Part shown: one piece after another, positions 1 through 64,000 of the stretch | How positions within the stretch are numbered: position 1 is the stretch's first letter | How the letters are laid out: every line of letters begins with the position of its first letter | Made by a program: the position numbers and the translations under genes | The notes under the pieces: model-generated | Database searches by the model: none | Seen by the model: the letters and a program-made list of their open reading frames with translations, nothing else | What the model was told of the DNA's origin: nothing | Source: Rhodanobacter sp. T12-5 | GTDB lineage: Bacteria > Pseudomonadota > Gammaproteobacteria > Xanthomonadales > Rhodanobacteraceae | Direction: 5' to 3' | Assembly (NCBI RefSeq): GCF_008329435.1 | Contig: NZ_NPKN01000001.1 | Coordinates: forward strand, 558,001 to 622,000 | Length of the DNA stretch: 64,000 nt

Positions 1-2
1 CC

Positions 3-674
3 GACGACGCGCGCTCGCGCCGGCGCCGGGTTGCCTTTGCCTTGCCGGACTGGGAGCCGGGCAACCTGCGCGCCGGTCTGCTGCCGGACCTGGCGGCGGT
101 CGGCGTACAGGCGGAAGTGATCGAGGTGTTCGAGGCGGCGCTGGCGAAATTGCCCCATGCGTTGGGCGATCGTCGCACGGTGGATTTCGCCGACTGGGAT
201 TTCAGCCGCACCCGCCGCGCCGGGCTGATGCTGATGGAGGCGGAGATGCTGGGCACCTTCGCCGCGGATCTGGCCAATGCGGAGCATCCCGTATCCGCGC
301 GCTTCCGCAACATGCTGGGTTTCGCAGCCGGCAAGAGCGCGGCCGATTATGCGGTGGCCGATCGTGTGCTCGATGCGGCCACCCTGAAGATGCGCCGGCT
401 GTTCGCCCAGGTCGACGTGCTGGTATTGCCGACCACGCCGCAAGGGGCCTTCCCGCTGGATGGTCCGGCGCCCGATTCGCAGGCCGACCTGACCAGCTTC
501 GCCAGCCTGGCCGGATGCCCGGCGGTGAGCCTGCCGATGGGCACGCTCTCCAATGGTCTGCCCATCGGCCTGCAATTGGTGGGTGCGCGCGGCTCGGATC
601 TGCGCCTGCTGGAACTGGCGGCGGTATGTGCGGCCACGCTGGATGTCGAACCGACCTATCCGGTGCTGGCCTGA
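3..674 (+). CDS. Amidase signature family protein, C-terminal part (5' truncated by window edge)
   Basis: The reading frame is open to the left edge, so the start lies outside the window. The visible ~223 residues match the C-terminal half of amidase-signature enzymes: a helical segment, then 'VLVLPTTPQGAFPLDG', then 'SFASLAGCPAVSLPMG' and 'GLPIGLQLVGARGSDLRLLELA', the usual closing block. These enzymes hydrolyse amide bonds with a Ser-Ser-Lys triad in the N-terminal half, which is not visible. The substrate cannot be assigned; allophanate hydrolase-like and Glu-tRNA amidotransferase-like members share this end. The stop codon lies on the left arm of the palindromic element that follows, so the element may have set the present C-terminus. 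Confidence 0.85.
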   Translation, partial: DDARSRRRRVAFALPDWEPGNLRAGLLPDLAAVGVQAEVIEVFEAALAKLPHALGDRRTVDFADWDFSRTRRAGLMLMEAEMLGTFAADLANAEHPVSARFRNMLGFAAGKSAADYAVADRVLDAATLKMRRLFAQVDVLVLPTTPQGAFPLDGPAPDSQADLTSFASLAGCPAVSLPMGTLSNGLPIGLQLVGARGSDLRLLELAAVCAATLDVEPTYPVLA

Positions 675-844
675 ATGGCACTTACTTAAGGCCACCCGAC
701 TCCCAACCGTTCGCGCTGAGCGTAGCCCGCGTAGCGGGCGGAGTCGAAGCGCCACCAGGCATGGACAGCTCATCGTCGGTATGTCCTTCGACTTCGGCCT
801 TCGGCCTACTCAGGACGAACGGGGGCTTAAGTTAAGTGCCATTC
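673..844. repeat. Long imperfect palindromic element (MITE/REP-like) after the amidase
   Basis: The outer arms are inverted copies: 673-690 (GAATGGCACTTACTTAAG) and 826-844, the same with one extra A. Inside, a second pair of arms near 708-750 and 784-822 is also inverted; each reads roughly CCGTTCG.CCTGAG...GTCGAAG. The whole ~170 bp unit could fold into one long hairpin. It has no coding potential. The inner arm resembles repeats scattered through many high-GC proteobacterial genomes. The element overlaps the amidase stop codon. Confidence 0.8.
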
Positions 845-881
845 GGTACTGGCCTGATCCGCACTGCCGGGTCCGTCGCGC

Positions 882-910
882 TTGGATTGCCCCGGGCCGG
901 CGGCGATAAT
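882..910 (+). promoter_or_regulatory. Candidate sigma-70 promoter of gcvT
   Basis: TTGGAT at 882-887 and GATAAT at 905-910 are separated by exactly 17 bp. The -10 matches consensus at 5 of 6 positions and the -35 at 3 of 6. It lies about 30 bp before the gcvT ATG, giving a very short leader with no room for a glycine riboswitch. Confidence 0.5.
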
Positions 911-939
911 GCAGGCCTTTCCCCGCCAGGCAAACCGCG

Positions 940-2040
940 ATGACCGAACAGACCGTACTCAACGCCACCCATCGCGCGCTGGGCGCGCGGATGGTCGACT
1001 TCGGCGGTTGGGACATGCCGATCAACTACGGCTCGCAGATCGAGGAGCATCACGCGGTGCGCCGCGACGCCGGCATGTTCGACGTCTCGCACATGACCGT
1101 GATCGACTTGCATGGCGCACGCACGCGGGAGTTCCTGCGCCACCTGCTGGCCAACAGCGTCGACAAGCTGAAGGTCACGGGCAAGGCGCTGTACTCGTGC
1201 ATGCTGAACGAGCGCGGCGGCGTGATCGATGACCTCATCGTGTACTTCTTCGACGAAGCGCATTTCCGGCTGGTGGTGAACGCGGCCACGCGCGCGAAGG
1301 ATCTGGCCTGGATCGAACGGCAGGCGCAGGCGTTCGGCGTGGAAGTGAAGGAGCGGCCCGATTTCGCGATGATCGCCGTGCAGGGGCCGAACGCGCGCGC
1401 GAAGGTGCTCGACCTGCTGCACGAGGTCGATCGCCCGCGCATCGGCAAGCTCGGCAAGTTTGCAGCCGCCGCGGCGCAGGGTCCGCACGGGATGCCGTTG
1501 TTCGTCGCGCGTACCGGCTATACCGGTGAGGATGGCTTCGAGATCATCGTGCCGAGGGAGCACGCGGTGGCGTTGTGGGAGGCGCTGGCCGCGGCCGGCG
1601 TCGCGCCGTGCGGCCTCGGCGCGCGCGACACGCTGCGGCTGGAAGCCGGCATGAACCTGTATGGCCAGGACATGGACGAGAGCGTGCTGCCTTGGGAAGC
1701 CAACCTGGGCTGGACGATCGCGCTGGACGAAGGGCGCGACTTCATCGGTCGCGCCGCGCTCGAGCAGCAGAAGGCCGCCGGCGTACCGCGCGTGATGGTC
1801 GGGCTGGTACTGGATGGCAAGGGTGTGCTGCGGCACGGCCAGAAAGTGCTGACGGCGAATGGCGAGGGCGAGATCCTTTCCGGCAGTTTTGCACCGACGC
1901 TCGACAAGGCCGTGGCTTTCGCGCGGATCCCGGCCGGCGCACCGGGCGACGTGCGGGTCGACATCCGCGGCCGCGAGGTGCCGGTGCGGCTGGTGAAGTA
2001 TCCGTTCGTGCGCGACGGCAAGCCCTGCGAAGGGATCTGA
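940..2040 (+). CDS. gcvT: Aminomethyltransferase, T-protein of the glycine cleavage system
   Basis: The 366-residue protein takes the aminomethyl group from lipoyl H-protein, releases ammonia and passes the one-carbon unit to tetrahydrofolate. The sequence is close to E. coli GcvT throughout: 'FDVSHM' near residue 48, '[11 protein letters not shown]' at 93-103 holding the catalytic Asp, 'VQGPNA', '[10 protein letters not shown]', and '[20 protein letters not shown]' near 227. Length is normal. The H-protein gene follows after 92 bp in the same direction. P-protein (gcvP) and lipoamide dehydrogenase are not in the window, so the system is split. Confidence 0.97.
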
Positions 2041-2053
2041 ACGCTTGACGCCG

Positions 2054-2077
2054 CCGTCACGTTTTTTGACGTGACGG
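2054..2077. other. Short hairpin between gcvT and gcvH
   Basis: CCGTCACGT and ACGTGACGG pair across a loop of about six bases that includes a T run. It could attenuate or process the gcvT-gcvH transcript. A TAGAAT hexamer at 2085-2090 follows, but no -35 lies at the right distance, so a separate gcvH promoter is unproven. Confidence 0.4.
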
Positions 2078-2132
2078 ATGAGGCTAGAATCACTCCCCTG
2101 CAACCCTCTGCAACCAACGACTGGACCCGATC

Positions 2133-2528
2133 ATGAGCGAGATTCCCGGCGATCTGAAATTCCTCAAGTCCCACGAATGGGCCCGCGTCGAAGACGATGG
2201 CCTGGTTCGCGTGGGCATCTCCGACCACGCGCAGGGTCAGCTCGGCGATCTGGTCTATGTCGAGTTGCCGGAAGTGGGCTCGGCCGTGAAGGCGGGTAAC
2301 GGCGCCGCCGTGGTGGAGTCGGTGAAGGCCGCCTCGGACATCTACTCGCCGGTGTCCGGCGAGATCGTCGAGGTCAACGAGCTCCTCAACGACAAGCCGG
2401 AGACCATCAACGAGGACGCGTTCGGCGAAGGCTGGATCTTCCTCGTGCGCCCCAGCGATCGCGCCGAGCTGGACGAGCTGCTCGATGCGAACGAGTACGA
2501 GGAAGTCATCGAGAACGAAGACCACTGA
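2133..2528 (+). CDS. gcvH: Glycine cleavage system H-protein
   Basis: This 131-residue lipoyl carrier shuttles the aminomethyl group from P-protein to T-protein. The lipoylated lysine is K65 in '[20 protein letters not shown]', the family signature. Other conserved blocks are '[27 protein letters not shown]' (residues ~13-39) and '[12 protein letters not shown]' near 108. The length is standard. A strong terminator follows about 20 bp after the stop, closing the gcvTH unit. Confidence 0.97.
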
Positions 2529-2548
2529 GTTCTCCGTCATCCATGTGC

Positions 2549-2584
2549 GATGTGCCGGCCGCCACGTGCGGCCGGCATCGTTTT
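2549..2584 (+). terminator. Rho-independent terminator after gcvH
   Basis: The stem GCCGGCCGC / GCGGCCGGC, extended by GATG/CATC, has a short loop and is followed by TTTT at 2581-2584. Confidence 0.85.
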
Positions 2585-3209
2585 CGGACCGGCGTTCCGG
2601 CATGCGACGAGTGCCGTTCCGATCGCGCACGAATGTCTTGCGCACGGAGGCGTGATTTGCGTCGGCGATGGCGAGCATGCGTCGACATGTCGTTTGCGAT
2701 GAAGTCGCGATGGACGTCCGCGACAAGATGGCGAAGATGGCGCGAGAGGATTCGTCGCGGCCCTCCCGATCGACGATCGAGAGGCATGGCCAGTCGACCC
2801 GCCGTCGCCGCGGCGAGGGTTCCGCGATGCTCGCGGAAGATCCGGTTCGAAAAATATTCGACCTGTTTCAGTGGCGTTCCGTTCATGTAGGACGGGCGTT
2901 GCAGTCGGTCGAAATCTGCCGGCTTCGCATGGCCTCCTGTTGCAACGATTTGTCGGCCGGAGAATTGCGCGATGTCATGAAATCGTTGTGCCACAAAGGT
3001 TTCAAGCGATATTGCTGTTTTTCGTTGAATTTCGTATGGATGTATAGACGTCCATTTAATGAATAGGGCGAATGCCCCCGAGGCCATGCTGCAACGGGCT
3101 TTGGCCCGGTCTGGGGGGTGATCGAGGGGTTTGATTTCATGGCTGAAATCAATTGACAGCCGAAATCTTCAGGGATAGCTTTCGCAACAGATCACGGGGA
3201 ATGTGCGTT
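2585..3209. other. Long non-coding stretch upstream of metJ
   Basis: About 625 bp without a convincing gene. The open frames here are Arg- and Cys-rich and resemble no family I know. G+C falls toward 2990-3200 compared with the rest of the window. It contains a Met box (3038-3053), a perfect 7-bp hairpin GATTTCA/TGAAATC at 3133-3150, and a TTGACA hexamer at 3153-3158 with a weak -10 17 bp later. It is probably the regulatory region of metJ; a small RNA cannot be excluded. Confidence 0.5.
3038..3053 (+). promoter_or_regulatory. Candidate MetJ operator (Met boxes) upstream of metJ
   Basis: Two adjacent 8-mers, GGATGTAT and AGACGTCC, match the MetJ box consensus AGACGTCT at 5 and 7 of 8 positions; a weaker third 8-mer (4 of 8) precedes them at 3030-3037. 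They overlap a possible -10 (TATAGA, 3043-3048). MetJ binds tandem boxes as cooperating dimers, so this suggests autorepression. The better promoter match lies ~100 bp downstream at 3153, which weakens the case. Confidence 0.55.
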
Positions 3210-3764
3210 ATGGCAACAGCAAAGTTCATCAAGCCTTATGTCGAACACGGTGAAAAGGCGAATGCAGTACGCAAGATCACCGTCTCGATTCCGCTGCATG
3301 TATTGCGGCGGCTTTCCGATTTGCGCACACACCGACAAGTGAACAATCTTCGGCACGCCACCAACAGCGACTTGTTGGTCGAGGCGTTCCTGCACGCTTT
3401 TACTGGGCAACCACTGCCAACTGATGAGGAGCTTAGACGAACCATGGCCACTGCCAAGAAATCCGCTGCAAAGAAACCGGCCGCCAAGAAGGCCGCCGCC
3501 AAGAAATCCACTGCCAAGAAGGTCGCCAGCAAGAAGCCGGTAGCCAAGAAGCCCGCTGCCAAGAAGGTCGCCAAGAAGCCGGCCGCCAAGAAAGCTGCCG
3601 CCAAGAAACCGGCAGCCGCCAAGAAGTCCGCCGTGAAGAAAGTCGCGGTGAAGAAAGTCGCCGCGAAGAAGGCTGCCAAGAAGCCGGCCGCCAAGAAAGC
3701 TGCACCGGCCAAGGTGGTGAAAGCCACCAAGACCGCGAAGGCCAAGACCGCCAAGAAGAAGTAA
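3210..3764 (+). CDS. metJ: MetJ-type methionine repressor fused to a histone H1-like Lys/Ala tail
   Basis: Residues 1-78 are a clear MetJ ribbon-helix-helix domain: '[14 protein letters not shown]' (residues 22-35; the DNA-contacting strand) and '[19 protein letters not shown]' then '[10 protein letters not shown]' (42-70), nearly as in E. coli MetJ, a SAM-dependent repressor of methionine genes. The E. coli C-terminal helix is absent. In its place residues 79-184 are almost only Lys, Ala, Pro, Val and Ser in KKPAAKK/KKAAAKK units, as in AlgP and eukaryotic H1 tails, which bind DNA non-specifically. The start at 3210 is chosen from GGGGA at 3196-3200 and alignment to MetJ; ATG at 3201 is possible. 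Met79 begins '[11 protein letters not shown]', looks like the start of a free H1-like protein, and has GAGGAG 12 bases upstream, so two products are possible. The likely target, metX, is in this window. Confidence 0.88.
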
Positions 3765-3812
3765 GCGACAAGAAGCAAGGCAACAAACAACAAGACTCAA
3801 GTTATTCGATTT

Positions 3813-3878
3813 CTCTCCCCGCGGTGCCCAGCGCGGGGAGAGCACTTCGAGAAGATTCGTCCCGGCCTGGCCGGGACG
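3813..3878 (+). terminator. Two tandem hairpins after metJ
   Basis: The first stem, CTCTCCCCGCG (3813-3823), pairs with 3832-3842. The second is a perfect stem of CGTCCCGGC with GCCGGGACG (3859-3878), followed by CTTCGTTT. U-tracts are poor, but two strong hairpins in a row close to the metJ stop make termination likely. The remaining bases to 4153 show nothing further that I recognise. Confidence 0.55.
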
Positions 3879-4153
3879 CTTCGTTTGTGGGGTCCGCAAG
3901 TGAGCGTGGATGACCTGCTTCGCCCTGCCGCACCCTGGATTCACCGCAGGGAGTCCGTGAAAGGATGCCGTCGGGTCCTCTGCCCGCCTGGAGCAAAATC
4001 CGTCTCGGCGCTGTGAAACCGCTCCCGATTTGCCGTGCTGCTTTATAGGAGCTACCTTTCGCACATCCGCGCCGCGGTGAGTCCGGGGACTCATCGCTCC
4101 TGGATCGACAGGGGGAAAAAGCGCGGGTATCTGTCGACACTCAGTGAGAGACC

Positions 4154-5176
4154 ATGGATACCCGATACATACTTGATACACGCAGGCATGCGCGTGGGGT
4201 CGTCAGGCCCGTAGTCATCGCCATCATTGCCGTCATCGTGCTGCTTGCCCTGGGCGCCTGGTTCCTGATCATCAAGCCGCATCAGGAATTGATCATGGCC
4301 GATTCCGGTGGTCATCCTTCCACGCCGGTCTCCATCGCAGCCAGCAGCGCGGCGCCGCCGCCGGCCAACGTGGCGGCAATGGACATCGACCAGCTGCTGG
4401 CCGAAGCGCGCAAGGCGATGAACGAGCAACGCTACCTCGCGCCTGCCGGCAACAACGCGTATGAGTTCTATCTGCGCGTGCTGGAAAAACAACCCGGCAA
4501 CCGGGTGGCGTCGGACGCCCTGCGCGAGACTTTCCCGTTCGCGGCCAACTCGGCGGAGCAGTCGATCAATTCGCGCGACTTCAACGAAGCGCAACGTCAG
4601 ATCGACTTGCTCGCCAAGGCCGATCCGACCAATTTCACGCTGACCATTCTGCGTTCCAAGCTCGATGCCCAGCGCAAATTGCTGGACAAGCAACAGCAGC
4701 AGGCACTCGATCAGCAGAAGGCGCAGGAGCTGGCGGCGCAGAAAGCCGCGGCCGACAAGGCAGCAGCGGATCAACTGGCGGCGCAGCAGAAATCCGTGGC
4801 GGCCGAGCAGCCGAAGAAGCCGGTGGAGCAGCCGACGCGTCAGCCGGCGCAAAGCACGCCGGCAGCGGGTGAGAACAACACTGCCGCTGCAGCTGCCGCT
4901 GGCGGGCCGACCAGTGAGGCGGTACTGGTCAAGAGCGTCGAGCCGAACTACCCGGCAACAGCACTGCGGTCGCATCAGAGCGGCTGGGTGATCGTCTCGT
5001 TCACGATCCTTCCCAACGGCCGTACCGACAACGTGACGGTGGTGAGTTCACAGCCGCGCCGGGTGTTCGATCGTGCAGCAATGGACGCGGTGAGCCGCTA
5101 CCGCTTCACTCCGGCGATGAAGGATGGCGTGGCCGTGCCGAGCGTGCGGTCGCAGAAGATCGAGTTCAACCTCTAA
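4154..5176 (+). CDS. TonB-family energy transducer with TPR-like middle
   Basis: The 340-residue protein has a cytoplasmic N-terminus, one membrane span (~17-41, '[21 protein letters not shown]'), a periplasmic helical region with TPR-like character (~78-180), a Gln/Ala/Lys-rich low-complexity linker (~180-250), and a C-terminal TonB domain (~255-340) with '[22 protein letters not shown]' and '[13 protein letters not shown]'. TonB proteins pass proton-motive energy to outer-membrane receptors. No exbB/exbD is adjacent, and the TPR-like insertion is not part of classical TonB, so it may serve another envelope machine. The start has GAGAG just upstream. Confidence 0.8.
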
Positions 5177-5193
5177 GCTTCTGCTGCGGCATT

Positions 5194-5237
5194 ACCCACA
5201 GAAACGGCGCATGCATGCATGCGCCGTTTCTGTGGGT
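5194..5237. terminator. Perfect 44-bp palindrome between convergent genes, likely bidirectional terminator
   Basis: Two 21-base arms beginning ACCCACAGAAACGGCGC are exact inverted copies around a central AT. It sits between the tonB-like gene (+) and the beta-lactamase-family gene (-). There is no U-tract on either side, but the stem is exceptionally long. Confidence 0.7.
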
Positions 5238-5286
5238 GGATATGGTTGGATGATGGCTTTCGGGCTGGCATTCTGGCGATCCAGCC

Positions 5287-6600
5287 CTAGTCGCGATATC
5301 CCTTGCGATGGCGGTGGCGCGACCGATGGTGCGTTGCGGGCTTCTTCTTCGACCTTGTCGCGGCGGGCATGACCTTGCCCTCGATGTCGGCCCAGTCCAC
5401 ATGAGGAAGGCCGAGCAGGTCGTCGAACACCATCGGCATCAATCCGCTCGGGATCGGACCGGTCGAGTTCCACAGGGTGACCACGCCGGCGTGGTATTTC
5501 GGAAAGAAGCCGATCATCGTGCGATAACCGGCCACGGCGCCGGCATGGTAGATCAGGGTCTCGCCGCCGTACTCATAGACCCGCCAACCGAGCGCGTAGT
5601 GCGCAGCGGTCAGGCGAGCCCGGCGCCATGGCGTCGCGTGCATCTCGCTGGGGGTGGCGATGCCTGGGGCGTGCAGCACCTTCAGCAGTGCTGCCGGCAG
5701 TACGTCCGGGCGTCCGCCCATTTGCGCGATCAACCACTTTTCCATGTCGCGCAGGCTGGCGTTGACGCCGGCCGCCGGCGCGACACGGTAGTAGGTTTCG
5801 CTCGGTTCGAACGGTACCCAGCCATGACTGGTCGCCCGGTGCGGGCGAGCCCAGCTCTTGCTGGATTCCAGCCCCGCGCGACCATAGTTGGCGGTGGTCA
5901 TGCCCAGCGGGTAGAACAGGCGCTTGTCGACCTGGTGGTAGAAGAAGTCGCCGGTGCGCGCGAGCACCACGTCGCCGATCATGCCGAAGGCGACGTTCTG
6001 GTAGCCATAGCATTGGCCGACACCGCAGACCAGGTTGACCTCGTCGAGCTTGCGCACCAGCTCCTCGTAGGAAACGTCGCCCTCGAGCATGTTGTCGTAC
6101 GTATTGCGCGGAAGGCCCAGCCGCTGGCCGAGAATGTCGCTGACCGTGGCCTGGGCCGCGGCCTGCATGTCCTTGAGCTTGAAGTACGGCAGCACGTCGA
6201 CCAGCTTGGTATCCCAACTCAGCTTGCCGTCGTCCACCAGCAGACCGGTGATCGCGGTGGCGAATGCCTTGGACAACGAGGCGAGCCGGAACACGGTGGT
6301 CGGCGTGACCGGTTCCCTGGTGGCGGCGTTGGCATAGCCGATCGTGCCTTCGAAGACGACCTTGTCGCCGATCACCACGGCGGTGGCAAGCCCGGCCACC
6401 GCATGTCGTTCGTCGACCTGCTCCAGCCAGCGCCGGTAATCGGCAAGCGTGCGCTTGACGCGTTCCGTCGGCAGCGCTTGCGACGCATCGGGAGTCTGGC
6501 TTCGGGATGGTGGCGCAGCAGGTGAGGGATGGGCACCGGCCGGCGAGCAGGCCAGTCCGAAGGTGCCTGCGATCAGCAGGAAGATCTTTTGAAACTGCAT
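5287..6600 (-). CDS. Serine beta-lactamase family protein (class C / esterase-like), exported
   Basis: This 437-residue protein has a signal peptide (residues 1-23, ending SPAGA). It carries the class C beta-lactamase/DD-peptidase triad: SxxK at 108-111 (SLSK), YxN at 200-202 (YQN), and HxG at 352-354 (HAG). The family covers true beta-lactamases, D-aminopeptidases and esterases; the HAG third motif is more common in the esterase/peptidase group than KTG, so resistance should not be assumed. The frame is open far upstream, but ATG at 6598-6600 is the only start that gives a signal peptide. It is divergent from lemA. The C-terminus is basic (RSKKKPATHHRSRHRHRK), which is unusual. Confidence 0.85.
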   Translation of the reverse strand: MQFQKIFLLIAGTFGLACSPAGAHPSPAAPPSRSQTPDASQALPTERVKRTLADYRRWLEQVDERHAVAGLATAVVIGDKVVFEGTIGYANAATREPVTPTTVFRLASLSKAFATAITGLLVDDGKLSWDTKLVDVLPYFKLKDMQAAAQATVSDILGQRLGLPRNTYDNMLEGDVSYEELVRKLDEVNLVCGVGQCYGYQNVAFGMIGDVVLARTGDFFYHQVDKRLFYPLGMTTANYGRAGLESSKSWARPHRATSHGWVPFEPSETYYRVAPAAGVNASLRDMEKWLIAQMGGRPDVLPAALLKVLHAPGIATPSEMHATPWRRARLTAAHYALGWRVYEYGGETLIYHAGAVAGYRTMIGFFPKYHAGVVTLWNSTGPIPSGLMPMVFDDLLGLPHVDWADIEGKVMPAATRSKKKPATHHRSRHRHRKGYRD

Positions 6601-6654
6601 GATATTCTGGCGTGATTCCGGCGTGGGGATGCGCCTTGAGGGTGGGAGCTGACG

Positions 6655-7242
6655 ATGAGCCTGATCATTGTTCTGATTGTTGTCGTTCTGATTGTCTTGT
6701 ACTTCGTGGCGATCTACAACGGACTGGTGACTTCGCGTAACAGCTACAAGAACGCGTTTGCGCAGATCGACGTGCAGCTGACCCGGCGACACGACCTGAT
6801 CCCGAACCTGGTCGAAACCGCCAAGGGTTACCTTGCGCACGAACGCGGCACGCTGGAGGCGGTCGTGCAGGCGCGCAATGCGGCGGTCAGCGGGCTGGCC
6901 GGTGCCAAGGCCAATCCGGGCGATCCGGGCGCGATGCAGCAGCTGGCCAGCAGCGAAAACGCTTTGACACAAACTCTGGGTCATTTGTTCGCGCTGCAGG
7001 AGGCGTACCCCGACCTGAAGGCGAACCAGACCATGATGCAGCTCTCCGAAGAGCTGACCTCGACCGAGAACCGGGTCGCCTTCGCACGGCAGGCCTATAA
7101 CGACTCGGTGCTGACCTACAACAACAAGCGCGAAGTCTTCCCGGCTTCCTTCGTGGCGAACAGCTTCGGCTTCACCGCGGCGGAGCCGTTGAAGATCGAG
7201 GATCCGGCCGTGCGTGACGTACCGAAGGTTTCCTTCAGCTGA
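6655..7242 (+). CDS. lemA: LemA family membrane protein
   Basis: The 195-residue protein has an N-terminal membrane anchor (residues 3-20) followed by a long helical domain. The signatures 'YNGLVTSRNSYKNAFAQIDVQLTRRHDLIPNLVETAKGY' (~21-60) and 'STENRVAFARQAYNDSVLTYN' near 135 define LemA. The function is poorly known; members are often encoded next to M48 proteases, as here with a gap of 49 bp. GGTGGGAG upstream is a good ribosome binding site. Confidence 0.93.
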   Translation: MSLIIVLIVVVLIVLYFVAIYNGLVTSRNSYKNAFAQIDVQLTRRHDLIPNLVETAKGYLAHERGTLEAVVQARNAAVSGLAGAKANPGDPGAMQQLASSENALTQTLGHLFALQEAYPDLKANQTMMQLSEELTSTENRVAFARQAYNDSVLTYNNKREVFPASFVANSFGFTAAEPLKIEDPAVRDVPKVSFS

Positions 7243-7291
7243 TTGCCTCGGCCTCTCGCGGCCAACGCCTCGAGTACTGACCGGAGTCTGC

Positions 7292-9205
7292 ATGGATTTC
7301 TTTGCGCAACAGGCGCGCGTACGCGGCAGCAGTCGGCGGCTGGTCGCGCTGTTCGTGCTGGCGGTGATCGCGATCGTGCTGGCGATCGACGCGGTGGTGT
7401 GGCTGGCGATGGGTCACCGTCCGATGGACGGCCAGCCCGCGGCGTCGAACCTGCCGCTGATGTTCGCCAGCAGTGCGGTGGTGCTGGCCGGGATCGGGCT
7501 CAGCTCGCTGTTCCGGATCATGAGCCTGTCCGGTGGCGGCAAGACCGTCGCCGAAAGCGTCGGCGCGACGCCGGTGCCGACGGATACCCGCGACCCGCAA
7601 CTGCGCCAGTTGCGCAACGTGATCGAGGAAGTGGCGATCGCTGCCGGCGTGCCGGTGCCGGACATCTACCTGATGGCCGAGGAGCCGGGCATCAACGCCT
7701 TCGCGGCCGGCTACTCCGCCTCCGACGCGGCGGTGTGCGTGACCCGGGGCTGCCTCGACAATCTGACTCGCGATGAATTGCAGGGCGTGATCGCGCACGA
7801 ATTCAGCCACGTGCTCAACGGCGACATGCGCCTGAACATCCGCCTGATGGGGCTGCTGTTCGGCATCCTGGTGCTGGCGATCGTGGGGCGCAAGGTGATC
7901 TGGTACGGCGGCGGGCGCAGCAGCCGGCGCGATGGCGGCGGTGGCCAGGTGTGGATGATCGGGCTGGCGCTGATCGTGGTCGGCTACATCGGCTATTTCT
8001 TCGCACGGTTGATCCAGGCCGCGGTGGCGCGCTCGCGCGAGTCGCTGGCCGATGCCTCGGCGGTGCAGTTCACTCGCCAGACCGACGGTATCGCCGGTGC
8101 GCTGAAGAAGATCGCGATCCTCAGCGAAGGCTCGCAATTGCAGGTGGCGAACAAGCAGGAGGTGGCGCACATGCTGTTCGGCGAAGCGGGCAAGTTCAGC
8201 GCGCTGTTCGCCACCCATCCGCCGTTGCTGCAACGTATTCGCGCGCTGGAGCCCGGCTTTCGCGACGAGGAGTTGGCCCGACTGGCGGTATCCATGCAGC
8301 AGGTCGCCGAGGCCCGCTCCGCGGGTGTCGCAGGCAAGTCGACGGAACCAGTGCGCGTGCCTGCTCCCGGGATGCCGCCGCTGCCTGGCGTAGTGGCTGG
8401 TGCCGCCTTGGCGCAAGCTGCCGGCGGCGTTGCGGATTCGACGCGTTTCCAGCGTGCCGCCGCGGTGCATCAGGCGATGCCGGCAGCGTTGACGGTGGCC
8501 GTGCAGCAGCCCGAATCGGCGCTGACGGTCATGCTCGCCTTGGCGATGTCCGCCGCGCAAGTCGAACTGCACGTGGCCCAGCGTCGGATTGTCGCCGACG
8601 CGTTTGGCGATGACGAGCAGCAGGCCGTGCAGGCGATCGCTGCCGAGGTGGAGGCGCTGCCGCCGATCGCCCGCCTGCCGCTGGCGGCGCTCGCGCTTCC
8701 CGCATTGAAGCAATTGTCCGAGGGGCGCCAGCAAACTTTGCTGGGCGCGCTCGATGCCCTCGTTCGGGTGGACGGCAAGGTCGACCTCAACGAGTATTGC
8801 CTGGTCCGGCTGGTGCGCATGCAATTGCAGGAGGCTCGCCAACCCCGCCGCGCGCCGATCGACGGCCTGAAGAAACTGCCGGCTTGCCGCAACAGCGTGA
8901 TCCTGGTCTGCGCCATCGTCGCCGCGGGCGGCTGCTCCGACGAGGCAAGTGCACGCCGTGCCTGGCTGCTGGCGATGCAACACGCCTTTCCCGGCGAGGC
9001 GATCGAGTGGTCCCCGCCGCCCGCGGCCTGGCAGGCGCCGTTGGAGCACGCGCTGGATGACCTGGACGGATTGATGCCGGTGGCCAAGGAACTGGTGATC
9101 CAGAGTCTGCTCTGTGCCATTCGCGCGGATGGTCAGGTCAGCGTGGAGGAGGCCGAACTGTTGCGGATCATCTGCGCCAGCCTGCACTGCCCGGTGCCGG
9201 CATAG
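7292..9205 (+). CDS. M48 family membrane zinc protease with C-terminal TerB-like region
   Basis: The 637-residue protein has an HtpX-like domain: two N-terminal membrane spans (~17-72), zinc motif HEFSH at 169-173, two further spans, and the third zinc ligand Glu at ~250 in SRESLADASA. HtpX proteins are ~290 residues; this one has some 300 more. The extra part includes 'LLGALDALVRVDGKVDLNEY' and 'LLCAIRADGQVSVEEAELL', patterns of TerB-like helical domains. It is paired with lemA in one transcript and probably acts in membrane-protein quality control. The start at 7292 follows CCGGAG at the right distance. Confidence 0.88.
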   Translation: MDFFAQQARVRGSSRRLVALFVLAVIAIVLAIDAVVWLAMGHRPMDGQPAASNLPLMFASSAVVLAGIGLSSLFRIMSLSGGGKTVAESVGATPVPTDTRDPQLRQLRNVIEEVAIAAGVPVPDIYLMAEEPGINAFAAGYSASDAAVCVTRGCLDNLTRDELQGVIAHEFSHVLNGDMRLNIRLMGLLFGILVLAIVGRKVIWYGGGRSSRRDGGGGQVWMIGLALIVVGYIGYFFARLIQAAVARSRESLADASAVQFTRQTDGIAGALKKIAILSEGSQLQVANKQEVAHMLFGEAGKFSALFATHPPLLQRIRALEPGFRDEELARLAVSMQQVAEARSAGVAGKSTEPVRVPAPGMPPLPGVVAGAALAQAAGGVADSTRFQRAAAVHQAMPAALTVAVQQPESALTVMLALAMSAAQVELHVAQRRIVADAFGDDEQQAVQAIAAEVEALPPIARLPLAALALPALKQLSEGRQQTLLGALDALVRVDGKVDLNEYCLVRLVRMQLQEARQPRRAPIDGLKKLPACRNSVILVCAIVAAGGCSDEASARRAWLLAMQHAFPGEAIEWSPPPAAWQAPLEHALDDLDGLMPVAKELVIQSLLCAIRADGQVSVEEAELLRIICASLHCPVPA

Positions 9206-9217
9206 CCACGCGCTGTC

Positions 9218-9294
9218 CTGTAGGAGCGACTTCAGTCGCGATGCTCTGGTGTGTGGAGTGAATCAAAAGCATCGCGACTGAAGTCGCTCCTGCA
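9218..9294. repeat. REP palindrome, 'GGAGCGACTTCAGTCGCGAT' family
   Basis: Arms of ~27 bases (9219-9245 and 9268-9294) are near-perfect inverted copies around a ~22-base loop. A related copy is at 43045-43114 and diverged ones are at 44507-44570 and 45819-45885. This one lies between the M48 gene (+) and the GMC oxidoreductase (-), both of which end here, so it may also stop transcription. Confidence 0.9.
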
Positions 9295-9318
9295 GCCGCG
9301 TCGGCCCTCGTGCGAAAC

Positions 9319-10908
9319 TCAGGCCTCGCCGAGGATCAGCGCGCTGGCCCGCTCGGCGATCATGATCGTCGGTGCGTTGGTGTTGCCGGTGGGCAGGCTC
9401 GGCATCACCGAGGCGTCGACTACGCGCAAACCCTGCACGCCGCGCACGCGCAGTTCGCTGTCGACCACCGCGGCATCGTCCTTGCCCATGCGGCAGCTGC
9501 CGACCGGGTGGTAGATGGTCTCGGCCTTGCGCCGGATGAAATCGGCGTACTCGGCATCGCTGCGGATCCGGCGTTCGGGGAATACCGGCGCGCCGCGATA
9601 GGCCGCGAAAGCGGGTTGGTCGAGGATCTCGCGTGACAGCCTCGCCGCGGCGATCATCATCTTCAGGTCGTGGCCTTCCGGATCGCTCAGGTAGCCGGCG
9701 TGGATCGCGATCGGCTGCTCCGGATCGGCCGAATGCAGGCGCAGCCGCCCACGACTGTGCGGATGCAGGTAACAGGCGTGCAAGGTGTAGCCATAGCCGG
9801 GCAGGCGATGGCGACCGTGATCGTCGAGCAGCGCGGGCACGAAGTGGAACTGCAGGTCGCAGCGCGCATCGGCGGCCAGGCCGCTGCGCACGAAGCCACC
9901 GGCCTCGGCCACGTTGGAACTGCCCGGGCCATCGCGATGACGCCACCAGCGCAGGCCGGTGCCCAGTTCGTTGAGATGGTCGTAACTGACTTTCTGCGTG
10001 CTGGCGTCGAGCGTGCAGATATCCAGATGATCCTGCAGGTTGGCGCCGACCCCGGGCAGGTCGACGCAGGGCTCGATGCCGTGTTCACGCAGATGATCGG
10101 CCGGGCCGAGTCCGGACAGCATCAGCAGTTGCGGCGTATTGATCGCGCCGGCTGCGAGGATCACCTTGCCCGCTTCAATCCGCTCCGAATCGTGCCGGCC
10201 GCGGCGCAGTTGCACGCCGACGGCGCGATCGCGCTCGATCAACACACGCTCGACCAGCGAGTGCGTGCGCACATGCAGGTTCTCGCGCTGGCGTACCGGC
10301 TTAAGGTAGGCCGCCGCGGTCGAGCAGCGCGCCCCGTTGCGTTGGGTTACCTGGTACAGCCCGAAACCGGCCGGCTGCGCTCCGTTGAAATCGTCATTGC
10401 GTGGGTAGCCGGCGCTCGCGGCCGCCTCGATCAGCGCCGCCGACAGCACGTTGTGATGGCGCAAGTCGGACACGCCGAGCGGGCCGCCGACGCCATGCAG
10501 CGCGCTGGCGCCTCGACTGTTGTCCTCGCTGCGCAGGAACCACGGCAACACCTGCAGCCACGACCACCGCGCGTCGCCGCTTGCCTCGGCCCAGCTGTCG
10601 TAGTCGGCTGCCACGCCGCGGATGTAGCACATCGCATTGATCGAACTGGAGCCGCCCAGGGTCTTGCCGCGCGGCCACCACAGCCGACGCTGGTTGAGCG
10701 CGGGTTCCGGCTCGGTGCGGTAGTTCCAGTTGATCCGTCGGTTGTTGGCCAGCCGCGCGATGCCGGCGGGCATGTGGATCAGCGGGTTCCAGTCCGCTGC
10801 GCCGGCCTCCAGCAGCAACACCCGGTTGGCCGGATTCGCACTGAGCCGGTTGGCCAGTACGCAACCGGCCGAGCCGGCGCCGACAATGACGTAATCGTAT
10901 GGCTTCAT
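9319..10908 (-). CDS. GMC-family FAD-dependent oxidoreductase (choline/alcohol dehydrogenase-like)
   Basis: The 529-residue flavoprotein begins 'YDYVIVGAGSAGCVLANRL', the FAD Rossmann motif. It then shows 'WPRGKTLGGSSSINAMCYIRG' (GMC signature 1, ~82-102), 'GAINTPQLLMLSGLGP' (signature 2, ~270), and the C-terminal 'YHPVGSCRMG' with the active-site His. Members oxidise alcohols such as choline or aliphatic alcohols. No betaine genes are near, so the substrate is unknown; similarity is to the AlkJ/BetA branch. The start at 10908 places the FAD motif at the usual distance from the N-terminus. Confidence 0.93.
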   Translation of the reverse strand: MKPYDYVIVGAGSAGCVLANRLSANPANRVLLLEAGAADWNPLIHMPAGIARLANNRRINWNYRTEPEPALNQRRLWWPRGKTLGGSSSINAMCYIRGVAADYDSWAEASGDARWSWLQVLPWFLRSEDNSRGASALHGVGGPLGVSDLRHHNVLSAALIEAAASAGYPRNDDFNGAQPAGFGLYQVTQRNGARCSTAAAYLKPVRQRENLHVRTHSLVERVLIERDRAVGVQLRRGRHDSERIEAGKVILAAGAINTPQLLMLSGLGPADHLREHGIEPCVDLPGVGANLQDHLDICTLDASTQKVSYDHLNELGTGLRWWRHRDGPGSSNVAEAGGFVRSGLAADARCDLQFHFVPALLDDHGRHRLPGYGYTLHACYLHPHSRGRLRLHSADPEQPIAIHAGYLSDPEGHDLKMMIAAARLSREILDQPAFAAYRGAPVFPERRIRSDAEYADFIRRKAETIYHPVGSCRMGKDDAAVVDSELRVRGVQGLRVVDASVMPSLPTGNTNAPTIMIAERASALILGEA

Positions 10909-10943
10909 GCGTCTTGTGCTCTTTGCTGGATGGCCCAGGCCGC

Positions 10944-12287
10944 ATGTTAGGCTGGCCGCGCCCCACGCTGGATGTGTCCGTGAGTTTGCCCCGCCAAACC
11001 GTTGTGGAACAAGCCGCCGCGCCGACATTGTCCGCGCTGGCGTTTTTTTTCGTGATGACTTCGTACTACATCATCCGGCCAGTCATGGGCCAGCTGAGCG
11101 GCGCGGTCGGTTCGCGGTCGCTGCCGCTGTTCTACGGCACCGTGTTCGTGGTGATGCTGTTGCTGACGCCGGTGTTCGGCATGCTGGTGGCGCGTTTCCG
11201 ACGCAGGCAATTGATCGGCTGGAGCTACAGCTTCTTCATCCTCTGCCTGCTCGCGTTCGTGCCTGCATTTGTGGCGCAGGATCGCATAGGGGCGCGCGAG
11301 TTGGGCGTGGCGTTCTTCGTCTGGGCCAGCGTGTTCAACCTGTTCGTGGTGTCGCTGTTCTGGAGCTTCATGGCTGACATCTTTTCGAGTGGCGAAGCTC
11401 GACGGGTGTTTTCGCTGATTGCGCTGGGCGGAATGGCCGGTGCGATCTTCGGTCCACTGGTGACCAAATTGCTGGTTCAGGTGATCGGTGTGGCACCCTT
11501 GCTGGTGGTGTCGGCGGCGGCGTTGGGAGTGTCGCTGATCTTGCTGCTGCGGCTTTCCGCACAGCAACAGCAGCGACCCGGCAATCAGAGCGAGCAGGCG
11601 ATCGGTGGTTCGTTGTGGGCCGGTATCCGGGAGCTGTGGTCGCGGCCGTTCCTGCGCTACATGGCCTTGCTGATGCTGTTCGGCGATGGCATCGGCACGC
11701 TGGCCTATGCGTTGGTGGCCGACTACGCCAAGGCGCATTTCACCAGCACGGTGGCGCGAACGTCGTTCTACAACGATCTGGATCTGGCGACCAATCTGCT
11801 CGGCGCTGCGCTGCAACTGAGTGTGACACCGTGGCTGCTGGTGCGCCGTGGTGCGGGCTGGGGACTGGTGGTGCCGTCGCTGGTAAATCTGGCACTTCTG
11901 GTTGGAGTGGCGTTGACCGGCGGCGGCAACCTCGCGCTTTTCAGTGTCAGCGTGCCGCTGTTGGTGGTGATGCAGGTGGTCACCCGCGGCTTCGCCTACG
12001 GCATGACCAAGCCGGCGGTGGATGCGCTGTACACGCGCGTGCCGCGCGAGACGCGCTACAAGGGCAAGAACTTCGTGGAGACCGCCGTGTGGCGCTTCGG
12101 CGACGTGGTGGTGACCAGCGCGGTGAGCGGCCTGCGCATGCTCGGCTGGGGCATCAGCGGGCTGGCCCTGCTGGGCGCCGGCGTGGCAACCCTGGCCACC
12201 TTCGTGTCCCGGCGCGCCGGCTGGTCGCCGGACCTGGCGCCGGAAGGTCATGTGCGGCTGGACAAGGGCGAAACACCGCCAGTTTGA
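10944..12287 (+). CDS. Polytopic membrane transporter, ATP/ADP-translocase (Npt)-like or MFS
   Basis: About 447 residues with roughly 11-12 membrane spans. The N-terminal 'SALAFFFVMTSYYIIRPVMGQL' followed by 'FFVWASVFNLFVVSLFWSFMADIF' is typical of a bacterial group annotated as Npt1/Npt2 or MFS. Such proteins occur widely outside intracellular bacteria, so nucleotide transport must not be inferred. A late loop, 'TKPAVDALYTRVPRETRYKGKNFVETAVWRFGD', is highly conserved in this group. The start is uncertain: ATG at 10944 is used, but in-frame GTG codons near 10971-10980 are possible. Confidence 0.75.
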   Translation: MLGWPRPTLDVSVSLPRQTVVEQAAAPTLSALAFFFVMTSYYIIRPVMGQLSGAVGSRSLPLFYGTVFVVMLLLTPVFGMLVARFRRRQLIGWSYSFFILCLLAFVPAFVAQDRIGARELGVAFFVWASVFNLFVVSLFWSFMADIFSSGEARRVFSLIALGGMAGAIFGPLVTKLLVQVIGVAPLLVVSAAALGVSLILLLRLSAQQQQRPGNQSEQAIGGSLWAGIRELWSRPFLRYMALLMLFGDGIGTLAYALVADYAKAHFTSTVARTSFYNDLDLATNLLGAALQLSVTPWLLVRRGAGWGLVVPSLVNLALLVGVALTGGGNLALFSVSVPLLVVMQVVTRGFAYGMTKPAVDALYTRVPRETRYKGKNFVETAVWRFGDVVVTSAVSGLRMLGWGISGLALLGAGVATLATFVSRRAGWSPDLAPEGHVRLDKGETPPV

Positions 12288-12319
12288 ACCCGGCAGTTAC
12301 GTTTCCCCCGATTCCCGAC

Positions 12320-12748
12320 CTAACTGGTGATGTAACGCTGCAGGTGCTCGATCTGCTCGGCCTGCGCGTCGATCACCGCCTTCACCAGATCGCCGGTCGA
12401 GATCACGCCGACCACGGCGCCGCCTTGCAGCACCGGCAAGTGGCGGACGCGGCTGTCGGTGCACAGGCGCATGCAGTCGAACACGTCCGTCTCCGGACTG
12501 ACGGTCAGCGGTGTGCCTGTCATGATTTCGGATACGGCCGTCTGCGAAGAGGAGCGGCCCTGCAGGATCACCTTGCGCGCATAGTCGCGCTCCGACACGA
12601 TCCCGACCAGTTCGTTGTCGCGCATGACCAGCAACGCGCCCACGCGGTGTTCGGCCATGCGCTTGATCGCCTCGAGCACCGGTGCGTCCGGCGGGACGGC
12701 GAAGATCGTGCTGCCCTTGCTTTCCAGCAGATGTTTCACCTGGCTCAT
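12320..12748 (-). CDS. Tandem CBS-domain protein
   Basis: 142 residues holding just two CBS motifs: residues ~8-62 ('VPPDAPVLEAIKRMAEHRVGALLVM', 'LVGIVSERDYAR') and ~72-130 ('TVSPETDVFDCMRLCTDSRVRHLPVL', 'VVGVISTGDLVKAVI'). CBS pairs bind adenine nucleotides such as AMP, ATP or SAM and sense energy state. No enzyme domain is attached and no partner is obvious. It converges with the transporter gene, 32 bp apart. Confidence 0.9.
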   Translation of the reverse strand: MSQVKHLLESKGSTIFAVPPDAPVLEAIKRMAEHRVGALLVMRDNELVGIVSERDYARKVILQGRSSSQTAVSEIMTGTPLTVSPETDVFDCMRLCTDSRVRHLPVLQGGAVVGVISTGDLVKAVIDAQAEQIEHLQRYITS

Positions 12749-12935
12749 GCGTGGGTCTCCAGCGGCTCCGGGCGGGCCGTCTGGGGCGAGTCTAACGCCG
12801 CTTTCGCGAAGGCGTGTAGTGAAGTTGTGAAGCCTTGCCGACGTCGTGAACGGCCCGCGCGGAGTGCACGGCAAGCCGCACTTCGCGGGGAAATGCGCCG
12901 GCAACCGGCTACTGGATGAAGGTGCGGCGCGCGCG

Positions 12936-13676
12936 TCAATGCGGCGGGTGCGGAGGCGCGCGACCTTCGATATAGCCGGGGCCGCCGAGATGGGTCATTT
13001 GCCGCTGGATCCAGTCGGCGCGACGCTGCACATAGGCACTGGGCCGATCGGCGTGCAGCCGGCGCGGACTCGGCAGCACCGCGGCCAGTCGTGCAGCCTG
13101 CGCCGGGCCGAGCTGGGCCGGAGAGACATGAAAGTACGCTTCGCTGGCCGCGCCCACGCCGTAGATGCCGTTGCCCAGCTCGGCGATGTTCATGTACACC
13201 TCGAGGATCCGCTGCTTCGGCCAGGTCAGTTCGATCAGTACGGTGAAATACGCTTCCAGCCCCTTGCGCACGAAACTGCGACCGTTCCACAGGAACAGGT
13301 TCTTGGCGGTCTGTTGGCTGATCGTGCTGGCGCCGCGCAGGCGCTTGCCGTCGTCGGCCGCATCCATCGCATCCTGGATGGAATCGAAGTCGAAACCATG
13401 GTGATAGGGAAACTTCTGATCTTCGCCGGCGACCATCGCCAGCGGCACCCACCCGGACACCTGGCGCCACGGCACCCAGTGCTGGCGCAGGTGAAAATCC
13501 TTCTCGCCATGGATCCATGCGCCGAGCTGGCGCTCCAGCATCACCGCCGACGTCCATGGCGGCACGAAGCGAAGCACCAGCACCATCAGCCAGCTCAACG
13601 CCAGCCATGCCAGCAGCAGGATCGCCAGCGGGCGCAACAGTCGGGTCAGCAATGGGCGGGGAAGCAGATGAGACAT
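12936..13676 (-). CDS. mtgA: Monofunctional biosynthetic peptidoglycan transglycosylase
   Basis: 246 residues: one N-terminal membrane anchor (~15-37) and a GT51 glycosyltransferase domain. The catalytic Glu is E85 in 'MVAGEDQKFPYHHGFD'; further motifs are 'RGASTISQQTAKNLFLW' (~114) and 'KQRILEVYMNIAELGNGIYG' (~152), all GT51 signatures. There is no transpeptidase domain. It polymerises lipid II into glycan strands. It is divergent from hsp33. Confidence 0.95.
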   Translation of the reverse strand: MSHLLPRPLLTRLLRPLAILLLAWLALSWLMVLVLRFVPPWTSAVMLERQLGAWIHGEKDFHLRQHWVPWRQVSGWVPLAMVAGEDQKFPYHHGFDFDSIQDAMDAADDGKRLRGASTISQQTAKNLFLWNGRSFVRKGLEAYFTVLIELTWPKQRILEVYMNIAELGNGIYGVGAASEAYFHVSPAQLGPAQAARLAAVLPSPRRLHADRPSAYVQRRADWIQRQMTHLGGPGYIEGRAPPHPPH

Positions 13677-13783
13677 GGATGAGCGCGTGGGAAGTCACCG
13701 GCAGTATAGGGGGCGTTGTCCCGGCTCCGCCGTGCCCCCATCTGAGACGATTGCCTGACCGAATCAACCAGAGAACGCCCACC

Positions 13784-14683
13784 GTGGAAAACCTGCCTGT
13801 CGAAGACGTGCTGCATCGTTTCCTGCTCGAGCGTGCCGGAGTGCGCGGCACGCTTGTGCGGCTGGGTCCGGCCTGGCACGAAGTGGCCGGCCGCGCCGAC
13901 TACCCGCCGGTGCTGCATGCGGCGCTGGGCGAGGCGCTCGCCGCCAGCGCGCTGCTCACCGGCAACATCAAGCTCGATGGCACGCTGTCGATCGAGCTGA
14001 AGAGCAGCGGGGCGTTGCGCCTGCTGTTCGCCGAGTGCACCGACCAGAGCCAGTTGCGTGGATTGGCGCGCTGGAACGGGTCACTGCCGGAGCCGTTGGC
14101 GCTGGACGCGCTGCCCGATGCGGTCATGGCGATCACCATCGGCAACGTCGAGCGCGGTCAGCGCTACCAGGGGCTGGTCGAGCTGCAGCACGCCGGGCTC
14201 GCCGGCTCGCTGGAAAATTACTTCGTGCAATCCGAGCAATTGCCGGCGCGGATCCTGCTGGCGGCCGATGCCGGACATGCGGTCGGCCTGATGTTGCAGA
14301 AGATGCCGGATGAAGGCGGACACGCCGCCGCGCTCGATGACGATGCATGGAACCGCATCGTGCAGTTGACTGCCACGCTCGGCGTCGAGGAGTTGCTGGG
14401 CACCGCACCGGAACAGCTGTTGTATCGCCTCTACCACGAGGAATCGGTGCGTCTGTTCGAGCCGCGGGCGCTGGCGTTCGGCTGCAGCTGCAGCCGTGGG
14501 CGGGTGAGCTCGATGTTGCGCTCGCTCGGTCGCGACGAAGTCGAGGCGGCGCTGGCGGCGCGTGGCGACGAGATCGAGGTGATCTGCGAATTCTGTGCGC
14601 AGCGCTATCACTTCGACCGCATCGACGCCCTGCATCTGCTCAGCGAGCACGCCGCGCCGGGCGCTCCCGATACGGAGCAGTAA
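13784..14683 (+). CDS. hslO: Redox-regulated chaperone Hsp33
   Basis: The 299-residue protein starts with GTG (VENLPVEDVLHRFLLE), preceded by AGAG. The C-terminal zinc switch is intact: C234-S-C236, then 31 residues, then C268-E-F-C271, within the normal CxC-X27-32-CxxC range. Oxidation of these cysteines unfolds the region and activates the holdase. The core domain has 'GTLSIELKSSGALRLLFAECTD' and 'LENYFVQSEQLP'. The long open frame upstream of the GTG crosses the mtgA promoter and is not part of the gene. Confidence 0.95.
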   Translation: MENLPVEDVLHRFLLERAGVRGTLVRLGPAWHEVAGRADYPPVLHAALGEALAASALLTGNIKLDGTLSIELKSSGALRLLFAECTDQSQLRGLARWNGSLPEPLALDALPDAVMAITIGNVERGQRYQGLVELQHAGLAGSLENYFVQSEQLPARILLAADAGHAVGLMLQKMPDEGGHAAALDDDAWNRIVQLTATLGVEELLGTAPEQLLYRLYHEESVRLFEPRALAFGCSCSRGRVSSMLRSLGRDEVEAALAARGDEIEVICEFCAQRYHFDRIDALHLLSEHAAPGAPDTEQ

Positions 14684-14728
14684 AGCCGGTTCGAGCCTTG
14701 GGTCGGTGCCGACCGCAACGGCTGGGCG

Positions 14729-17632
14729 TCAGGCCAGCATCAGCGGCCTGGCAGCGTGCAGCCAGGTTTCGGCGACTTGCGGCATGGCGAACAGGAAGCC
14801 CTGACCGTAGCGGCAACCGACCTTGAGCAGGGCCTGCCGCTGGGATTCCTCCTCGATGCCTTCGGCGATCACCTTCATCTGCAGCGAGTCCGCGAGTACC
14901 TGGATCGCACGCACCAGTGCCAATCCCTGTGTCTCCTCGTCGCCGGGCGGCAGCTCGGTGATGAAGGAGCGATCGATCTTCAGCGTCTCGAACGGATACT
15001 GGTGCAGGTAGCTGAGCGAGGAATAGCCAGTGCCGAAATCATCCAGCGCGATGCCGACGCCATGGCTGCGCAGGTTGCGCAGCATCTGTTTCACCTGGGT
15101 CGGGTTTTCCAGCAGCGCGCGCTCGGTGACTTCGATGCGGATGCATTTCGTCGGAACGGCGTACTGGTCGAACAGTGCGAGCAAGCGCTGGTCGAGGTCG
15201 CTGGAACGGAAATGGCGGCCCGAGACATTGATGCTGATGAAGCCATCGGTGCCGATCAGGCGTACGGCCTGGGCGCAGACCTGCTCGAAGATCTGCCAGT
15301 CGATCGCTTCGGCGCAGCCGCATTCCTCGGCGATCAGCAGGAAATCGTCCGGCGACAGCAGGCCGCGCTCGGGGTGATGCCAGCGCAGCAACGCCTCGTA
15401 ACCGGTGATGCGGCCGTCACTCAGTTCGACTATGGGTTGGTAGAACGGCACGAATTCGTTGCGGCTGAGCGCATGGCGCAGGTCGCTCTCCATGTCCAGC
15501 AGTGACAGTGCCTCGCGCCGCAGGCGATCGTCGAACATCGCCGCGCGATGGCGGCCACCGTCCTTGGCGTTGTACATCGCCGCGTCGGCATCGCGCAGCA
15601 ATTCTTCCGGCTGACGATAATGCGGTCCGGCAAGGGCGATGCCGATCGACGCGGAGGTGAATATCTCCTTGGTGCCGAGCCGGAACGGCGTCTGCAACTC
15701 GGTGATGATGCGTTCGGCAATCTGCATGGCCTTGTCCCTGTCGGCAATGCCTTCGAGAAGGACTGCGAACTCGTCGCCGCCCAGCCGCGCCACCACGTCG
15801 CGGGTCTTCAGGCAGGCGCGGATACGACCGCCGACCTGGAACAACAGGTCGTCGCCGATCAGGTGGCCGACCGAGTCGTTGATCACCTTGAAGCGGTCAA
15901 GGTCGATGAACAGCACCGCGAATTGATCGTTGGGATTCTGGATGTAGCGTTGCAACGCCTGTTCCAGCCGCTGCAGCAGCAGGGTGCGATTGGGCAGGCC
16001 GGTCAGCGAGTCGTGCAGGGTTTCGTACTTCAGGCGGCGTTCGACACGCTCGCGTTCGGCAATTTGTTCGCGCAGGTCGCGGTTGGCCAGCGCCAGCGCG
16101 CGGGTACGCTCGGTGACGCGGCGCTCCAGGCCGGAGTAGGCCTGCTTCAGCGACGTGTCCGCGTGCCTGCGCTGCAACGCGTTGGCGATGTGGTAACTGA
16201 CGAAGGTGAGCAATTCCTGGTCGCGCTCGTTGTAGGTGTGTTCGGGCGAATAGCTCTGCAGGGCCAGCACGCCCATCGTCTTGTCGCCCCAGATCAGCGG
16301 CACGCCGAGCCAGCACACCGAGCGGGCACCGAAGTGGGTGATTTCGCCGATGGCGACCAGCTGGTCGATATCTCGGGGCGAAGCCAGCAACGGCTTGCCA
16401 TGCCGCAACACGTATTCGGTGGCGCCCCGTCCGTGCGCGCGCGGCGGGCGCACGGCGTCGACCTCGTCCACCGAGTAGGGAAAAGTGAGGCAGTCATTTT
16501 CTTCGTCGAGCAGCGCGATATAGAAGTTGCGTGCGTACAGCAGGCCGCTGATGACCTGGTGCACCGCTGCGTAGAATTTCTCCAGGCTCTCGGAGGCATT
16601 GGCCAGTTCGGCGATGCGGAACAGTGCTGCCTGCAGGCGTTCGCCGCGCTGACGCTGCAACACCTGCTGGCGCAGCACGCGGTTCGCCTCGCGCAGGGCA
16701 GCGGTACGGTCGGTCACGCGGCGGCCGAGTTCGATGTGCGCCTCGCGCCGTTCCAGCGCGGTCTGCACGTGCTGGGCGACATAACTCAGCAACTCCAGGT
16801 CGTTCCGGGAGTAATGCGTATCGGCCCGGTAGCTCTGCACCACGATGCCGCCCACCACGTGACCGGCGCGCAATAGCGGGACACCCAGCCAGTGTTCGCA
16901 AATCGGGCCCAACAATACGAAACGATCGTCGAACTGCTGCCGCAGCTCGTCGATCGATCCCATCAGGGGTCGGCCCTCCTGCAACAGGTTCCAGGTCAGG
17001 CTGTGCAGCATGTCGTGCAGCGGCACGTCCTGGTCGGGCGGCGGCGGGTCGTTGTCGGCAATGTCGATGTAATAGGGGAAGCGGACCGTGCCCGTGACCG
17101 CGTCGTACAGCACGATGTAGAAATTCTCGGCGTACATCAGGCTGCCGACGATGCCGTGCAGCGAACGCATCATCTCAGGCATGTCGTGTTCGGCACCGGC
17201 CTGTTCGGCGATCGCGTAGAGTGCGCGCTGCAGTCGCTCGGCCAGCGCCAGCCGCGAAATCGCCTCATACAGCCGGCTGGTTTCGGCCAGCTGGCGCAGG
17301 CGCGACTCGGCCAGGCGACCCAGCCACATGAGCTGTTCGTGCACGCCTTTGGGCAGTGGCTGGTCGGCCCAGTCCAGGGTGAGCACACGCGACCCCAGCG
17401 GATCCTCGGCCAGATTCAGAACGGCGGGGGAGGCTTCGCTTCCCGGCTGATCCTGGCCGCGCCAGCGCAGGCGGGTGTCGATGCCGAAATTGCCCAGCAT
17501 GACTTCGCAGATTTCCAGCACACTGGTTGCGTCGGGTGCCTGGAACAGCTGTTCCACGACCTGGTGCAACGCCGCAAGATCCTGAGCCTGCAAGGTCGGC
17601 TGGGGTGAGCGGATCGTGGGAGTGACACTCAT
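14729..17632 (-). CDS. GAF-GAF-GGDEF-EAL cyclic-di-GMP signalling protein
   Basis: 967 residues. Two GAF-like sensor domains (~130-290 and ~335-490) each contain the near-repeat 'YAENFYIVLYDAVTG' / 'YARNFYIALLDEEND' and 'WLGVPL', suggesting duplication, and each is followed by a coiled-coil linker 'ERRVTERT.AL..AN'. The GGDEF domain has intact RLGGDEF (~617-623). The product-inhibition I-site RxxD is KTRD, so inhibition may be absent. The EAL domain has 'GYEALLRW' (~744), 'NVSGRHF', 'EVTERALL', 'DDFGTGYSSLSYL', 'LKIDRSFI' and 'AEGIE', all metal and catalytic positions present. Both c-di-GMP synthesis and hydrolysis are possible. There is no membrane span or signal peptide, so it is cytoplasmic. 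Confidence 0.93.
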   Translation of the reverse strand: MSVTPTIRSPQPTLQAQDLAALHQVVEQLFQAPDATSVLEICEVMLGNFGIDTRLRWRGQDQPGSEASPAVLNLAEDPLGSRVLTLDWADQPLPKGVHEQLMWLGRLAESRLRQLAETSRLYEAISRLALAERLQRALYAIAEQAGAEHDMPEMMRSLHGIVGSLMYAENFYIVLYDAVTGTVRFPYYIDIADNDPPPPDQDVPLHDMLHSLTWNLLQEGRPLMGSIDELRQQFDDRFVLLGPICEHWLGVPLLRAGHVVGGIVVQSYRADTHYSRNDLELLSYVAQHVQTALERREAHIELGRRVTDRTAALREANRVLRQQVLQRQRGERLQAALFRIAELANASESLEKFYAAVHQVISGLLYARNFYIALLDEENDCLTFPYSVDEVDAVRPPRAHGRGATEYVLRHGKPLLASPRDIDQLVAIGEITHFGARSVCWLGVPLIWGDKTMGVLALQSYSPEHTYNERDQELLTFVSYHIANALQRRHADTSLKQAYSGLERRVTERTRALALANRDLREQIAERERVERRLKYETLHDSLTGLPNRTLLLQRLEQALQRYIQNPNDQFAVLFIDLDRFKVINDSVGHLIGDDLLFQVGGRIRACLKTRDVVARLGGDEFAVLLEGIADRDKAMQIAERIITELQTPFRLGTKEIFTSASIGIALAGPHYRQPEELLRDADAAMYNAKDGGRHRAAMFDDRLRREALSLLDMESDLRHALSRNEFVPFYQPIVELSDGRITGYEALLRWHHPERGLLSPDDFLLIAEECGCAEAIDWQIFEQVCAQAVRLIGTDGFISINVSGRHFRSSDLDQRLLALFDQYAVPTKCIRIEVTERALLENPTQVKQMLRNLRSHGVGIALDDFGTGYSSLSYLHQYPFETLKIDRSFITELPPGDEETQGLALVRAIQVLADSLQMKVIAEGIEEESQRQALLKVGCRYGQGFLFAMPQVAETWLHAARPLMLA

Positions 17633-17823
17633 CGGCGGCGTTCAGTTCCGGGGTGGATCCGGCAGGTTCGACATCAACTCCCTTTATATCGTGTTAGTCG
17701 GCCATGCCGCCAGCATCGGGGTCGCAGGAACCTGTGAAAGATCCGGTGGTCGCAACCCACAACAAGACATGACTTTTGTGCGTTCGTACCAGTTTTTGGG
17801 TGTTAGCAAAATGTAAAACGCGA

Positions 17824-17829
17824 TATACT
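17824..17829 (+). promoter_or_regulatory. Candidate -10 box before the 17868 gene
   Basis: TATACT matches consensus at 5 of 6 positions, ~38 bp before the start codon. No good -35 lies 16-18 bp upstream, so an activator or another sigma factor may be needed. Confidence 0.35.
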
Positions 17830-17867
17830 TGCCCCGCCTCCTACCCTCCAAGGTTGCTTCCCGGATC

Positions 17868-18791
17868 ATGCGTCGCCTGTCTGCCCTGTTGATGCTCCTG
17901 CTGCCGCTTGCCGCGGCCGGGCAGTCCATGGGCGGGCAGTCCATGGGCGGCGACAGCGCGCAGGCCGAATATCTGCTGAGCCAGCCGCAAAACCAGACGA
18001 CGGCAGCCGAGTCCGGTGTCATGACGCCGTTGTGGCGCGGTGCCGATGGCCGCATGCTGACGCTCAAGGCCGATCACGGCTTGGGTACCGATGCCTTGGG
18101 GCTCGACACGCCGCTGGCGTTCCGCGCCGGCGATGCGGCCAGCACCATGACGACAGGCCTGCAATACAACCTGGGTCCGAAGCTGCAGGCGCACGCCGAA
18201 GTCAGCGAGCACTCCTGGGTGAACCAGGGGCCGCGGGTGGTTGGCAGCGAGGTCGGGGCCACCTTCGACGCCGGGCGGTATCGCCTGGGTCTGAGTGTGG
18301 GTACCAACACCACGCCAAACAACCGTGCGGTATTGCCGAGGGTTCTCCCCGGGGCGGCGCCGGGTGTCGATGGACTGGCCGATTTCGACAGCAGCTCGCA
18401 GCTCAATGCGCGTGGCCGCTTGGCCCTGGGCCGTAGAAGCGGCATCGACCTGGGCGCCAGCGTGGGCCGTATCCACCTGCTTCCCGGCAACCTGCTCGGT
18501 GTCGACACGCTGGATCAGAAGGCGTTGAGTGTAGGTATCGACCACGGCCCGCTGAGCGGCACCTTGATCGGTCGCACGATGCAGCCGCAGGCGGGCATCC
18601 CCGGCAACCAGTATGGCGACAAGCGCTGGAACAGCATCGACCTGGGCGTGACCTGGCGGTTGCCGTGGCGCGGCGAGTTGAGCGTGGGCGCGCAGAACCT
18701 GTGGTCGTCCGGCACGGCGGTCAATACTCCTGCCGGGCCCGAGCCCGACCAGTCGCGCACGCCATACGTGCAGTATCACCAGGATCTCTGA
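17868..18791 (+). CDS. Exported outer-membrane beta-barrel-like protein, unknown function
   Basis: 307 residues with a clear signal peptide (MRRLSALLMLLLPLAAAGQ), then a duplicated QSMGG, then a body of alternating polar and hydrophobic strands with Gly/Asn turns ('TGLQYNLGPKLQAHAEVSEHSW', 'SIDLGVTWRLPWRGELSVGAQNLWSSG'), as expected for a porin-like barrel. The final residues are hydrophilic (YHQDL), with no C-terminal Phe. I recognise no named family. It is divergent from the GGDEF-EAL gene, so cell-surface regulation is only a guess. ATG at 17868 is chosen because it begins the signal peptide. Confidence 0.7.
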   Translation: MRRLSALLMLLLPLAAAGQSMGGQSMGGDSAQAEYLLSQPQNQTTAAESGVMTPLWRGADGRMLTLKADHGLGTDALGLDTPLAFRAGDAASTMTTGLQYNLGPKLQAHAEVSEHSWVNQGPRVVGSEVGATFDAGRYRLGLSVGTNTTPNNRAVLPRVLPGAAPGVDGLADFDSSSQLNARGRLALGRRSGIDLGASVGRIHLLPGNLLGVDTLDQKALSVGIDHGPLSGTLIGRTMQPQAGIPGNQYGDKRWNSIDLGVTWRLPWRGELSVGAQNLWSSGTAVNTPAGPEPDQSRTPYVQYHQDL

Positions 18792-18825
18792 TCCGTCGAA
18801 GTCCGGTTTTGCTGCGATACCGCCG

Positions 18826-18853
18826 ACGCCGCCGCCCATGCGACGGCGTTTTT
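18826..18853 (+). terminator. Rho-independent terminator after the barrel gene
   Basis: ACGCCGCCG pairs with CGACGGCGT (one mismatch) across a 6-base loop, followed by TTTTT. Confidence 0.75.
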
Positions 18854-18863
18854 GCATGCGCCG

Positions 18864-19766
18864 TCAGTCCTGCTTGCGAATACGCAGGTCGCCGCTGAAT
18901 GTCTCGACGCTGATCTTGCCGCTGCCATCGCCGAGATGGACGTCCAGCGAGCTGCCCGGGCCGTGTTCGGGTTTCGTCGGGCTGCCGAAGTCGCTGCGCA
19001 GGTCGCCGCTGAAGCTGCTGGCGTGCAGGTCGCCGGAGGTGGCTGCCGGCAATTGCAGTTGCACGTCGCCGCTCATGCTGTCGATGCCGATGTTGCCGCC
19101 GGACGCCAGTGCGCCGCTCAGCTGTACGTCGCCGGAGACGGTGCTCAGGGTCATCTTCTGCCAGGGGCCGCCGGCAGCCTGGATGCGGCCGGAAATCGTC
19201 TGCAGCTTGACCTCGCTGCCCAGCGCGGGCGCCAGGATCTCGCCGCTCACGGTTTGCAGGTCGGCGTGTTCGGCGTGTCCGGCCTGTTCGATGCCGCCGC
19301 TCACGCTGTCCACTTCCAGGGACGGCGTGCGCGCATTGATGCGCGCCTTGCCGCTGACCGTATTGACCTTGATGCTGCCGCCGTCGATGCCGTCGACGAC
19401 CAGTGGCGCGCTGACCACCTCGATGTCGAGCGAAGCGGCGCGGGGGACATGCAGTTCGAGCGTGGTCGGCGCCATCTTGCTGTCGCCGCCCCAGTTGAGC
19501 CAGCCGGAGCTGCCTTGCGATTCGACCTTGATCGTCAGGTTGCTGTTGCTTCCGGTGATCGCCAGTGGCTTGGCGCCCTCGCCGAGCCGGCCGCTGACCT
19601 GCACCTCCTGGCGATCCCAGGCGACCACGTTCACGCTGCCGGCGACGTTGCTGATGCTGACGTGGGCAGTGGGAGTGGCATCGTGGCGCAACTGGATCGG
19701 CGTGTCGGCGAGGGCCTGGCCAATGCAAAAGCACAGCAGCAGCGGTAGATAGCGGACGGTTTTCAT
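18864..19766 (-). CDS. DUF4097 family exported beta-helix-like protein
   Basis: 300 residues: signal peptide (MKTVRYLPLLLCFCIGQALA) and then many short repeats of the form 'TVSGDVQLSG', 'TVSGKARI', 'SVSGGIEQ', 'TISGRIQA', 'SFSGDLRS', typical of DUF4097 putative adhesins that fold as a right-handed repeat solenoid. It is the last gene of the sigma factor/anti-sigma-like operon and lies 17 bp after it, so it may be sensed by or exported under that system. The start at 19766 is preferred over 19772 because AGGA lies six bases upstream. Confidence 0.85.
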   Translation of the reverse strand: MKTVRYLPLLLCFCIGQALADTPIQLRHDATPTAHVSISNVAGSVNVVAWDRQEVQVSGRLGEGAKPLAITGSNSNLTIKVESQGSSGWLNWGGDSKMAPTTLELHVPRAASLDIEVVSAPLVVDGIDGGSIKVNTVSGKARINARTPSLEVDSVSGGIEQAGHAEHADLQTVSGEILAPALGSEVKLQTISGRIQAAGGPWQKMTLSTVSGDVQLSGALASGGNIGIDSMSGDVQLQLPAATSGDLHASSFSGDLRSDFGSPTKPEHGPGSSLDVHLGDGSGKISVETFSGDLRIRKQD

Positions 19767-19783
19767 GGTCATTCCTGTGGGCG

Positions 19784-20245
19784 TCATCCAGCCTGTTTGG
19801 CCAGCTGGCGCAGTTGAATCTGCTGTAGTTCAGTGCGATCGAGCAGGCGCCGCAACGCGGGCGAGTCGGGCGACTGCCGGATGGCGAGTTGCAGCTCCAT
19901 GCGTGCGGCGTCCAGTTCGATCGCGGCGCCGGCCAGGCGCGGATCGTCCGGTTTCCAGGTTGCCGGGGCCGGATTGGCGGCGCGGGCGACCGGTGTCGCC
20001 GTCGGCGCCTGCAGCAGGTGCCAGCCGAAGCCGCCGACCAGCAGCAACGAGGCGGCGAGGCTGCCGGCAAGCAGCCAGCGTTGCCGGTGCTTCTGCAGGG
20101 ATACGGCGGAAGTCGCCGGTCGCGGCAGGCGGGCCAGTTGGCTGTCGTCGTCCAGGGCGGCGTCGATCCCGGCCCACAGATCACGCTGTGGCATGAGTGG
20201 CTGGCGCAGGTCGCGCATTTGCCGGCGCCATTCGAATTCGTTCAT
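19784..20245 (-). CDS. Putative anti-sigma factor, single membrane span
   Basis: 153 residues: a short cytoplasmic N-terminus ('MNEFEWRRQMRDLRQPLMPQRDLWAGI'), one membrane span (~56-77, 'WLLAGSLAASLLLVGGFGWHLL') and a periplasmic helical tail ending 'RTELQQIQLRQLAKQAG'. No HxxxCxxC zinc motif is present. The start codon overlaps the stop of the upstream sigma factor (ATGA, 20242-20245), implying coupled synthesis, the usual arrangement for a membrane anti-sigma factor. The role is inferred from this context and topology. Confidence 0.75.
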   Translation of the reverse strand: MNEFEWRRQMRDLRQPLMPQRDLWAGIDAALDDDSQLARLPRPATSAVSLQKHRQRWLLAGSLAASLLLVGGFGWHLLQAPTATPVARAANPAPATWKPDDPRLAGAAIELDAARMELQLAIRQSPDSPALRRLLDRTELQQIQLRQLAKQAG

Positions 20246-20787
20246 GAGCTTTCTCCCAATATCTTGCGCAACAAGCCGCGCGCCCGATGCAGTTGCGCTT
20301 TCGATGTGCCTACCGCCATGCCCAGTTCGCTGCCGATATCCTCGTGCCGCCAGCCTTCGATGTCGTGCAGCACCAGTACGGCGCGTGCGCGTGGCGGCAA
20401 CTGGCCGATCGCGCGTTCCAACTCGACGCGCTCGGCGGCACAAAACGGTGTCTCGCCGGCTTCGGGCAGATGATCGTCGTCGAGCATGCTGACCGGATCG
20501 GCGCCGCGGGCGCGGATGTCCATCAACGCCACGTTTATCGCCAGGCGGTACAGCCAGGTGCCGAACGCGCTTTCATGGCGGAAACCTGGCAGCTTTTGCC
20601 AGGCGCGGATGAACGCATCCTGGGTGAGGTCTTCGGCGCGGGCATGGTCGTAGCCGGCGAGCCGATACACCGCGCCATGCACGCGGCCCGCATGCAGTCG
20701 GTACAGCCGCTGGAACGCATGGCGATCGCCGGCGGCTGCGGCACGCACGTCATCGGTGTCGTTGGCTCGCGTCGAGGCGGGCGACAT
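20242..20787 (-). CDS. ECF (sigma-E type) RNA polymerase sigma factor
   Basis: 181 residues with region 2 ('AFQRLYRLHAGRVHGAVYRL', 'AEDLTQDAFIRAWQKLPGFR', 'FGTWLYRLAINVALMDIR') and region 4 ('LPPRARAVLVLHDIEGWRHEDIGSELGMAVGTSKAQLHRARGLLR'). It should direct transcription of an envelope-stress or surface regulon, and probably its own operon. The start at 20787 has GGAAG four bases upstream. Confidence 0.93.
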   Translation of the reverse strand: MSPASTRANDTDDVRAAAAGDRHAFQRLYRLHAGRVHGAVYRLAGYDHARAEDLTQDAFIRAWQKLPGFRHESAFGTWLYRLAINVALMDIRARGADPVSMLDDDHLPEAGETPFCAAERVELERAIGQLPPRARAVLVLHDIEGWRHEDIGSELGMAVGTSKAQLHRARGLLRKILGESS

Positions 20788-20938
20788 GGTGCTTCCAAGA
20801 GCGGGGCAGGCAGCGATCATCTTGCCAGCTTGGATGCGGCGTTGTGCGAAAGGGTTTGAATGGCAGCGCGGACTCGGGACTTGATCCGGGAGCTGAGAGG
20901 GCAGAGCAGGACCATGAGCGCCCCATCCGCCTTCGGCA

Positions 20939-20963
20939 CCTTCCCCCGCTTCGCGGGGGAAGG
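20939..20963. repeat. Short GC hairpin downstream of pckG
   Basis: CCTTCCCCCGC and GCGGGGGAAGG pair around TTC. It lies between the end of pckG (-) and the sigma factor gene. A run of A follows on the + strand, so no U-tract lies after the stem for pckG. It could be a short repeat or a weak terminator. Confidence 0.5.
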
Positions 20964-21001
20964 AAAAACCGGGCTTCACGTCAATCCGCGAGGGAGGGTC
21001 C

Positions 21002-22786
21002 TCAGGAGGCGCTGGCTTCGCGGCGCGGCCGGTCGTTGGCAACGCCCAATGCGCTGGCCACGCGCTGCTGTTCCTGGTGCAATCGTTCGGGAAGGCGTGG
21101 GGTGAAGCTCTGCAGATACTCGCCGATGGCGGCAAGCTCGGCTTGCCAGCCGACGGGATCGACATCGAGCAATTCGTCGAGATGGGCACGATCGAGCGTG
21201 AGCCCGTCCAGCTTCAACTCGCCTTCACCCGGCAGGATGCCGATCGGGGTCTCGACGCCGCTGACGCGGCCTTCGGCGCGGTTGATCATCCACTCCAGCA
21301 CGCGCAGGTTGTCGCCGAAGCCCGGCCACAGGAATTTGCCGTCGGCGCCCTTGCGGAACCAGTTGACGTGGAACACCTTCGGCAGCTTGGCGCCGGGCCG
21401 GTCGAACGACAGCCAGTGCGCGAAGTAGTCGCCGTAGTGGTAGCCGCAGAACGGTTTCATCGCCATCGAGTCGCGGCGCAGCACGCCGACTGCACCGGTG
21501 GCGGCGGCGGTGGTTTCCGAGCCCATGGCCGCGCCCATCAGGACGCCGTGATTCCAGTCGCGCGCTTCCATCACCAGCGGCAGCAGCGACGGCCGGCGGC
21601 CGCCGAATACGATCGCGCTGATCGGCACGCCTTGCGCGGCTTCGGCCATCTCCGACCAGGTCGGGCACTGCTTCGCGCTGACCGTGAAGCGGGAGTTGGG
21701 ATGAGCGGCCGGGCCATTGGCCGGATCGTACGCACGGCCCTGCCAGTCGATGACCGGGGTGCCGGGCAGGCCTTCCCACCATGGCTGGTTGTCGGCGGTG
21801 ACGGCGACGTTGGTGAAGATGGTGTCGTGCGAGATGCTCTTCAGCGCGTTCGGGTTGGTGCTGTCGCTGGTGCCCGGCGCCACGCCGAAAAAGCCGGCCT
21901 CCGGATTGATGGCATACAGACGTCCATCCGCACCTGGACGCATCCAGCAGATATCGTCGCCGACCGTCCATACTTTCCAGCCATCCTGGAGGTAGCCTGC
22001 CGGCGGGATCAGCATGGCCAGGTTGGTCTTGCCGCAGGCGGACGGGAACGCGGCAGCGACGTAGTGCGTCTCGCCCTGGGGATTCTCGATGCCCACGATC
22101 AGCATGTGTTCGGCCAGCCAGCCCTCGTCGCGCGCCTGGTTGCTGGCAATGCGCAGGGCGTGGCACTTCTTGCCCAGCAGCGCGTTGCCGCCGTAGCCGG
22201 AGCCATAGGACTTGATCATGCGCTCGGCGGGGAAATGCATGATCCAGCGCCGCTCGGGGTCGAGTTCGCCGACCGAGTGCAGGCCCTTCACGAACGAACC
22301 CTCGCGCTCGATGCGTGCCTGCGCGGCGGCGCCCATGCGGGTCATGATCTTCATGTTGGCGACCACGTACGGGCTGTCGGTGATCTCCACGCCGCAGCGC
22401 GACAGCGGCGAGTCGATCGGGCCCATGCAATACGGGATCACGTACATGGTGCGGCCTTCCATGCAGCCGTCGAACAGCGCGTCGATCTTCGCGTGGGCGT
22501 CGGCCGGGGCCATCCAGTGATTGTTCGGGCCGGCGTCTGCCTGATTCGGATGGCAGACCAGAGTGAGCTGTTCGACGCGCGCGACATCGGAGGGATGCGA
22601 GCGATGCAGGTAGCAGCCCGGATGGCTCTGCTGGTTCAGCTCGATCAGGGTGCCATCGGCCAGCATCTGCTGTACCAGGGCGCGGTATTCGGTCTCCGAA
22701 CCGTCGCACCAATGCACTTTCGCGGGACGCGTCAACGCCGCCACCTCGTCAACCCACTGTTCGAGCGCTTCCAGCTTGCTGGCCAT
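21002..22786 (-). CDS. pckG: Phosphoenolpyruvate carboxykinase (GTP)
   Basis: 594 residues. It decarboxylates and phosphorylates oxaloacetate to PEP with GTP, the entry to gluconeogenesis. Signatures of the GTP class are 'FPSACGKTNLAMLIPP' (P-loop), 'WTVGDDICWMRPG' (metal site), 'YGSGYGGNALLGKKC' and 'FLWPGFGDNLRVLEWM'. The second of two adjacent ATGs is preferred because AGAGGA then sits five bases upstream. The neighbouring fadE would supply acetyl-CoA during growth on fatty acids, a condition that needs PEPCK. Confidence 0.97.
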   Translation of the reverse strand: MASKLEALEQWVDEVAALTRPAKVHWCDGSETEYRALVQQMLADGTLIELNQQSHPGCYLHRSHPSDVARVEQLTLVCHPNQADAGPNNHWMAPADAHAKIDALFDGCMEGRTMYVIPYCMGPIDSPLSRCGVEITDSPYVVANMKIMTRMGAAAQARIEREGSFVKGLHSVGELDPERRWIMHFPAERMIKSYGSGYGGNALLGKKCHALRIASNQARDEGWLAEHMLIVGIENPQGETHYVAAAFPSACGKTNLAMLIPPAGYLQDGWKVWTVGDDICWMRPGADGRLYAINPEAGFFGVAPGTSDSTNPNALKSISHDTIFTNVAVTADNQPWWEGLPGTPVIDWQGRAYDPANGPAAHPNSRFTVSAKQCPTWSEMAEAAQGVPISAIVFGGRRPSLLPLVMEARDWNHGVLMGAAMGSETTAAATGAVGVLRRDSMAMKPFCGYHYGDYFAHWLSFDRPGAKLPKVFHVNWFRKGADGKFLWPGFGDNLRVLEWMINRAEGRVSGVETPIGILPGEGELKLDGLTLDRAHLDELLDVDPVGWQAELAAIGEYLQSFTPRLPERLHQEQQRVASALGVANDRPRREASAS

Positions 22787-22868
22787 CATGTCCTCTTGAG
22801 GTCTTTGGAAAAAGTGATCGGAAACGGTAGTTTGCACGCACTGGTATTGCAAGGTTCCGTGCAACAAG

Positions 22869-22892
22869 AAACGGCGCCAGATGGCGCCGTTT
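22869..22892. terminator. Hairpin terminator after the tetR-type gene
   Basis: AAACGGCGCC and GGCGCCGTTT form a perfect 10-bp stem around AGAT. On the minus strand the stem ends in UUU from its own arm, then CUUGUUG. Confidence 0.65.
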
Positions 22893-22912
22893 GGGCATGC
22901 CGTGAGGGGATA

Positions 22913-23491
22913 TCAGGCCGGAATCAATGTCGCGATCATGTGTTCGACGTAGGCGTCGAATTCCTCGTGATTGATACGCGGCAACCCCAGCGTGAAGTTC
23001 AACTGCAGGAAGCCGACATAAGCGGCGTAGGTCAGCCGCGCCCGGTTCAGCGCCTGCGGCGGCGCCAGGCCGGCCTCGCGGTAGGCGGTGGTCAGGAATT
23101 CCATCCGCCGCTGCGACACGCGCGCCATCACCGGCACCACCTGCGGGTGATCCAGTGCCTTCAACAGCGCGGCGTATACGCGATGCGGCTGCAATTCGTG
23201 CGCGACCCGGCGGAACAGCTCGGGCAGGCGTTTGCGCGGATCGGCAATCTGCTCGATCTGGCTGATGATCTCGCGCTCGCCGTATTGCTCCCAGCGCTCC
23301 AGCGCCGCGTTCAGCAGCGCTTCGCGGGTGCGGAAATGCCAATAGAAACTGCCCTTGGTCACGCCCAGCTGGCGCGCCAGCGCTTCCACGGCCAACGCCC
23401 CGACGCCTTGTTCGGCGATCAGTTGCAGGGCGGCAAGTTCCCAATCTTCGGCCGACAGGCGGGTGCGTTCTGGCTTGCTGCTGACATTCAT
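22913..23491 (-). CDS. TetR family transcriptional regulator
   Basis: 192 residues. The N-terminal helix-turn-helix is 'AALQLIAEQGVGALAVEALARQLGVTKGSFYWHFRTREALLNAAL' (~20-65), the TetR signature. The C-terminal ligand domain is not diagnostic. It is divergent from the alpha/beta hydrolase-fadE operon with 126 bp between. Inverted CCATAC/GTATGG sites overlap the operon promoter, and a further CGTATGG lies at 23495-23501 next to its own start. It is likely a repressor of fatty acid degradation genes that also controls itself. Confidence 0.9.
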   Translation of the reverse strand: MNVSSKPERTRLSAEDWELAALQLIAEQGVGALAVEALARQLGVTKGSFYWHFRTREALLNAALERWEQYGEREIISQIEQIADPRKRLPELFRRVAHELQPHRVYAALLKALDHPQVVPVMARVSQRRMEFLTTAYREAGLAPPQALNRARLTYAAYVGFLQLNFTLGLPRINHEEFDAYVEHMIATLIPA

Positions 23492-23580
23492 ATGCGTATG
23501 GTAGCCACACCTTGCGTATTTGTAATGTGGCGCGCGCCAGCGGCGGCCTTTTCCGCCCGGCCGGTTTGACGAAACGGCGG

Positions 23581-23621
23581 TTGACGGCACTCGTCGGGAC
23601 AATCCATACTCTTCCGTATGG
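23581..23621 (+). promoter_or_regulatory. Promoter and TetR-type operator of the hydrolase-fadE operon; likely leaderless
   Basis: TTGACG (23581-23586) and CATACT (23605-23610) are 18 bp apart, which puts the transcription start at about 23617-23618, on the ATG itself. No ribosome binding site precedes that ATG. The palindrome CCATAC-N6-GTATGG (23604-23621) overlaps the -10 and the start, a good position for repression by the adjacent TetR protein. Confidence 0.55.
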
Positions 23622-24520
23622 TTGATTCTGTCCCATTCCCGTCCTCGGACCATCGTTTTCCGGCAGCCGGGCTGAATCTGGCCGTGGAAACATGGAACGC
23701 GACCGGCAACCCGGCGTTGCTGTTCGCGCATGGTTTCGGCCAGACCCGCGGCGCCTGGAGCAATGTGGCGGCCACGCTGGCCGATGCCGGCTGCCGCTGC
23801 ACGACATTCGACAGTCGCGGTCACGGCGAAAGCGATCGGGCAAACGTCGGCGCGGGATACCACATGGACCAGTTTGCCGACGACCTGCTGCGGCTGGCCA
23901 CGGCACAGCCGCAGCCGCCGATCCTGGTCGGCGCCTCGATGGGCGGATTGCTGGGGATCGTGCTGGCCGGTGAGGTGAGGCCTTCGCCATTTAGCGCGTT
24001 GGTGCTGGTCGACATCACGCCACGCTGGGAAACCGCGGGCGTGGAACGCATCCTCGCCTTCATGCAGGCGCATCCGGACGGTTTCGCGAACTATACGGAC
24101 GCAGCCGAACAGATCGCCGGCTACCTGCCGCAGCGGCGCGAACGCAAGAGCGAGGAGCAACTGCGCCCGCTGCTGCGCGAAGGCGCGGACGGCCGGCTGC
24201 GCTGGCATTGGGACCCGGCGCTGCTGGCCGGTGAGCTGGTACGCGAAAGCGAGCGCTACCAACCGCGCCTGCAGGCGGCGGCGGCGAAAATCGACGTGCC
24301 CGTGCTGCTGTTGTCCGGCGCGCGCAGCGACGTCGTATCGCGCGTCACCGTCGACGAATTCCTGCAGTTGGTGCCACATGCGCGGCATGTCGAACTGCCG
24401 CACGCCACGCACATGGTGGCGGGCGATGCGAATGACGCTTTTACTCGCGAAGTCGTGCGCTTCGTGCAAAGTCTGGATCCATCGGCTGACCGGCGCCATG
24501 CCGGCGCTGTTCAACCGTGA
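23618..24520 (+). CDS. Alpha/beta hydrolase
   Basis: 300 residues with the canonical fold: oxyanion 'LLFAHGFGQTRGAW' (~35-47), nucleophile S107 in GASMGG, acid in 'LSGARSDVV' (~231) and His in 'HATHMVAGD' near the C-terminus. The substrate is unknown; co-transcription with fadE (9 bp gap) suggests an ester or thioester of fatty acids. The start codon appears leaderless. Its GC content and codon use match its neighbours. Confidence 0.85.
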   Translation: MVDSVPFPSSDHRFPAAGLNLAVETWNATGNPALLFAHGFGQTRGAWSNVAATLADAGCRCTTFDSRGHGESDRANVGAGYHMDQFADDLLRLATAQPQPPILVGASMGGLLGIVLAGEVRPSPFSALVLVDITPRWETAGVERILAFMQAHPDGFANYTDAAEQIAGYLPQRRERKSEEQLRPLLREGADGRLRWHWDPALLAGELVRESERYQPRLQAAAAKIDVPVLLLSGARSDVVSRVTVDEFLQLVPHARHVELPHATHMVAGDANDAFTREVVRFVQSLDPSADRRHAGAVQP

Positions 24521-24529
24521 GGTGCTGAA

Positions 24530-26989
24530 ATGTCCGTGATACTGACCCTGCTGGCGGCGCTGATTGCCACCGGCGCGTGTGCCTACCATCGCAGCAGCCT
24601 GCGCACCTGGGCGATCGTGACCATTGCCACCACGCTGGTGGTCGGCCTGGTGCTGCATGCGCCGTGGACGATGGTGATCCTGCTGATCATCGAGCTGTTG
24701 ATTGCAGTGCCGCTGCTGCTGGTGGATTTTCGCCGCAAGCAGATCAGCGCGCCGCTGCTGAAACTGTTCGCCAAGGTCACGCCGAAGCTGTCGGACACCG
24801 AGCAGACCGCGCTGGAAGCCGGCACGGTCGGCTTCGAGGGCGAGCTGTTCTCCGGCAAGCCGGACTGGCATGAACTGCTGAGGCAGCCCAAGCCCGAGCT
24901 GAGCGTGGAGGAGCAGGCCTTCATGGATGGCCCCGTGGAAGAGCTTTGCGGGATGATCGACGACTGGCAGATCACCCACGAACTGGCCGACCTGCCACCG
25001 AACGTGTGGGACTTCATCAAGAAGAACCGCTTCTTCGGCATGATCATCCCGAAGCGCTACGGCGGGTTGCAGTTCTCCGCGCTGGCGCATTCGGCGGTGC
25101 TGCAGAAGCTGGCCACGATGTCGGCCACGGTGGCGTCGACCGTCGCCGTACCGAACTCGCTCGGGCCGGCCGAACTGCTGCTGCATTACGGCAGCGAGGA
25201 GCAGAAGGATCATTACCTGCCGCGCCTCGCCGTCGGCGAGGAGATTCCCTGCTTCGCATTGACCGGCCCGTACGCCGGCTCCGACGCCACCTCGATCCCC
25301 GACTACGGCATCGTCTGCAAGCAGACCGTCGATGGCGTCGAGACAGTCGGCATCAAGTTCACCTTCGACAAGCGCTATATCACGCTGGCGCCGATCGCCA
25401 CGGTGGTCGGCCTGGCCTTCCGCATGTACGACCCCGACCACCTGCTCGGCCAGACCGACGATCTCGGCATCTCGCTGGCGTTGCTGCCGCGCTCGACGCC
25501 GGGGCTGGAAATCGGCCGCCGCCACTTCCCGCTGAACGTGCCGTTCCAGAACGGCCCGGTGCGCGGCAACGGCATCTTCGCGCCGTTGTCGGTGCTGATC
25601 GGCGGGCCGCAGATGGCCGGCCACGGCTGGCGCATGCTGGTCGAAGTGTTGTCGGTAGGCCGCGCGATTTCGCTGCCGTCCAACGCCACCGGCGGCGTGC
25701 GCGCGGCGGTTGCCTCGGTCGGCGCGTATGCGCGCATGCGCAAGCAGTTCGGCCTGGCGATCGCACGTTTCGAAGGCGTGGAAGAAGCGCTGGCGCGCAT
25801 CGGCGGGTTGACCTATGCGACCGCGGCGTTGTCGCGCGCCACGGCGGCCGCAGTCGATCGCGGCGAGAAACCGGCGGTGACCTCGGCGATCGCGAAATAC
25901 CACGCCACCGAATGGGGCCGGCAGATCGCCGGCGACGCCATGGACGTGCTCGGCGGCAAGGGCGTGCAACTCGGTCCGAAGAATTACGCCGGCCGCGCGT
26001 GGGAAGGCGTGCCGATCGCGATCACGGTGGAAGGCGCGAACATCATGACGCGCAGCCTGATGATCTTCGGCCAGGGCGCCATCCGCTGCCATCCGTACGT
26101 GCTGAAGGAAATGCAGGCGCTGTCGATCAGCGATCGCGGCGAACAGTTGAAGACGTTCGACCGGCTGCTGTTCGGCCATCTCGGTTTTGGCGTGTCCAAT
26201 GCGGTGCGCAGCTTTGCGATGGCATTGTCCGGCTCGCGCCTGGGCGAGAGTGCCGGCGATGCCTACACACGCCGCTATTACCGCAAGCTCGACCGCTACT
26301 CCGCTGCGCTGGCGTTGTGCGCCGACGTGTTCATGGGCGTGCTTGGCGGCAAGCTGAAGTTCAAGGAGAAGCTGTCGGCGCGTCTCGGCGACGTGCTCAG
26401 CTACCTGTACATCGCCAGCGCGATGCTCAAGCGCTACGAGGACACCGGCCGGCCGGAAGCGGATCGTCCGCTGCTGGCTTGGGCGTTCCACCAGTGCATG
26501 TGGAACATCCAGACGGCGCTGGACGGCGCGATCCGCAATTTCCCGGTGCGCCCCGTTTCATGGCTGCTGCGCGTGCTGGTGTTCCCGTTCGGTCGCCGTG
26601 ACGTGCCGCCGTCCGATCGCCTGGGCCGCCGCGTCGCCGCGCTGATCACCGCGCCCAGCGAGGCGCGCGATCGCCTGCTGGAATGGACCTACCTGACGCC
26701 GACGGCGAACAATACGATCGGCCGCATGCATGCCTTGCTGCCGGACGTGATCGCCGCCGAGCCGGTCGACCGCAAATTCGGCAAGGCGCTGAAGACTGGC
26801 CAGTTCAAGGCCCACGACTACCTCGGCCAACTGGCCGAGGCCGAGCAGGCCGGCGTGCTCGATGCCAGCGAGGCGGCGTTGCTCAGGCGCGTGCGCGAGG
26901 GCGTATTCGAGTTCATCTCGGTGGACGATTTCGAGGTCGACGAGATGCGCGCGTTCAAGACGCGCGCGGATGCGAAGAAGCCGGCCTGA
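24530..26989 (+). CDS. fadE: Acyl-CoA dehydrogenase, FadE type
   Basis: 819 residues. FadE catalyses the first step of beta-oxidation, FAD-dependent 2,3-dehydrogenation of acyl-CoA. As in E. coli FadE, there are two N-terminal membrane spans (~3-20 and ~25-67) before the catalytic part. Motifs include 'GMIIPKRYGGLQFSALAHSAVLQKL', 'FALTGPYAGSDATSIPD', 'MDVLGGKGVQLGPKNY' and 'VEGANIMTRSLMIFGQGAIRCHPY'. The C-terminal ~220 residues are the FadE-specific extension. It forms an operon with the upstream hydrolase under the divergent TetR regulator. Confidence 0.95.
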   Translation: MSVILTLLAALIATGACAYHRSSLRTWAIVTIATTLVVGLVLHAPWTMVILLIIELLIAVPLLLVDFRRKQISAPLLKLFAKVTPKLSDTEQTALEAGTVGFEGELFSGKPDWHELLRQPKPELSVEEQAFMDGPVEELCGMIDDWQITHELADLPPNVWDFIKKNRFFGMIIPKRYGGLQFSALAHSAVLQKLATMSATVASTVAVPNSLGPAELLLHYGSEEQKDHYLPRLAVGEEIPCFALTGPYAGSDATSIPDYGIVCKQTVDGVETVGIKFTFDKRYITLAPIATVVGLAFRMYDPDHLLGQTDDLGISLALLPRSTPGLEIGRRHFPLNVPFQNGPVRGNGIFAPLSVLIGGPQMAGHGWRMLVEVLSVGRAISLPSNATGGVRAAVASVGAYARMRKQFGLAIARFEGVEEALARIGGLTYATAALSRATAAAVDRGEKPAVTSAIAKYHATEWGRQIAGDAMDVLGGKGVQLGPKNYAGRAWEGVPIAITVEGANIMTRSLMIFGQGAIRCHPYVLKEMQALSISDRGEQLKTFDRLLFGHLGFGVSNAVRSFAMALSGSRLGESAGDAYTRRYYRKLDRYSAALALCADVFMGVLGGKLKFKEKLSARLGDVLSYLYIASAMLKRYEDTGRPEADRPLLAWAFHQCMWNIQTALDGAIRNFPVRPVSWLLRVLVFPFGRRDVPPSDRLGRRVAALITAPSEARDRLLEWTYLTPTANNTIGRMHALLPDVIAAEPVDRKFGKALKTGQFKAHDYLGQLAEAEQAGVLDASEAALLRRVREGVFEFISVDDFEVDEMRAFKTRADAKKPA

Positions 26990-27115
26990 GGTTTCGCGCG
27001 CGGAACCTCGTGTCGGGTGCTGCCTTGTGTGGCATCCGCTACGGGGCGCGGTCAGAGCCCGCGAGAAATTCGACTTCCGCAGCGATGGCGGGCGTGGGTT
27101 TTTCAGGCCCTCAGC

Positions 27116-28015
27116 TCAACGCCGCCAGGCTGGCGGCACGATCGAGCTCCGGCGCAGTGCGACGATCAGCAGAGCCAGCGTGAGCAGCGAGCAGATAGCC
27201 AGCGCGACTACCGAAGCCTCCGCACCGAACGCCCCGCCGCTGAGCCAGTCCGGCCCGGTTCGGCTGGACACCAGCCAGCCCTTGCCGGCACCGCCGGAAA
27301 CCGGGATGCCGTAGACGGTGCCCTGCATGATGTTCCACGCCGCGTGCAGGCCGATGCACGCCCACAGCGAGCGGGTGACGTGATAGATCATGGCGAGCAG
27401 CAGCCCCGCTTCGATCGCGATCGCGGTCGAACTCCACAGCGAGGCGCCGGGATTGAAGATGTGCGCCGCGCCGAAGAAAGCCGCCGAAATCAGCAGCGCC
27501 CACCAGGTACCGAGACCTTCCTCGACGATCCGGAAGATCACCCCGCGCGCGATGATCTCCTCGCCGATGCCGGCCCCCAGGCCGGCCACCAGCACGCCCG
27601 GCAACCAGTCCACCTGCGGGTCGGTGCCGATGACGTGGTAACTGCCGGCCAGCCACAGCACGCCGACCACCACGCTGAACAGCGCGGCACCGATGACGAA
27701 GCCGGCCACGCCGAACGTCGGGATGTCGTGCGGCGACAACTCGCGCATGCGTCGCCGTTCGATCAGGCGGACCAGGATTGCGTAGCCGATCCATGCCGGC
27801 AGCAACCGCACACTCAGGGTCGCCAGGGCGTGATGCAGTGGACCGGCAGCCTTGGCGGTCCAGCCCAGCGCGATCATGGTCGTGCGCGTGACCACGATGA
27901 AGCCGATCAGCATGGCGGCGAAAAAGATGATGCGCGCGGCGGGTGAAAGCACCAGCCAGCGCTGCCAGGCTGGCGTGTCCGGTGGTGCGGTGAAAGCGAT
28001 CTGCTGGGGTTGCAT
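27116..28015 (-). CDS. CPBP family intramembrane glutamic protease
   Basis: 299 residues, roughly eight membrane spans. The active-site motifs are EExxxR at 152-157 (EEIIAR), FxxxH at 181-185 (FGAAH) and HxxxN at 224-228 (HAAWN), the full Abi/CAAX-protease set. Bacterial members cleave within membranes or act in self-immunity to bacteriocins; no bacteriocin gene is nearby. An upstream TTG at 28033 is possible, but ATG at 28015 is preferred. Confidence 0.88.
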   Translation of the reverse strand: MQPQQIAFTAPPDTPAWQRWLVLSPAARIIFFAAMLIGFIVVTRTTMIALGWTAKAAGPLHHALATLSVRLLPAWIGYAILVRLIERRRMRELSPHDIPTFGVAGFVIGAALFSVVVGVLWLAGSYHVIGTDPQVDWLPGVLVAGLGAGIGEEIIARGVIFRIVEEGLGTWWALLISAAFFGAAHIFNPGASLWSSTAIAIEAGLLLAMIYHVTRSLWACIGLHAAWNIMQGTVYGIPVSGGAGKGWLVSSRTGPDWLSGGAFGAEASVVALAICSLLTLALLIVALRRSSIVPPAWRR

Positions 28016-28080
28016 GCGCGGATTCGTAAGCAAGGGAGCCCGCAGATTAGCAGCGCGGATAGCTCAGTTCAGCGGGTACT

Positions 28081-29682
<1,602 letters not shown>

Positions 29683-29821
29683 GGAGGCGGGTCGGCTGGA
29701 ACGCGAACCGGCAATTGTAGCGTGGAACGGCGATGGCCTTGACAAAAGCCCGGCAGCTGCCCCGGTCGAGCTCATCGCCATCTTCGTGGATGCACAGGCT
29801 CTGTGAAGTCGGGAGTCGAGC

Positions 29822-30724
29822 TCAATGCATCGACCTGGCCCGATATCGTCCATCGTCGTATATCACCGGCATCCACGCATAACGCAACGCTTTCCCGACA
29901 CCCGCATGGGCGGGAGGTGCCGTCATCTCCCTGGCATATTTGCGCAGGGTCAGCCCAAGGTCTGCGTCGGGAACGGCATCGAGCAACCAGGCATCGGCCA
30001 CCGAACCGTCGGCGTTGAATGCGAGCAGATAGTCGGCAAAACCGGCGTAGGGGGTGATGCGTCCGTTGGGCGCGATGTACGGCTTGGCTTTCGGTACGGG
30101 ATGGAGAACCTCTCCCGTGAAGTTGCTGTCGGTACCCGCGCGGATGTCTGCATCATGCGAGGCGATGAAGCTGTTCACGTCGCGCATGACTTCGGGCATG
30201 GCCGATTTTCCCAGCCTGTCGAGGATACGTTGCACCAGTTCGGCCGCGTAGCCGTCATGCGGGCGGTCGCCCTTCGGCAGCAGCAGTGCATAGTGTCCGT
30301 ATATCTGCGCCCAATTCATGGCCTCGCGATACTGGCGGGTGGCGAGCTTGATTTCGGCCATCTTGGCCATCGCCAGAACACTGCCGCGCGTGGCCGCATT
30401 GCCCAGATAGAGGCTGGCTTTGACGAGATCCTGTCGAACGGGTGAGCCGGAAGCATGCTGGCCCATGTGGTACAGGGAGCCTAGTACGTACAAGTCGTGT
30501 TGATCGCCGGTCTGCGCCTCCTGCTCGATTTTCGATAGCTCCTGTCGGCGCCGGGCGAGCGGGACATTCTTGTCCAGCACCCGGGCCCAGGAGGCGTTCA
30601 ATGCGATTTTTTCTGTCGCGACCGGATTTTGCGCGGGTGGCGGCGTCGCAGCGGATGCGCTGCTGCACAGGATCAGAAGTATCGCGAGGGCTGCTGCGAG
30701 CCTGTGCGGGCATTCCTCTCTCAT
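29822..30724 (-). CDS. Exported Sel1-repeat-like protein of unknown function
   Basis: 300 residues: signal peptide (1-25, ending SASA), a helical region with Sel1/TPR-like repeats ('[51 protein letters not shown]', ~78-128) and a C-terminal domain with '[28 protein letters not shown]', which resembles TonB-like C-terminal units by eye only. It is presumably periplasmic. There is no operon partner; it lies between prfC and an M20 peptidase. The start at 30724 has AAGGAAACGGAG directly upstream. Confidence 0.65.
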
Positions 30725-30802
30725 CTCCGTTTCCTTGGCGGTTGGGTCGTGCGGTGGAAGTGCCGCAAGCAGACATTACGGCAGCTCGTGATCGTCCGCA
30801 AA

Positions 30803-30837
30803 AAGAAGAGCCCGGAAATCGCTTTCCGGGCTCTTTT
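30803..30837. terminator. Bidirectional rho-independent terminator
   Basis: AGAGCCCGGAAA pairs with TTTCCGGGCTCT around TCGC. TTTT follows on the + strand and UCUUUUU on the minus strand, where it ends the M20 peptidase transcript. Confidence 0.85.
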
Positions 30838-30868
30838 CATGTGGCATTGGAGACAAGGCTGCGACTCG

Positions 30869-32266
30869 TCATTTCGCCAGTCGGGTCAACACCCGATGCC
30901 AGAACTCCAGCCCCGCTCCGACTTCCGATGCCGGCAATTTTTCGTTGAGCCCGTGAGCAAATGTATCGTCCGGTTTGGTGAAGGCCGCATCGATGCCATA
31001 GCTGGGCACGCCCGCGTTGCGGAAGTACATGCTGTCGGAGGCGCCGGCGGACATGCCGGGGACGATTTCCACGCCGGGGAAGCGGGCGTGCACCGCGGCG
31101 GTGACGGCGGCGATCACGTCCTGGCGCAGCGGCGAGGCGGGGCTGGCCACCGGCGGGGGTGGCAGCACGGTGACGGTGGCGGACTTGTCGTTGATCACCT
31201 TGACCAGCGTGTCGCGCACGCTGTCGACCGGGGTGCCCGGGAAGATGCGGCAGTTGATGTTGACGCTGGCACTTTGCGGCAGTGCGTTGAGTGCGTGGCC
31301 GCCGTTGAGCATGGTGGCCACGCAGGTGGTGCGGATCTGGCCGACGTAGGCGGGGTCGGCCGAGATGGTGGCCGCGGCGGCGGCATCGTCAGGGTGGGCG
31401 GCGAAGCGGGTCATCGCCGCGCCGAGCGGGCCGGGGGTGTGCGCACCGAGCGCACGCAGCGAGGCGAGCGTGATCTCGTTGCTGAGCGGCGGAAACTGGT
31501 AGCCGGCGACGCGGTCGATGATGCGCGCCAGCCGATAGATGGCGTTGTCCTTGTTGGGTTCGCTGGAATGTCCGCCGGCCGAGGTCAGGCTAATGTGGAA
31601 GTCCGCATAGGTCTTCTCGGCGGCCTGGATCTGGTACAGCGCGGGCTTGCCGGTATCCGGGTTCAGGGTGCCGCCGCCGGCGTCGGCGTTGAGCAGGAAT
31701 TCGGCGTCGTGATAGCGCTTCGCCAGTTCGCGGGTCGAGGCCATGGTGGTCTCCTCGTCGCCGGACAGCAGCAGGATCAGGTCGTGGCGCGGCTTGAAGC
31801 CTTCGCGCTTGAGCCGGATCAGCGTCTCGACCAGCACCACCACCGCGGTTTTCATGTCGGCGGTGCCGCGGCCGTAGAGGTAGCCGTTCTCCTCGATCAG
31901 GGTGAACGGGTCGCGGGTCCAGTCCTGGCGCTTCGCCGCGACCACGTCCATGTGCCCGGACAGCAGGATCGGCTTGCCTTCGCCGGTGCCGCGATAGCGC
32001 GCCACCAGTGCGGCGGTTTCGCCGACCGGAATGATCTCGACATCGTCGGCGGCAAAGCCGGCCGCCTTGAGCTTGTCGGCCAGGTAGGCGGCCAGCACCG
32101 GCACCTGGTGCTGGCCCTCGACGGTATGGATGCCGATGGCATGTTTCAGCATCGCCATGGTTTCGGGCAGCGCTTGGGCGGTGGTATCGGCGTGGGCCAT
32201 TCCGATGCCGGCACAGAGGACAAGTGTGGTTGCCGCGGCGGTTCGAAGTGCTCGTGGTGTTCTCAT
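30869..32266 (-). CDS. Exported M20 family metallopeptidase
   Basis: 465 residues with a signal peptide (1-26, ending MAHA). M20 zinc ligands are visible: His in 'SGHMDVVAA' (~105), bridging Asp in 'GRGTADMK', catalytic Glu pair in 'SGDEETT', Asp in 'LNADAGGG', and the final His in 'FAHGLNEKLP'. The lid domain has 'GHSSEPNKDNAIYRLARII'. M20 enzymes remove amino acids from peptides or hydrolyse acyl-amino acids; the exact substrate is unknown. GAGGG precedes the start. Confidence 0.93.
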   Translation of the reverse strand: MRTPRALRTAAATTLVLCAGIGMAHADTTAQALPETMAMLKHAIGIHTVEGQHQVPVLAAYLADKLKAAGFAADDVEIIPVGETAALVARYRGTGEGKPILLSGHMDVVAAKRQDWTRDPFTLIEENGYLYGRGTADMKTAVVVLVETLIRLKREGFKPRHDLILLLSGDEETTMASTRELAKRYHDAEFLLNADAGGGTLNPDTGKPALYQIQAAEKTYADFHISLTSAGGHSSEPNKDNAIYRLARIIDRVAGYQFPPLSNEITLASLRALGAHTPGPLGAAMTRFAAHPDDAAAAATISADPAYVGQIRTTCVATMLNGGHALNALPQSASVNINCRIFPGTPVDSVRDTLVKVINDKSATVTVLPPPPVASPASPLRQDVIAAVTAAVHARFPGVEIVPGMSAGASDSMYFRNAGVPSYGIDAAFTKPDDTFAHGLNEKLPASEVGAGLEFWHRVLTRLAK

Positions 32267-32506
32267 TCGAAATCCCTCTGCATGGCTTGAACGGAAGGCC
32301 CGAGTATGCGCGACGGCTCGCGTGGCTGTACAGGTTGATGGCTCCTCGCCAGGCACATGCCGCAATCGCCCATGCGAAGAAGAGCGCGGGGGCGCGTGTA
32401 GCGCAACGGGCTAGGCCCGGGCCGGCACTAGCGCGGCTCGCCGGTGGTCCGGGCGCAGTCGTGTTAACCTTGCCGCCGCGCTGACGGCCATACCGACAGC
32501 GCACAC

Positions 32507-32612
32507 CCCTTGGGGAGTAGCCTGCCTCGTTCCGCGAGGCGTCTTCGTCAACATGCTCGGCTTGTCCTGCCGTGGCGAAGACACCGATCCTGGTTGGCGA
32601 GACCAACGGCTG
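32507..32612 (+). ncRNA. Manganese riboswitch (yybP-ykoY motif) upstream of mntP
   Basis: The leader contains the conserved element CCTTGGGGAGTAGCCTGC (from 32507), a hairpin CCTCG...CGAGG, then 'TCAACATGCTCGGC' (32548-32561) and the closing block 'GGCGAGACCA' (~32596-32605), which together define the yybP-ykoY fold. In gammaproteobacteria this aptamer binds Mn2+ and turns on mntP. The remaining ~65 bases to the mntP ATG should hold the expression platform. Confidence 0.85.
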
Positions 32613-32676
32613 ATGGCGCCACGATGGTCGGGCGCGCCGTCGTGCCGTTGCGCCTGGCCCGACCCAAAGGCAATGC

Positions 32677-33240
32677 ATGAATCCCATTTCCATCCTGTTG
32701 CTCGGCTTTGCCATGTCGACCGACGCGTTCGCGGCGGCGATCGGCAAGGGCGCGGCGATGGCCAGGCCCCGGCTCGGCCAGGCCATGCGCGCGGGCTTGA
32801 TCTTCGGCGTGATCGAGGCGATCACGCCGGTGATCGGCTGGCTGCTGGGCAAGAGCGCTTCCCGCTACATCGAAGCCTGGGACCACTGGGCCGCGTTCGG
32901 CCTGCTGTTGGCGCTGGGCCTGCACATGATCTGGAACGGCCTCAAGCCGGAGTCGGACGAGCCGGTCGATGCGGCCACGAAGCATGGTTTCCTCGGCCTC
33001 GCCCTCACTGGCCTGTCCACCAGCATCGACGCGTTGGCGGTCGGCGTGGGCCTGGCCTTTGTCGACACGCCGATCGCCGTGGTCGCCGTGGTCATCGGCC
33101 TGTGCACGTTCAGCATGGTGACCCTGGGCATCATGCTGGGGCGGGTGCTGGGCGGGATGGTTGGCAAGCGCGCCGAGATGATCGGCGGCGCGATCCTGAT
33201 CGGCGTGGGCGCGGTGATCCTGTACGAGCATCTGGCGTAA
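32677..33240 (+). CDS. mntP: Manganese efflux pump MntP
   Basis: 187 residues, six membrane spans, in two homologous halves: '[20 protein letters not shown]' (~7-26) and '[21 protein letters not shown]' (~108-128), each with the conserved Ser-x-Asp metal-binding motif of the MntP family. It exports Mn2+ from the cytoplasm. Control by the Mn riboswitch just upstream confirms the assignment. Confidence 0.96.
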
Positions 33241-33246
33241 ACGGAA

Positions 33247-33270
33247 AACCCGGGGATCGCTCCCCGGGTT
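33247..33270. terminator. Terminator between mntP and the EF-G gene
   Basis: AACCCGGGGA and TCCCCGGGTT pair around a short loop. On the minus strand the stem runs into UUUUCC, so it ends the EF-G transcript; on the plus strand it may also stop mntP. Confidence 0.8.
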
Positions 33271-33295
33271 CGCGTGTTTGCAGCGGTGCGGCGGC

Positions 33296-35425
33296 TTACT
33301 TCGCTTCCTTCTCCATCAGCTTGTCGACCATGCTGGCGGGCACTTCCTGGTAATGATCGAAGATCATGCTGAAGTTGCCGCGACCGCTGGTGGCCGAGCG
33401 CAGGAAGTTGATGTAGCCGAACATTTCCGACAGCGGCACGAAACCCTGCACGAAGGCCGAGGTGCCCTTCTGGCCCTGGTCGGTGATGTTGCCGCGGCGG
33501 CGGTTGATGTCGCCGATGATGTCGCCGAGATAAGTCGCTTCGGTGACCACCTCCAGGCTCATGATCGGCTCCAGCAACTTCGGCTTGCTGAGCCTCTGCG
33601 CCTCGCGGAAGCACTGGCGGGTGGCGATCTCGAAGGCCAGCGCGGAGGAGTCGACGTCGTGGTATTTGCCGTCGAGCAGGCGTGCCTTGAAATCGACCAC
33701 CTCGTAGCCGGCGATCTGGCCCTCCTGCGATTCGGTCTTCACCGCATGCTCGACCGCCGGGATGTATTCGCGCGGCACGCGGCCGCCGACCACTTCGTCG
33801 GAGAAGACCACGCCCGAGCCCGGTTCGCCCGGCTCGAAGATCATCTTCACTTCGGCAAACTGGCCCGAGCCGCCGCTCTGCTTCTTGTGCGTGTAGGTAT
33901 GCTCGACGGCCTTGCCAAAGGCCTCGCGGAAGCTGACCCGCGGCTTGCCCATGCTGGCTTCCACGCCCAGCTCCGTGCGCATGCGATCGATGGTGATCTC
34001 CAGGTGCAGCTCACCCATGCCCTTGAGCACCGTCTGGCCGGTCTCCTGGTCCACTTCCATGCGCAGCGACGGGTCGGCCTTGACCATCTTGTAGAGCGCG
34101 GTGGACAGCTTGTCGACGTCGTTGCGGCTCTTCGGCTCGACCGACACACTGATCACCGGGTCGGGGAAGCGCATGCGCTCCAGCAAGGCCGGGTGCGCCG
34201 GATCGGCCAGCGAATCGCCGGTCTCGGTGTCCTTCATCGAGACGAAGGCGCAGATGTCGCCGGCGCGCACCTCGTCGATTTCCTTCGTGTCGTCGGCCTG
34301 CACTTCGACGATGCGGCCCACGCGCTCCTTCTTGCCACGGGTGACGTTGAGCAGGGTGTCGCCCTTCTTGATCACGCCGGAGTAGACGCGGCAGAAGGTG
34401 AGCGTGCCGAACTGGTCGTTGATCACCTTGAACGCCAGCGCGCGTGCCGGCGCGTCGTCGGTCACTGCCTGCTCGCCGACGATGTTGCCGTCCTCGTCGA
34501 CCATCGCGATGCCGCCGTTTTCGCCGGGGTAGGGCAGGTAGTCGACCACGGCGTCCAACAGTTGCTGGACGCCCTTGTTCTTGTACGAGGAGCCGCACAG
34601 CACCGGCACCAGCTCGCCGGTGACGGTGCCCTTGCGGATGCATTGCTTGAGCATGGCCGGATCGAACTCGCCGGTGTTGATCAGGCGCTCGAACGCGTCG
34701 TCGTCCAGGGCCAGTGCGCTTTCCAGCACTTCCTCGCGCAGCTTCGGCAGGTTTGCGACCCATTCGTTGTCGGCGCTGGAGCCGAGCTTTAGGCGATCCT
34801 TCAACTGCTCCAGCGGCACGCTTTCCCACACGGCGTCCTTGTCGTCGGAGGCCCAGATGTAGCCGACGCCGGCAACCAGGTCGGCCATGCCGACGAATTC
34901 GTCGCTGCTGCCCAGCGGCACGTGGCAAAGCAGCGCGTTCGCGCCGAGGCGTTCGCGGATGCCCTTCACGCAGTGCGCGAAGTTCGCGCCGATGCGGTCC
35001 ATCTTGTTGACGTAGCAGATCCGCGGCACCTTGTACTGGTCGGCCAGGCGCCAGTTGGTCTCGGTCTGCGGCTCCACCCCGGCGACGCCGTCGAACACCA
35101 CCACCGCGCCATCGAGCACGCGCAGCGAGCGGTTCACCTCGATGGTGAAGTCGACGTGTCCGGGCGTGTCGATCACGTTGATCTGGTGCCCCTTCCACAC
35201 CGCCGACACGGCTGCGGACTGGATCGTGATGCCGCGCTTGCGCTCCTGCTCCATGTAGTCGGTGGTGGTGGAGCCCTTGCCGTCCTTGGTGTCGTGGACG
35301 TCGATGATCTGGTGCTTCTTGCCCGTGTAATAGAGCACGCGCTCGGTGGTCGTGGTCTTGCCCGCGTCGATGTGCGCGATGATGCCGATGTTGCGGTAGA
35401 GGTTGAGCGGTTTCTGTCGGGCCAC
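33296..35425 (-). CDS. fusA: Elongation factor G
   Basis: 709 residues. EF-G moves tRNA and mRNA through the ribosome using GTP. The motifs are G1 '[19 protein letters not shown]', G2/switch '[12 protein letters not shown]', G3 '[12 protein letters not shown]' and G4 'NKMDR'; domain IV has '[16 protein letters not shown]' and '[22 protein letters not shown]'. The start is GTG (VARQKPLNL) with GGAG eight bases upstream. It stands alone rather than in the rpsL-rpsG-fusA-tuf cluster, so it may be a second EF-G copy. Confidence 0.94.
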
Positions 35426-35724
35426 GGTGAGACTCCGGATGGGTGTCGGGCAAGCTTGCGAAGGACCGTAAATGGCTGTTCGCGGCCGGTCTTTCAAGAG
35501 GTCGCCCGGTAGGTGGCGCGCGGGCAAGCGCCGACGAACGATGAGCGGGCCAATCATCGTAGCTGGTGCGCGACGACGGCGCGCGCGGTGCGGCGCGGCA
35601 GACAGGCGAATTTTTCAGCGTCTCGGAAGCTGTGAAAAAATTCGATGGACTGGCACGGAGCCCGCTCTGCTTTCCCGCTGCGCAGGGGAACCGGCCACGG
35701 CATCGATCACCCTGCGTAAAACGT
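35426..35724. other. Intergenic region upstream of the EF-G gene
   Basis: About 300 bp containing the EF-G promoter (not resolved by eye) and the 3' side of the response-regulator gene. No repeat, riboswitch or credible small gene was seen. Confidence 0.4.
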
Positions 35725-36087
35725 TCAGACCGCGAGCAACCCGGTCAGCGCCGCGTTCAGTTGCCTGGAGTCGTAGGGTTTCTGCAGGATATTCTCGTTG
35801 CGCCATGCTTCGGGAACATCCTGTTCGTCGTAGCCGGAGGAAAACACGAAGGGGATGCCGCGACGGCGCAGGATCAGGGCGGCGGGAAAACTGGCTTCAC
35901 CGGCCAGGTTGATGTCCAGGATGGCCAGGTCGATCGGCGCGGACTCGGCCAATTCCATGCATTTGGCCAGGCGTGCCGCCTTGAGCACCCGATAGCCCGA
36001 GATATTGAGGCGGTCCTCCAGCATCATCGCCAGCAGCATCTCGTCTTCGGCGAGTAAAATGCATAATGGAGCGTGGTCGGTGGTCAT
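35725..36087 (-). CDS. Single-domain response regulator (receiver)
   Basis: 120 residues, a receiver domain only: acidic pair E14/D15, phosphoacceptor D58 in 'LAILDINLAG', switch Ser in 'FSSGYD' and K103 in 'LQKPYD'. The start overlaps the stop of the large kinase gene by four bases (ATGA), so it is co-translated with it and is the likely phosphoryl acceptor. With no output domain it may act as a phosphate relay or bind another protein. Such receivers often accompany HWE-type kinases. Confidence 0.9.
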   Translation of the reverse strand: MTTDHAPLCILLAEDEMLLAMMLEDRLNISGYRVLKAARLAKCMELAESAPIDLAILDINLAGEASFPAALILRRRGIPFVFSSGYDEQDVPEAWRNENILQKPYDSRQLNAALTGLLAV

Positions 36088-39000
36088 TCCTGAGCTTCCT
36101 CGGCCAATGGTACGTCGATGATGCAGGTGACCCCTTCGCGAAGAAATGCCAGCGTGACTTCGCCATCCAGTTCGTAAGGCACGCCTTCATCGATCAGGCG
36201 TGAACCGAAGCCGCGGTGGGGGGGCGGGTCGACGGCGGGGCCGCCGCTTTCCACCCACTGCAGGTTCAACCATGGACGTTGCCCTTTCAGTCGTGTCGAC
36301 CAGGTGACGGTCACCCGACCCTCGGGTACCGACAGCGAGCCATATTTGGCCGCATTGGTGGCCAGTTCGTGCACGGCCATGCTCAGCGCCAGCACCTGCT
36401 TGGGCTTCAGATGGAGGTCGTCGCCCTGCAGCTGCACCCGCAGGTCGTTCCCGCGCGCATGGCTGTCGTGCCGGTAGGGCGCAAGCTCGCTGTTGATGAT
36501 GCCGAGCAGCGGCGCACCGATCCACTCGTCGCGCGCCAGCAGGTTGTGCGTATGCGACAACGCCAGCAGCCGCGGCAGGAAACTTTCCTCGAAGGTGGGC
36601 AGGTCCGTGGCGCAAGCCAGGGTCTGCTGGGCGATCGCCTGCACTGTGGCGAGGGTGTTTTTCACCCGATGATTGAGTTCGGCCATCATCATTTCGTTGT
36701 GCCGCGCGGCGCGATGGCGTTCGGTGATGTCGCGCGCGATCAACTTGCCGGCCATCAGGGTGCCGGCGACGTCGGACACCGGCGAGTAGCTCATCGACAG
36801 CGGCACCAAGTCGCCGTCCGGTCGTCGCCAGATCATCTCGAACTCGTCGAGCCGACTCGATCGGTTGCGGCTGCTGAAGAAGAGTGCCGCTTCCACGGAC
36901 AGTTCGGTCGGCTGCAACTGGCTCAGCGGCTGGCCGACCACCTGCGCCGCCGACAGCCCGAAGATGCGTTCGGCGCTGGCATTCCAGCTGGTGATTCGGT
37001 CATCCAGCGAGAATCCGAAGATGGCGTCGCGCGAGGAGTTCACGATCGCCGCCAGCCGCGCATGTTCACGGCTCAGTTTCTGGCCCTCGCTGACATCGAC
37101 GAAGGTCAGCACCACGCCGTCGACGACGTTGTCGACGGTCAGGTAAGGGCGCATGCGCAGCAGGAAGGTCGTCATCGTGTCGTCGGCACTGCGCAGCAAG
37201 CGCTCCGTCACGATCATCTCCTGCAGCACGCGGGAGACGTCGCTTTTCAGCTCCGGGTACTCGATGCGCGACGAGATCTCGGTGATCGGCCTTCCCTTGT
37301 CGCCGTCGCGCAGATGGAACAGCCCGGTCATCGCCGGCGTGTAGCCACGGATGTGCATTTTCCGGTCGAGGAACAAGGTGGCGATGTGCGTGCTGTCGAG
37401 CAGGTTGCGGATATCGCTGTTGACGAGGTTCAACGCTTCGTTCTTGCCGTTGAGCTCGCTGTTGACGGTTTGCAGCTCCTCGTTGATCGACTGCATCTCC
37501 TCGGTGGAAGTTTCCAGCTCCTCATTGGCCGATTGCAGTTCTTCATTCACTGACTGGTATTCCTCGTTCGCCGATTTGAGATCTTCGCTGGCCGTTTCGT
37601 GCAGGTCGATGGCGGTATGCAACTGCGCGCGAGTGGCGCGCAGTTCATCCTCCAGTGCCTCGATGCGCGTCTGTTCGCCGTCGGGCTGGCCGTCCGCCAA
37701 CGGATCGGTCGAGTGCGCCGCGGGTTCCAACTCGTTGAACGCCACCACGCACAGTTCGATCCTGCCCTCGTGTTTCGTGGCGTCGCCCGACGCTTCGTCT
37801 TGTGCAGGATCGTGCGCGGGCAGCGGCTCCACGATCAGGCGCAGCGGCCGTGCATGGCCGGATTGCGGTAGCCCAAGCCCATCGCGGATCACCCGCTGGC
37901 CGCTGGCAAACGCCTGCATCACCGCCGTGCGCACGCTACCGCGCAAAGATTTGTCCAGCAGCTGGAACAGGTCGAGACTGGCGGCGCCGGCCGACGGTGC
38001 CAGGTAGCGTCGGGTATCGCCACCAAAGCGCACCACCTCATGGTTGGCATTGACCACCACATAGGCTGGCGACCACGGTTCCAGGATGTGGCGTGCCTGC
38101 TGATCGATCAGGTCATCGACCTGCGGTGACGGCGCCTGCAACGAGGGCAGTGCATGGCCTGTTGGGCGACGTTGCGCACTGGGGAAGTCGTGTGGATGTG
38201 TGTGTGCGTCTTCGCGGCGAACGTACAGGCGCTGCTTCTTGTCCAGTTCGGTGAACAGGTGCGCGTTCCTGGCCAGTCGCTCCGAGGTGCCCAGCAACAG
38301 GAATCCACCGGCCCGCAAGGCGTAATGGAACGACTGCACCAGCCGTTCCTGCAGACCGTTGTTCAGATAGATCAGCAAATTGCGGCACGAGACCAGGTCC
38401 ATGCGCGAGAACGGCGGATCCTTGAGCACGCTGTGCGGCGAGAAGATGCACATCTCGCGGATCTGCTTGGCCACGCACCAGTCGTCGTGGTCCTTGCTGA
38501 ACCATCGCTCCATGCGCTCGGGCGAAACACCGTTGAGCGGCGCACGATAGCGGCCGGCGCGCGCGCGGCCGATCGCCTGGTCGTCGATGTCGGTGGCGAA
38601 GATCTTCACTTTCGGGGCGCGTTGCGGATCCATCGCCTCGCGCAGCGCGATAGCGATGGAATACGCCTCCTCGCCGGTCGCGCAGCCGGGCACCCATACC
38701 CGCAAGACGTCGGCCCCGGTCTTGTCGGCCAGTATCGCCGGGATCGCGATCGTCTGCAGCGCGTCGAAAGCGGCCGGATCGCGGAAGAACGCGGTCACCC
38801 CGATCAGGAATTCGCGAAACAGCAGTTCGTGTTCTTTCGGATGCTGGCGCAGATAGTCGATGTAATCCGTCACGCGCTCGGCCTGCACCACCAGCATGCG
38901 TCGCTGGATGCGCCGCATCAGGGTCCTTTCCTTGTACTGGCTGAAGTCGTGACCGATTTCGGCGTGCAGCAGCTGGCAGATGGTTTTCAGGTGCGCTGCG

Positions 39001-39701
39001 ACGTCACCAAGTACGCCATCGGCACCTTTGCGCTGGTGCGCAGCTTGCATCTGGGCCTGATAGGCGAGCAGGCGCGCCGGCATGTCGGCGACCGGCAGCA
39101 CCGCGTCGACCAGCCCGGTGGCCGCCGCACTGGCGGGCATGCCGGTCATCGCCTCGTCGTCGAAACCGGATTGCGCCAGGGCGAGCCCGCCGTGATCCTT
39201 GACGGCGCGCAAACCCTGCGCTCCGTCGCTGCCGGTGCCGGCGAGCACCACGCATACCGCGCCGTCGCCCTGATCCTCGGCCAGCGAGGTGAAGAATGTG
39301 TTGATCGGCCAGCGATGCTCGCGCGGCGGCGCCGGTTTGCTGACCTGCAACACGCCATCGGCGATGGTCAGGGTGGCATTCGGTGGAATCACGTAGACGT
39401 GCCGCGGCTCGACCCGCATGCCTTGAGCGGCTTCGAGCACCGGCATCGTCGTGCTGCGACCGACCAGTTCGGCCAGCAGGCTCTGATGATCCGGTGCCAG
39501 ATGTTGCACCAGCACGAAGGCCAGCGCGCTGTCCGCCGGCATGTGCGAGAAGAACGCCTTGAACGCTTCCAGCCCGCCGGCCGAGGCACCAATGCCGACG
39601 ATCAAGCCCTTCGTCGGCGGTCGCTTGCGGGTTTTCGTCGGCGCACCGCTCCTGCTGGCTGTCGCTGCAGGAGTGGATGCTGACTTGGTGCGCGAGGACA
39701 T
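36084..39701 (-). CDS. CheB-CheR-PAS-HWE hybrid sensor histidine kinase
   Basis: 1205 residues. Order: CheB methylesterase (~31-215; catalytic S40 in GIGASAGG, H67 and D159 all present), CheR methyltransferase (~235-490; 'VWVPGCATGEEAYSIAI', 'SCRNLLIYL'), a PAS-like segment, a coiled coil of repeated 'NEELQSANEELE' type heptads (~730-790), one or two PAS domains, and a HisKA_2/HWE kinase with phospho-His in 'MAELNHRVKNTLATVQ' and ATP-binding 'HELATNAAKYGSL'. No chemoreceptor, CheA or CheW gene is in the window, so the CheB/CheR parts may modify a distant receptor or be regulatory. It is coupled to the downstream receiver gene. Confidence 0.93.
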   Translation of the reverse strand: MSSRTKSASTPAATASRSGAPTKTRKRPPTKGLIVGIGASAGGLEAFKAFFSHMPADSALAFVLVQHLAPDHQSLLAELVGRSTTMPVLEAAQGMRVEPRHVYVIPPNATLTIADGVLQVSKPAPPREHRWPINTFFTSLAEDQGDGAVCVVLAGTGSDGAQGLRAVKDHGGLALAQSGFDDEAMTGMPASAAATGLVDAVLPVADMPARLLAYQAQMQAAHQRKGADGVLGDVAAHLKTICQLLHAEIGHDFSQYKERTLMRRIQRRMLVVQAERVTDYIDYLRQHPKEHELLFREFLIGVTAFFRDPAAFDALQTIAIPAILADKTGADVLRVWVPGCATGEEAYSIAIALREAMDPQRAPKVKIFATDIDDQAIGRARAGRYRAPLNGVSPERMERWFSKDHDDWCVAKQIREMCIFSPHSVLKDPPFSRMDLVSCRNLLIYLNNGLQERLVQSFHYALRAGGFLLLGTSERLARNAHLFTELDKKQRLYVRREDAHTHPHDFPSAQRRPTGHALPSLQAPSPQVDDLIDQQARHILEPWSPAYVVVNANHEVVRFGGDTRRYLAPSAGAASLDLFQLLDKSLRGSVRTAVMQAFASGQRVIRDGLGLPQSGHARPLRLIVEPLPAHDPAQDEASGDATKHEGRIELCVVAFNELEPAAHSTDPLADGQPDGEQTRIEALEDELRATRAQLHTAIDLHETASEDLKSANEEYQSVNEELQSANEELETSTEEMQSINEELQTVNSELNGKNEALNLVNSDIRNLLDSTHIATLFLDRKMHIRGYTPAMTGLFHLRDGDKGRPITEISSRIEYPELKSDVSRVLQEMIVTERLLRSADDTMTTFLLRMRPYLTVDNVVDGVVLTFVDVSEGQKLSREHARLAAIVNSSRDAIFGFSLDDRITSWNASAERIFGLSAAQVVGQPLSQLQPTELSVEAALFFSSRNRSSRLDEFEMIWRRPDGDLVPLSMSYSPVSDVAGTLMAGKLIARDITERHRAARHNEMMMAELNHRVKNTLATVQAIAQQTLACATDLPTFEESFLPRLLALSHTHNLLARDEWIGAPLLGIINSELAPYRHDSHARGNDLRVQLQGDDLHLKPKQVLALSMAVHELATNAAKYGSLSVPEGRVTVTWSTRLKGQRPWLNLQWVESGGPAVDPPPHRGFGSRLIDEGVPYELDGEVTLAFLREGVTCIIDVPLAEEAQE

Positions 39702-39870
39702 GCTGACAACCTGAAACCCAGGACAAGGCCTGGATGAAACGGCAGCATAGCGCGCTTGTCGTCAGGCGCGGGTGAGGGGCGAACGATGTGCGCAAGAAGG
39801 GAGGGGCTTCATTGTGACGTCATTCCGGCTTTCCGAAATGACGGCCTCGGGAAGTTCGTCGAAAATCCCG

Positions 39871-41052
39871 TCAGCTTTGCGGCATGGGCTCGGGCAACAG
39901 CAAGGCGGATATCGTGCCGGTCGCGACATCCGGCCTGCCCAGTCGCCGCAGCAGGCGGTAGTGCGAGGCAATGCCCGCGCCAAACGTGCGGTGTTCGAGG
40001 TATGTCACGCCGAACTCGCGGCAGGCGTCCTCGACCACGCGGGCGACCATCGGATAGTGCACGTGCGAGATGCGCGGAAACAGGTGGTGCTCGATCTGGA
40101 AATTCAGCCCGCCGATCAGCCAGCCCAGTACGCGGTTGCCGCGGGCGAAATCCACCGTGGTTTCCAGCTGGTGGATCGCCCACGGCGTGGCCATCTGCCG
40201 GCCTGTTTCGTCCGGTTCCGGAAACGCCGCCTCTTCCACCACATGCGCCATCTGGAACACCAGCGCCAGCAGCACGCCGGCGACCGCCGAAACCAGCGCG
40301 TAGAACAGCAGCACGGTGCCGATCGAATGGAACATCAGCGGTACCCCGAAGGCGAGCGTGAAAAACACCAGCTTGCCGACAACGAATCCGGCCAGGTTCC
40401 AGCCTTTCGGCCGATCGAACGGACGCTCGCCGACGGTGCCGGTGAGCATGTCGCGGAAGTCGCCGTACAGGTGCCAGCGGATCGCGGTGACGCCGTACAG
40501 CGGCCACAGGTAGACATGCTGCCAGCGGTGCCATGGCCGTCGCGGCTGCAGCGGCGACAGCCGGCCCAGCACACCGAGGTCGATGTCGCTGTCGTGGCCG
40601 GCCACGTTGACCCAGGTGTGGTGGAAGCGCGCATGTTTCCACTGCCAGATGTACGAACTGCCGCCGACCATGTCCAGCGTCAGCGCCATCACCCGATTGA
40701 TCCAGTGATGCCTGGAATACGCCTGGTGGCCGCCGTCATGCATGATGTTGAAACCGATCGCGGCCATCGCCATGCCCAGCACGAGGGCCAGCGGCACGCC
40801 CTGCCACCAGCTGGCGGCAAACCACACCAGCGCGACATAGGCCAGCGCGAAGGTGGCGAGGATGACGGCCGTCTTGAGGTACATCTGCAAGCTGTCGCGC
40901 GGGCGCGTGCCGCTGCGCTTGAACTCGGCATCGACGCGACGGCGCAATTCGCGATGGAACGAATTGTCGCCGTTGAATTTCAGGCGCTCGGCAACGTCCG
41001 CGGACGCAGGTCGCGCGGACGGGGCCGTATGACGGGGTGACTCGATCGGCAT
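39871..41052 (-). CDS. Membrane fatty acid desaturase (front-end / linoleoyl-CoA type)
   Basis: 393 residues with the three His boxes of membrane di-iron desaturases: 'HDGGHQAYS' (~105), 'WKHARFHHTWVN' (~138) and 'QIEHHLFP' (~330). The Q at the start of the third box is the mark of front-end (delta-5/delta-6-like) desaturases; there is no fused cytochrome b5. About four membrane spans. It introduces a double bond into membrane or CoA-bound acyl chains. Single gene. Confidence 0.9.
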   Translation of the reverse strand: MPIESPRHTAPSARPASADVAERLKFNGDNSFHRELRRRVDAEFKRSGTRPRDSLQMYLKTAVILATFALAYVALVWFAASWWQGVPLALVLGMAMAAIGFNIMHDGGHQAYSRHHWINRVMALTLDMVGGSSYIWQWKHARFHHTWVNVAGHDSDIDLGVLGRLSPLQPRRPWHRWQHVYLWPLYGVTAIRWHLYGDFRDMLTGTVGERPFDRPKGWNLAGFVVGKLVFFTLAFGVPLMFHSIGTVLLFYALVSAVAGVLLALVFQMAHVVEEAAFPEPDETGRQMATPWAIHQLETTVDFARGNRVLGWLIGGLNFQIEHHLFPRISHVHYPMVARVVEDACREFGVTYLEHRTFGAGIASHYRLLRRLGRPDVATGTISALLLPEPMPQS

Positions 41053-41130
41053 GCAGGGAACCCCGGGAAAAGTGCCCCATGGTAGTCGATGCGCGGTAAC
41101 TACCCGTTGGGAGCCTTGCGCGCAGTGCGA

Positions 41131-41790
41131 TCAGCTCAGCAGGTCTTCGTAGAACGCGCCGAACGGTTCCGTCGGATGCGCGATCTGGATCTCCAGTATC
41201 CACAGTCCGCTGGACGGGGTTGCCGGCAGGTCGACGAGGTCGCCGCCTTTGTGGATCGAGTGGGGGAAGTCGCCGACCCGATGCCCCTTGGTGGCGTGGT
41301 TGAAGCGCCAGCCCATCGCTTCGGCGCGCTCGCAGGCAAAGGCGTACAGCGCCTGGCCGCTCCATCCCCGTGTGCGCCATGCCTCGGCCACTTCGTGGAA
41401 CAGCCTGCGCGCGGCATCCGCGCAGGCCTGTCGTTGCGGCGCGTGGCCGATCACGAAGGTGTCGCCCACATCGCCCTCGTGGCCGTCGAACACCAGCCCG
41501 AGGTCGATGAAGTAGCTGTCGTTCTCGCCCAGCCGCACGCCGGGGTCGGATCGCTGCCGATACGCCTTGGTGGTATTCGCGCCGATGCGGATCAGCACCG
41601 GATGCCACAGCCGCTCGTAGCCCAGTTCGCGGAACACTTCCAACGCCTCGGCCTTCGCCTCGTCCTCGCTGATGCCCGGGCGCATGCGCTCGCGGATGCC
41701 ATGCAGCGCAGCCCAGGTTCGTTCGCGGGCGTGCTGCATCAGGGCGGGGTCGAAACCTGGTCCGACAGCTTCGCGGAAGGGAGTCGTCAT
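41131..41790 (-). CDS. M24 family metallopeptidase-like protein
   Basis: 219 residues with the pita-bread fold: 'MRPGISEDEAKAEALEVFRELG', metal ligands Asp in 'FIDLGLVFDGHEGDVGDTFVIG' (two Asp 11 apart), 'HATKGHRVGDFPHSIHKGG' with His ligands, and Glu in 'LEIQIAHP'. It is shorter than methionine aminopeptidase (~260), and the last Glu ligand is less clear, so activity is uncertain. It lies five bases after the DUF1304 gene in one operon. Confidence 0.8.
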   Translation of the reverse strand: MTTPFREAVGPGFDPALMQHARERTWAALHGIRERMRPGISEDEAKAEALEVFRELGYERLWHPVLIRIGANTTKAYRQRSDPGVRLGENDSYFIDLGLVFDGHEGDVGDTFVIGHAPQRQACADAARRLFHEVAEAWRTRGWSGQALYAFACERAEAMGWRFNHATKGHRVGDFPHSIHKGGDLVDLPATPSSGLWILEIQIAHPTEPFGAFYEDLLS

Positions 41791-41795
41791 GGGCG

Positions 41796-42152
41796 TCAGG
41801 GCAGGTGGACGAGGATCAGGCCGATCGCCGCAGGCAGCGCCTGGATCCACAGGATCTTCCGGCTCGCGGTCAGGCCGCCGAAAATCCCGGCGAGCAGAAC
41901 ACAGGTGAGGAAGAACACCTTCACGTAGAACCCGGCGCCGCCGAGGCAGAGGCCCCAAACCAGGCCGGCGGCGAGGAAGCCGTTGTACAGGCCCTGGTTG
42001 GCGGCCAGCGCCTTCGACTGCTGGGCGAATTCCGCCGTGGTGCCGAACGCACGGCGGCCGGCAGGGCGTGTCCACAGGAACATCTCCAGGATCAGGAACC
42101 ACACGTGCAGCAGGGCGATCGCGGCGATCACGACATTGGCGGCGATGGACAT
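41796..42152 (-). CDS. DUF1304 family small membrane protein
   Basis: 118 residues with about four membrane spans. 'MFLWTRPAGRRAFGTT' and 'LAANQGLYNGFLAAGLVWG' match the DUF1304 family, whose function is unknown. It is co-transcribed with the M24 peptidase gene that follows. The start at 42152 is the first residue of the first hydrophobic helix and fits family length. Confidence 0.88.
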   Translation of the reverse strand: MSIAANVVIAAIALLHVWFLILEMFLWTRPAGRRAFGTTAEFAQQSKALAANQGLYNGFLAAGLVWGLCLGGAGFYVKVFFLTCVLLAGIFGGLTASRKILWIQALPAAIGLILVHLP

Positions 42153-42246
42153 GGGTTTCTCGGCGCAGTGGATGGCAGGCGGCAGTGTTGCAGCCGGATC
42201 GATCCGTCGCAAATCGCCGCGCAGGCGCTGTCGCCGAACGAACGCT

Positions 42247-42981
42247 TCAGCCGCCCGCCGCGACACCGCGGAAGGTCACCACCAGCACATCGCGATGGGC
42301 CGGCAACGCGGGGTCGAGCGGCGTTACCGGGGTCACCCCGTGAAAGACGCGATGGTCGTCGACCAGCGCGGCGTCCAGCTCGCGAGCCAGGGTGAAGCTG
42401 CCCAGCAGTTCGCCATCGGGGGCGTGGATGGTGGTGGTGCCGCTCTCGATGTTTTCGCGGTCGACCAGCAACACCAGCACGTAGTCGACGCCATCGCGAT
42501 GCACCCCTTCCGGAGTCGGCTCGCCTGCTTCGTCGGCACGCGCCTCGATGCGGAACTGATGCACCTCGATATGCCAGTGGCGCGTGGCCGGCGCCAGCGC
42601 GCCGAAGCAGTCGCGGCAAAATTCGAGGATGCATTGCAGGCTGGCGCTTTCGGCGACCGCCGGCAGCACCGGTTCGAACCAGCGCTGGATATCGCCCTGC
42701 AAGGGGTTGTACTGCAGGCTCTGGTAATGCGGCTGATGCGGCTGGCGTCGCACGTCGCCGGCAGCGTCGGCAGCGAATGTCGCATGGCGCCGGCGCCGAT
42801 GGCGGCCGCTGGCGGCGAGATAGCCGTCGGGTGCCAGATCGTTCCAGCTGGCGGCAAATGCGGGCCAGTCGCCCAGTGACCGGCCCGGCAGAAGCTTGCG
42901 CATGATGTCGGCGGTGAGGAAGGCAAAGCCGTCGCGTTGCAGCCGGGCATGCAACGCGGACGTGTCGGGGTGGTGGGTCAT
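42247..42981 (-). CDS. 2-oxoglutarate-Fe(II) dioxygenase family protein
   Basis: 244 residues matching the bacterial 2OG-Fe dioxygenase group that includes L-isoleucine hydroxylase-like enzymes. The iron ligands are HxD in 'EGVHRDGVDYVLVLLVDRENI' and a distal His in 'ALVDDHRVFHGVTPV'; 'HWHIEVHQFRIEA' and 'GTTTIHAPDGELLGSF' are shared family blocks. It probably hydroxylates a free amino acid or small molecule; the substrate is unknown. Confidence 0.85.
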   Translation of the reverse strand: MTHHPDTSALHARLQRDGFAFLTADIMRKLLPGRSLGDWPAFAASWNDLAPDGYLAASGRHRRRRHATFAADAAGDVRRQPHQPHYQSLQYNPLQGDIQRWFEPVLPAVAESASLQCILEFCRDCFGALAPATRHWHIEVHQFRIEARADEAGEPTPEGVHRDGVDYVLVLLVDRENIESGTTTIHAPDGELLGSFTLARELDAALVDDHRVFHGVTPVTPLDPALPAHRDVLVVTFRGVAAGG

Positions 42982-43044
42982 CCGGATACGTTAGCAGGGA
43001 AGGCGCGAAGCGGCGATGACCTGCGCGCAGCCTCTGCCTGAGAT

Positions 43045-43114
43045 GTGGGAGCGACTTCAGTCGCGATGCTCTTCAGGAGCACGCAAGGGCCATTGCGACT
43101 GAAGTTGCTTCCAC
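43045..43114. repeat. REP palindrome, 'GGAGCGACTTCAGTCGCGAT' family (second copy)
   Basis: Arms 43045-43068 and 43091-43114 are inverted copies with three mismatches, closely related to the repeat at 9218-9294. It lies just upstream of the methionine operon control region. Confidence 0.88.
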
Positions 43115-43224
43115 GGCAGGCCGGCAAGGGTCGCGACGTCTTTCAGGGCGCCTCCGGCGATCCGAAAGCGGTCCTTTCTTCACCATTTCCGCCGCCTTTG
43201 ACTGAATATTACAAACGAACATAT

Positions 43225-43248
43225 AAACGTCTAGATGTTTAGACGTCT
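43225..43248 (+). promoter_or_regulatory. Three tandem MetJ boxes at the metX promoter
   Basis: Consecutive 8-mers AAACGTCT, AGATGTTT and AGACGTCT match the MetJ box AGACGTCT at 7, 5 and 8 of 8 positions, in register and without gaps, the classic MetJ operator form. They end two bases before a perfect TTGACA (43250-43255), so bound repressor would block RNA polymerase. They lie in a short AT-rich island. Confidence 0.9.
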
Positions 43249-43249
43249 A

Positions 43250-43278
43250 TTGACAGCAACTTGAAAGGCATTCACCAT
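43250..43278 (+). promoter_or_regulatory. metX operon promoter
   Basis: TTGACA at 43250-43255 is a consensus -35. The hexamer 17 bp later, CACCAT, is a poor -10 (3 of 6). Transcription would start near 43285, at the first base pair of the SAM aptamer, which supports this placement. Confidence 0.65.
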
Positions 43279-43286
43279 CCGCTTCA

Positions 43287-43397
43287 CTCATCGAGACCGG
43301 CGGAGGGATAGGCCCTTTGATGCCGGGGCAACCAGCGGGGACGTCCCGCCACGGTGCCAAATCCTGCGGCGGCGCCACGGCGCCACCGAGAGATGGG
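43287..43397 (+). ncRNA. SAM-I riboswitch (S-box) in the metX leader
   Basis: The P1 helix is CTCATC (43287-43292) with GATGGG (43392-43397). Inside are the conserved S-box blocks: 'GGCGGAGGGATAGGCCC', 'TTTGATGCCGGGGCAACC', a P3 hairpin GCGGGGACGTCCCGC, then 'GGTGCCAAATCCTGC' and 'CCACCGAGAGATGGG'. S-box RNAs bind S-adenosylmethionine and shut off methionine genes. Promoter, aptamer and metX are in line. Confidence 0.93.
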
Positions 43398-43441
43398 CGT
43401 CATCCGGCCGCAGCTCCCCTGGCGTGCACGTGTGACCCCGG

Positions 43442-43471
43442 CTCCGGTACCTGCAGGCGATGCGACCGGAG
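43442..43471 (+). promoter_or_regulatory. Hairpin sequestering the metX ribosome binding site
   Basis: CTCCGGT (43442-43448) pairs perfectly with ACCGGAG (43465-43471), which includes most of the GGAGA ribosome binding site of metX. I see no terminator with a U-tract between the aptamer and metX, so the riboswitch probably acts on translation. Confidence 0.6.
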
Positions 43472-43477
43472 AACCGC

Positions 43478-44506
43478 ATGACCCTTCAATCGCTGCCACT
43501 TGCCGTTTCCGATGCCGGCCATTTGCCGGCCCCATTCCATGGGCAGTCGCATCGTGACGACCTGACCGCCCGGCGCAGCACGCGGCGGGTGGTCATCAGT
43601 CCCAAGTACGGCAGCGGCCGGCGCGAGGTCGAGGTTCGCTATCTGTGGTGCGGCGCGCCGGATGCGCCGACGCTGATCGTGCAGGGCGGCATCTCCGCCG
43701 ACCGCGACGTCGTCGCATTGGATGGCCAACCCGCGCCCGGCTGGTGGCAGGCGCTGGTCGGCAGCGGTGCGGCGATCGATCTGCAGCGCTGGCGCGTACT
43801 GGCGATCGACTGGCTGACCCCGGGCGAGCTCGATGCCGGTTCGGTGTCCAGCGAGGATCAGGCCGACGCGCTGGCGGCGCTGTTGCGCGAACTGGACATC
43901 CCGAAGGCACATGCATTCATCGGTTCCTCGTATGGCGCGATGGTGGCGCTGGCCTTTGCCGCGCGGCATCCGTGTTGCGTGGACCGGCTGGTGCTGCTGG
44001 CCGGTGCGCACCGGCCGCACCCGCTCAGCACCGCGCAACGCAGCGTGCAGCGCGGGATCGTGCGACTGGGCCAGGCCAGTGGTCGGGTCGACGATGCGCT
44101 GGCGCTGGCGCGGCAGCTGGCGATCACCACCTATCGCGGCAGCGGCGAATTCGGCCGCCGCTTTGCCGGTGGCCCGGAATGGCGCGACGAGCGCTTCCGT
44201 TTTCCGGTCGAGGACTACCTGGAACATCAGGGCCGCCGCTTCGTCGAGCGTTTCGACGCCGATCGATTCCTCGCATTGTCCGAGTCGATCGACCTGCACG
44301 ACGTCACGCCGGAGCAGATCCCGACACCGGCGACGCTGATCGGCTTTCCGTCCGACCGCCTGGTGCCACTGGCCGACCTGTGCGAATTGCAGCGCCGCCT
44401 GCATGGCCCGGCCACGCTGGAAGTGGTCGAGTCGCCCTACGGCCACGACGCCTTCCTGAAGGAACCCGCGCAGCTCGCGCCGCTGCTGCGCGAAGCACTC
44501 GACTAG
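43478..44506 (+). CDS. metX: Homoserine O-acyltransferase, MetX type (probably O-succinyltransferase)
   Basis: 342 residues, alpha/beta hydrolase fold. It acylates homoserine, the first committed step of methionine synthesis. The nucleophile is S151 in 'FIGSSYGAMVAL'; the triad is completed by Asp in 'GFPSDRLVPL' and His in 'YGHDAFLKE'. In Xanthomonadales the MetX fold often uses succinyl-CoA, and the partner cystathionine gamma-synthase fits O-succinylhomoserine; the acyl donor is inferred. ATG at 43478 is chosen because GGAGA lies five bases upstream; ATG at 43460 would add six residues. First gene of metX-metB-hom. Confidence 0.92.
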   Translation: MTLQSLPLAVSDAGHLPAPFHGQSHRDDLTARRSTRRVVISPKYGSGRREVEVRYLWCGAPDAPTLIVQGGISADRDVVALDGQPAPGWWQALVGSGAAIDLQRWRVLAIDWLTPGELDAGSVSSEDQADALAALLRELDIPKAHAFIGSSYGAMVALAFAARHPCCVDRLVLLAGAHRPHPLSTAQRSVQRGIVRLGQASGRVDDALALARQLAITTYRGSGEFGRRFAGGPEWRDERFRFPVEDYLEHQGRRFVERFDADRFLALSESIDLHDVTPEQIPTPATLIGFPSDRLVPLADLCELQRRLHGPATLEVVESPYGHDAFLKEPAQLAPLLREALD

Positions 44507-44570
44507 GGAGCGCACCCTGTGCGCGAGCTCCTCGCGCTGCCGCCAGGAGCATCGCGCACAGGGTGGCTCC
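44507..44570. repeat. Diverged REP-like palindrome between metX and metB
   Basis: Arms 44507-44532 and 44545-44570 share GGAGC.CACCCTGTGCGCGA.GCTCCT as inverted copies with small indels. It starts at the metX stop and may protect or process the operon mRNA. Confidence 0.8.
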
Positions 44571-44608
44571 TGCAACAAACACCACGACGCAATGATTTGG
44601 AGATGGAC

Positions 44609-45799
44609 ATGAGCGAAACCCCCGCCCCCTGTACCCGCGCGGTGCGCGCCGGCATCGAATCGGACACCCAGCACGGCGCGGTGGTGCCGCCGCTGCACCT
44701 GTCCACCAACTACGCGTTCGAGGGGCTCGGCGGCAAGCGCCCGTACGACTACTCGCGCAGCGGCAACCCCACCCGCGACCTGCTCGGCAATGCGCTGGCG
44801 GAACTGGAGCAGGGCGTCGGTGCGGTGGTGACGTCGAGCGGCATGTCGGCAGTGGCGCTGGTGCTGGAACTCGTACCGGCCGGCGCGACCGTGCTGGCGG
44901 CGCACGATTGCTACGGCGGTACCTGGCGATTGCTCGACGCATGGGCGAAGAAGGGCCGCTTCAACGTGGTGTTTGCCGACCTCACCGATCCCTGCGCGCT
45001 GAGCGAAGGTCTTGCCGCCAAGCCGGCACTCGTCTGGGTGGAGACGCCGTCCAATCCGCTGCTGCGGATCACCGACATCCGCCACGTGGCGCATGCCGCG
45101 CATGCGGTAGGCGCGCTGCTGGTGGTCGACAACACCTTCCTGTCGCCGGCATTGCAGCAGCCGCTGCTGCTCGGCGCGGACGTGGCGGTGCACTCCACCA
45201 CCAAGTACATCAACGGTCATAGCGACGTGGTCGGCGGCGCGGTGGTGGCGCGCGACGCGGCGGTGTTCGATCAGCTGAAATGGTGGGCCAACTGCAACGG
45301 CCTCACCGGCGCGCCGTTCGACAGCTACCTGACCTTGCGCGGCCTGCGCACCTTGAGCGTGCGTCTGCGCCAGCACCAGGAAAACGCGACGCGCATCGCC
45401 GAGCTATTGGACGCCCACGCGGCCGTGCGCAAAGTCTATTACCCCGGTCTGGCCAGCCATGCAGGCCACGCGTTGGCAGCGCGTCAACAGCAGGGTTTCG
45501 GCGCCATGCTCAGCTTCGAACTGGAAGGCGACGTGGGGCAGATCGAGGCCTTCGTCGATGGCCTGAAGTATTTCTCGCTGGCCGAATCGCTGGGCGGGGT
45601 GGAAAGCCTGATTGCGCATCCGGCTTCGATGACGCATGCGTCGATGGCGCCCGAGGCACGCCGCACCGCCGGCATCGCCGACAGCCTGCTGCGCCTGTCG
45701 GTCGGCATCGAGGACGGTGACGACCTGCTGCACGATCTCGATGCCGCGCTGGCCCGCGCTGCAGCGGTAGAGACGTCCAAACGCCGGGTACTCGCATGA
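44609..45799 (+). CDS. metB: Cystathionine gamma-synthase
   Basis: 396 residues, a PLP enzyme of the Cys/Met metabolism family. It joins cysteine to O-acylhomoserine to make cystathionine. Motifs: 'YDYSRSGNPTRDLLGNALAELE' (~45-67), 'TSSGMSAVAL', 'ETPSNPLLRITDI', PLP lysine K199 in 'HSTTKYINGHSD', and 'LAESLGGVESLIAHPASMTHA'. ATG at 44609 is preferred over 44603 because GGAG then sits six bases upstream. Its stop overlaps the hom start (ATGA). Confidence 0.95.
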   Translation: MSETPAPCTRAVRAGIESDTQHGAVVPPLHLSTNYAFEGLGGKRPYDYSRSGNPTRDLLGNALAELEQGVGAVVTSSGMSAVALVLELVPAGATVLAAHDCYGGTWRLLDAWAKKGRFNVVFADLTDPCALSEGLAAKPALVWVETPSNPLLRITDIRHVAHAAHAVGALLVVDNTFLSPALQQPLLLGADVAVHSTTKYINGHSDVVGGAVVARDAAVFDQLKWWANCNGLTGAPFDSYLTLRGLRTLSVRLRQHQENATRIAELLDAHAAVRKVYYPGLASHAGHALAARQQQGFGAMLSFELEGDVGQIEAFVDGLKYFSLAESLGGVESLIAHPASMTHASMAPEARRTAGIADSLLRLSVGIEDGDDLLHDLDAALARAAAVETSKRRVLA

Positions 45800-46926
45800 G
45801 TACGGTGCTGGATGATGCACCTGCGGGAGCGGCTTCGGCCGCGATTGCCCGCGGGAGAATCGCCGCTGAAGCCGCACCCGCAAAGGCGTTCGCTCCCATC
45901 ATCGCAGTAGTGCTGCTCGGCACCGGGGTGGTCGGCGGCGCGCTGCTGAAGCTGCTCAACACGCCGGCTGCGGCATCGTTGCGACTGGTCGGCGCGGCCA
46001 ATTCGCGTCGGCAGCAGACCGATCCTGTCAGCCTTGCCAGTCGCAGCCTGCGCGAGCAGCTGAACCACCGGGGCGAGCCACGCGACAACGCCAGCCTGCT
46101 CGCGGCGTTGGATGCCAGTGGCGCCGCAGCGAAGGTGATCGTCGACGCTACCGCCAGCGCATCGCTGGCCGCACGCCACGCCGAATGGCTGGCGCGCGGC
46201 TATCACGTGGTGACGGCGAACAAGGCGCTGGCCGGCGGTGAACTGTCCGGCTGGCGTGCGTTGCAGGCGGCGTTGGCGCACGGCGGTCGCTATGGCGATG
46301 CGGCCACCGTCGGCGCCGGCCTGCCGGTACTGTCCACGCTGCGTCGCCTGCGCAGCTGCGGCGACAGCCTGCTCACCCTGGAAGGCGTGTTTTCCGGCTC
46401 GCTGTCGTGGCTGTTCAACCAGTACGACGGCGGCCGCCCGTTTTCCGAACTGCTGCGCGAGGCGCGCCAGCTCGGTTACACCGAACCCGACCCGCGCTCG
46501 GACCTGTCCGGCGAGGACGTGGCGCGCAAGCTGCTGATCATCGCCCGCAACGCGGGTTTCTCGCTCGGCACCGACGAGGTCCAGGTGGATGGGCTGGTGC
46601 CCGAAAGCTTGCGCGGCCTGAGTGCCGACGCCTTCCTCGCGCGCCTGGACGAACTGGACGCGCCGCTCGCCGCGCGCCATGCCGAAGCCGCCTCGCGTGG
46701 CGCCGTGTTGCGCTTCCTCGCCCGCCTCAACCAGCGCGGCCATGCCCGCGTCGGCCTGGTCGAAGTGCCGCTCACCCACCCCGCCGCGCGCCTGTACGGC
46801 ACCGACAACCAGTTCGCCCTCACCACGATCCGCTACAACACCCAGCCGCTGGTGATCCAGGGCCCGGGTGCGGGACCGGAAGTGACGGCGCAGGCGTTGC
46901 TGGGGGATGTGCTGGCGCTGGCGTGA
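45796..46926 (+). CDS. hom: Homoserine dehydrogenase, stand-alone
   Basis: 376 residues. It reduces aspartate semialdehyde to homoserine, the substrate of MetX. The NAD(P) motif 'VVLLGTGVVGGALL' is at ~38-51; 'VVTANKALAG' carries the catalytic Lys; 'AATVGAGLPVLSTL' and 'YTEPDPRSDLSGEDVARKLLIIARNAG' are as in the ThrA dehydrogenase domain, but no aspartokinase or ACT domain is attached. Residues ~9-30 are encoded by a REP palindrome, giving an Ala-rich N-terminal extension absent from the family. The start overlaps metB, so translation is coupled. Confidence 0.93.
   Translation: MSTVLDDAPAGAASAAIARGRIAAEAAPAKAFAPIIAVVLLGTGVVGGALLKLLNTPAAASLRLVGAANSRRQQTDPVSLASRSLREQLNHRGEPRDNASLLAALDASGAAAKVIVDATASASLAARHAEWLARGYHVVTANKALAGGELSGWRALQAALAHGGRYGDAATVGAGLPVLSTLRRLRSCGDSLLTLEGVFSGSLSWLFNQYDGGRPFSELLREARQLGYTEPDPRSDLSGEDVARKLLIIARNAGFSLGTDEVQVDGLVPESLRGLSADAFLARLDELDAPLAARHAEAASRGAVLRFLARLNQRGHARVGLVEVPLTHPAARLYGTDNQFALTTIRYNTQPLVIQGPGAGPEVTAQALLGDVLALA
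45819..45885. repeat. REP palindrome inside the hom coding sequence
   Basis: Arms ~45821-45846 and ~45858-45885, related to GCGGGAGCGGCTTCGGCCGCGATT, are inverted with few mismatches. The unit keeps the reading frame and encodes about 22 Ala/Arg-rich residues near the hom N-terminus. Confidence 0.8.
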
Positions 46927-46932
46927 CGCGAC

Positions 46933-47532
46933 TCAGGCGGCGGGCTCTGCAATCGCCTCGACCTGGATGCGCAACGTCACGTCCATGCTGAAGCCGTAGT
47001 CCTTGCCGGCCGCCATGCCGAACGCATCGCGCTTGAACGTGGCCAGCGCATCCGCGCCGCATACTTCGCGCTTCAGCATCGGGTGCGGCATGCACTTGAA
47101 GCTGTCGATCTTCAGGTCCAGCGGGCGGGTGACGCCGTGCAGGGTCAGTGTGCCGGTGACCCGCGTCGGCGCGCCGTTGACGAAGTCGACGAGCTTGCCG
47201 GCGTAGATGGCCTGCGGGTAGAGGTTGCTTTCGAACAGCTCCTTGCCCTGCGCGAACTTGTTCAACGCGTCCTGGCCGAAGTCGGCGCTCTTCATGTCGA
47301 CGACGACGTTCACCGCGCCGGTGCCGGCGGCCTTGTCCAGCATCACCATGCCGCTGCTGTGGTTGAACTTGCCGCGCCACACCGACAGCCCACCGAAATG
47401 ATCGGCCTCGAAGCTGGGGTAGGTGTGGTCGGGATCGATCTTGTAGTTCACCGTGGCGGCGCTGGCGCCCGTGGCAAGCGAGAGCAGGGCGATCAGGCCC
47501 AGCGCGTTGATCCTGGTGCGGATGGAAAGCAT
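46933..47532 (-). CDS. YceI family periplasmic protein
   Basis: 199 residues: signal peptide (1-26, ending GASA) and a YceI lipocalin-like domain with 'YKIDPDHTYPSFEADHFGGLSVWRGKF' (~30-56), 'GAVNVVVDMKSADFGQDALN' and 'VTGTLTLHGVTRPLDLKI'. Family members bind polyisoprenoid lipids in the periplasm. Two cysteines late in the protein ('FKCMPHPMLKREVCGAD') could form a disulfide. It converges with hom, six bases apart. Confidence 0.92.
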   Translation of the reverse strand: MLSIRTRINALGLIALLSLATGASAATVNYKIDPDHTYPSFEADHFGGLSVWRGKFNHSSGMVMLDKAAGTGAVNVVVDMKSADFGQDALNKFAQGKELFESNLYPQAIYAGKLVDFVNGAPTRVTGTLTLHGVTRPLDLKIDSFKCMPHPMLKREVCGADALATFKRDAFGMAAGKDYGFSMDVTLRIQVEAIAEPAA

Positions 47533-47625
47533 GAGCGACTCCGTTGGCGGGTGGCACGCATCCGGGATTGGATGCTTGTTCAGGCGACGAACGACGCACC
47601 GTCTTTTCGACACGATGAGGGCACA

Positions 47626-47660
47626 AAGGAAAACGCACGGCGGGTGCCGTGCGTTTCGTT
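47626..47660 (-). terminator. Terminator after the APC permease
   Basis: AAACGCACGGC (47631-47641) pairs with GCCGTGCGTTT (47646-47656). On the minus strand the stem ends in UUUUCCUUU. Confidence 0.8.
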
Positions 47661-47677
47661 GACGGATGCGATTTCGC

Positions 47678-49342
47678 TCAGTGCCCGGTGATCCGCTCGG
47701 CGGTCTCCTCGTCCGGCGGCACCAGCGGCGCGTTCGGGTCGGCCTGCGCTTCCAGCTCCGCCGCTTCCACCGACGGCGTGCGCCAGCCCGACTTCACGCC
47801 CCACAGGTAATACACCAGGCCGATCACGGCGACCACGCCCAGATCCATGCCGTAGGACAGGTAACCCTTGCCGCCGAACGTGGTGCTGCCGGCCCAGGAG
47901 ACCAGCGCCAGTGTGGGCAGGTAGAACACCAGCCACCAGGCGCCCTTCATCTGCCGTCCGAAATCGTGCCAGCCGGACTTGGCCTGGTAGTAGAAGTAGA
48001 CCGGCAGTGCGACCACCATCAGCAGGATGATTTCGCCGGTCAACGGCCACTTGGCCCAGTACAGCAACTCGGTGGACATGATGAACGCGATGCCGGCCAG
48101 CACCGACAGGCCGCTCAGTCGCAACGGCCGATGCAACCCCGGTGCGGTACGACGCAGCGTCATCACGCTGACCGGGCCGGTGAGGTAGGAAATGATCGTG
48201 GCGACCGAGATCACCGCCGCCAGCGAACCCCAGCCGCGGAAGAAGAACAGGAACATGAACGACACCGCCAGGTTTACCCACATCGCCGGCCGCGGCACGC
48301 CCCATTTCGGATGCACGCGCCCGAGGATGGCCGGCAGCGTGCCGTTGCGCTCCATGCCGTAGAGCATGCGCGCGGTAGTGGCGGTATAGGTCATGCCGGT
48401 GCCGCTGGGGCTGATCACCGCATCGATGAACAGCAGCGTCGCCAGCCACTGCATGCCCAGGATGATCGCCAGGTCGGCAAACGGCGAGCTGAAGTTGATC
48501 CCGTGCCAGCCGACGTTGGCCAGCATTTCACGCGGCACCGCGCCAATGAACGCGACCTGCAGCAACACGTAGATCACCGTCGCCAGCGCAATCGAGCAGA
48601 CGATGGCGAACGGAATGCTCTTGCCCGGATTGCGCGCTTCGCCGGCCAGGTTCACCGGGCTCTGGAATCCGTTGAAGCTGAACACGATGCCGGCGATCGC
48701 CACGGCGGTGAGTACCGAGGCGAAGTCGGTCTTGTGCAGCTCACCGTGGATGCCGACGCTGAAATTCTCGGCATGGAAACCGCTGGCGATCAGCAACACC
48801 GCGGTGAGCGCGGGGATCACCAGCTTGAACAGGGTGATCGCGGTATTCGAGCGCGCGAACAGCTTCACGCTCCAGAAGTTGAACAGGAAATACATGACCA
48901 CCAGCGCAGCGGCAATCAGCAGGCCGTTGGTGCTCAGCTCGCCGTGACCACCCGGCATCTGGTGATACAGGTCCTTCGCCCACTGCCACTTCCACGACGA
49001 CATGTACTGCGCCGACGCTTCGGCCTCCACCGAGATCACCGAGACGATCGCGATCCAGTTCGCCCACGCCGCGATGAAACCGACCAGTGAGCCGTGCGAG
49101 TAATGACCGTAGCGAACCATGCCGCCGGATTCGGGAAACATCGCGCCCAGTTCGGCGTAGGTCAGCGCCACCGTCATGATGATCGCCGCGCCGATCACCC
49201 AGGCCCAGACAGCCCCGGGGCCGGCGATCTGCGCGGCGCGCCACGCACCGAACAGCCAGCCTGAGCCGATGATGGAGCCCAGGCCGGTGAGCATCAGGGC
49301 GAATGGGCCGACGTCGCGGCGGATGGAACTGGGAGAGGACAT
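47678..49342 (-). CDS. APC superfamily amino acid permease
   Basis: 554 residues, about 12 or more spans. 'GLGSIIGSGWLFGAWRAAQIAGPGAVWAWVIGA' (~20-52) is the APC substrate-site helix, followed by 'ALTYAELGAMFPESGGMVRYGHY'. Later, 'FNGFQSPVNLAGEARNPGKSIPFAI' is also typical. The gene most resembles aspartate/other amino acid:proton symporters, but the substrate is not determined. GGAG lies five bases before the ATG. Confidence 0.9.
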   Translation of the reverse strand: MSSPSSIRRDVGPFALMLTGLGSIIGSGWLFGAWRAAQIAGPGAVWAWVIGAAIIMTVALTYAELGAMFPESGGMVRYGHYSHGSLVGFIAAWANWIAIVSVISVEAEASAQYMSSWKWQWAKDLYHQMPGGHGELSTNGLLIAAALVVMYFLFNFWSVKLFARSNTAITLFKLVIPALTAVLLIASGFHAENFSVGIHGELHKTDFASVLTAVAIAGIVFSFNGFQSPVNLAGEARNPGKSIPFAIVCSIALATVIYVLLQVAFIGAVPREMLANVGWHGINFSSPFADLAIILGMQWLATLLFIDAVISPSGTGMTYTATTARMLYGMERNGTLPAILGRVHPKWGVPRPAMWVNLAVSFMFLFFFRGWGSLAAVISVATIISYLTGPVSVMTLRRTAPGLHRPLRLSGLSVLAGIAFIMSTELLYWAKWPLTGEIILLMVVALPVYFYYQAKSGWHDFGRQMKGAWWLVFYLPTLALVSWAGSTTFGGKGYLSYGMDLGVVAVIGLVYYLWGVKSGWRTPSVEAAELEAQADPNAPLVPPDEETAERITGH

Positions 49343-49727
49343 GCAGGCTCCGGTATTCGGTGATGTCGAGAACGCCAGCAGGCGAGACAAGCCCCGGATG
49401 ATGCCAGACGGGCATCGGACTGTCAGGTTTGGGGAGTCCATCCGGCGCGCGCTTGGCGCACGCCATGTCGGGTGATAGTGTGAAAGTCGTCAGATTCTGC
49501 GGCCCTTTGCGCGCGCAGGATATGGCAGGCGCAAGCAGGGGCTTGCCGCCCAAAGGGGATCGTCTGAAGGCATTGACCGGTGTGGCGTAAAGGCCGCATC
49601 GGCGCTTGATGGCCGTTGCCGCCTGGCGGACAACGGATCACGAACGGCGGCAAGCGCCGGCCGACTTGCACGTCCCGATCCGGCCGGATCGAGCTGCCAT
49701 CCTGTTGCACCACGGAGGGAGGAGAAC
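49343..49727. other. Intergenic region between divergent genes
   Basis: About 385 bp between the permease (-) and the CVNH protein (+). Only imperfect -35/-10 pairs are seen. A purine-rich GGAGGGAGGAG lies just before the ATG at 49728. No repeat or RNA element was recognised. Confidence 0.4.
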
Positions 49728-51401
49728 ATGAAGATCTCGGCAATTCTCGCAGTCGCAAGTCTGTCCTGTCTTGGCGCAGTAGCATCGGCCACCGCCGCCA
49801 CTCAACCGGCGGCCCCGCCGGGTTCGTACCGGCTCAGTTGTTACGGCGCGGCGGTTACCGGCGACAGTCTGTCGGCGCAATGCCAGACCCTGGCCGGCAA
49901 CTACCAGTCGTCCACCCTCGCTCCGCTGGGGCAGTGCGAAAACGCGGTGATCAAAGGCGGCGACATCGCCAACGCCAACGGCAATCTGGTGTGCGTGCCC
50001 GACCTGCCGCAGGTGGTGTCCGGCGAGCCGTTCCCGCAACCGGAGACCACCATCAACAGCTGGGTCTACGGCGGCAACACGGCAGCGTTGTACCGCCACA
50101 GCTGGGCGCTGTGGGCCGGCCTCACGGACTTCACCGGCACGGTCAACGGCACTCCGGTGCGTGCCTTCCAGACGTGGGCCACGCCGTCGAACATGATCTA
50201 CCGGATCCAGTCCGGCATCGGCTTCGATGCCGTACGCGGCACCATGCTGCTGGACAAGTCGCGGCTGCTGCATCCGCGCGGCATGTTCGAACTGCAACGG
50301 CCACACCAGTTCCGCAACCTGAAGCCAAGGCTCAAGGCAGCGCAATCGGTGCCCGATGGCGACACCAACATCTTCGTGGCGGTGGCCTACAACCCGGCGG
50401 CGGCGAAACACGCGATCACCAACAAGCTGTTCCTGCAGAGCACGCTCAATGGCTACCTGAAGCAGGGCTACACGCAGATGCCGGTGTTTCCGGCCAGCGC
50501 GATCACCATCAAGCCGGTCTACAAGATCGTGCAGAAGAACGAATCCGGCGGCAACGTGCAGAACGGCATCTACACCATGCCCGGCTGGCCCGGCACGCCA
50601 TCGCCGGCGAAGACATTTCCCGAGCCGGACTGGGGCGCCTGCGTGTATGTCGACATCCGGAACGCGGGGCCGAGCGGATCATCGATCGACCAGGGTTGCA
50701 CGGGCCGTACTGCGGCCAGCACTTTCCATCTCGGTGATTTCATCAGCCACACGATTACCGCGGCGGAAGTCGCCGGCATCGCCGGCCAGACCGGCATGCA
50801 GGTTTCGGCCGGCGACATCGCCATCCTGGTCGGCATGCACGTGGGTACGCGCGAGGCCACCCGCTGGACCTGGCAGACGTTCTGGTGGGCGGCCAATCCG
50901 GCGCAGCCGTTCGCACCCAGTTCCAGCACCATCGCGGCAGCGCGTCCGTCGGTACTGGACGCGGCGGCAAGTCACTACGCGATGGCCGTCGCCTACCAGA
51001 TGGTGGCACCGGCCCAGCCGATCATCGGCGGTCAGAGCGTCGGCACTTCGGTGATTGCCTACAACCCGCATCTCGAGGCCGGCTTCGATCCCGGGGTATT
51101 CCAGGCCAAGGGCACCATCAACGACAACGGCACGATCATCAACAACATCTACGGCGTGCAGACCAACTGCATGAGCTGTCACGGTGAATCTCAATATCAA
51201 TCCACGCCGCACTACTACGCGATCAATGATGGCTCCAACCGCGAGAATCCTTACGCGGCCGACTTCTATTTCAGCCTGAACGACCCCTCGTTCAACGGCA
51301 AGCTGCAGCTGGATTTCGCCTGGTCGATCCTCGGCAGCCTGGTGCTGGACGACGACAACGGTGCATCGGCCAAGCCGGTGGCGTCGCACAAGGGCAAGTA
51401 G
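49728..51401 (+). CDS. Exported CVNH lectin-domain protein with one CxxCH heme-binding motif
   Basis: 557 residues with a signal peptide (1-24, ending ATAA). Residues ~31-92 match the cyanovirin-N homology domain: 'GSYRLSCYGAAVTGDSLSAQC' with C38-C52 spaced 14 as in cyanovirin-N, then 'GQCENAVIKGGDIANANGNLVC' (C70, C89). CVNH domains bind mannose-rich glycans. The rest, ~100-557, is a Trp-rich domain ('TRWTWQTFWWAANP') that ends with C481-M-S-C484-H, the covalent heme c motif, in 'QTNCMSCHGESQYQ'. This is an uncommon pairing. The protein is periplasmic or secreted; its function is unknown. A strong GGAGGGAGGAG site precedes the ATG. Confidence 0.75.
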   Translation: MKISAILAVASLSCLGAVASATAATQPAAPPGSYRLSCYGAAVTGDSLSAQCQTLAGNYQSSTLAPLGQCENAVIKGGDIANANGNLVCVPDLPQVVSGEPFPQPETTINSWVYGGNTAALYRHSWALWAGLTDFTGTVNGTPVRAFQTWATPSNMIYRIQSGIGFDAVRGTMLLDKSRLLHPRGMFELQRPHQFRNLKPRLKAAQSVPDGDTNIFVAVAYNPAAAKHAITNKLFLQSTLNGYLKQGYTQMPVFPASAITIKPVYKIVQKNESGGNVQNGIYTMPGWPGTPSPAKTFPEPDWGACVYVDIRNAGPSGSSIDQGCTGRTAASTFHLGDFISHTITAAEVAGIAGQTGMQVSAGDIAILVGMHVGTREATRWTWQTFWWAANPAQPFAPSSSTIAAARPSVLDAAASHYAMAVAYQMVAPAQPIIGGQSVGTSVIAYNPHLEAGFDPGVFQAKGTINDNGTIINNIYGVQTNCMSCHGESQYQSTPHYYAINDGSNRENPYAADFYFSLNDPSFNGKLQLDFAWSILGSLVLDDDNGASAKPVASHKGK

Positions 51402-51410
51402 CCCAGCCCT

Positions 51411-51445
51411 GAACCGACGGCATGCGCACCGCATGCCGTCGGTTC
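51411..51445 (+). terminator. Terminator after the CVNH gene
   Basis: GAACCGACGGCATGC and its exact complement pair around CGCAC. A weak U content follows. Confidence 0.7.
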
Positions 51446-51501
51446 GCCGTGGCAAGGTCGGGCCTGATCCATGCCAATGTCGGCTTCGGCACAGCGCAAG
51501 A

Positions 51502-54444
51502 TCAGAGTGCCAGGCCACCTTGCGATTGCACCGTCGGCATGGCGCGTGCCCGCGAAAATGCCAGCAACTCGCCCAGCCGTGCACCTTTCTCGCGCCAGTC
51601 ACGAAACAGCGACTCGCCGACCAGTGCGTAATGCCAGGCGCGATCGCCACGCAACTCCGGCTCCAGCGCATTGATCCGCTCGCACCAGGTCGTCGCGGCC
51701 TTCAGCTTGCGCTGCACGTTAGGATGGCTGGCCTGCTCCTGCGCCTTCGTCTCGACCAGGTAAATCGCGTCTGCCGTGCGCACCAGGAAGTCGGGTATGT
51801 AGAACGCGGGCATGCCGTCGTCCTTCACATAGCGCAAGCGCGCGAAGTCGTGACGGTTCTCGCTGATCTTGCAGAACGCTTCCACGTCCGCGTCCAGCCG
51901 TGCCCATTCGATAAACGCACGCTCCAGCCCGCCACTGCGTGTGGGGTAGGGTAACCGCGTGTAGATGCACTTGGACACTTCCAGCGAGGCGCTTTCGCGC
52001 ACCATCAGCCTGGTCACTTCCGACAGCCGCCGATGGCGCACTTCGGTTTGGCCGCTGGTGGTGTGTTCCTCGGCGCGCACCAGCGCCAAGCCAAAGATCT
52101 TCACGATGTGGTCGAGTACCGGCTGCAGCAGCAACAGCCGCCAGCCCTCGTCCTCGAACGGCTCGAAGGGTTCGTCGAACAGCCGCTCGCGGATGTAGTC
52201 GTCCAGAGCCATGGCCAGCGCGGCGGTGTTCAACTGCAGATACGGGCGGTCCAGATGCGGCGCGATCCTGTTGCCTTTCGGCAGCGGCTGGTTCAGCGCC
52301 TGGCTCACGCGCCGGGTCAGCCTGGAGAGCAGCTCGTTGTAGCCGCTGACGTTCATTGCCACACCATCGACGCGGTAGTCGCCGAACAGCGTGCTGCTCT
52401 GAAGGTCCTGCGAGGTGAAGGTGTCGCCCTTGCCAAGCAGATCGGCCAGCTTCGCGCGGCTCATCGCGCTGAACGGTGACAATGCGGCGACGTTGATCGG
52501 CAGATGCTCTACGTTCTCCTCGGTCTCGCGCAGGATGAACGGGATGGCGAAATCGTATTTCTCGTAGTCGTCGCGCAGCTCGGCAGGAATCAGGTCGCCG
52601 GTGCTGCTGCCCTCGTCGTCATCGCCGGTCTCGCCGACCAGACCCTCGCGCATCAGTTCGTCGTAGAAACTCTGAAACGCCGGGTGCTCGACGATCGACA
52701 GGATGTCGATCAGCGAGCCGGGTTCCTCGCCACGGTTGATCCGCTCGCGATTCTCGCGTTTGATGTCGGCGTATTCCGGGTCGCGCCACATCAGGCGCAG
52801 GCCGCGGCCGATGGTCTGCTCCAGCAGGATCTGCGCCTGGCTGGAACGCAGCGGCACGATCACGCAGATGTTGTTGACGTCGAAGCCCTCGCGCAGCATC
52901 AGCACGCTGACGATCACCCGCGGTTGCGCATGCTTGTCGACGTTGAACAGGCGTTGCCTCAACGGTGCCCACTGCTTCTCGCCCAGCTCGGCCTTCCTGC
53001 CCGAGTCGACGGTGAGCACGTCTTCGTCGTGCAGGCCTTCGTCGCGCAGGAACTGCGCCACCAGCGGCGATACTGTGGTGTCCTCGCATACCACCAGCAT
53101 CTTCGGATGACGCGTGGCGTCGATGCGGGTGAAATCCGCCTCCAGCTTGCGCAGCTTCTGCAGGCCCGCGCGCAGCATCACGCGTTGGCCTTCGGATAGC
53201 CGCACGTTGCCATCGGCATCGCGTTCGGCCTTGAACTCCAGTATCGGCAGCGCGCCGACTTCCTTGCGCTTGTCCAGCACCAGCGACTTCACCAGGCCCA
53301 GCCGCATCGCGTCCTTCAGGTCGAAGTCGACCACGATGTGCGGGAAGTAGACCTTGCGCCGATTCCTGCCGCCGCCGACGTCGTTGTACGGCGTGGCGGA
53401 GAAATCCATCTGCACGAAACGGCGACCCTTGCCTTCAGCGATGATCGACAGGCTCTTCTGCCATTCGACCTCGGTGGTCTCGCCTTCCTTCTTCAACTCG
53501 TGGATGTGGTGTGCCTCGTCGTTGAACACCATTAGGTCGGGCAGGTCGGCGAGGTAACTCAATATGTTGCCGCGCGCCCAGCGCCGATCCAGCACGTCGA
53601 GGCTGTTGCCGGTGGCGCGGCCTGGCGTCAGTGGCAACACGTCATAGGCCACACGTGCTGCGTCGGCGACCATGCCGGGCGTGTCGACCCATTCGGCTTC
53701 CTCTTGCTCCGCTTCCTCCTCGGCTTCGCTGAGCAGGTGCCAGTTGGTGATCGCGATCATGCCGTTGCCGGTCGCCTTCAGTCCGATCTCCTGCTTCTGG
53801 CAGACGTTGCCGCGCACGAACTGCGCGATCCGTTCGCGCCGCGCCGGCGGCGTGAACAGCTCGGCATAACTGGCGATGTCGGAGCTGGCGAAGTCGCGGC
53901 TCTTGTCCTCGTTCTCCTTGCCGAGGAACGCATCGAGCAGGCGCTCGTACACGATCAGCCCCGGTGCCACGATCAGGAAGCGCCGGGTGAAGCGCGGATC
54001 GTCGCGCCCTTCGTCCAGCGCCGCGGTCTTGTTCAGCAACTGCCACACCAGCAGCGCCTGCAGCACCCAGGTCTTGCCGGTGCCGGTGGCCATCTTCAGG
54101 CAGTACTTCGGATGGTCGTGCTTGGCCTGCGCCACGTCGTTGAGCCGGGTGCCTTCGAGCAGCGCGTCGGCGCACACTTGCTGGTACAGGTCCTTCAGGT
54201 TCGGTCTGTCCAGCACCTCGTGCGCCACGATCACATTGAGGATCGCCTGGCGCTGGCCGGGATGGAAATTGAACGTGCGCGACTGGCAGGCGTCGTCGCC
54301 GAACCACCAGAGCAGCAACTCGGCGGTCACCGGCGTCACCAGTTCGTAGATGTCAGCGATGCCCTGTTCCAGGCCGATGCACAGTTGCTCGGCGCGGCGG
54401 GTGAGGGCAGCGGCGAGCGCTAGCGGGTGGTTGGCGTCAGACAT
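51502..54444 (-). CDS. res: Type III-like restriction enzyme, Res helicase/nuclease subunit
   Basis: 980 residues. A superfamily 2 helicase core carries Walker A 'MATGTGKTWV' (GTGKT 121-125), DEAH at 309-312 (FNDEAHH), 'DFSATPY' (motif III) and 'QTIGRGLRL' (motif VI). Near the C-terminus 'PDFLVRTADAIYLVETKA' (~905-922) is a PD-(D/E)xK nuclease motif. This is the Res architecture, which cleaves DNA after ATP-driven translocation with Mod. ATG at 54444 is preferred (GGAG seven bases upstream). It is separated from mod by a toxin-antitoxin pair in the opposite direction. Confidence 0.9.
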   Translation of the reverse strand: MSDANHPLALAAALTRRAEQLCIGLEQGIADIYELVTPVTAELLLWWFGDDACQSRTFNFHPGQRQAILNVIVAHEVLDRPNLKDLYQQVCADALLEGTRLNDVAQAKHDHPKYCLKMATGTGKTWVLQALLVWQLLNKTAALDEGRDDPRFTRRFLIVAPGLIVYERLLDAFLGKENEDKSRDFASSDIASYAELFTPPARRERIAQFVRGNVCQKQEIGLKATGNGMIAITNWHLLSEAEEEAEQEEAEWVDTPGMVADAARVAYDVLPLTPGRATGNSLDVLDRRWARGNILSYLADLPDLMVFNDEAHHIHELKKEGETTEVEWQKSLSIIAEGKGRRFVQMDFSATPYNDVGGGRNRRKVYFPHIVVDFDLKDAMRLGLVKSLVLDKRKEVGALPILEFKAERDADGNVRLSEGQRVMLRAGLQKLRKLEADFTRIDATRHPKMLVVCEDTTVSPLVAQFLRDEGLHDEDVLTVDSGRKAELGEKQWAPLRQRLFNVDKHAQPRVIVSVLMLREGFDVNNICVIVPLRSSQAQILLEQTIGRGLRLMWRDPEYADIKRENRERINRGEEPGSLIDILSIVEHPAFQSFYDELMREGLVGETGDDDEGSSTGDLIPAELRDDYEKYDFAIPFILRETEENVEHLPINVAALSPFSAMSRAKLADLLGKGDTFTSQDLQSSTLFGDYRVDGVAMNVSGYNELLSRLTRRVSQALNQPLPKGNRIAPHLDRPYLQLNTAALAMALDDYIRERLFDEPFEPFEDEGWRLLLLQPVLDHIVKIFGLALVRAEEHTTSGQTEVRHRRLSEVTRLMVRESASLEVSKCIYTRLPYPTRSGGLERAFIEWARLDADVEAFCKISENRHDFARLRYVKDDGMPAFYIPDFLVRTADAIYLVETKAQEQASHPNVQRKLKAATTWCERINALEPELRGDRAWHYALVGESLFRDWREKGARLGELLAFSRARAMPTVQSQGGLAL

Positions 54445-54461
54445 GGGCACACTCCGCCAGC

Positions 54462-54490
54462 TTGCGCGTAATAAACAAATTGTTTATGGT
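54462..54490 (+). promoter_or_regulatory. Promoter and operator of the toxin-antitoxin pair
   Basis: TTGCGC (54462-54467) and TATGGT (54485-54490) are 17 bp apart. In the spacer and over the -10 lies a perfect 8-1-8 palindrome, ATAAACAA-A-TTGTTTAT (54471-54487), the likely site for HigA autorepression. The res gene starts 18 bp to the left, so the same operator could also affect res. Confidence 0.65.
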
Positions 54491-54529
54491 TGGCAAGCGC
54501 AAGTCGACCAGGTAGACAGGAGTAACCCG

Positions 54530-54811
54530 GTGATAAGGAGCTTCGCCGACAAGGACACCGAGCGGTTGTTCGCCACCGGCAACACGCGGCGACTGCCGCA
54601 GGACATCGTGCGCCGGGCGTTGACCCGCCTGAAATACCTTGATATCGCCACGAGTCCCGAAGACTTGCGTGAACCGGTTTCCAACCGCCTTGAACTGCTG
54701 GCTGGCAACCGGGCTGGTCAATGGAGCATTCGCATCAACGACCAATGGCGGCTGTGTTTTCGCTTTGAGGGCGGTCACGCTTTTGACGTCGAGATCGTCG
54801 ATTACCACTGA
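54530..54811 (+). CDS. higB: HigB-type toxin (RelE superfamily mRNA interferase)
   Basis: 93 residues starting with GTG (VIRSFADKDTERLFATG), AGGAG seven bases upstream. 'RRALTRLKYLDIATSPEDLREPVSNRLELLAGNRAGQWSIRINDQWRLCFRF' is the standard HigB/plasmid maintenance killer pattern. HigB cleaves mRNA on the ribosome. It precedes its antitoxin, the reverse of most TA operons but normal for HigBA. Confidence 0.92.
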   Translation: MIRSFADKDTERLFATGNTRRLPQDIVRRALTRLKYLDIATSPEDLREPVSNRLELLAGNRAGQWSIRINDQWRLCFRFEGGHAFDVEIVDYH

Positions 54812-54823
54812 GGATTCGTCATC

Positions 54824-55129
54824 ATGTCCATTCCCGCCACCACCAACGGCCTCCCGCCCATCCACCCGGGTGAACTGCTGGAGGAAATTCTGAGCGACCA
54901 CGACATGAGCCAGGCGGCCTTTGCGCGCGCGATTGGCGTGTCGCCCATGCGCATCTCGCATGTGATCAGGGAAGTGCGGCCTGTCACGGCAGAGCTGGCC
55001 CTGCGGTTTGGTCGCGCCTTCGGGCAGAGCCCGCAGTTCTGGATGAATCTGCAGACCGATTACGACCTGAAGATCGCCGAGCGCGAGTTGAAGGCCAGTC
55101 TGCGCAAGGTGCGCGCGCTGGCAGCCTGA
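54824..55129 (+). CDS. higA: HigA-type antitoxin (XRE family)
   Basis: 101 residues. 'PIHPGELLEEILSDHDMSQAAFARAIGVSPMRISHVIREVRPVTAELALRFGRAFG' is a HigA helix-turn-helix (~12-68). It should bind and neutralise HigB and repress the operon at the palindrome upstream. It starts 12 bp after higB. Confidence 0.94.
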   Translation: MSIPATTNGLPPIHPGELLEEILSDHDMSQAAFARAIGVSPMRISHVIREVRPVTAELALRFGRAFGQSPQFWMNLQTDYDLKIAERELKASLRKVRALAA

Positions 55130-55158
55130 ATATCTGGTGCGCGCCCACGCTGGCGCGC

Positions 55159-57228
55159 TCATGCCCGCGGCTCCGCCACCACCTGCACCACCTCGGCCTC
55201 GAAACCGAACACGTCCACCACGCGCACACAGACGCGGCGCTCGCCGCTCTTGTACGGCACATTGAAGTTGGCGGCGGTCACCACCCGCAGCGGGTCGTCG
55301 TCGTTGGCGGTGTTGCCGCGGTAGTCCTGCCACACCGAGCGGAACACCGCACCGTCGTAGTCCGGATCCACCGCCCAATACTCGATCAGTGCCAGCGGTT
55401 CGGCGTTGGCCACCTTGAGCAGCTTCTTGCGGTTGTCCTCGTCCAGGTTGATCGCCTCGGGCGAGAGCAGCACGTAGTTGTCCAGGGTGACCTGCAGCGT
55501 TTCTTCATCGCCGCTGCGCGTGCGGCGCACCGGCTTGATCGTGAGGTACTGCAGGCTGGAGAAACGCACCTGGCCGCGCAGCTTCTCGATGCCGCCCTTC
55601 TTGCGCAGGCGGTCGAGCAGGTCGGGCGGGATCACCAGCACTTCCAGCCGCGGGTCGTTGAGCGCGGTGATGCTTTGCCCGATCGACGGCTCGAAATTCC
55701 AGCCCAGCACCACGACACGATCCCAGCCGCCGAGCAGATGCTCGCGCTGGGCGATCGCCTTGCGCAGGGTGGCGTCGCCAGTGAGCTTGTTCGGCGAGTC
55801 CACCAGCACCAGGGTCTTCTTGCCGGCGTAGACCACGGCGCCGAGATTGCGCAGCGGGTTGTCCTCGGGCTGCAGCGGCAACGCGCCATACAGCGACAGT
55901 ACGATCCCCGACAGGTCGCCCACGCGGAAACTGCGCCCTAACGAACTCTTCGCCGCCTCGACCTGGTAGTCGCCGATCGCCTGGTACAGGAACGGCTTAG
56001 CGCCTTGGTCGATCAACCGCTTGCGCATGATCATGCAGGCCGGCTTGCCGAGATCGGTTGTGATCCAGCGGCGGCCGAGCTTTTCGGCGACGGCGGCGGT
56101 GGTACCGGAGCCGCCGAAGAAATCGGCAACCAGATCGTTTGAGTTGGTGCAAAGGGAAATAATTCGATCGAGAAGAGCTTCTGGCTTTTGTGTCGTGTAT
56201 CCAATTAGCTCGCTCGACTGATTGTGGATCTTGCTGATGTCAGTCCAAAGATCTTGCAGCGGTACGCCGCGATGCTCGCTCTCGTATTTCTTCAGTCGTG
56301 GGACGCCACCGACCTTAAGAGGCCAATGTAGCCGACCCTCCTCGTCGTGCCTTTTTAGGGTTTCGACGGGGCATCTCCAAAGAGTGCGTACACCTTTGTA
56401 TTCGTAATCATAGCCGCCACCAGAAAGACCGCCCGCGGATAAACTCAGGCGTTGATAGCGTTCTCCTCGGGCTGGGTCGAATTGGTCAAAGAACGTATCT
56501 ATGTACGAAGGATCAGCTGGAACAAGTTCTTGATTCCAAGTTCGGTTTTGAGATTTGGAAAATAATAAAACGGTATCGTGGATATTTCCGAGACGCTCTG
56601 AATCGCTATGCCCGAATGAACGGCGCCAAATGATTTCGTTGACGAAGTTGGCCTTACCGAATATTTCATCGAGAACGATCTTGACGTAATGCCCTACATG
56701 CCAATCCAGATGCACATAGATCGAGCCGCTATCGCTCAATAACTCCCGCATAAGAATCAATCGCGGCGTGATCATCGCCAGATACGACGCCGTCCCATCC
56801 GACCACGTATCGGAATATGCGAACTGCTCGATCACCGTCGGCTTCTGCTCCAGCTCCACGCCGGGCAGCGAAACCTTGGTGCGGTAGTCGGCCTTGGAAT
56901 CGAACGGCGGGTCGATGTAGATCAGGTCGACCTTGCCGCGCAGGCTGGGGGTGTGTTCGTCGCCGGCCAGCAGCGCGGCCATCGCCAGCAGGTTGTCGCC
57001 GTAGATCAGCCGGTTGGTCCAGTCGGCCGTGCCTTCGTCGCCCAGGTGTGCCTGCCGGTTCGCCGCGGCGATCCAGTCGCTGTCGCGGGTGTCCTTCGAG
57101 GGCAGCACCCACTCGCGCGTCTGCAGGCTGACCCGATGCCGCCCTTCGAGGCTCTCCAGGATCTTCTCGGCCTGCTGCCGTGCGCGGGCGACGATCTCGG
57201 GGAGTTGTTCCAGCAGGGACTTTGGCAT
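55159..57228 (-). CDS. mod: Type III-like DNA methyltransferase, Mod subunit
   Basis: 689 residues, beta-class amino-methyltransferase: motif IV D106-P-P-F109 in 'YIDPPFDSK', then the target-recognition region, then motif I 'DFFGGSGTT' (369-377). It should methylate adenine at the recognition site and guide Res. Residues ~147-367 are encoded by DNA (about 56125-56790) visibly richer in A+T than the rest, as expected if the target-recognition domain was exchanged. The C-terminal 300 residues are the long extension found in this subgroup. ATG at 57228 is chosen; an upstream codon at 57297 would overlap the regulatory repeats. Confidence 0.92.
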
Positions 57229-57256
57229 GTCGTGTCGCCAGGCAAAACGACGACAA

Positions 57257-57326
57257 TGAAAGCAAAGTTTACGTGCATTTGAAAGCAATACTTTCATTCC
57301 GCGCCGGACATCAACCTAACGTCCGG
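57257..57326. promoter_or_regulatory. Divergent mod/xre control region with repeated operator-like sites
   Basis: TGAAAGCAA occurs twice, at 57257-57265 and 57280-57288, 23 bp apart. The second is half of the inverted repeat GAAAG-CAATA-CTTTC (57281-57295). A further inverted pair CCGGAC/GTCCGG is at 57304-57326. The region is AT-rich compared with its flanks. These are candidate binding sites for the XRE protein encoded next door. Confidence 0.55.
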
Positions 57327-57330
57327 TGCC

Positions 57331-57738
57331 ATGAAGAAGGAACAGGAAGCGTTTGCCGCGCGGCTGCTGGGCGGACTGGCTGCTGCCAACATCGAGGCCA
57401 GCCCGAAGGAGCTGGAAAAGCTGTTGGCCCGTTATGGCGGCACGCCAGTGACACCACAGGCGATCTCCGGCTGGCTCCATGGCAAGCACTTTCCGAAGCC
57501 GGACAACATCCAGGCCTTGGCGCGAATGGTGAACATGCCGCCGCATCAACTGCAGTACGGCGGCAAGACGACGGCCAGGGGCGTGCGCGAGCCGAACAGG
57601 TCGTGGCCCGAGCATGTGAGCGGCATGGATCGCCTCGCGTTCGAGGAGTTCCTGGCGCTGCCGGAACGCCAGCGCAAACTGGTGCGCGAACTGATCGCAG
57701 CGTTCACGGACGCGCCGGTGCGCAAGAAAGGCGAGTGA
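57331..57738 (+). CDS. XRE-like helix-turn-helix regulator divergent from mod
   Basis: 135 residues. 'KELEKLLARYGGTPVTPQAISGWLHGKHFPKPDNIQALARMVNMPPHQL' is an XRE-type HTH (~25-75). A C-terminal helical region follows ('LAFEEFLALPERQRKLVRELIAAF'). The position, head-to-head with mod across repeated sites, suggests a controller of the restriction-modification island, but a simple autoregulator is as likely. Confidence 0.8.
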   Translation: MKKEQEAFAARLLGGLAAANIEASPKELEKLLARYGGTPVTPQAISGWLHGKHFPKPDNIQALARMVNMPPHQLQYGGKTTARGVREPNRSWPEHVSGMDRLAFEEFLALPERQRKLVRELIAAFTDAPVRKKGE

Positions 57739-57742
57739 GGTC

Positions 57743-57771
57743 AGCCGGGCCGAGCCGCTTCCGGCCCGGCT
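57743..57771 (+). terminator. Hairpin after the XRE gene
   Basis: AGCCGGGCCG pairs with CGGCCCGGCT across a 9-base loop. No U-tract follows. The next ~155 bp to the DUF1272 gene show nothing else. Confidence 0.5.
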
Positions 57772-57927
57772 CGATGCAGCCGTCAGGCCTGCATGGCGAT
57801 CGTCTGGTGCCGCCGGCACAACAAGCGAGTCACCCGAAACCGTAGCCTGTCCGCCTCTGGTTGATCGGCGTTTTGTGCGCCGATGTCGCCGCGTGCAAAC
57901 TGAAGGCCGCAATCCACGGAGAACGCC

Positions 57928-58176
57928 ATGCTTCAGATGCGCCCGAATTGCGAGTGCTGCGATCGCGAGCTGCCGGCGGATGTGGCTGGGGCGATGATCT
58001 GTTCGTTCGAGTGCACGTTCTGCGTCTCCTGCGTGGAGACGGTGCTGCATGGACGCTGCCCGAATTGTGGCGGCGCCTTCAGCCCGCGGCCGTTGCGTGC
58101 GGCGGAGCTGCTGGGCAAGTACCCGCCGTCGCGGGAGCGCGTGTACAAGCCCGATGGATGCGCGAAGGCCGGTTGA
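57928..58176 (+). CDS. DUF1272 small cysteine-rich protein
   Basis: 82 residues with 'MRPNCECCDRELPADVAGAMICSFECTFCVSCVE' and 'GRCPNCGG', giving nine or more cysteines in CxxC/CxC pairs, as in DUF1272. It probably binds zinc. Function unknown. It converges with the molybdenum-hydroxylase-like pair. Confidence 0.9.
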   Translation: MLQMRPNCECCDRELPADVAGAMICSFECTFCVSCVETVLHGRCPNCGGAFSPRPLRAAELLGKYPPSRERVYKPDGCAKAG

Positions 58177-58201
58177 AGAAGCCTCTTCGCGCGGCGGCTA
58201 C

Positions 58202-60472
58202 TTACAGCAGGCGCAGCAACTCCTTCATCAACGGCAGCCGGCGCACGCGCACGGCGCTGGCGCGGAAGACCGCGTTGGCCAGTGCGGGTGCGGCGGTGGG
58301 CATGGCGAGGAAACTGGCGCCGGCCGGCGCACGGTCATCGTCGACGGTGATGACTTCCACGGCGTCGGGCAGCTGCGCCATGCTGGCCAGCGGATAGTCC
58401 TTGTAACTGTGTTGCTGGATCTGCCCGTCCTTGAACGTGATCGCCAGGTTCAAGGCGGTGGACAGCGCGTCGAGCGTGGCGCCGGCGACCTGGCCTTCGA
58501 GGCCGCGCGGGTTGATCACGCGGCCCACATCGACCGCGCAGACGACCCGCTGGATGACCAGCTTCTCGCCCTGCATCGCCACTTCGATCGCATGCGCCAC
58601 ATAGGCGCCGTCGACGTGCCAGCAGGCGATGCCGAGGCCGTTGACGGTGCGCAGCCAGTTCTTCCATTCGATCCGGTCGGCGACCAGCTTGAGCACGTTG
58701 AGCAGGCGGCCGGTGTCCAGCGTGCGACCGGCAGAGAGCGTCAGCGAACGCGGCTCGCCGAGGATGCGCAGGCGGGTCTTCAGCGGGTCCTCGCGCATCG
58801 TGTGCGCGATTTCGTCGATGAAGCTCTCGACCGCGAACGCGTTGCTCAGATGCGGCATGCCGCGCGCAGGGCCGCGCGGTATCGTCGATTCCAGCCCGTA
58901 CCAGTCGCTGCGGTAATTGGGTACCAGCCCCGCCGGCAACTGGTCGGCCTGGAGTTCGGACGTCCACAAGTGGTTGTCCGGCACGCCACGATGCGAAAGC
59001 GCGGAGGCGCTGGCCATGCGCTGGTTCCAGCCGAGCAGCTTGCGCTTGCGGTCGATGATTGCGTTGAGCTGATGCACGCAGCCGGAGCGGTAGTAGTCGT
59101 GGGCCAGGTCCTGCTCGCGCGTCCACAACAGGCGCACCGGCCGGTCGACGGACTGGGCCAGCATCACCGCTTCGGCGACGTAGTCGTGATCGAGTCGGCG
59201 GCCGTAGCCGCCGCCCACGCGCGGCACGCTGATGTCGATCCTGGCCGGGGCGAAGCCGGTGAGGCGATGCACCACCGCCCATGCTTGCTGCGGCGCCTGG
59301 GTCGGCACGACCAGGCTGGCCTGGTCCTTGTCCAGACGCACCAGGCAGTTCATCGGCTCGGCGGTGGCGTGCGCCAGCCATGGCTGGAAGTAGGTGGCGT
59401 CGAGTCGGCGGGCGGCCTTCTTGCCGGCCGCGTCGACGTCGCCGTCGTCGCGCACGCGGGTGGTCGGGTCGGTCTTGCCGGCGAGTGCGGCGCCGGCGGT
59501 TTGTTCGAACGTGTTGCTGTCAGCGGCCGCGCTGGCCCCGGGCTTCCATTCCAGCTTGAGTTTCCGGCGGCCCTGCAGCGCCGACCAGGTGTCTTCGGCG
59601 AGTACCGCTACCGCCGGGGCGATCGGCGTGCTGCCCGGCGGCTGGCCGGGTTCGGGCCGCAGTTGCAGCACCTTGACCACGCCCTTGACGGCCAGGCAGT
59701 CGGCGAAGTCGGAACGTTCCAGCGTGCCGTCCGGCCATGGGCAATGCACGAGCACCGCGACCAGCGCGTCGCCGTAGTGGTGGTCGATCGCGAAACGCGC
59801 CTGGCCGGTGACGATCGCGTGCGCGTCGACGTCGCCGGCGGGCTTGCCGATCAGCTGATAATTCGCCGCTTCCTTCGGTGCAGGTAAGCGCGTCGGCAGG
59901 GCGATCTTGCTGGCGTCCTCTGCGAGGCTGCCGTAACTCAGGCGGCGGCCGTCCGACGCGATCACCGTGCCTGCCGCGCAGCGCAACTGATCCGCCCGCA
60001 CGCCGAATCGGCGCGCCGCCGCCTGCAGCAACAGCCAGCGCGCCACCGCGCCGACCTGGCGCAGGTCGTTCCATGCCGCGGGAATCGAGCCGCCGACGCC
60101 ACCGACCTGGCGGCCGTACGTCCAGCGCGGCTTGCCGTTGTCGTCGCTGACGCCGAGGCCGGGCAGGATCACGCTGACGCGGTTCCAGTCGGCGTCGAGT
60201 TCGTCGGCAATGATCCGTGGCAGCGAGGTGGCGACCCCGGTACCGGTATCCGGATCGCGCGCGTTGATAAGTACGCTGCCGTCGGCGTTGATGCGTACAT
60301 ACGCACCGAGCCCGTAGAAGTTGTCGCCGACCAGGGCCGGCGGCAATGGCGCATCTGCCGCCTCGGCCATGCGGATGCCCACGACCAGCGCGCCCGCGGT
60401 GCCGGCCAGTACCTGCAGAAAGCGGCGACGCGAGAGTGGGATCCGATTCGGGGTTTTGCCATTTCCGCTCAT
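58202..60472 (-). CDS. Molybdopterin-hydroxylase-like large subunit (IorB/xanthine dehydrogenase family), Tat-exported
   Basis: 756 residues with a Tat signal 'SRRRFLQVLAGTAGALVVG' (~14-32). The body is IorB-like: 'VGGGYGRRLDHDYVAEAVMLAQ', 'LAHATAEPMNCLVR', 'LLWTREQDLAHDYYR', 'NAFAVESFIDEIAH', 'CAVDVGRVINPRGLEGQV'. At the end, where the family has GE(P/V)G with the catalytic Glu before 'APALANA', this protein reads 'AGASFLAMPTAAPALANA': Glu is replaced by Phe. The frame is intact over the whole length, so this is not simple decay. The partner gene upstream overlaps by four bases. It may have lost hydroxylase activity or use other chemistry. Confidence 0.85.
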   Translation of the reverse strand: MSGNGKTPNRIPLSRRRFLQVLAGTAGALVVGIRMAEAADAPLPPALVGDNFYGLGAYVRINADGSVLINARDPDTGTGVATSLPRIIADELDADWNRVSVILPGLGVSDDNGKPRWTYGRQVGGVGGSIPAAWNDLRQVGAVARWLLLQAAARRFGVRADQLRCAAGTVIASDGRRLSYGSLAEDASKIALPTRLPAPKEAANYQLIGKPAGDVDAHAIVTGQARFAIDHHYGDALVAVLVHCPWPDGTLERSDFADCLAVKGVVKVLQLRPEPGQPPGSTPIAPAVAVLAEDTWSALQGRRKLKLEWKPGASAAADSNTFEQTAGAALAGKTDPTTRVRDDGDVDAAGKKAARRLDATYFQPWLAHATAEPMNCLVRLDKDQASLVVPTQAPQQAWAVVHRLTGFAPARIDISVPRVGGGYGRRLDHDYVAEAVMLAQSVDRPVRLLWTREQDLAHDYYRSGCVHQLNAIIDRKRKLLGWNQRMASASALSHRGVPDNHLWTSELQADQLPAGLVPNYRSDWYGLESTIPRGPARGMPHLSNAFAVESFIDEIAHTMREDPLKTRLRILGEPRSLTLSAGRTLDTGRLLNVLKLVADRIEWKNWLRTVNGLGIACWHVDGAYVAHAIEVAMQGEKLVIQRVVCAVDVGRVINPRGLEGQVAGATLDALSTALNLAITFKDGQIQQHSYKDYPLASMAQLPDAVEVITVDDDRAPAGASFLAMPTAAPALANAVFRASAVRVRRLPLMKELLRLL

Positions 60473-61002
60473 GATTGCGGCGCCTTGCCGGCGGCGCGCT
60501 TGATCGCGCGGCGCACGCGCGTCTGGCACCCGCAGCGGCACAGGTTCGGCAAGCGGTCGATGTCGTCGTCGCCCGGATGCGGTTTGCGTTTGAGCAGGTC
60601 GACGCCGGCAATCAGCCAGCCGGGCGTGCAGTAGCCGCAGCCGATCGCGTCCTCGTCGATGAAGGCCTGCTGCAGCGGGTGCAGGGTGCCGTCGTTGGCG
60701 GCCAGCCCCTCCACCGTGACCACCTGCTTGCCGGCGAGCTTGGCCATCGTTTGCGTGATCGCCGAGACCGCCTTGCCATCGAGCAGCACCAGGTCGGCAC
60801 CGCTTTCGCCGTGCTCGCCGCCGTACTTGGTGCCGGTCAATCGCAACACGTCGCGCAGGTACCACAGCAGCGGCATCTGCGGATCGCCGGTATGACGGTA
60901 GTGCTCGCCGTTGATCTGCAGGTCGATGCCGTCACGCACCGCTTCGGGCACGATGGTGTTTTCCTGACCGGTCGGCAGGGCCTGGGCTTGCGCGGGTGCC
61001 AT
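60469..61002 (-). CDS. [2Fe-2S] subunit-like protein (IorA family) lacking the first cluster ligands
   Basis: 177 residues, aligned end to end with the small subunit of molybdenum hydroxylases. The plant-ferredoxin cluster motif, normally GCGxxxCGAC plus a later Cys, reads 'KYGGEHGESGADLVLLDGKAVSAI': all four cysteines are replaced (Gly, Ser, Asp, Ile). The second cluster is kept: C-G-Y-C in 'IGCGYCTPGWLIAG' and C-R-C-G in 'LPNLCRCGCQTRVRRAI'. It should still pass electrons near the molybdenum site but not onward by the usual route. It overlaps the large-subunit start (ATGA). Confidence 0.85.
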   Translation of the reverse strand: MAPAQAQALPTGQENTIVPEAVRDGIDLQINGEHYRHTGDPQMPLLWYLRDVLRLTGTKYGGEHGESGADLVLLDGKAVSAITQTMAKLAGKQVVTVEGLAANDGTLHPLQQAFIDEDAIGCGYCTPGWLIAGVDLLKRKPHPGDDDIDRLPNLCRCGCQTRVRRAIKRAAGKAPQS

Positions 61003-61053
61003 TCAACATCTCCCTGAAACATACCCGCACATTGTGGCATTGCCGCCGCCTGC

Positions 61054-62373
61054 TTAGGGATGCGGGCGGCTGAACAGGCGGCGCCAGACGAAATAAGCGG
61101 GCACGCCCGCGGCCATGATGAGCAAGCCGATGCCCGCGTTGCGCGGATTGTCGCGCAGGGTCAGCGCCACCACCAGCGCCACCGCGGCGATGAACAGCAG
61201 CGGCAGCCACGGGTAGCCCGGCACGCGGAAGCTGCCGCTGCGGTCGTCATGACGGCGATACCAGAACAGCGTGGCCACGCCGACCGCGCAGGCCAGCCAG
61301 TCGCCGAAGGTGGCGTAGTCCAGCAACTGGCCGTAGCTGCCCGACAGCGCGAGCACGATCGCCCAGCCGGAGAGCAGCAGCAAGGCGGTGTTCGGCGTGC
61401 GCCAGCGCGGATGCAGTCGCGCCACCGAGCGGAAGAACAGCCCGTCCTCGCCCATCACCTGCAGCACCCGCGCCCCGGCGACCAAAGTGATGTTGCAAAA
61501 GCCCAGGGTGGAGATCGCCACGCCCAACGCGATCACCTTCGCGCCGACCGGGCCGGCCACCTGCTGCATCACATCGGCCGCCGGCGCCGTGCTGGCGGCG
61601 AGCCCGGCGTGGCCGAGCACGGCGAGGTAGGCCACGTTGACCAGCGCATAGGCGCCGATCACCAGCAGCATGCCCAGGGTCAGCGCGCGCGGCAGCGTGC
61701 GCTGCGGGTCGCGCACTTCGCCGGCGAGGTTGTTGAGGTAGGTGAAGCCGGAGTACGCGAACAGCACCGGCAGCGCCGCGCTGATGAAGCCGACGCCGCT
61801 GCGCGCCGGATCGGCGGCCAGCACCTGGCCGTGCCCGGCACCGGCGAGGAACAGGCCGCACACCACCAGCACCGCCACCGCCAGCAGCTTGAGCAGGGCG
61901 AACAGGTTCTGGATCTGCGCGCCGAGGCGGATGCCGAACAGGTTGATGCCGCCGACGAAGACCAGCGCGCCGACGGTCAGCGGCAGAGCCCAGGCCGACG
62001 GCAGCCCGAACAGCGAAGCGGTGTAGCTGGCGAAGATCGTCGCCACCGCAGCGCTGGAGCCGGAGTAGATCACCAGCAGCATGGTCCAGCCGAACAGGAA
62101 ACCGGCCAGCGGCCCGAATGCCTCGCGCAGGTAGACGTAGGTACCGCCGGCATGCGGCCGGCGCGCGCCGAGTTCGGCGAAGCACAGCGCGCCGATCAAC
62201 GTCAGTACCCCGGCGCCGACCCACAGCAACAGCAGCGACAGCCCTGATTCGGTGCGCTGCGCGACGATGCCCGGGTTGAGGAAGATGCCGCCGCCGATGA
62301 TCCCGCCCACCACCACCAGCGCGGCATCCCACGGGCGCAGGCTGCGCACATAACCGGACGGATTGTCATTCAT
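61054..62373 (-). CDS. APC superfamily amino acid transporter (LAT-like)
   Basis: 439 residues, about 12 spans. 'DAALVVVGGIIGGGIFLNPGIVAQ' (~15-38) is the APC/LAT substrate helix; 'FAELGARRPHAGGTYVYLREAFGPLAGFLFGW' and 'FAYSGFTYLNNLAGEVRDPQRTLPRAL' follow. Substrate unknown. The start at 62373 removes a non-conserved upstream extension. It lies in the same direction as its neighbours, but the gaps suggest separate transcription. Confidence 0.9.
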   Translation of the reverse strand: MNDNPSGYVRSLRPWDAALVVVGGIIGGGIFLNPGIVAQRTESGLSLLLLWVGAGVLTLIGALCFAELGARRPHAGGTYVYLREAFGPLAGFLFGWTMLLVIYSGSSAAVATIFASYTASLFGLPSAWALPLTVGALVFVGGINLFGIRLGAQIQNLFALLKLLAVAVLVVCGLFLAGAGHGQVLAADPARSGVGFISAALPVLFAYSGFTYLNNLAGEVRDPQRTLPRALTLGMLLVIGAYALVNVAYLAVLGHAGLAASTAPAADVMQQVAGPVGAKVIALGVAISTLGFCNITLVAGARVLQVMGEDGLFFRSVARLHPRWRTPNTALLLLSGWAIVLALSGSYGQLLDYATFGDWLACAVGVATLFWYRRHDDRSGSFRVPGYPWLPLLFIAAVALVVALTLRDNPRNAGIGLLIMAAGVPAYFVWRRLFSRPHP

Positions 62374-62442
62374 GCGGTGGCTCACCAGTGGCGGGACGCG
62401 CAGCATGGCCGTCGGCGTGCGTGCGGGCAAGCCTGGCGTGTA

Positions 62443-63321
62443 TCAGTCCAGCTGAAGCTCGCCGCGAATGCCCATGGCGCAGGCCCCGCCGATGCTGATG
62501 GCGCCGGTTGCGGCATCGCGCGTCACCTCGACGCAGCCGTCGCGACCCACCTCGCGCCCCTGGCTCGCGCGGTAGCGCAGGCCATAGCCGGCAGGGTCGC
62601 CGGCATCGGCCAGAAAGGCCATGATCGCGGCGTTGGCGCTGCCGGTGACGGGATCTTCGGGAATGCCATCGGCCGGGCAGAACGCACGCACGGCCATCGC
62701 CGCGGCGCCCGCGGGCTCGCGACCGAACACGCTGATGCCGATCGCACCGATGGCCTGGCTGATCGCGGCGATCAGCGTCAGATCGGGTTGCAACTGGCGC
62801 ACGTCCGCCGCGTCGTGCAGGTCGCAGACGAGCCAGCGTGGCCCATTGTCGACCAGCCGCATCCGCATCTGCGCCGGATCGACCCGCAAGGCCTGCGCCA
62901 CCCGGGCAGCTTCGCTCGCGTCGGGCGTGTGCAGGCGGGCAGGTGGCGCCTGCACATGGATGATCCGTTCACTGCCGCCGCCCTCGATGCGCACGGGCAA
63001 CAGCCCGGCGGCGCACTCCTGCACCAGTTCGCATTTGCCGGATGCCACCAGCGCGGATTCGATCGCCGCATACGCGCTGCCCACGCTGGGGTGGCCGGCG
63101 AAAGGCAGTTCCTGGCGCGGGGTGAAAATGCGCACCCGATAGTCGGCATCGATGCGGGTGGGTGGCAACAGGAAGGTCGTTTCGGAGAGATTGGTCCAGC
63201 GCGCGAACGCCTGCATCGTGAGGTCGTCCAGGCCGTCACCGTCGATCACCACGGCCAGCGGGTTGCCCAGCAGCGGTCGGTCGGAGAACACGTCGAGCTG
63301 CATGAAACGGCGAGTGCGCAT
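62443..63321 (-). CDS. PhzF family isomerase
   Basis: 292 residues of the diaminopimelate epimerase-like fold: 'QLDVFSDRPLLGNPLAVVID' (~8-27), catalytic E47 in 'NLSETTFLLPP', 'RIFTPRQELPFAGHPSVGSAYA' and 'EDPVTGSANAAIMAFL'. PhzF itself isomerises a phenazine precursor; most members have unknown substrates, and no phenazine genes are present. It is probably a housekeeping homologue. Confidence 0.93.
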   Translation of the reverse strand: MRTRRFMQLDVFSDRPLLGNPLAVVIDGDGLDDLTMQAFARWTNLSETTFLLPPTRIDADYRVRIFTPRQELPFAGHPSVGSAYAAIESALVASGKCELVQECAAGLLPVRIEGGGSERIIHVQAPPARLHTPDASEAARVAQALRVDPAQMRMRLVDNGPRWLVCDLHDAADVRQLQPDLTLIAAISQAIGAIGISVFGREPAGAAAMAVRAFCPADGIPEDPVTGSANAAIMAFLADAGDPAGYGLRYRASQGREVGRDGCVEVTRDAATGAISIGGACAMGIRGELQLD

Positions 63322-63436
63322 GGCGATTCCGGCGGGTCAATTGCTCCACGATGCCAGCCGGCGGCGCGCGTCACAAGCGAAGGCGACCGGGCGGTGCGCG
63401 CACGCCCGGCTGCGGCAAGAGGGGAGCCGGCAAGCA

Positions 63437-63466
63437 GGAAGCCGACACCTTGCGGCGTCGGCTTCC
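63437..63466 (-). terminator. Hairpin after the S53 peptidase gene
   Basis: GGAAGCCGAC and GTCGGCTTCC pair around ~10 bases. No clear U-tract on the minus strand. Confidence 0.5.
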
Positions 63467-63489
63467 ACCTGGCGCACCCGCGCGGGTGG

Positions 63490-64000
63490 TCAGAACACGC
63501 TGAGGAACAGCGCCATGTTGCTCACGTTGAGCGTGCCGATACCTGCGCCAGGCTCGTATCCGGAGCGGCCGTCGTAGAACCAGTTGTCGCCCGCACGTAT
63601 GTCATTGAAGGCGGAGAACGGGCCGTAGCCGAAGATGTTCTGCAGTGCATAGACCTGCGGATTCCAGAGCCCGACGCGTCCGCGTGTCGCCTGCTTCAGC
63701 AAGGCGCTGATGCCATTGAGTTGCGGTGCGACGAAACTGGTGCCGCCGAGGAATGTCTGCAGGCCGGGACCGTCCAGCGACGAGACGTAGCTGTAGCCGG
63801 TCTCCGGGTCCGCGTTCAACGAAATGTCCGGGACGTTGCGGCCGTGATAGTTCGCCCGCAGCGTGTAATTGATGTCGAACGGCGGGAAAAGCAAAGTCTG
63901 ATGCTTCTCGCTCTTGCGCATGCCGGCGGTGAAGTGCTGATAGCGTGGCTCCGGCCAGAACACGCTCACGCCGCCGCCACCGCCGACCGAGAACAAGCCG
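63490..64000 (-). CDS. S53 (sedolisin/kumamolisin) serine-carboxyl peptidase, C-terminal part (truncated by window edge)
   Basis: The frame is open to the right edge, so the N-terminus lies outside. The visible ~169 residues contain the S53 catalytic Ser motif 'FLGGTSFVAPQLNGISALL' (~80-98 of the visible part), preceded by 'NVPDISLNADPETGYSYV', and the C-terminal Ca2+ site 'FNDIRAGDN...SGYEPGAGIGTLN'. Secreted acid endopeptidases of this family carry a pro-domain upstream. The Glu and Asp of the triad are not visible. Confidence 0.88.
   Translation of the reverse strand, partial: GLFSVGGGGGVSVFWPEPRYQHFTAGMRKSEKHQTLLFPPFDINYTLRANYHGRNVPDISLNADPETGYSYVSSLDGPGLQTFLGGTSFVAPQLNGISALLKQATRGRVGLWNPQVYALQNIFGYGPFSAFNDIRAGDNWFYDGRSGYEPGAGIGTLNVSNMALFLSVF

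Follow-up and report, generated by a model that had tools for sequence, protein, structure and literature searches.

A metJ gene with a histone H1-like tail and a predicted nested start in Rhodanobacter sp. T12-5 and other Rhodanobacteraceae

The stretch of the Rhodanobacter sp. T12-5 genome analyzed in this work (64,000 nucleotides, hereafter the window) carries on its forward strand a stop-free frame (3210..3764; ATG at 3210-3212, TAA at 3762-3764) encoding a 184-aa protein, in which the methionine repressor MetJ is joined to a histone H1-like tail (the metJ-H1 fusion gene). The MetJ part (residues 1-78; 3210..3443, + strand) was delimited by profile matches and by alignment with the E. coli protein. 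The Pfam MetJ domain (PF01340) matches residues 5-89 with 120.6 bits (cut-off 25), the NCBIfam MetJ model scores 125.6 bits (cut-off 110), and E. coli MetJ (1cma, 104 aa) aligns with E = 1e-30. As this alignment stops at residue 90 of the 104 in E. coli MetJ, the C-terminal part of the E. coli protein is missing here, which agrees with the earlier, sequence-only reading of this DNA. From Met79 on, the frame encodes a Lys/Ala repeat of 106 residues, which also constitutes a nested ORF (3444..3764, + strand) for a predicted free H1-like protein of 106 aa. The best NCBIfam model for the tail alone is NF038053 (histone H1-like DNA-binding protein), whose position 1 falls on Met79. Since both the score with this model (33.5 bits, curated cut-off 80) and that with Pfam HC2 (PF07382; 32 bits, cut-off 40) are below the respective cut-offs, the tail is named H1-like without membership in either family. 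The originally described arrangement, i.e., 78 MetJ residues and a Lys/Ala-rich tail of 106 residues in one frame, was thus borne out by the frame, Pfam and NCBIfam.

The T12-5 genome has one copy of metJ. The closest named database proteins come mostly from Rhodanobacter and already bear the MetJ annotation; among the matches listed, the MetJ Pfam domain is present in 120 of 120 proteins and in many of them the HC2 domain as well, and the MetJ + HC2 architecture is already visible in databases.

Upstream of the gene, a probable promoter (3153..3181, + strand; TTGACA at 3153-3158, 17 nt, TAGCTT at 3176-3181) was read from an alignment of the leaders of 88 relatives, in which the TTGACA columns are more than 80% identical; the consensus scan reported 0 sites. 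A probable Shine-Dalgarno sequence of the main metJ start, GGGGAA, was recognized from the sequence at 3196..3201 (+ strand). A structured metJ leader was also considered and rejected, as RNAalifold over the 88 leaders yielded no structure. Further upstream lies a tandem MET-box-like pair, GGATGTATAGACGTCC (3038..3053, + strand), matching the doubled consensus AGACGTCT at 12 of 16 positions. It is located approximately 100 bp upstream of the probable promoter and at about -172 from the start, and in many relatives such a pair is found at about -160 to -190. Within 350 nt upstream, a MET-box pair with at least 12 matches is present at 41 of the 76 loci (the window's own included) vs. 1.5% of shuffles, and such pairs are weak or missing in the loci of genera g9 and g7.

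In the whole T12-5 genome, 19 tandem MET-box-like places were found vs. 5 for the reversed pattern. Nine of the 19 were inspected, of which three are placed ahead of methionine-pathway genes (metX-metB, metK, and an aspartokinase-like gene); a rough look at the ORFs around the other six recognized no methionine gene. The metX-metB genes (43460-44506 and 44519-45799) are preceded by three MET boxes (43225-43248), an adjoining TTGACA (43250-43255) and, between the latter and the genes, a SAM-I riboswitch (43285-43399). This riboswitch is present in 77 of 78 relatives' genomes, and the order of MET boxes, riboswitch and metX-metB was retained in all 30 relatives' loci fetched (L340 from genome G238, to which we return below, is one of these loci). 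In all 30 riboswitch loci the MET boxes were found 43-63 nt upstream with 13-16 of 16 bases matched, where shuffles reach 13 in less than 0.1% of cases. SAM may thus be read twice on metX-metB, by MetJ on DNA and by the riboswitch on RNA. Judging from the MET boxes that precede metX-metB, the MetJ half is probably still a methionine repressor; of the SAM-responsive repressor proposed earlier, it is the methionine repressor that gains support, indirectly, from the boxes at metX-metB, metK, and the aspartokinase-like gene. Within the MetJ part (3210-3443), the window's genus has DLRTHRQV vs. DERTRRQV in most other genera, a site which we take to lie near the SAM contacts in E. coli MetJ.

Strain R12 is presumably the Rhodanobacter of a published proteomics paper. 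In this paper, MetJ of R12 is reported to rise while four methionine enzymes fall (PMC12146267). Concerning the order Xanthomonadales, one report gives MetJ in six other groups and lists four Xanthomonadales genomes, with MetJ in none of them (PMC4239095), and another describes Xanthomonas campestris 8004 as having no metJ (PMC6230763). The latter conflicts with a third paper, which includes Xanthomonas in the range of the MetR/MetJ system (PMC7270179). The MetJ regulon of Rhodanobacteraceae appears undescribed in the open-licence PMC papers reached.

A survey of 299 genomes of the order indicated MetJ in 96 of them, i.e., 76 from the family of the window (its own genome included) and 20 from three other families. 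Within Rhodanobacteraceae, MetJ was found in 227 of 233 genomes (190 of 192 among good assemblies). A comparison set of 139 relatives, all from distinct genomes, was compiled from the order survey (75) and from loci picked for genus spread or taken from the family survey (64), which together cover 25 of the 26 genera of the family. A tail with at least 25% Lys+Arg is present in 137 of these relatives, and the other two run off the contig. The search of homologues for the same tail, suggested in the sequence-only reading, has therefore mapped it to 137 of 137 readable family relatives, and the fusion is genuine and the usual state in Rhodanobacteraceae. The MetJ frames of the three other families are open for 80-143 residues (n = 20), and the tail is absent from the 16 of these 20 proteins that were read, which end shortly after LPT(D/N). 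Two tailless MetJ proteins of another family of the order (L091 and L096) end a few residues past LPTD. As they are also short at the C-terminus, the E. coli-type segment there can be missing without a fusion, and this segment was not used as MetJ-defining. An ancestral free H1 gene beside a tailless metJ was also sought, and none was found in nine loci of other families, in five of which the filter recognized the metJ frame; the one alanine-rich frame flagged has no lysine repeats.

Lys/Ala tails look common in Rhodanobacteraceae. Such repeats were seen on topoisomerase-, nuclease-, DksA-, and AlgP-like proteins (L117, L114, L119, L107, L121, L120, and L103; mostly identified by eye). The T12-5 genome itself encodes an AlgP-like protein of 258 residues and another protein whose end is DksA-like (both named by eye), and given these other Lys/Ala-rich proteins the metJ locus is not a unique source of a free H1-like product. 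In the same genomes, five further genes with Lys/Ala tails (four topoisomerase-like and one nuclease-like; the topoisomerase of T12-5 was confirmed by Pfam and the others were named by eye) lack a Met at the junction.

At the junction of the fusion gene, the putative nested start codon (ATG of Met79; 3444..3446, + strand) is present in 136 of 137 readable relatives, spanning 25 of the 26 genera. The residue preceding this Met varies (T in 89, D in 29, R in 10, I in 7, and A in 1), and in 10 relatives one codon was lost near the junction with the ATG kept. The candidate nested Shine-Dalgarno sequence GAGGAG (3426..3431, + strand) was recognized by its kept spacing and its duplex energy with the 16S rRNA end. 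It does lie 12 nt before the Met79 codon, as had been claimed, and the same spacing was found in 126 of 136 relatives (9 nt in the other 10), which is long for a start and counts against a nested one. Both the start codon and the Shine-Dalgarno sequence are kept beyond the needs of the protein, by which a gene within a gene is recognized.

The GAGGAG sequence ends a block of ten codons, ACTGGGCAACCACTGCCAACTGATGAGGAG (3402..3431, + strand), whose synonymous sites are almost frozen, as judged from synonymous change counts in the relatives' alignment; two preceding codons (3396-3401, + strand), with 5 and 6 synonymous changes, form a laxer extension. The junction (GCT TTT, followed by the ten codons of the block with GAY as the eighth and GAG GAG at the end) is near-uniform, and its flanks vary freely. 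Over the 139 relatives, the block accumulated 2.7 synonymous changes per codon vs. 20.6 in 56 MetJ codons upstream of it (Mann-Whitney p = 1e-6), counted on a tree of the remaining MetJ sequence (11.5 changes per site in total). Block codons with at least four-fold degeneracy changed 2, 2, 1, 2, 2, and 9 times, and the control minimum was 8. The 30 bases are the same as in the window in 81 of the 139 relatives and differ at one position in 37 more; five control segments of ten codons showed medians of 5-10 differences from a same-genus sequence. Minority codons make up six of the ten in the block (against a background computed from the loci). At two Thr positions ACT is used and never ACA, though the two are equally rare, and AGA is the sole arginine codon at 3435-3437 (131 of 131). 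Since equally rare synonyms are not swapped, the freeze is base-specific and does not concern rarity as such. It also crosses the ATG, as 128 of 136 relatives use AAA for the second Lys, with approximately 4-10% AAA from the ninth Lys codon on.

A fixed-pattern scan of genome contigs, overlapping the 139-relative sample, found the block in at least 118 places. Among the matches listed (80), the named ones belong to Rhodanobacter, Dyella, Luteibacter, Frateuria, Dokdonella, Tahibacter, Mizugakiibacter, and Oleiagrimonas, and the remaining ones to bins labelled at higher rank only. Among these same listed matches, the block is in the MetJ frame in 80 of 80, with MetJ upstream in 78 (the other two loci begin near the block) and Met at the junction in 79 (the last one ends at the contig). 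The search of viral contigs found none with the block.

Two further candidates for the block were set aside. A structured RNA element was suggested by the stems GCUUUU/AGGAGC and GGCA/UGCC, which the block forms in its minimum-energy fold when taken alone; these stems are broken without compensation in relatives. The four-U run facing the Shine-Dalgarno sequence in the former stem resembles a fourU thermometer. A hammerhead-like resemblance (CTGATGAG...CGAA) was dropped by eye, as relatives have no GAA.

Because the block was inherited by the relatives from a common ancestor, the energies computed for the nested start come near to one observation: the mean Shine-Dalgarno duplex energy is -9.8 kcal/mol at the nested site vs. 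-5.2 after recoding and -4.9 at the main start, opening of the start region costs 10.3 kcal/mol in the native vs. 14.3 in the synonymously recoded sequences (mean percentile 0.10, 86 loci), and the mean opening costs over 85 loci are 11.7 kcal/mol for the main and 10.1 for the nested start. For the gene of the window the order is reversed by a small margin, opening costing 8.8 kcal/mol at the main and 9.8 at the nested start, and the nested site is surpassed in openness by 18% of the in-frame sites upstream of it on average. The only relative without the nested ATG, L059 (genome G238), has GTG instead. It has the most changed block of all relatives (6 of 30 bases), its GAGGAG is broken, and its start region is closed (26.8 vs. 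22.6 recoded; percentile 0.97). This is one natural experiment and a single case, and GTG might still start translation there. The L059 genome also encodes a 457-residue Lys/Ala-rich protein (L104).

Judging from these comparative data, we consider it probable that Met79 is a used and selected nested start, which would yield a free H1-like protein. With regard to the two products proposed in the sequence-only reading, the nested start is backed by sequence evolution (kept ATG, Shine-Dalgarno sequence, and synonymous freeze), and the products themselves are predicted. The same reading had named as its possible refutation a tail that is routine and gives only one product; the tail is indeed routine in Rhodanobacteraceae (137 of 137), and as to a single product, the junction shows strong comparative evidence of a second start.

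The block begins 42 nt upstream of the nested ATG (48 nt with the extension), and as it exceeds the expected need of a start site, a second function there is possible. One tentative version of the nested-start explanation, included in the above estimate, is that the start is real and that a putative trans-acting RNA or protein controls it by way of the block's upstream half. This would account together for the start-codon evidence and for the uncommonly long freeze. It is unlikely that the block is mainly a regulatory mRNA or DNA target (e.g., a small RNA site, an RNA-binding protein site, or another overlapping element) tuning the fusion or its mRNA, with the nested ATG at most weakly used. 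The 30-42 frozen, sequence-specific bases exceed the usual start region, and the lack of a compensated stem (the outer stem is unbroken in 116 and the inner one in 122 of 139 relatives) would suit trans pairing or protein contact; such a target, however, leaves unexplained both the ATG kept amid varying neighbours and the AAA fixed as the second Lys codon after it. Moreover, no Rfam family scored above threshold, and a known RNA family was rejected (three sub-threshold matches near the gene, with E of 1 or more, none inside the block). The 24-base core of the block occurs once in the T12-5 genome with up to 3 mismatches allowed, and a promoter inside the block was dropped because the scan saw no sigma-70-like one there, although the same scan missed the probable metJ promoter too.

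It is very improbable that the fused protein alone matters, with rare codons slowing the ribosome between its parts and Met79 being a linker residue kept by descent. The share of minority codons in the block speaks for it, but no exchange with equally rare synonyms is seen, the freeze extends to CTG, which is the most common Leu codon, and the Met survives both insertion/deletion and changes of the preceding residue. An artefact, be it a sequencing error joining two adjacent genes, as the sequence-only reading had considered, or a chance long frame, has a negligible probability, since 137 of 137 readable relatives share this frame.

The protein resembles E. coli MetJ (PF01340; 1cma) in its N-terminal 78 residues, its single genome copy and the tandem MET boxes before methionine genes, and differs from it in having no E. 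coli C-terminal segment and in the presence of the Lys/Ala tail and the nested start. With bacterial H1-like proteins (NF038053, HC2 PF07382, AlgP) the tail shares Lys/Ala repeats, and NF038053 begins at the nested Met; unlike them, it is below the cut-offs of NF038053 and HC2 and is fused behind a repressor instead of being free-standing. A C-terminal part also made alone from an in-frame internal start is known for RpnL/RpnS (PMC10327210) and YscQ/SctQ (PMC4295842). Those two cases were shown experimentally, whereas that of metJ-H1 is predicted and combines a SAM repressor with an H1-like tail. Among open-licence PMC papers, we found none that deals with MetJ and a histone H1-like protein together, and what turned up on Rhodanobacter and ribosome profiling is unrelated, judging from its abstract.

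In the nested-start explanation, ribosomes starting at ATG 3210 would produce MetJ with the H1-like tail, and those starting at ATG 3444 would produce the tail alone, in frame, from the same gene; initiation at the latter codon and the making of both products are predictions from sequence. The MetJ half would repress methionine genes with SAM, as the MET boxes suggest. The basic tail might add non-specific binding of DNA, RNA, or polyphosphate, which is a guess from its composition, and the free tail might, as a further guess, be a nucleoid-type protein. The link between methionine state and chromosome structure proposed in the sequence-only reading is not needed to explain the data. It is a doubtful, though conceivable, extension that a nucleoid-type protein is made from the same mRNA as a SAM-responsive repressor, with a trans-acting reader of the 30-base block setting their ratio and thereby tying methionine state to DNA packaging.

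If the nested start is true, the metJ-H1 locus would be a gene within a gene kept across a bacterial family, in which a textbook repressor and an H1-like protein are encoded together. Its junction is an unusually clear sequence signature, which may be tested by a few synonymous base changes.
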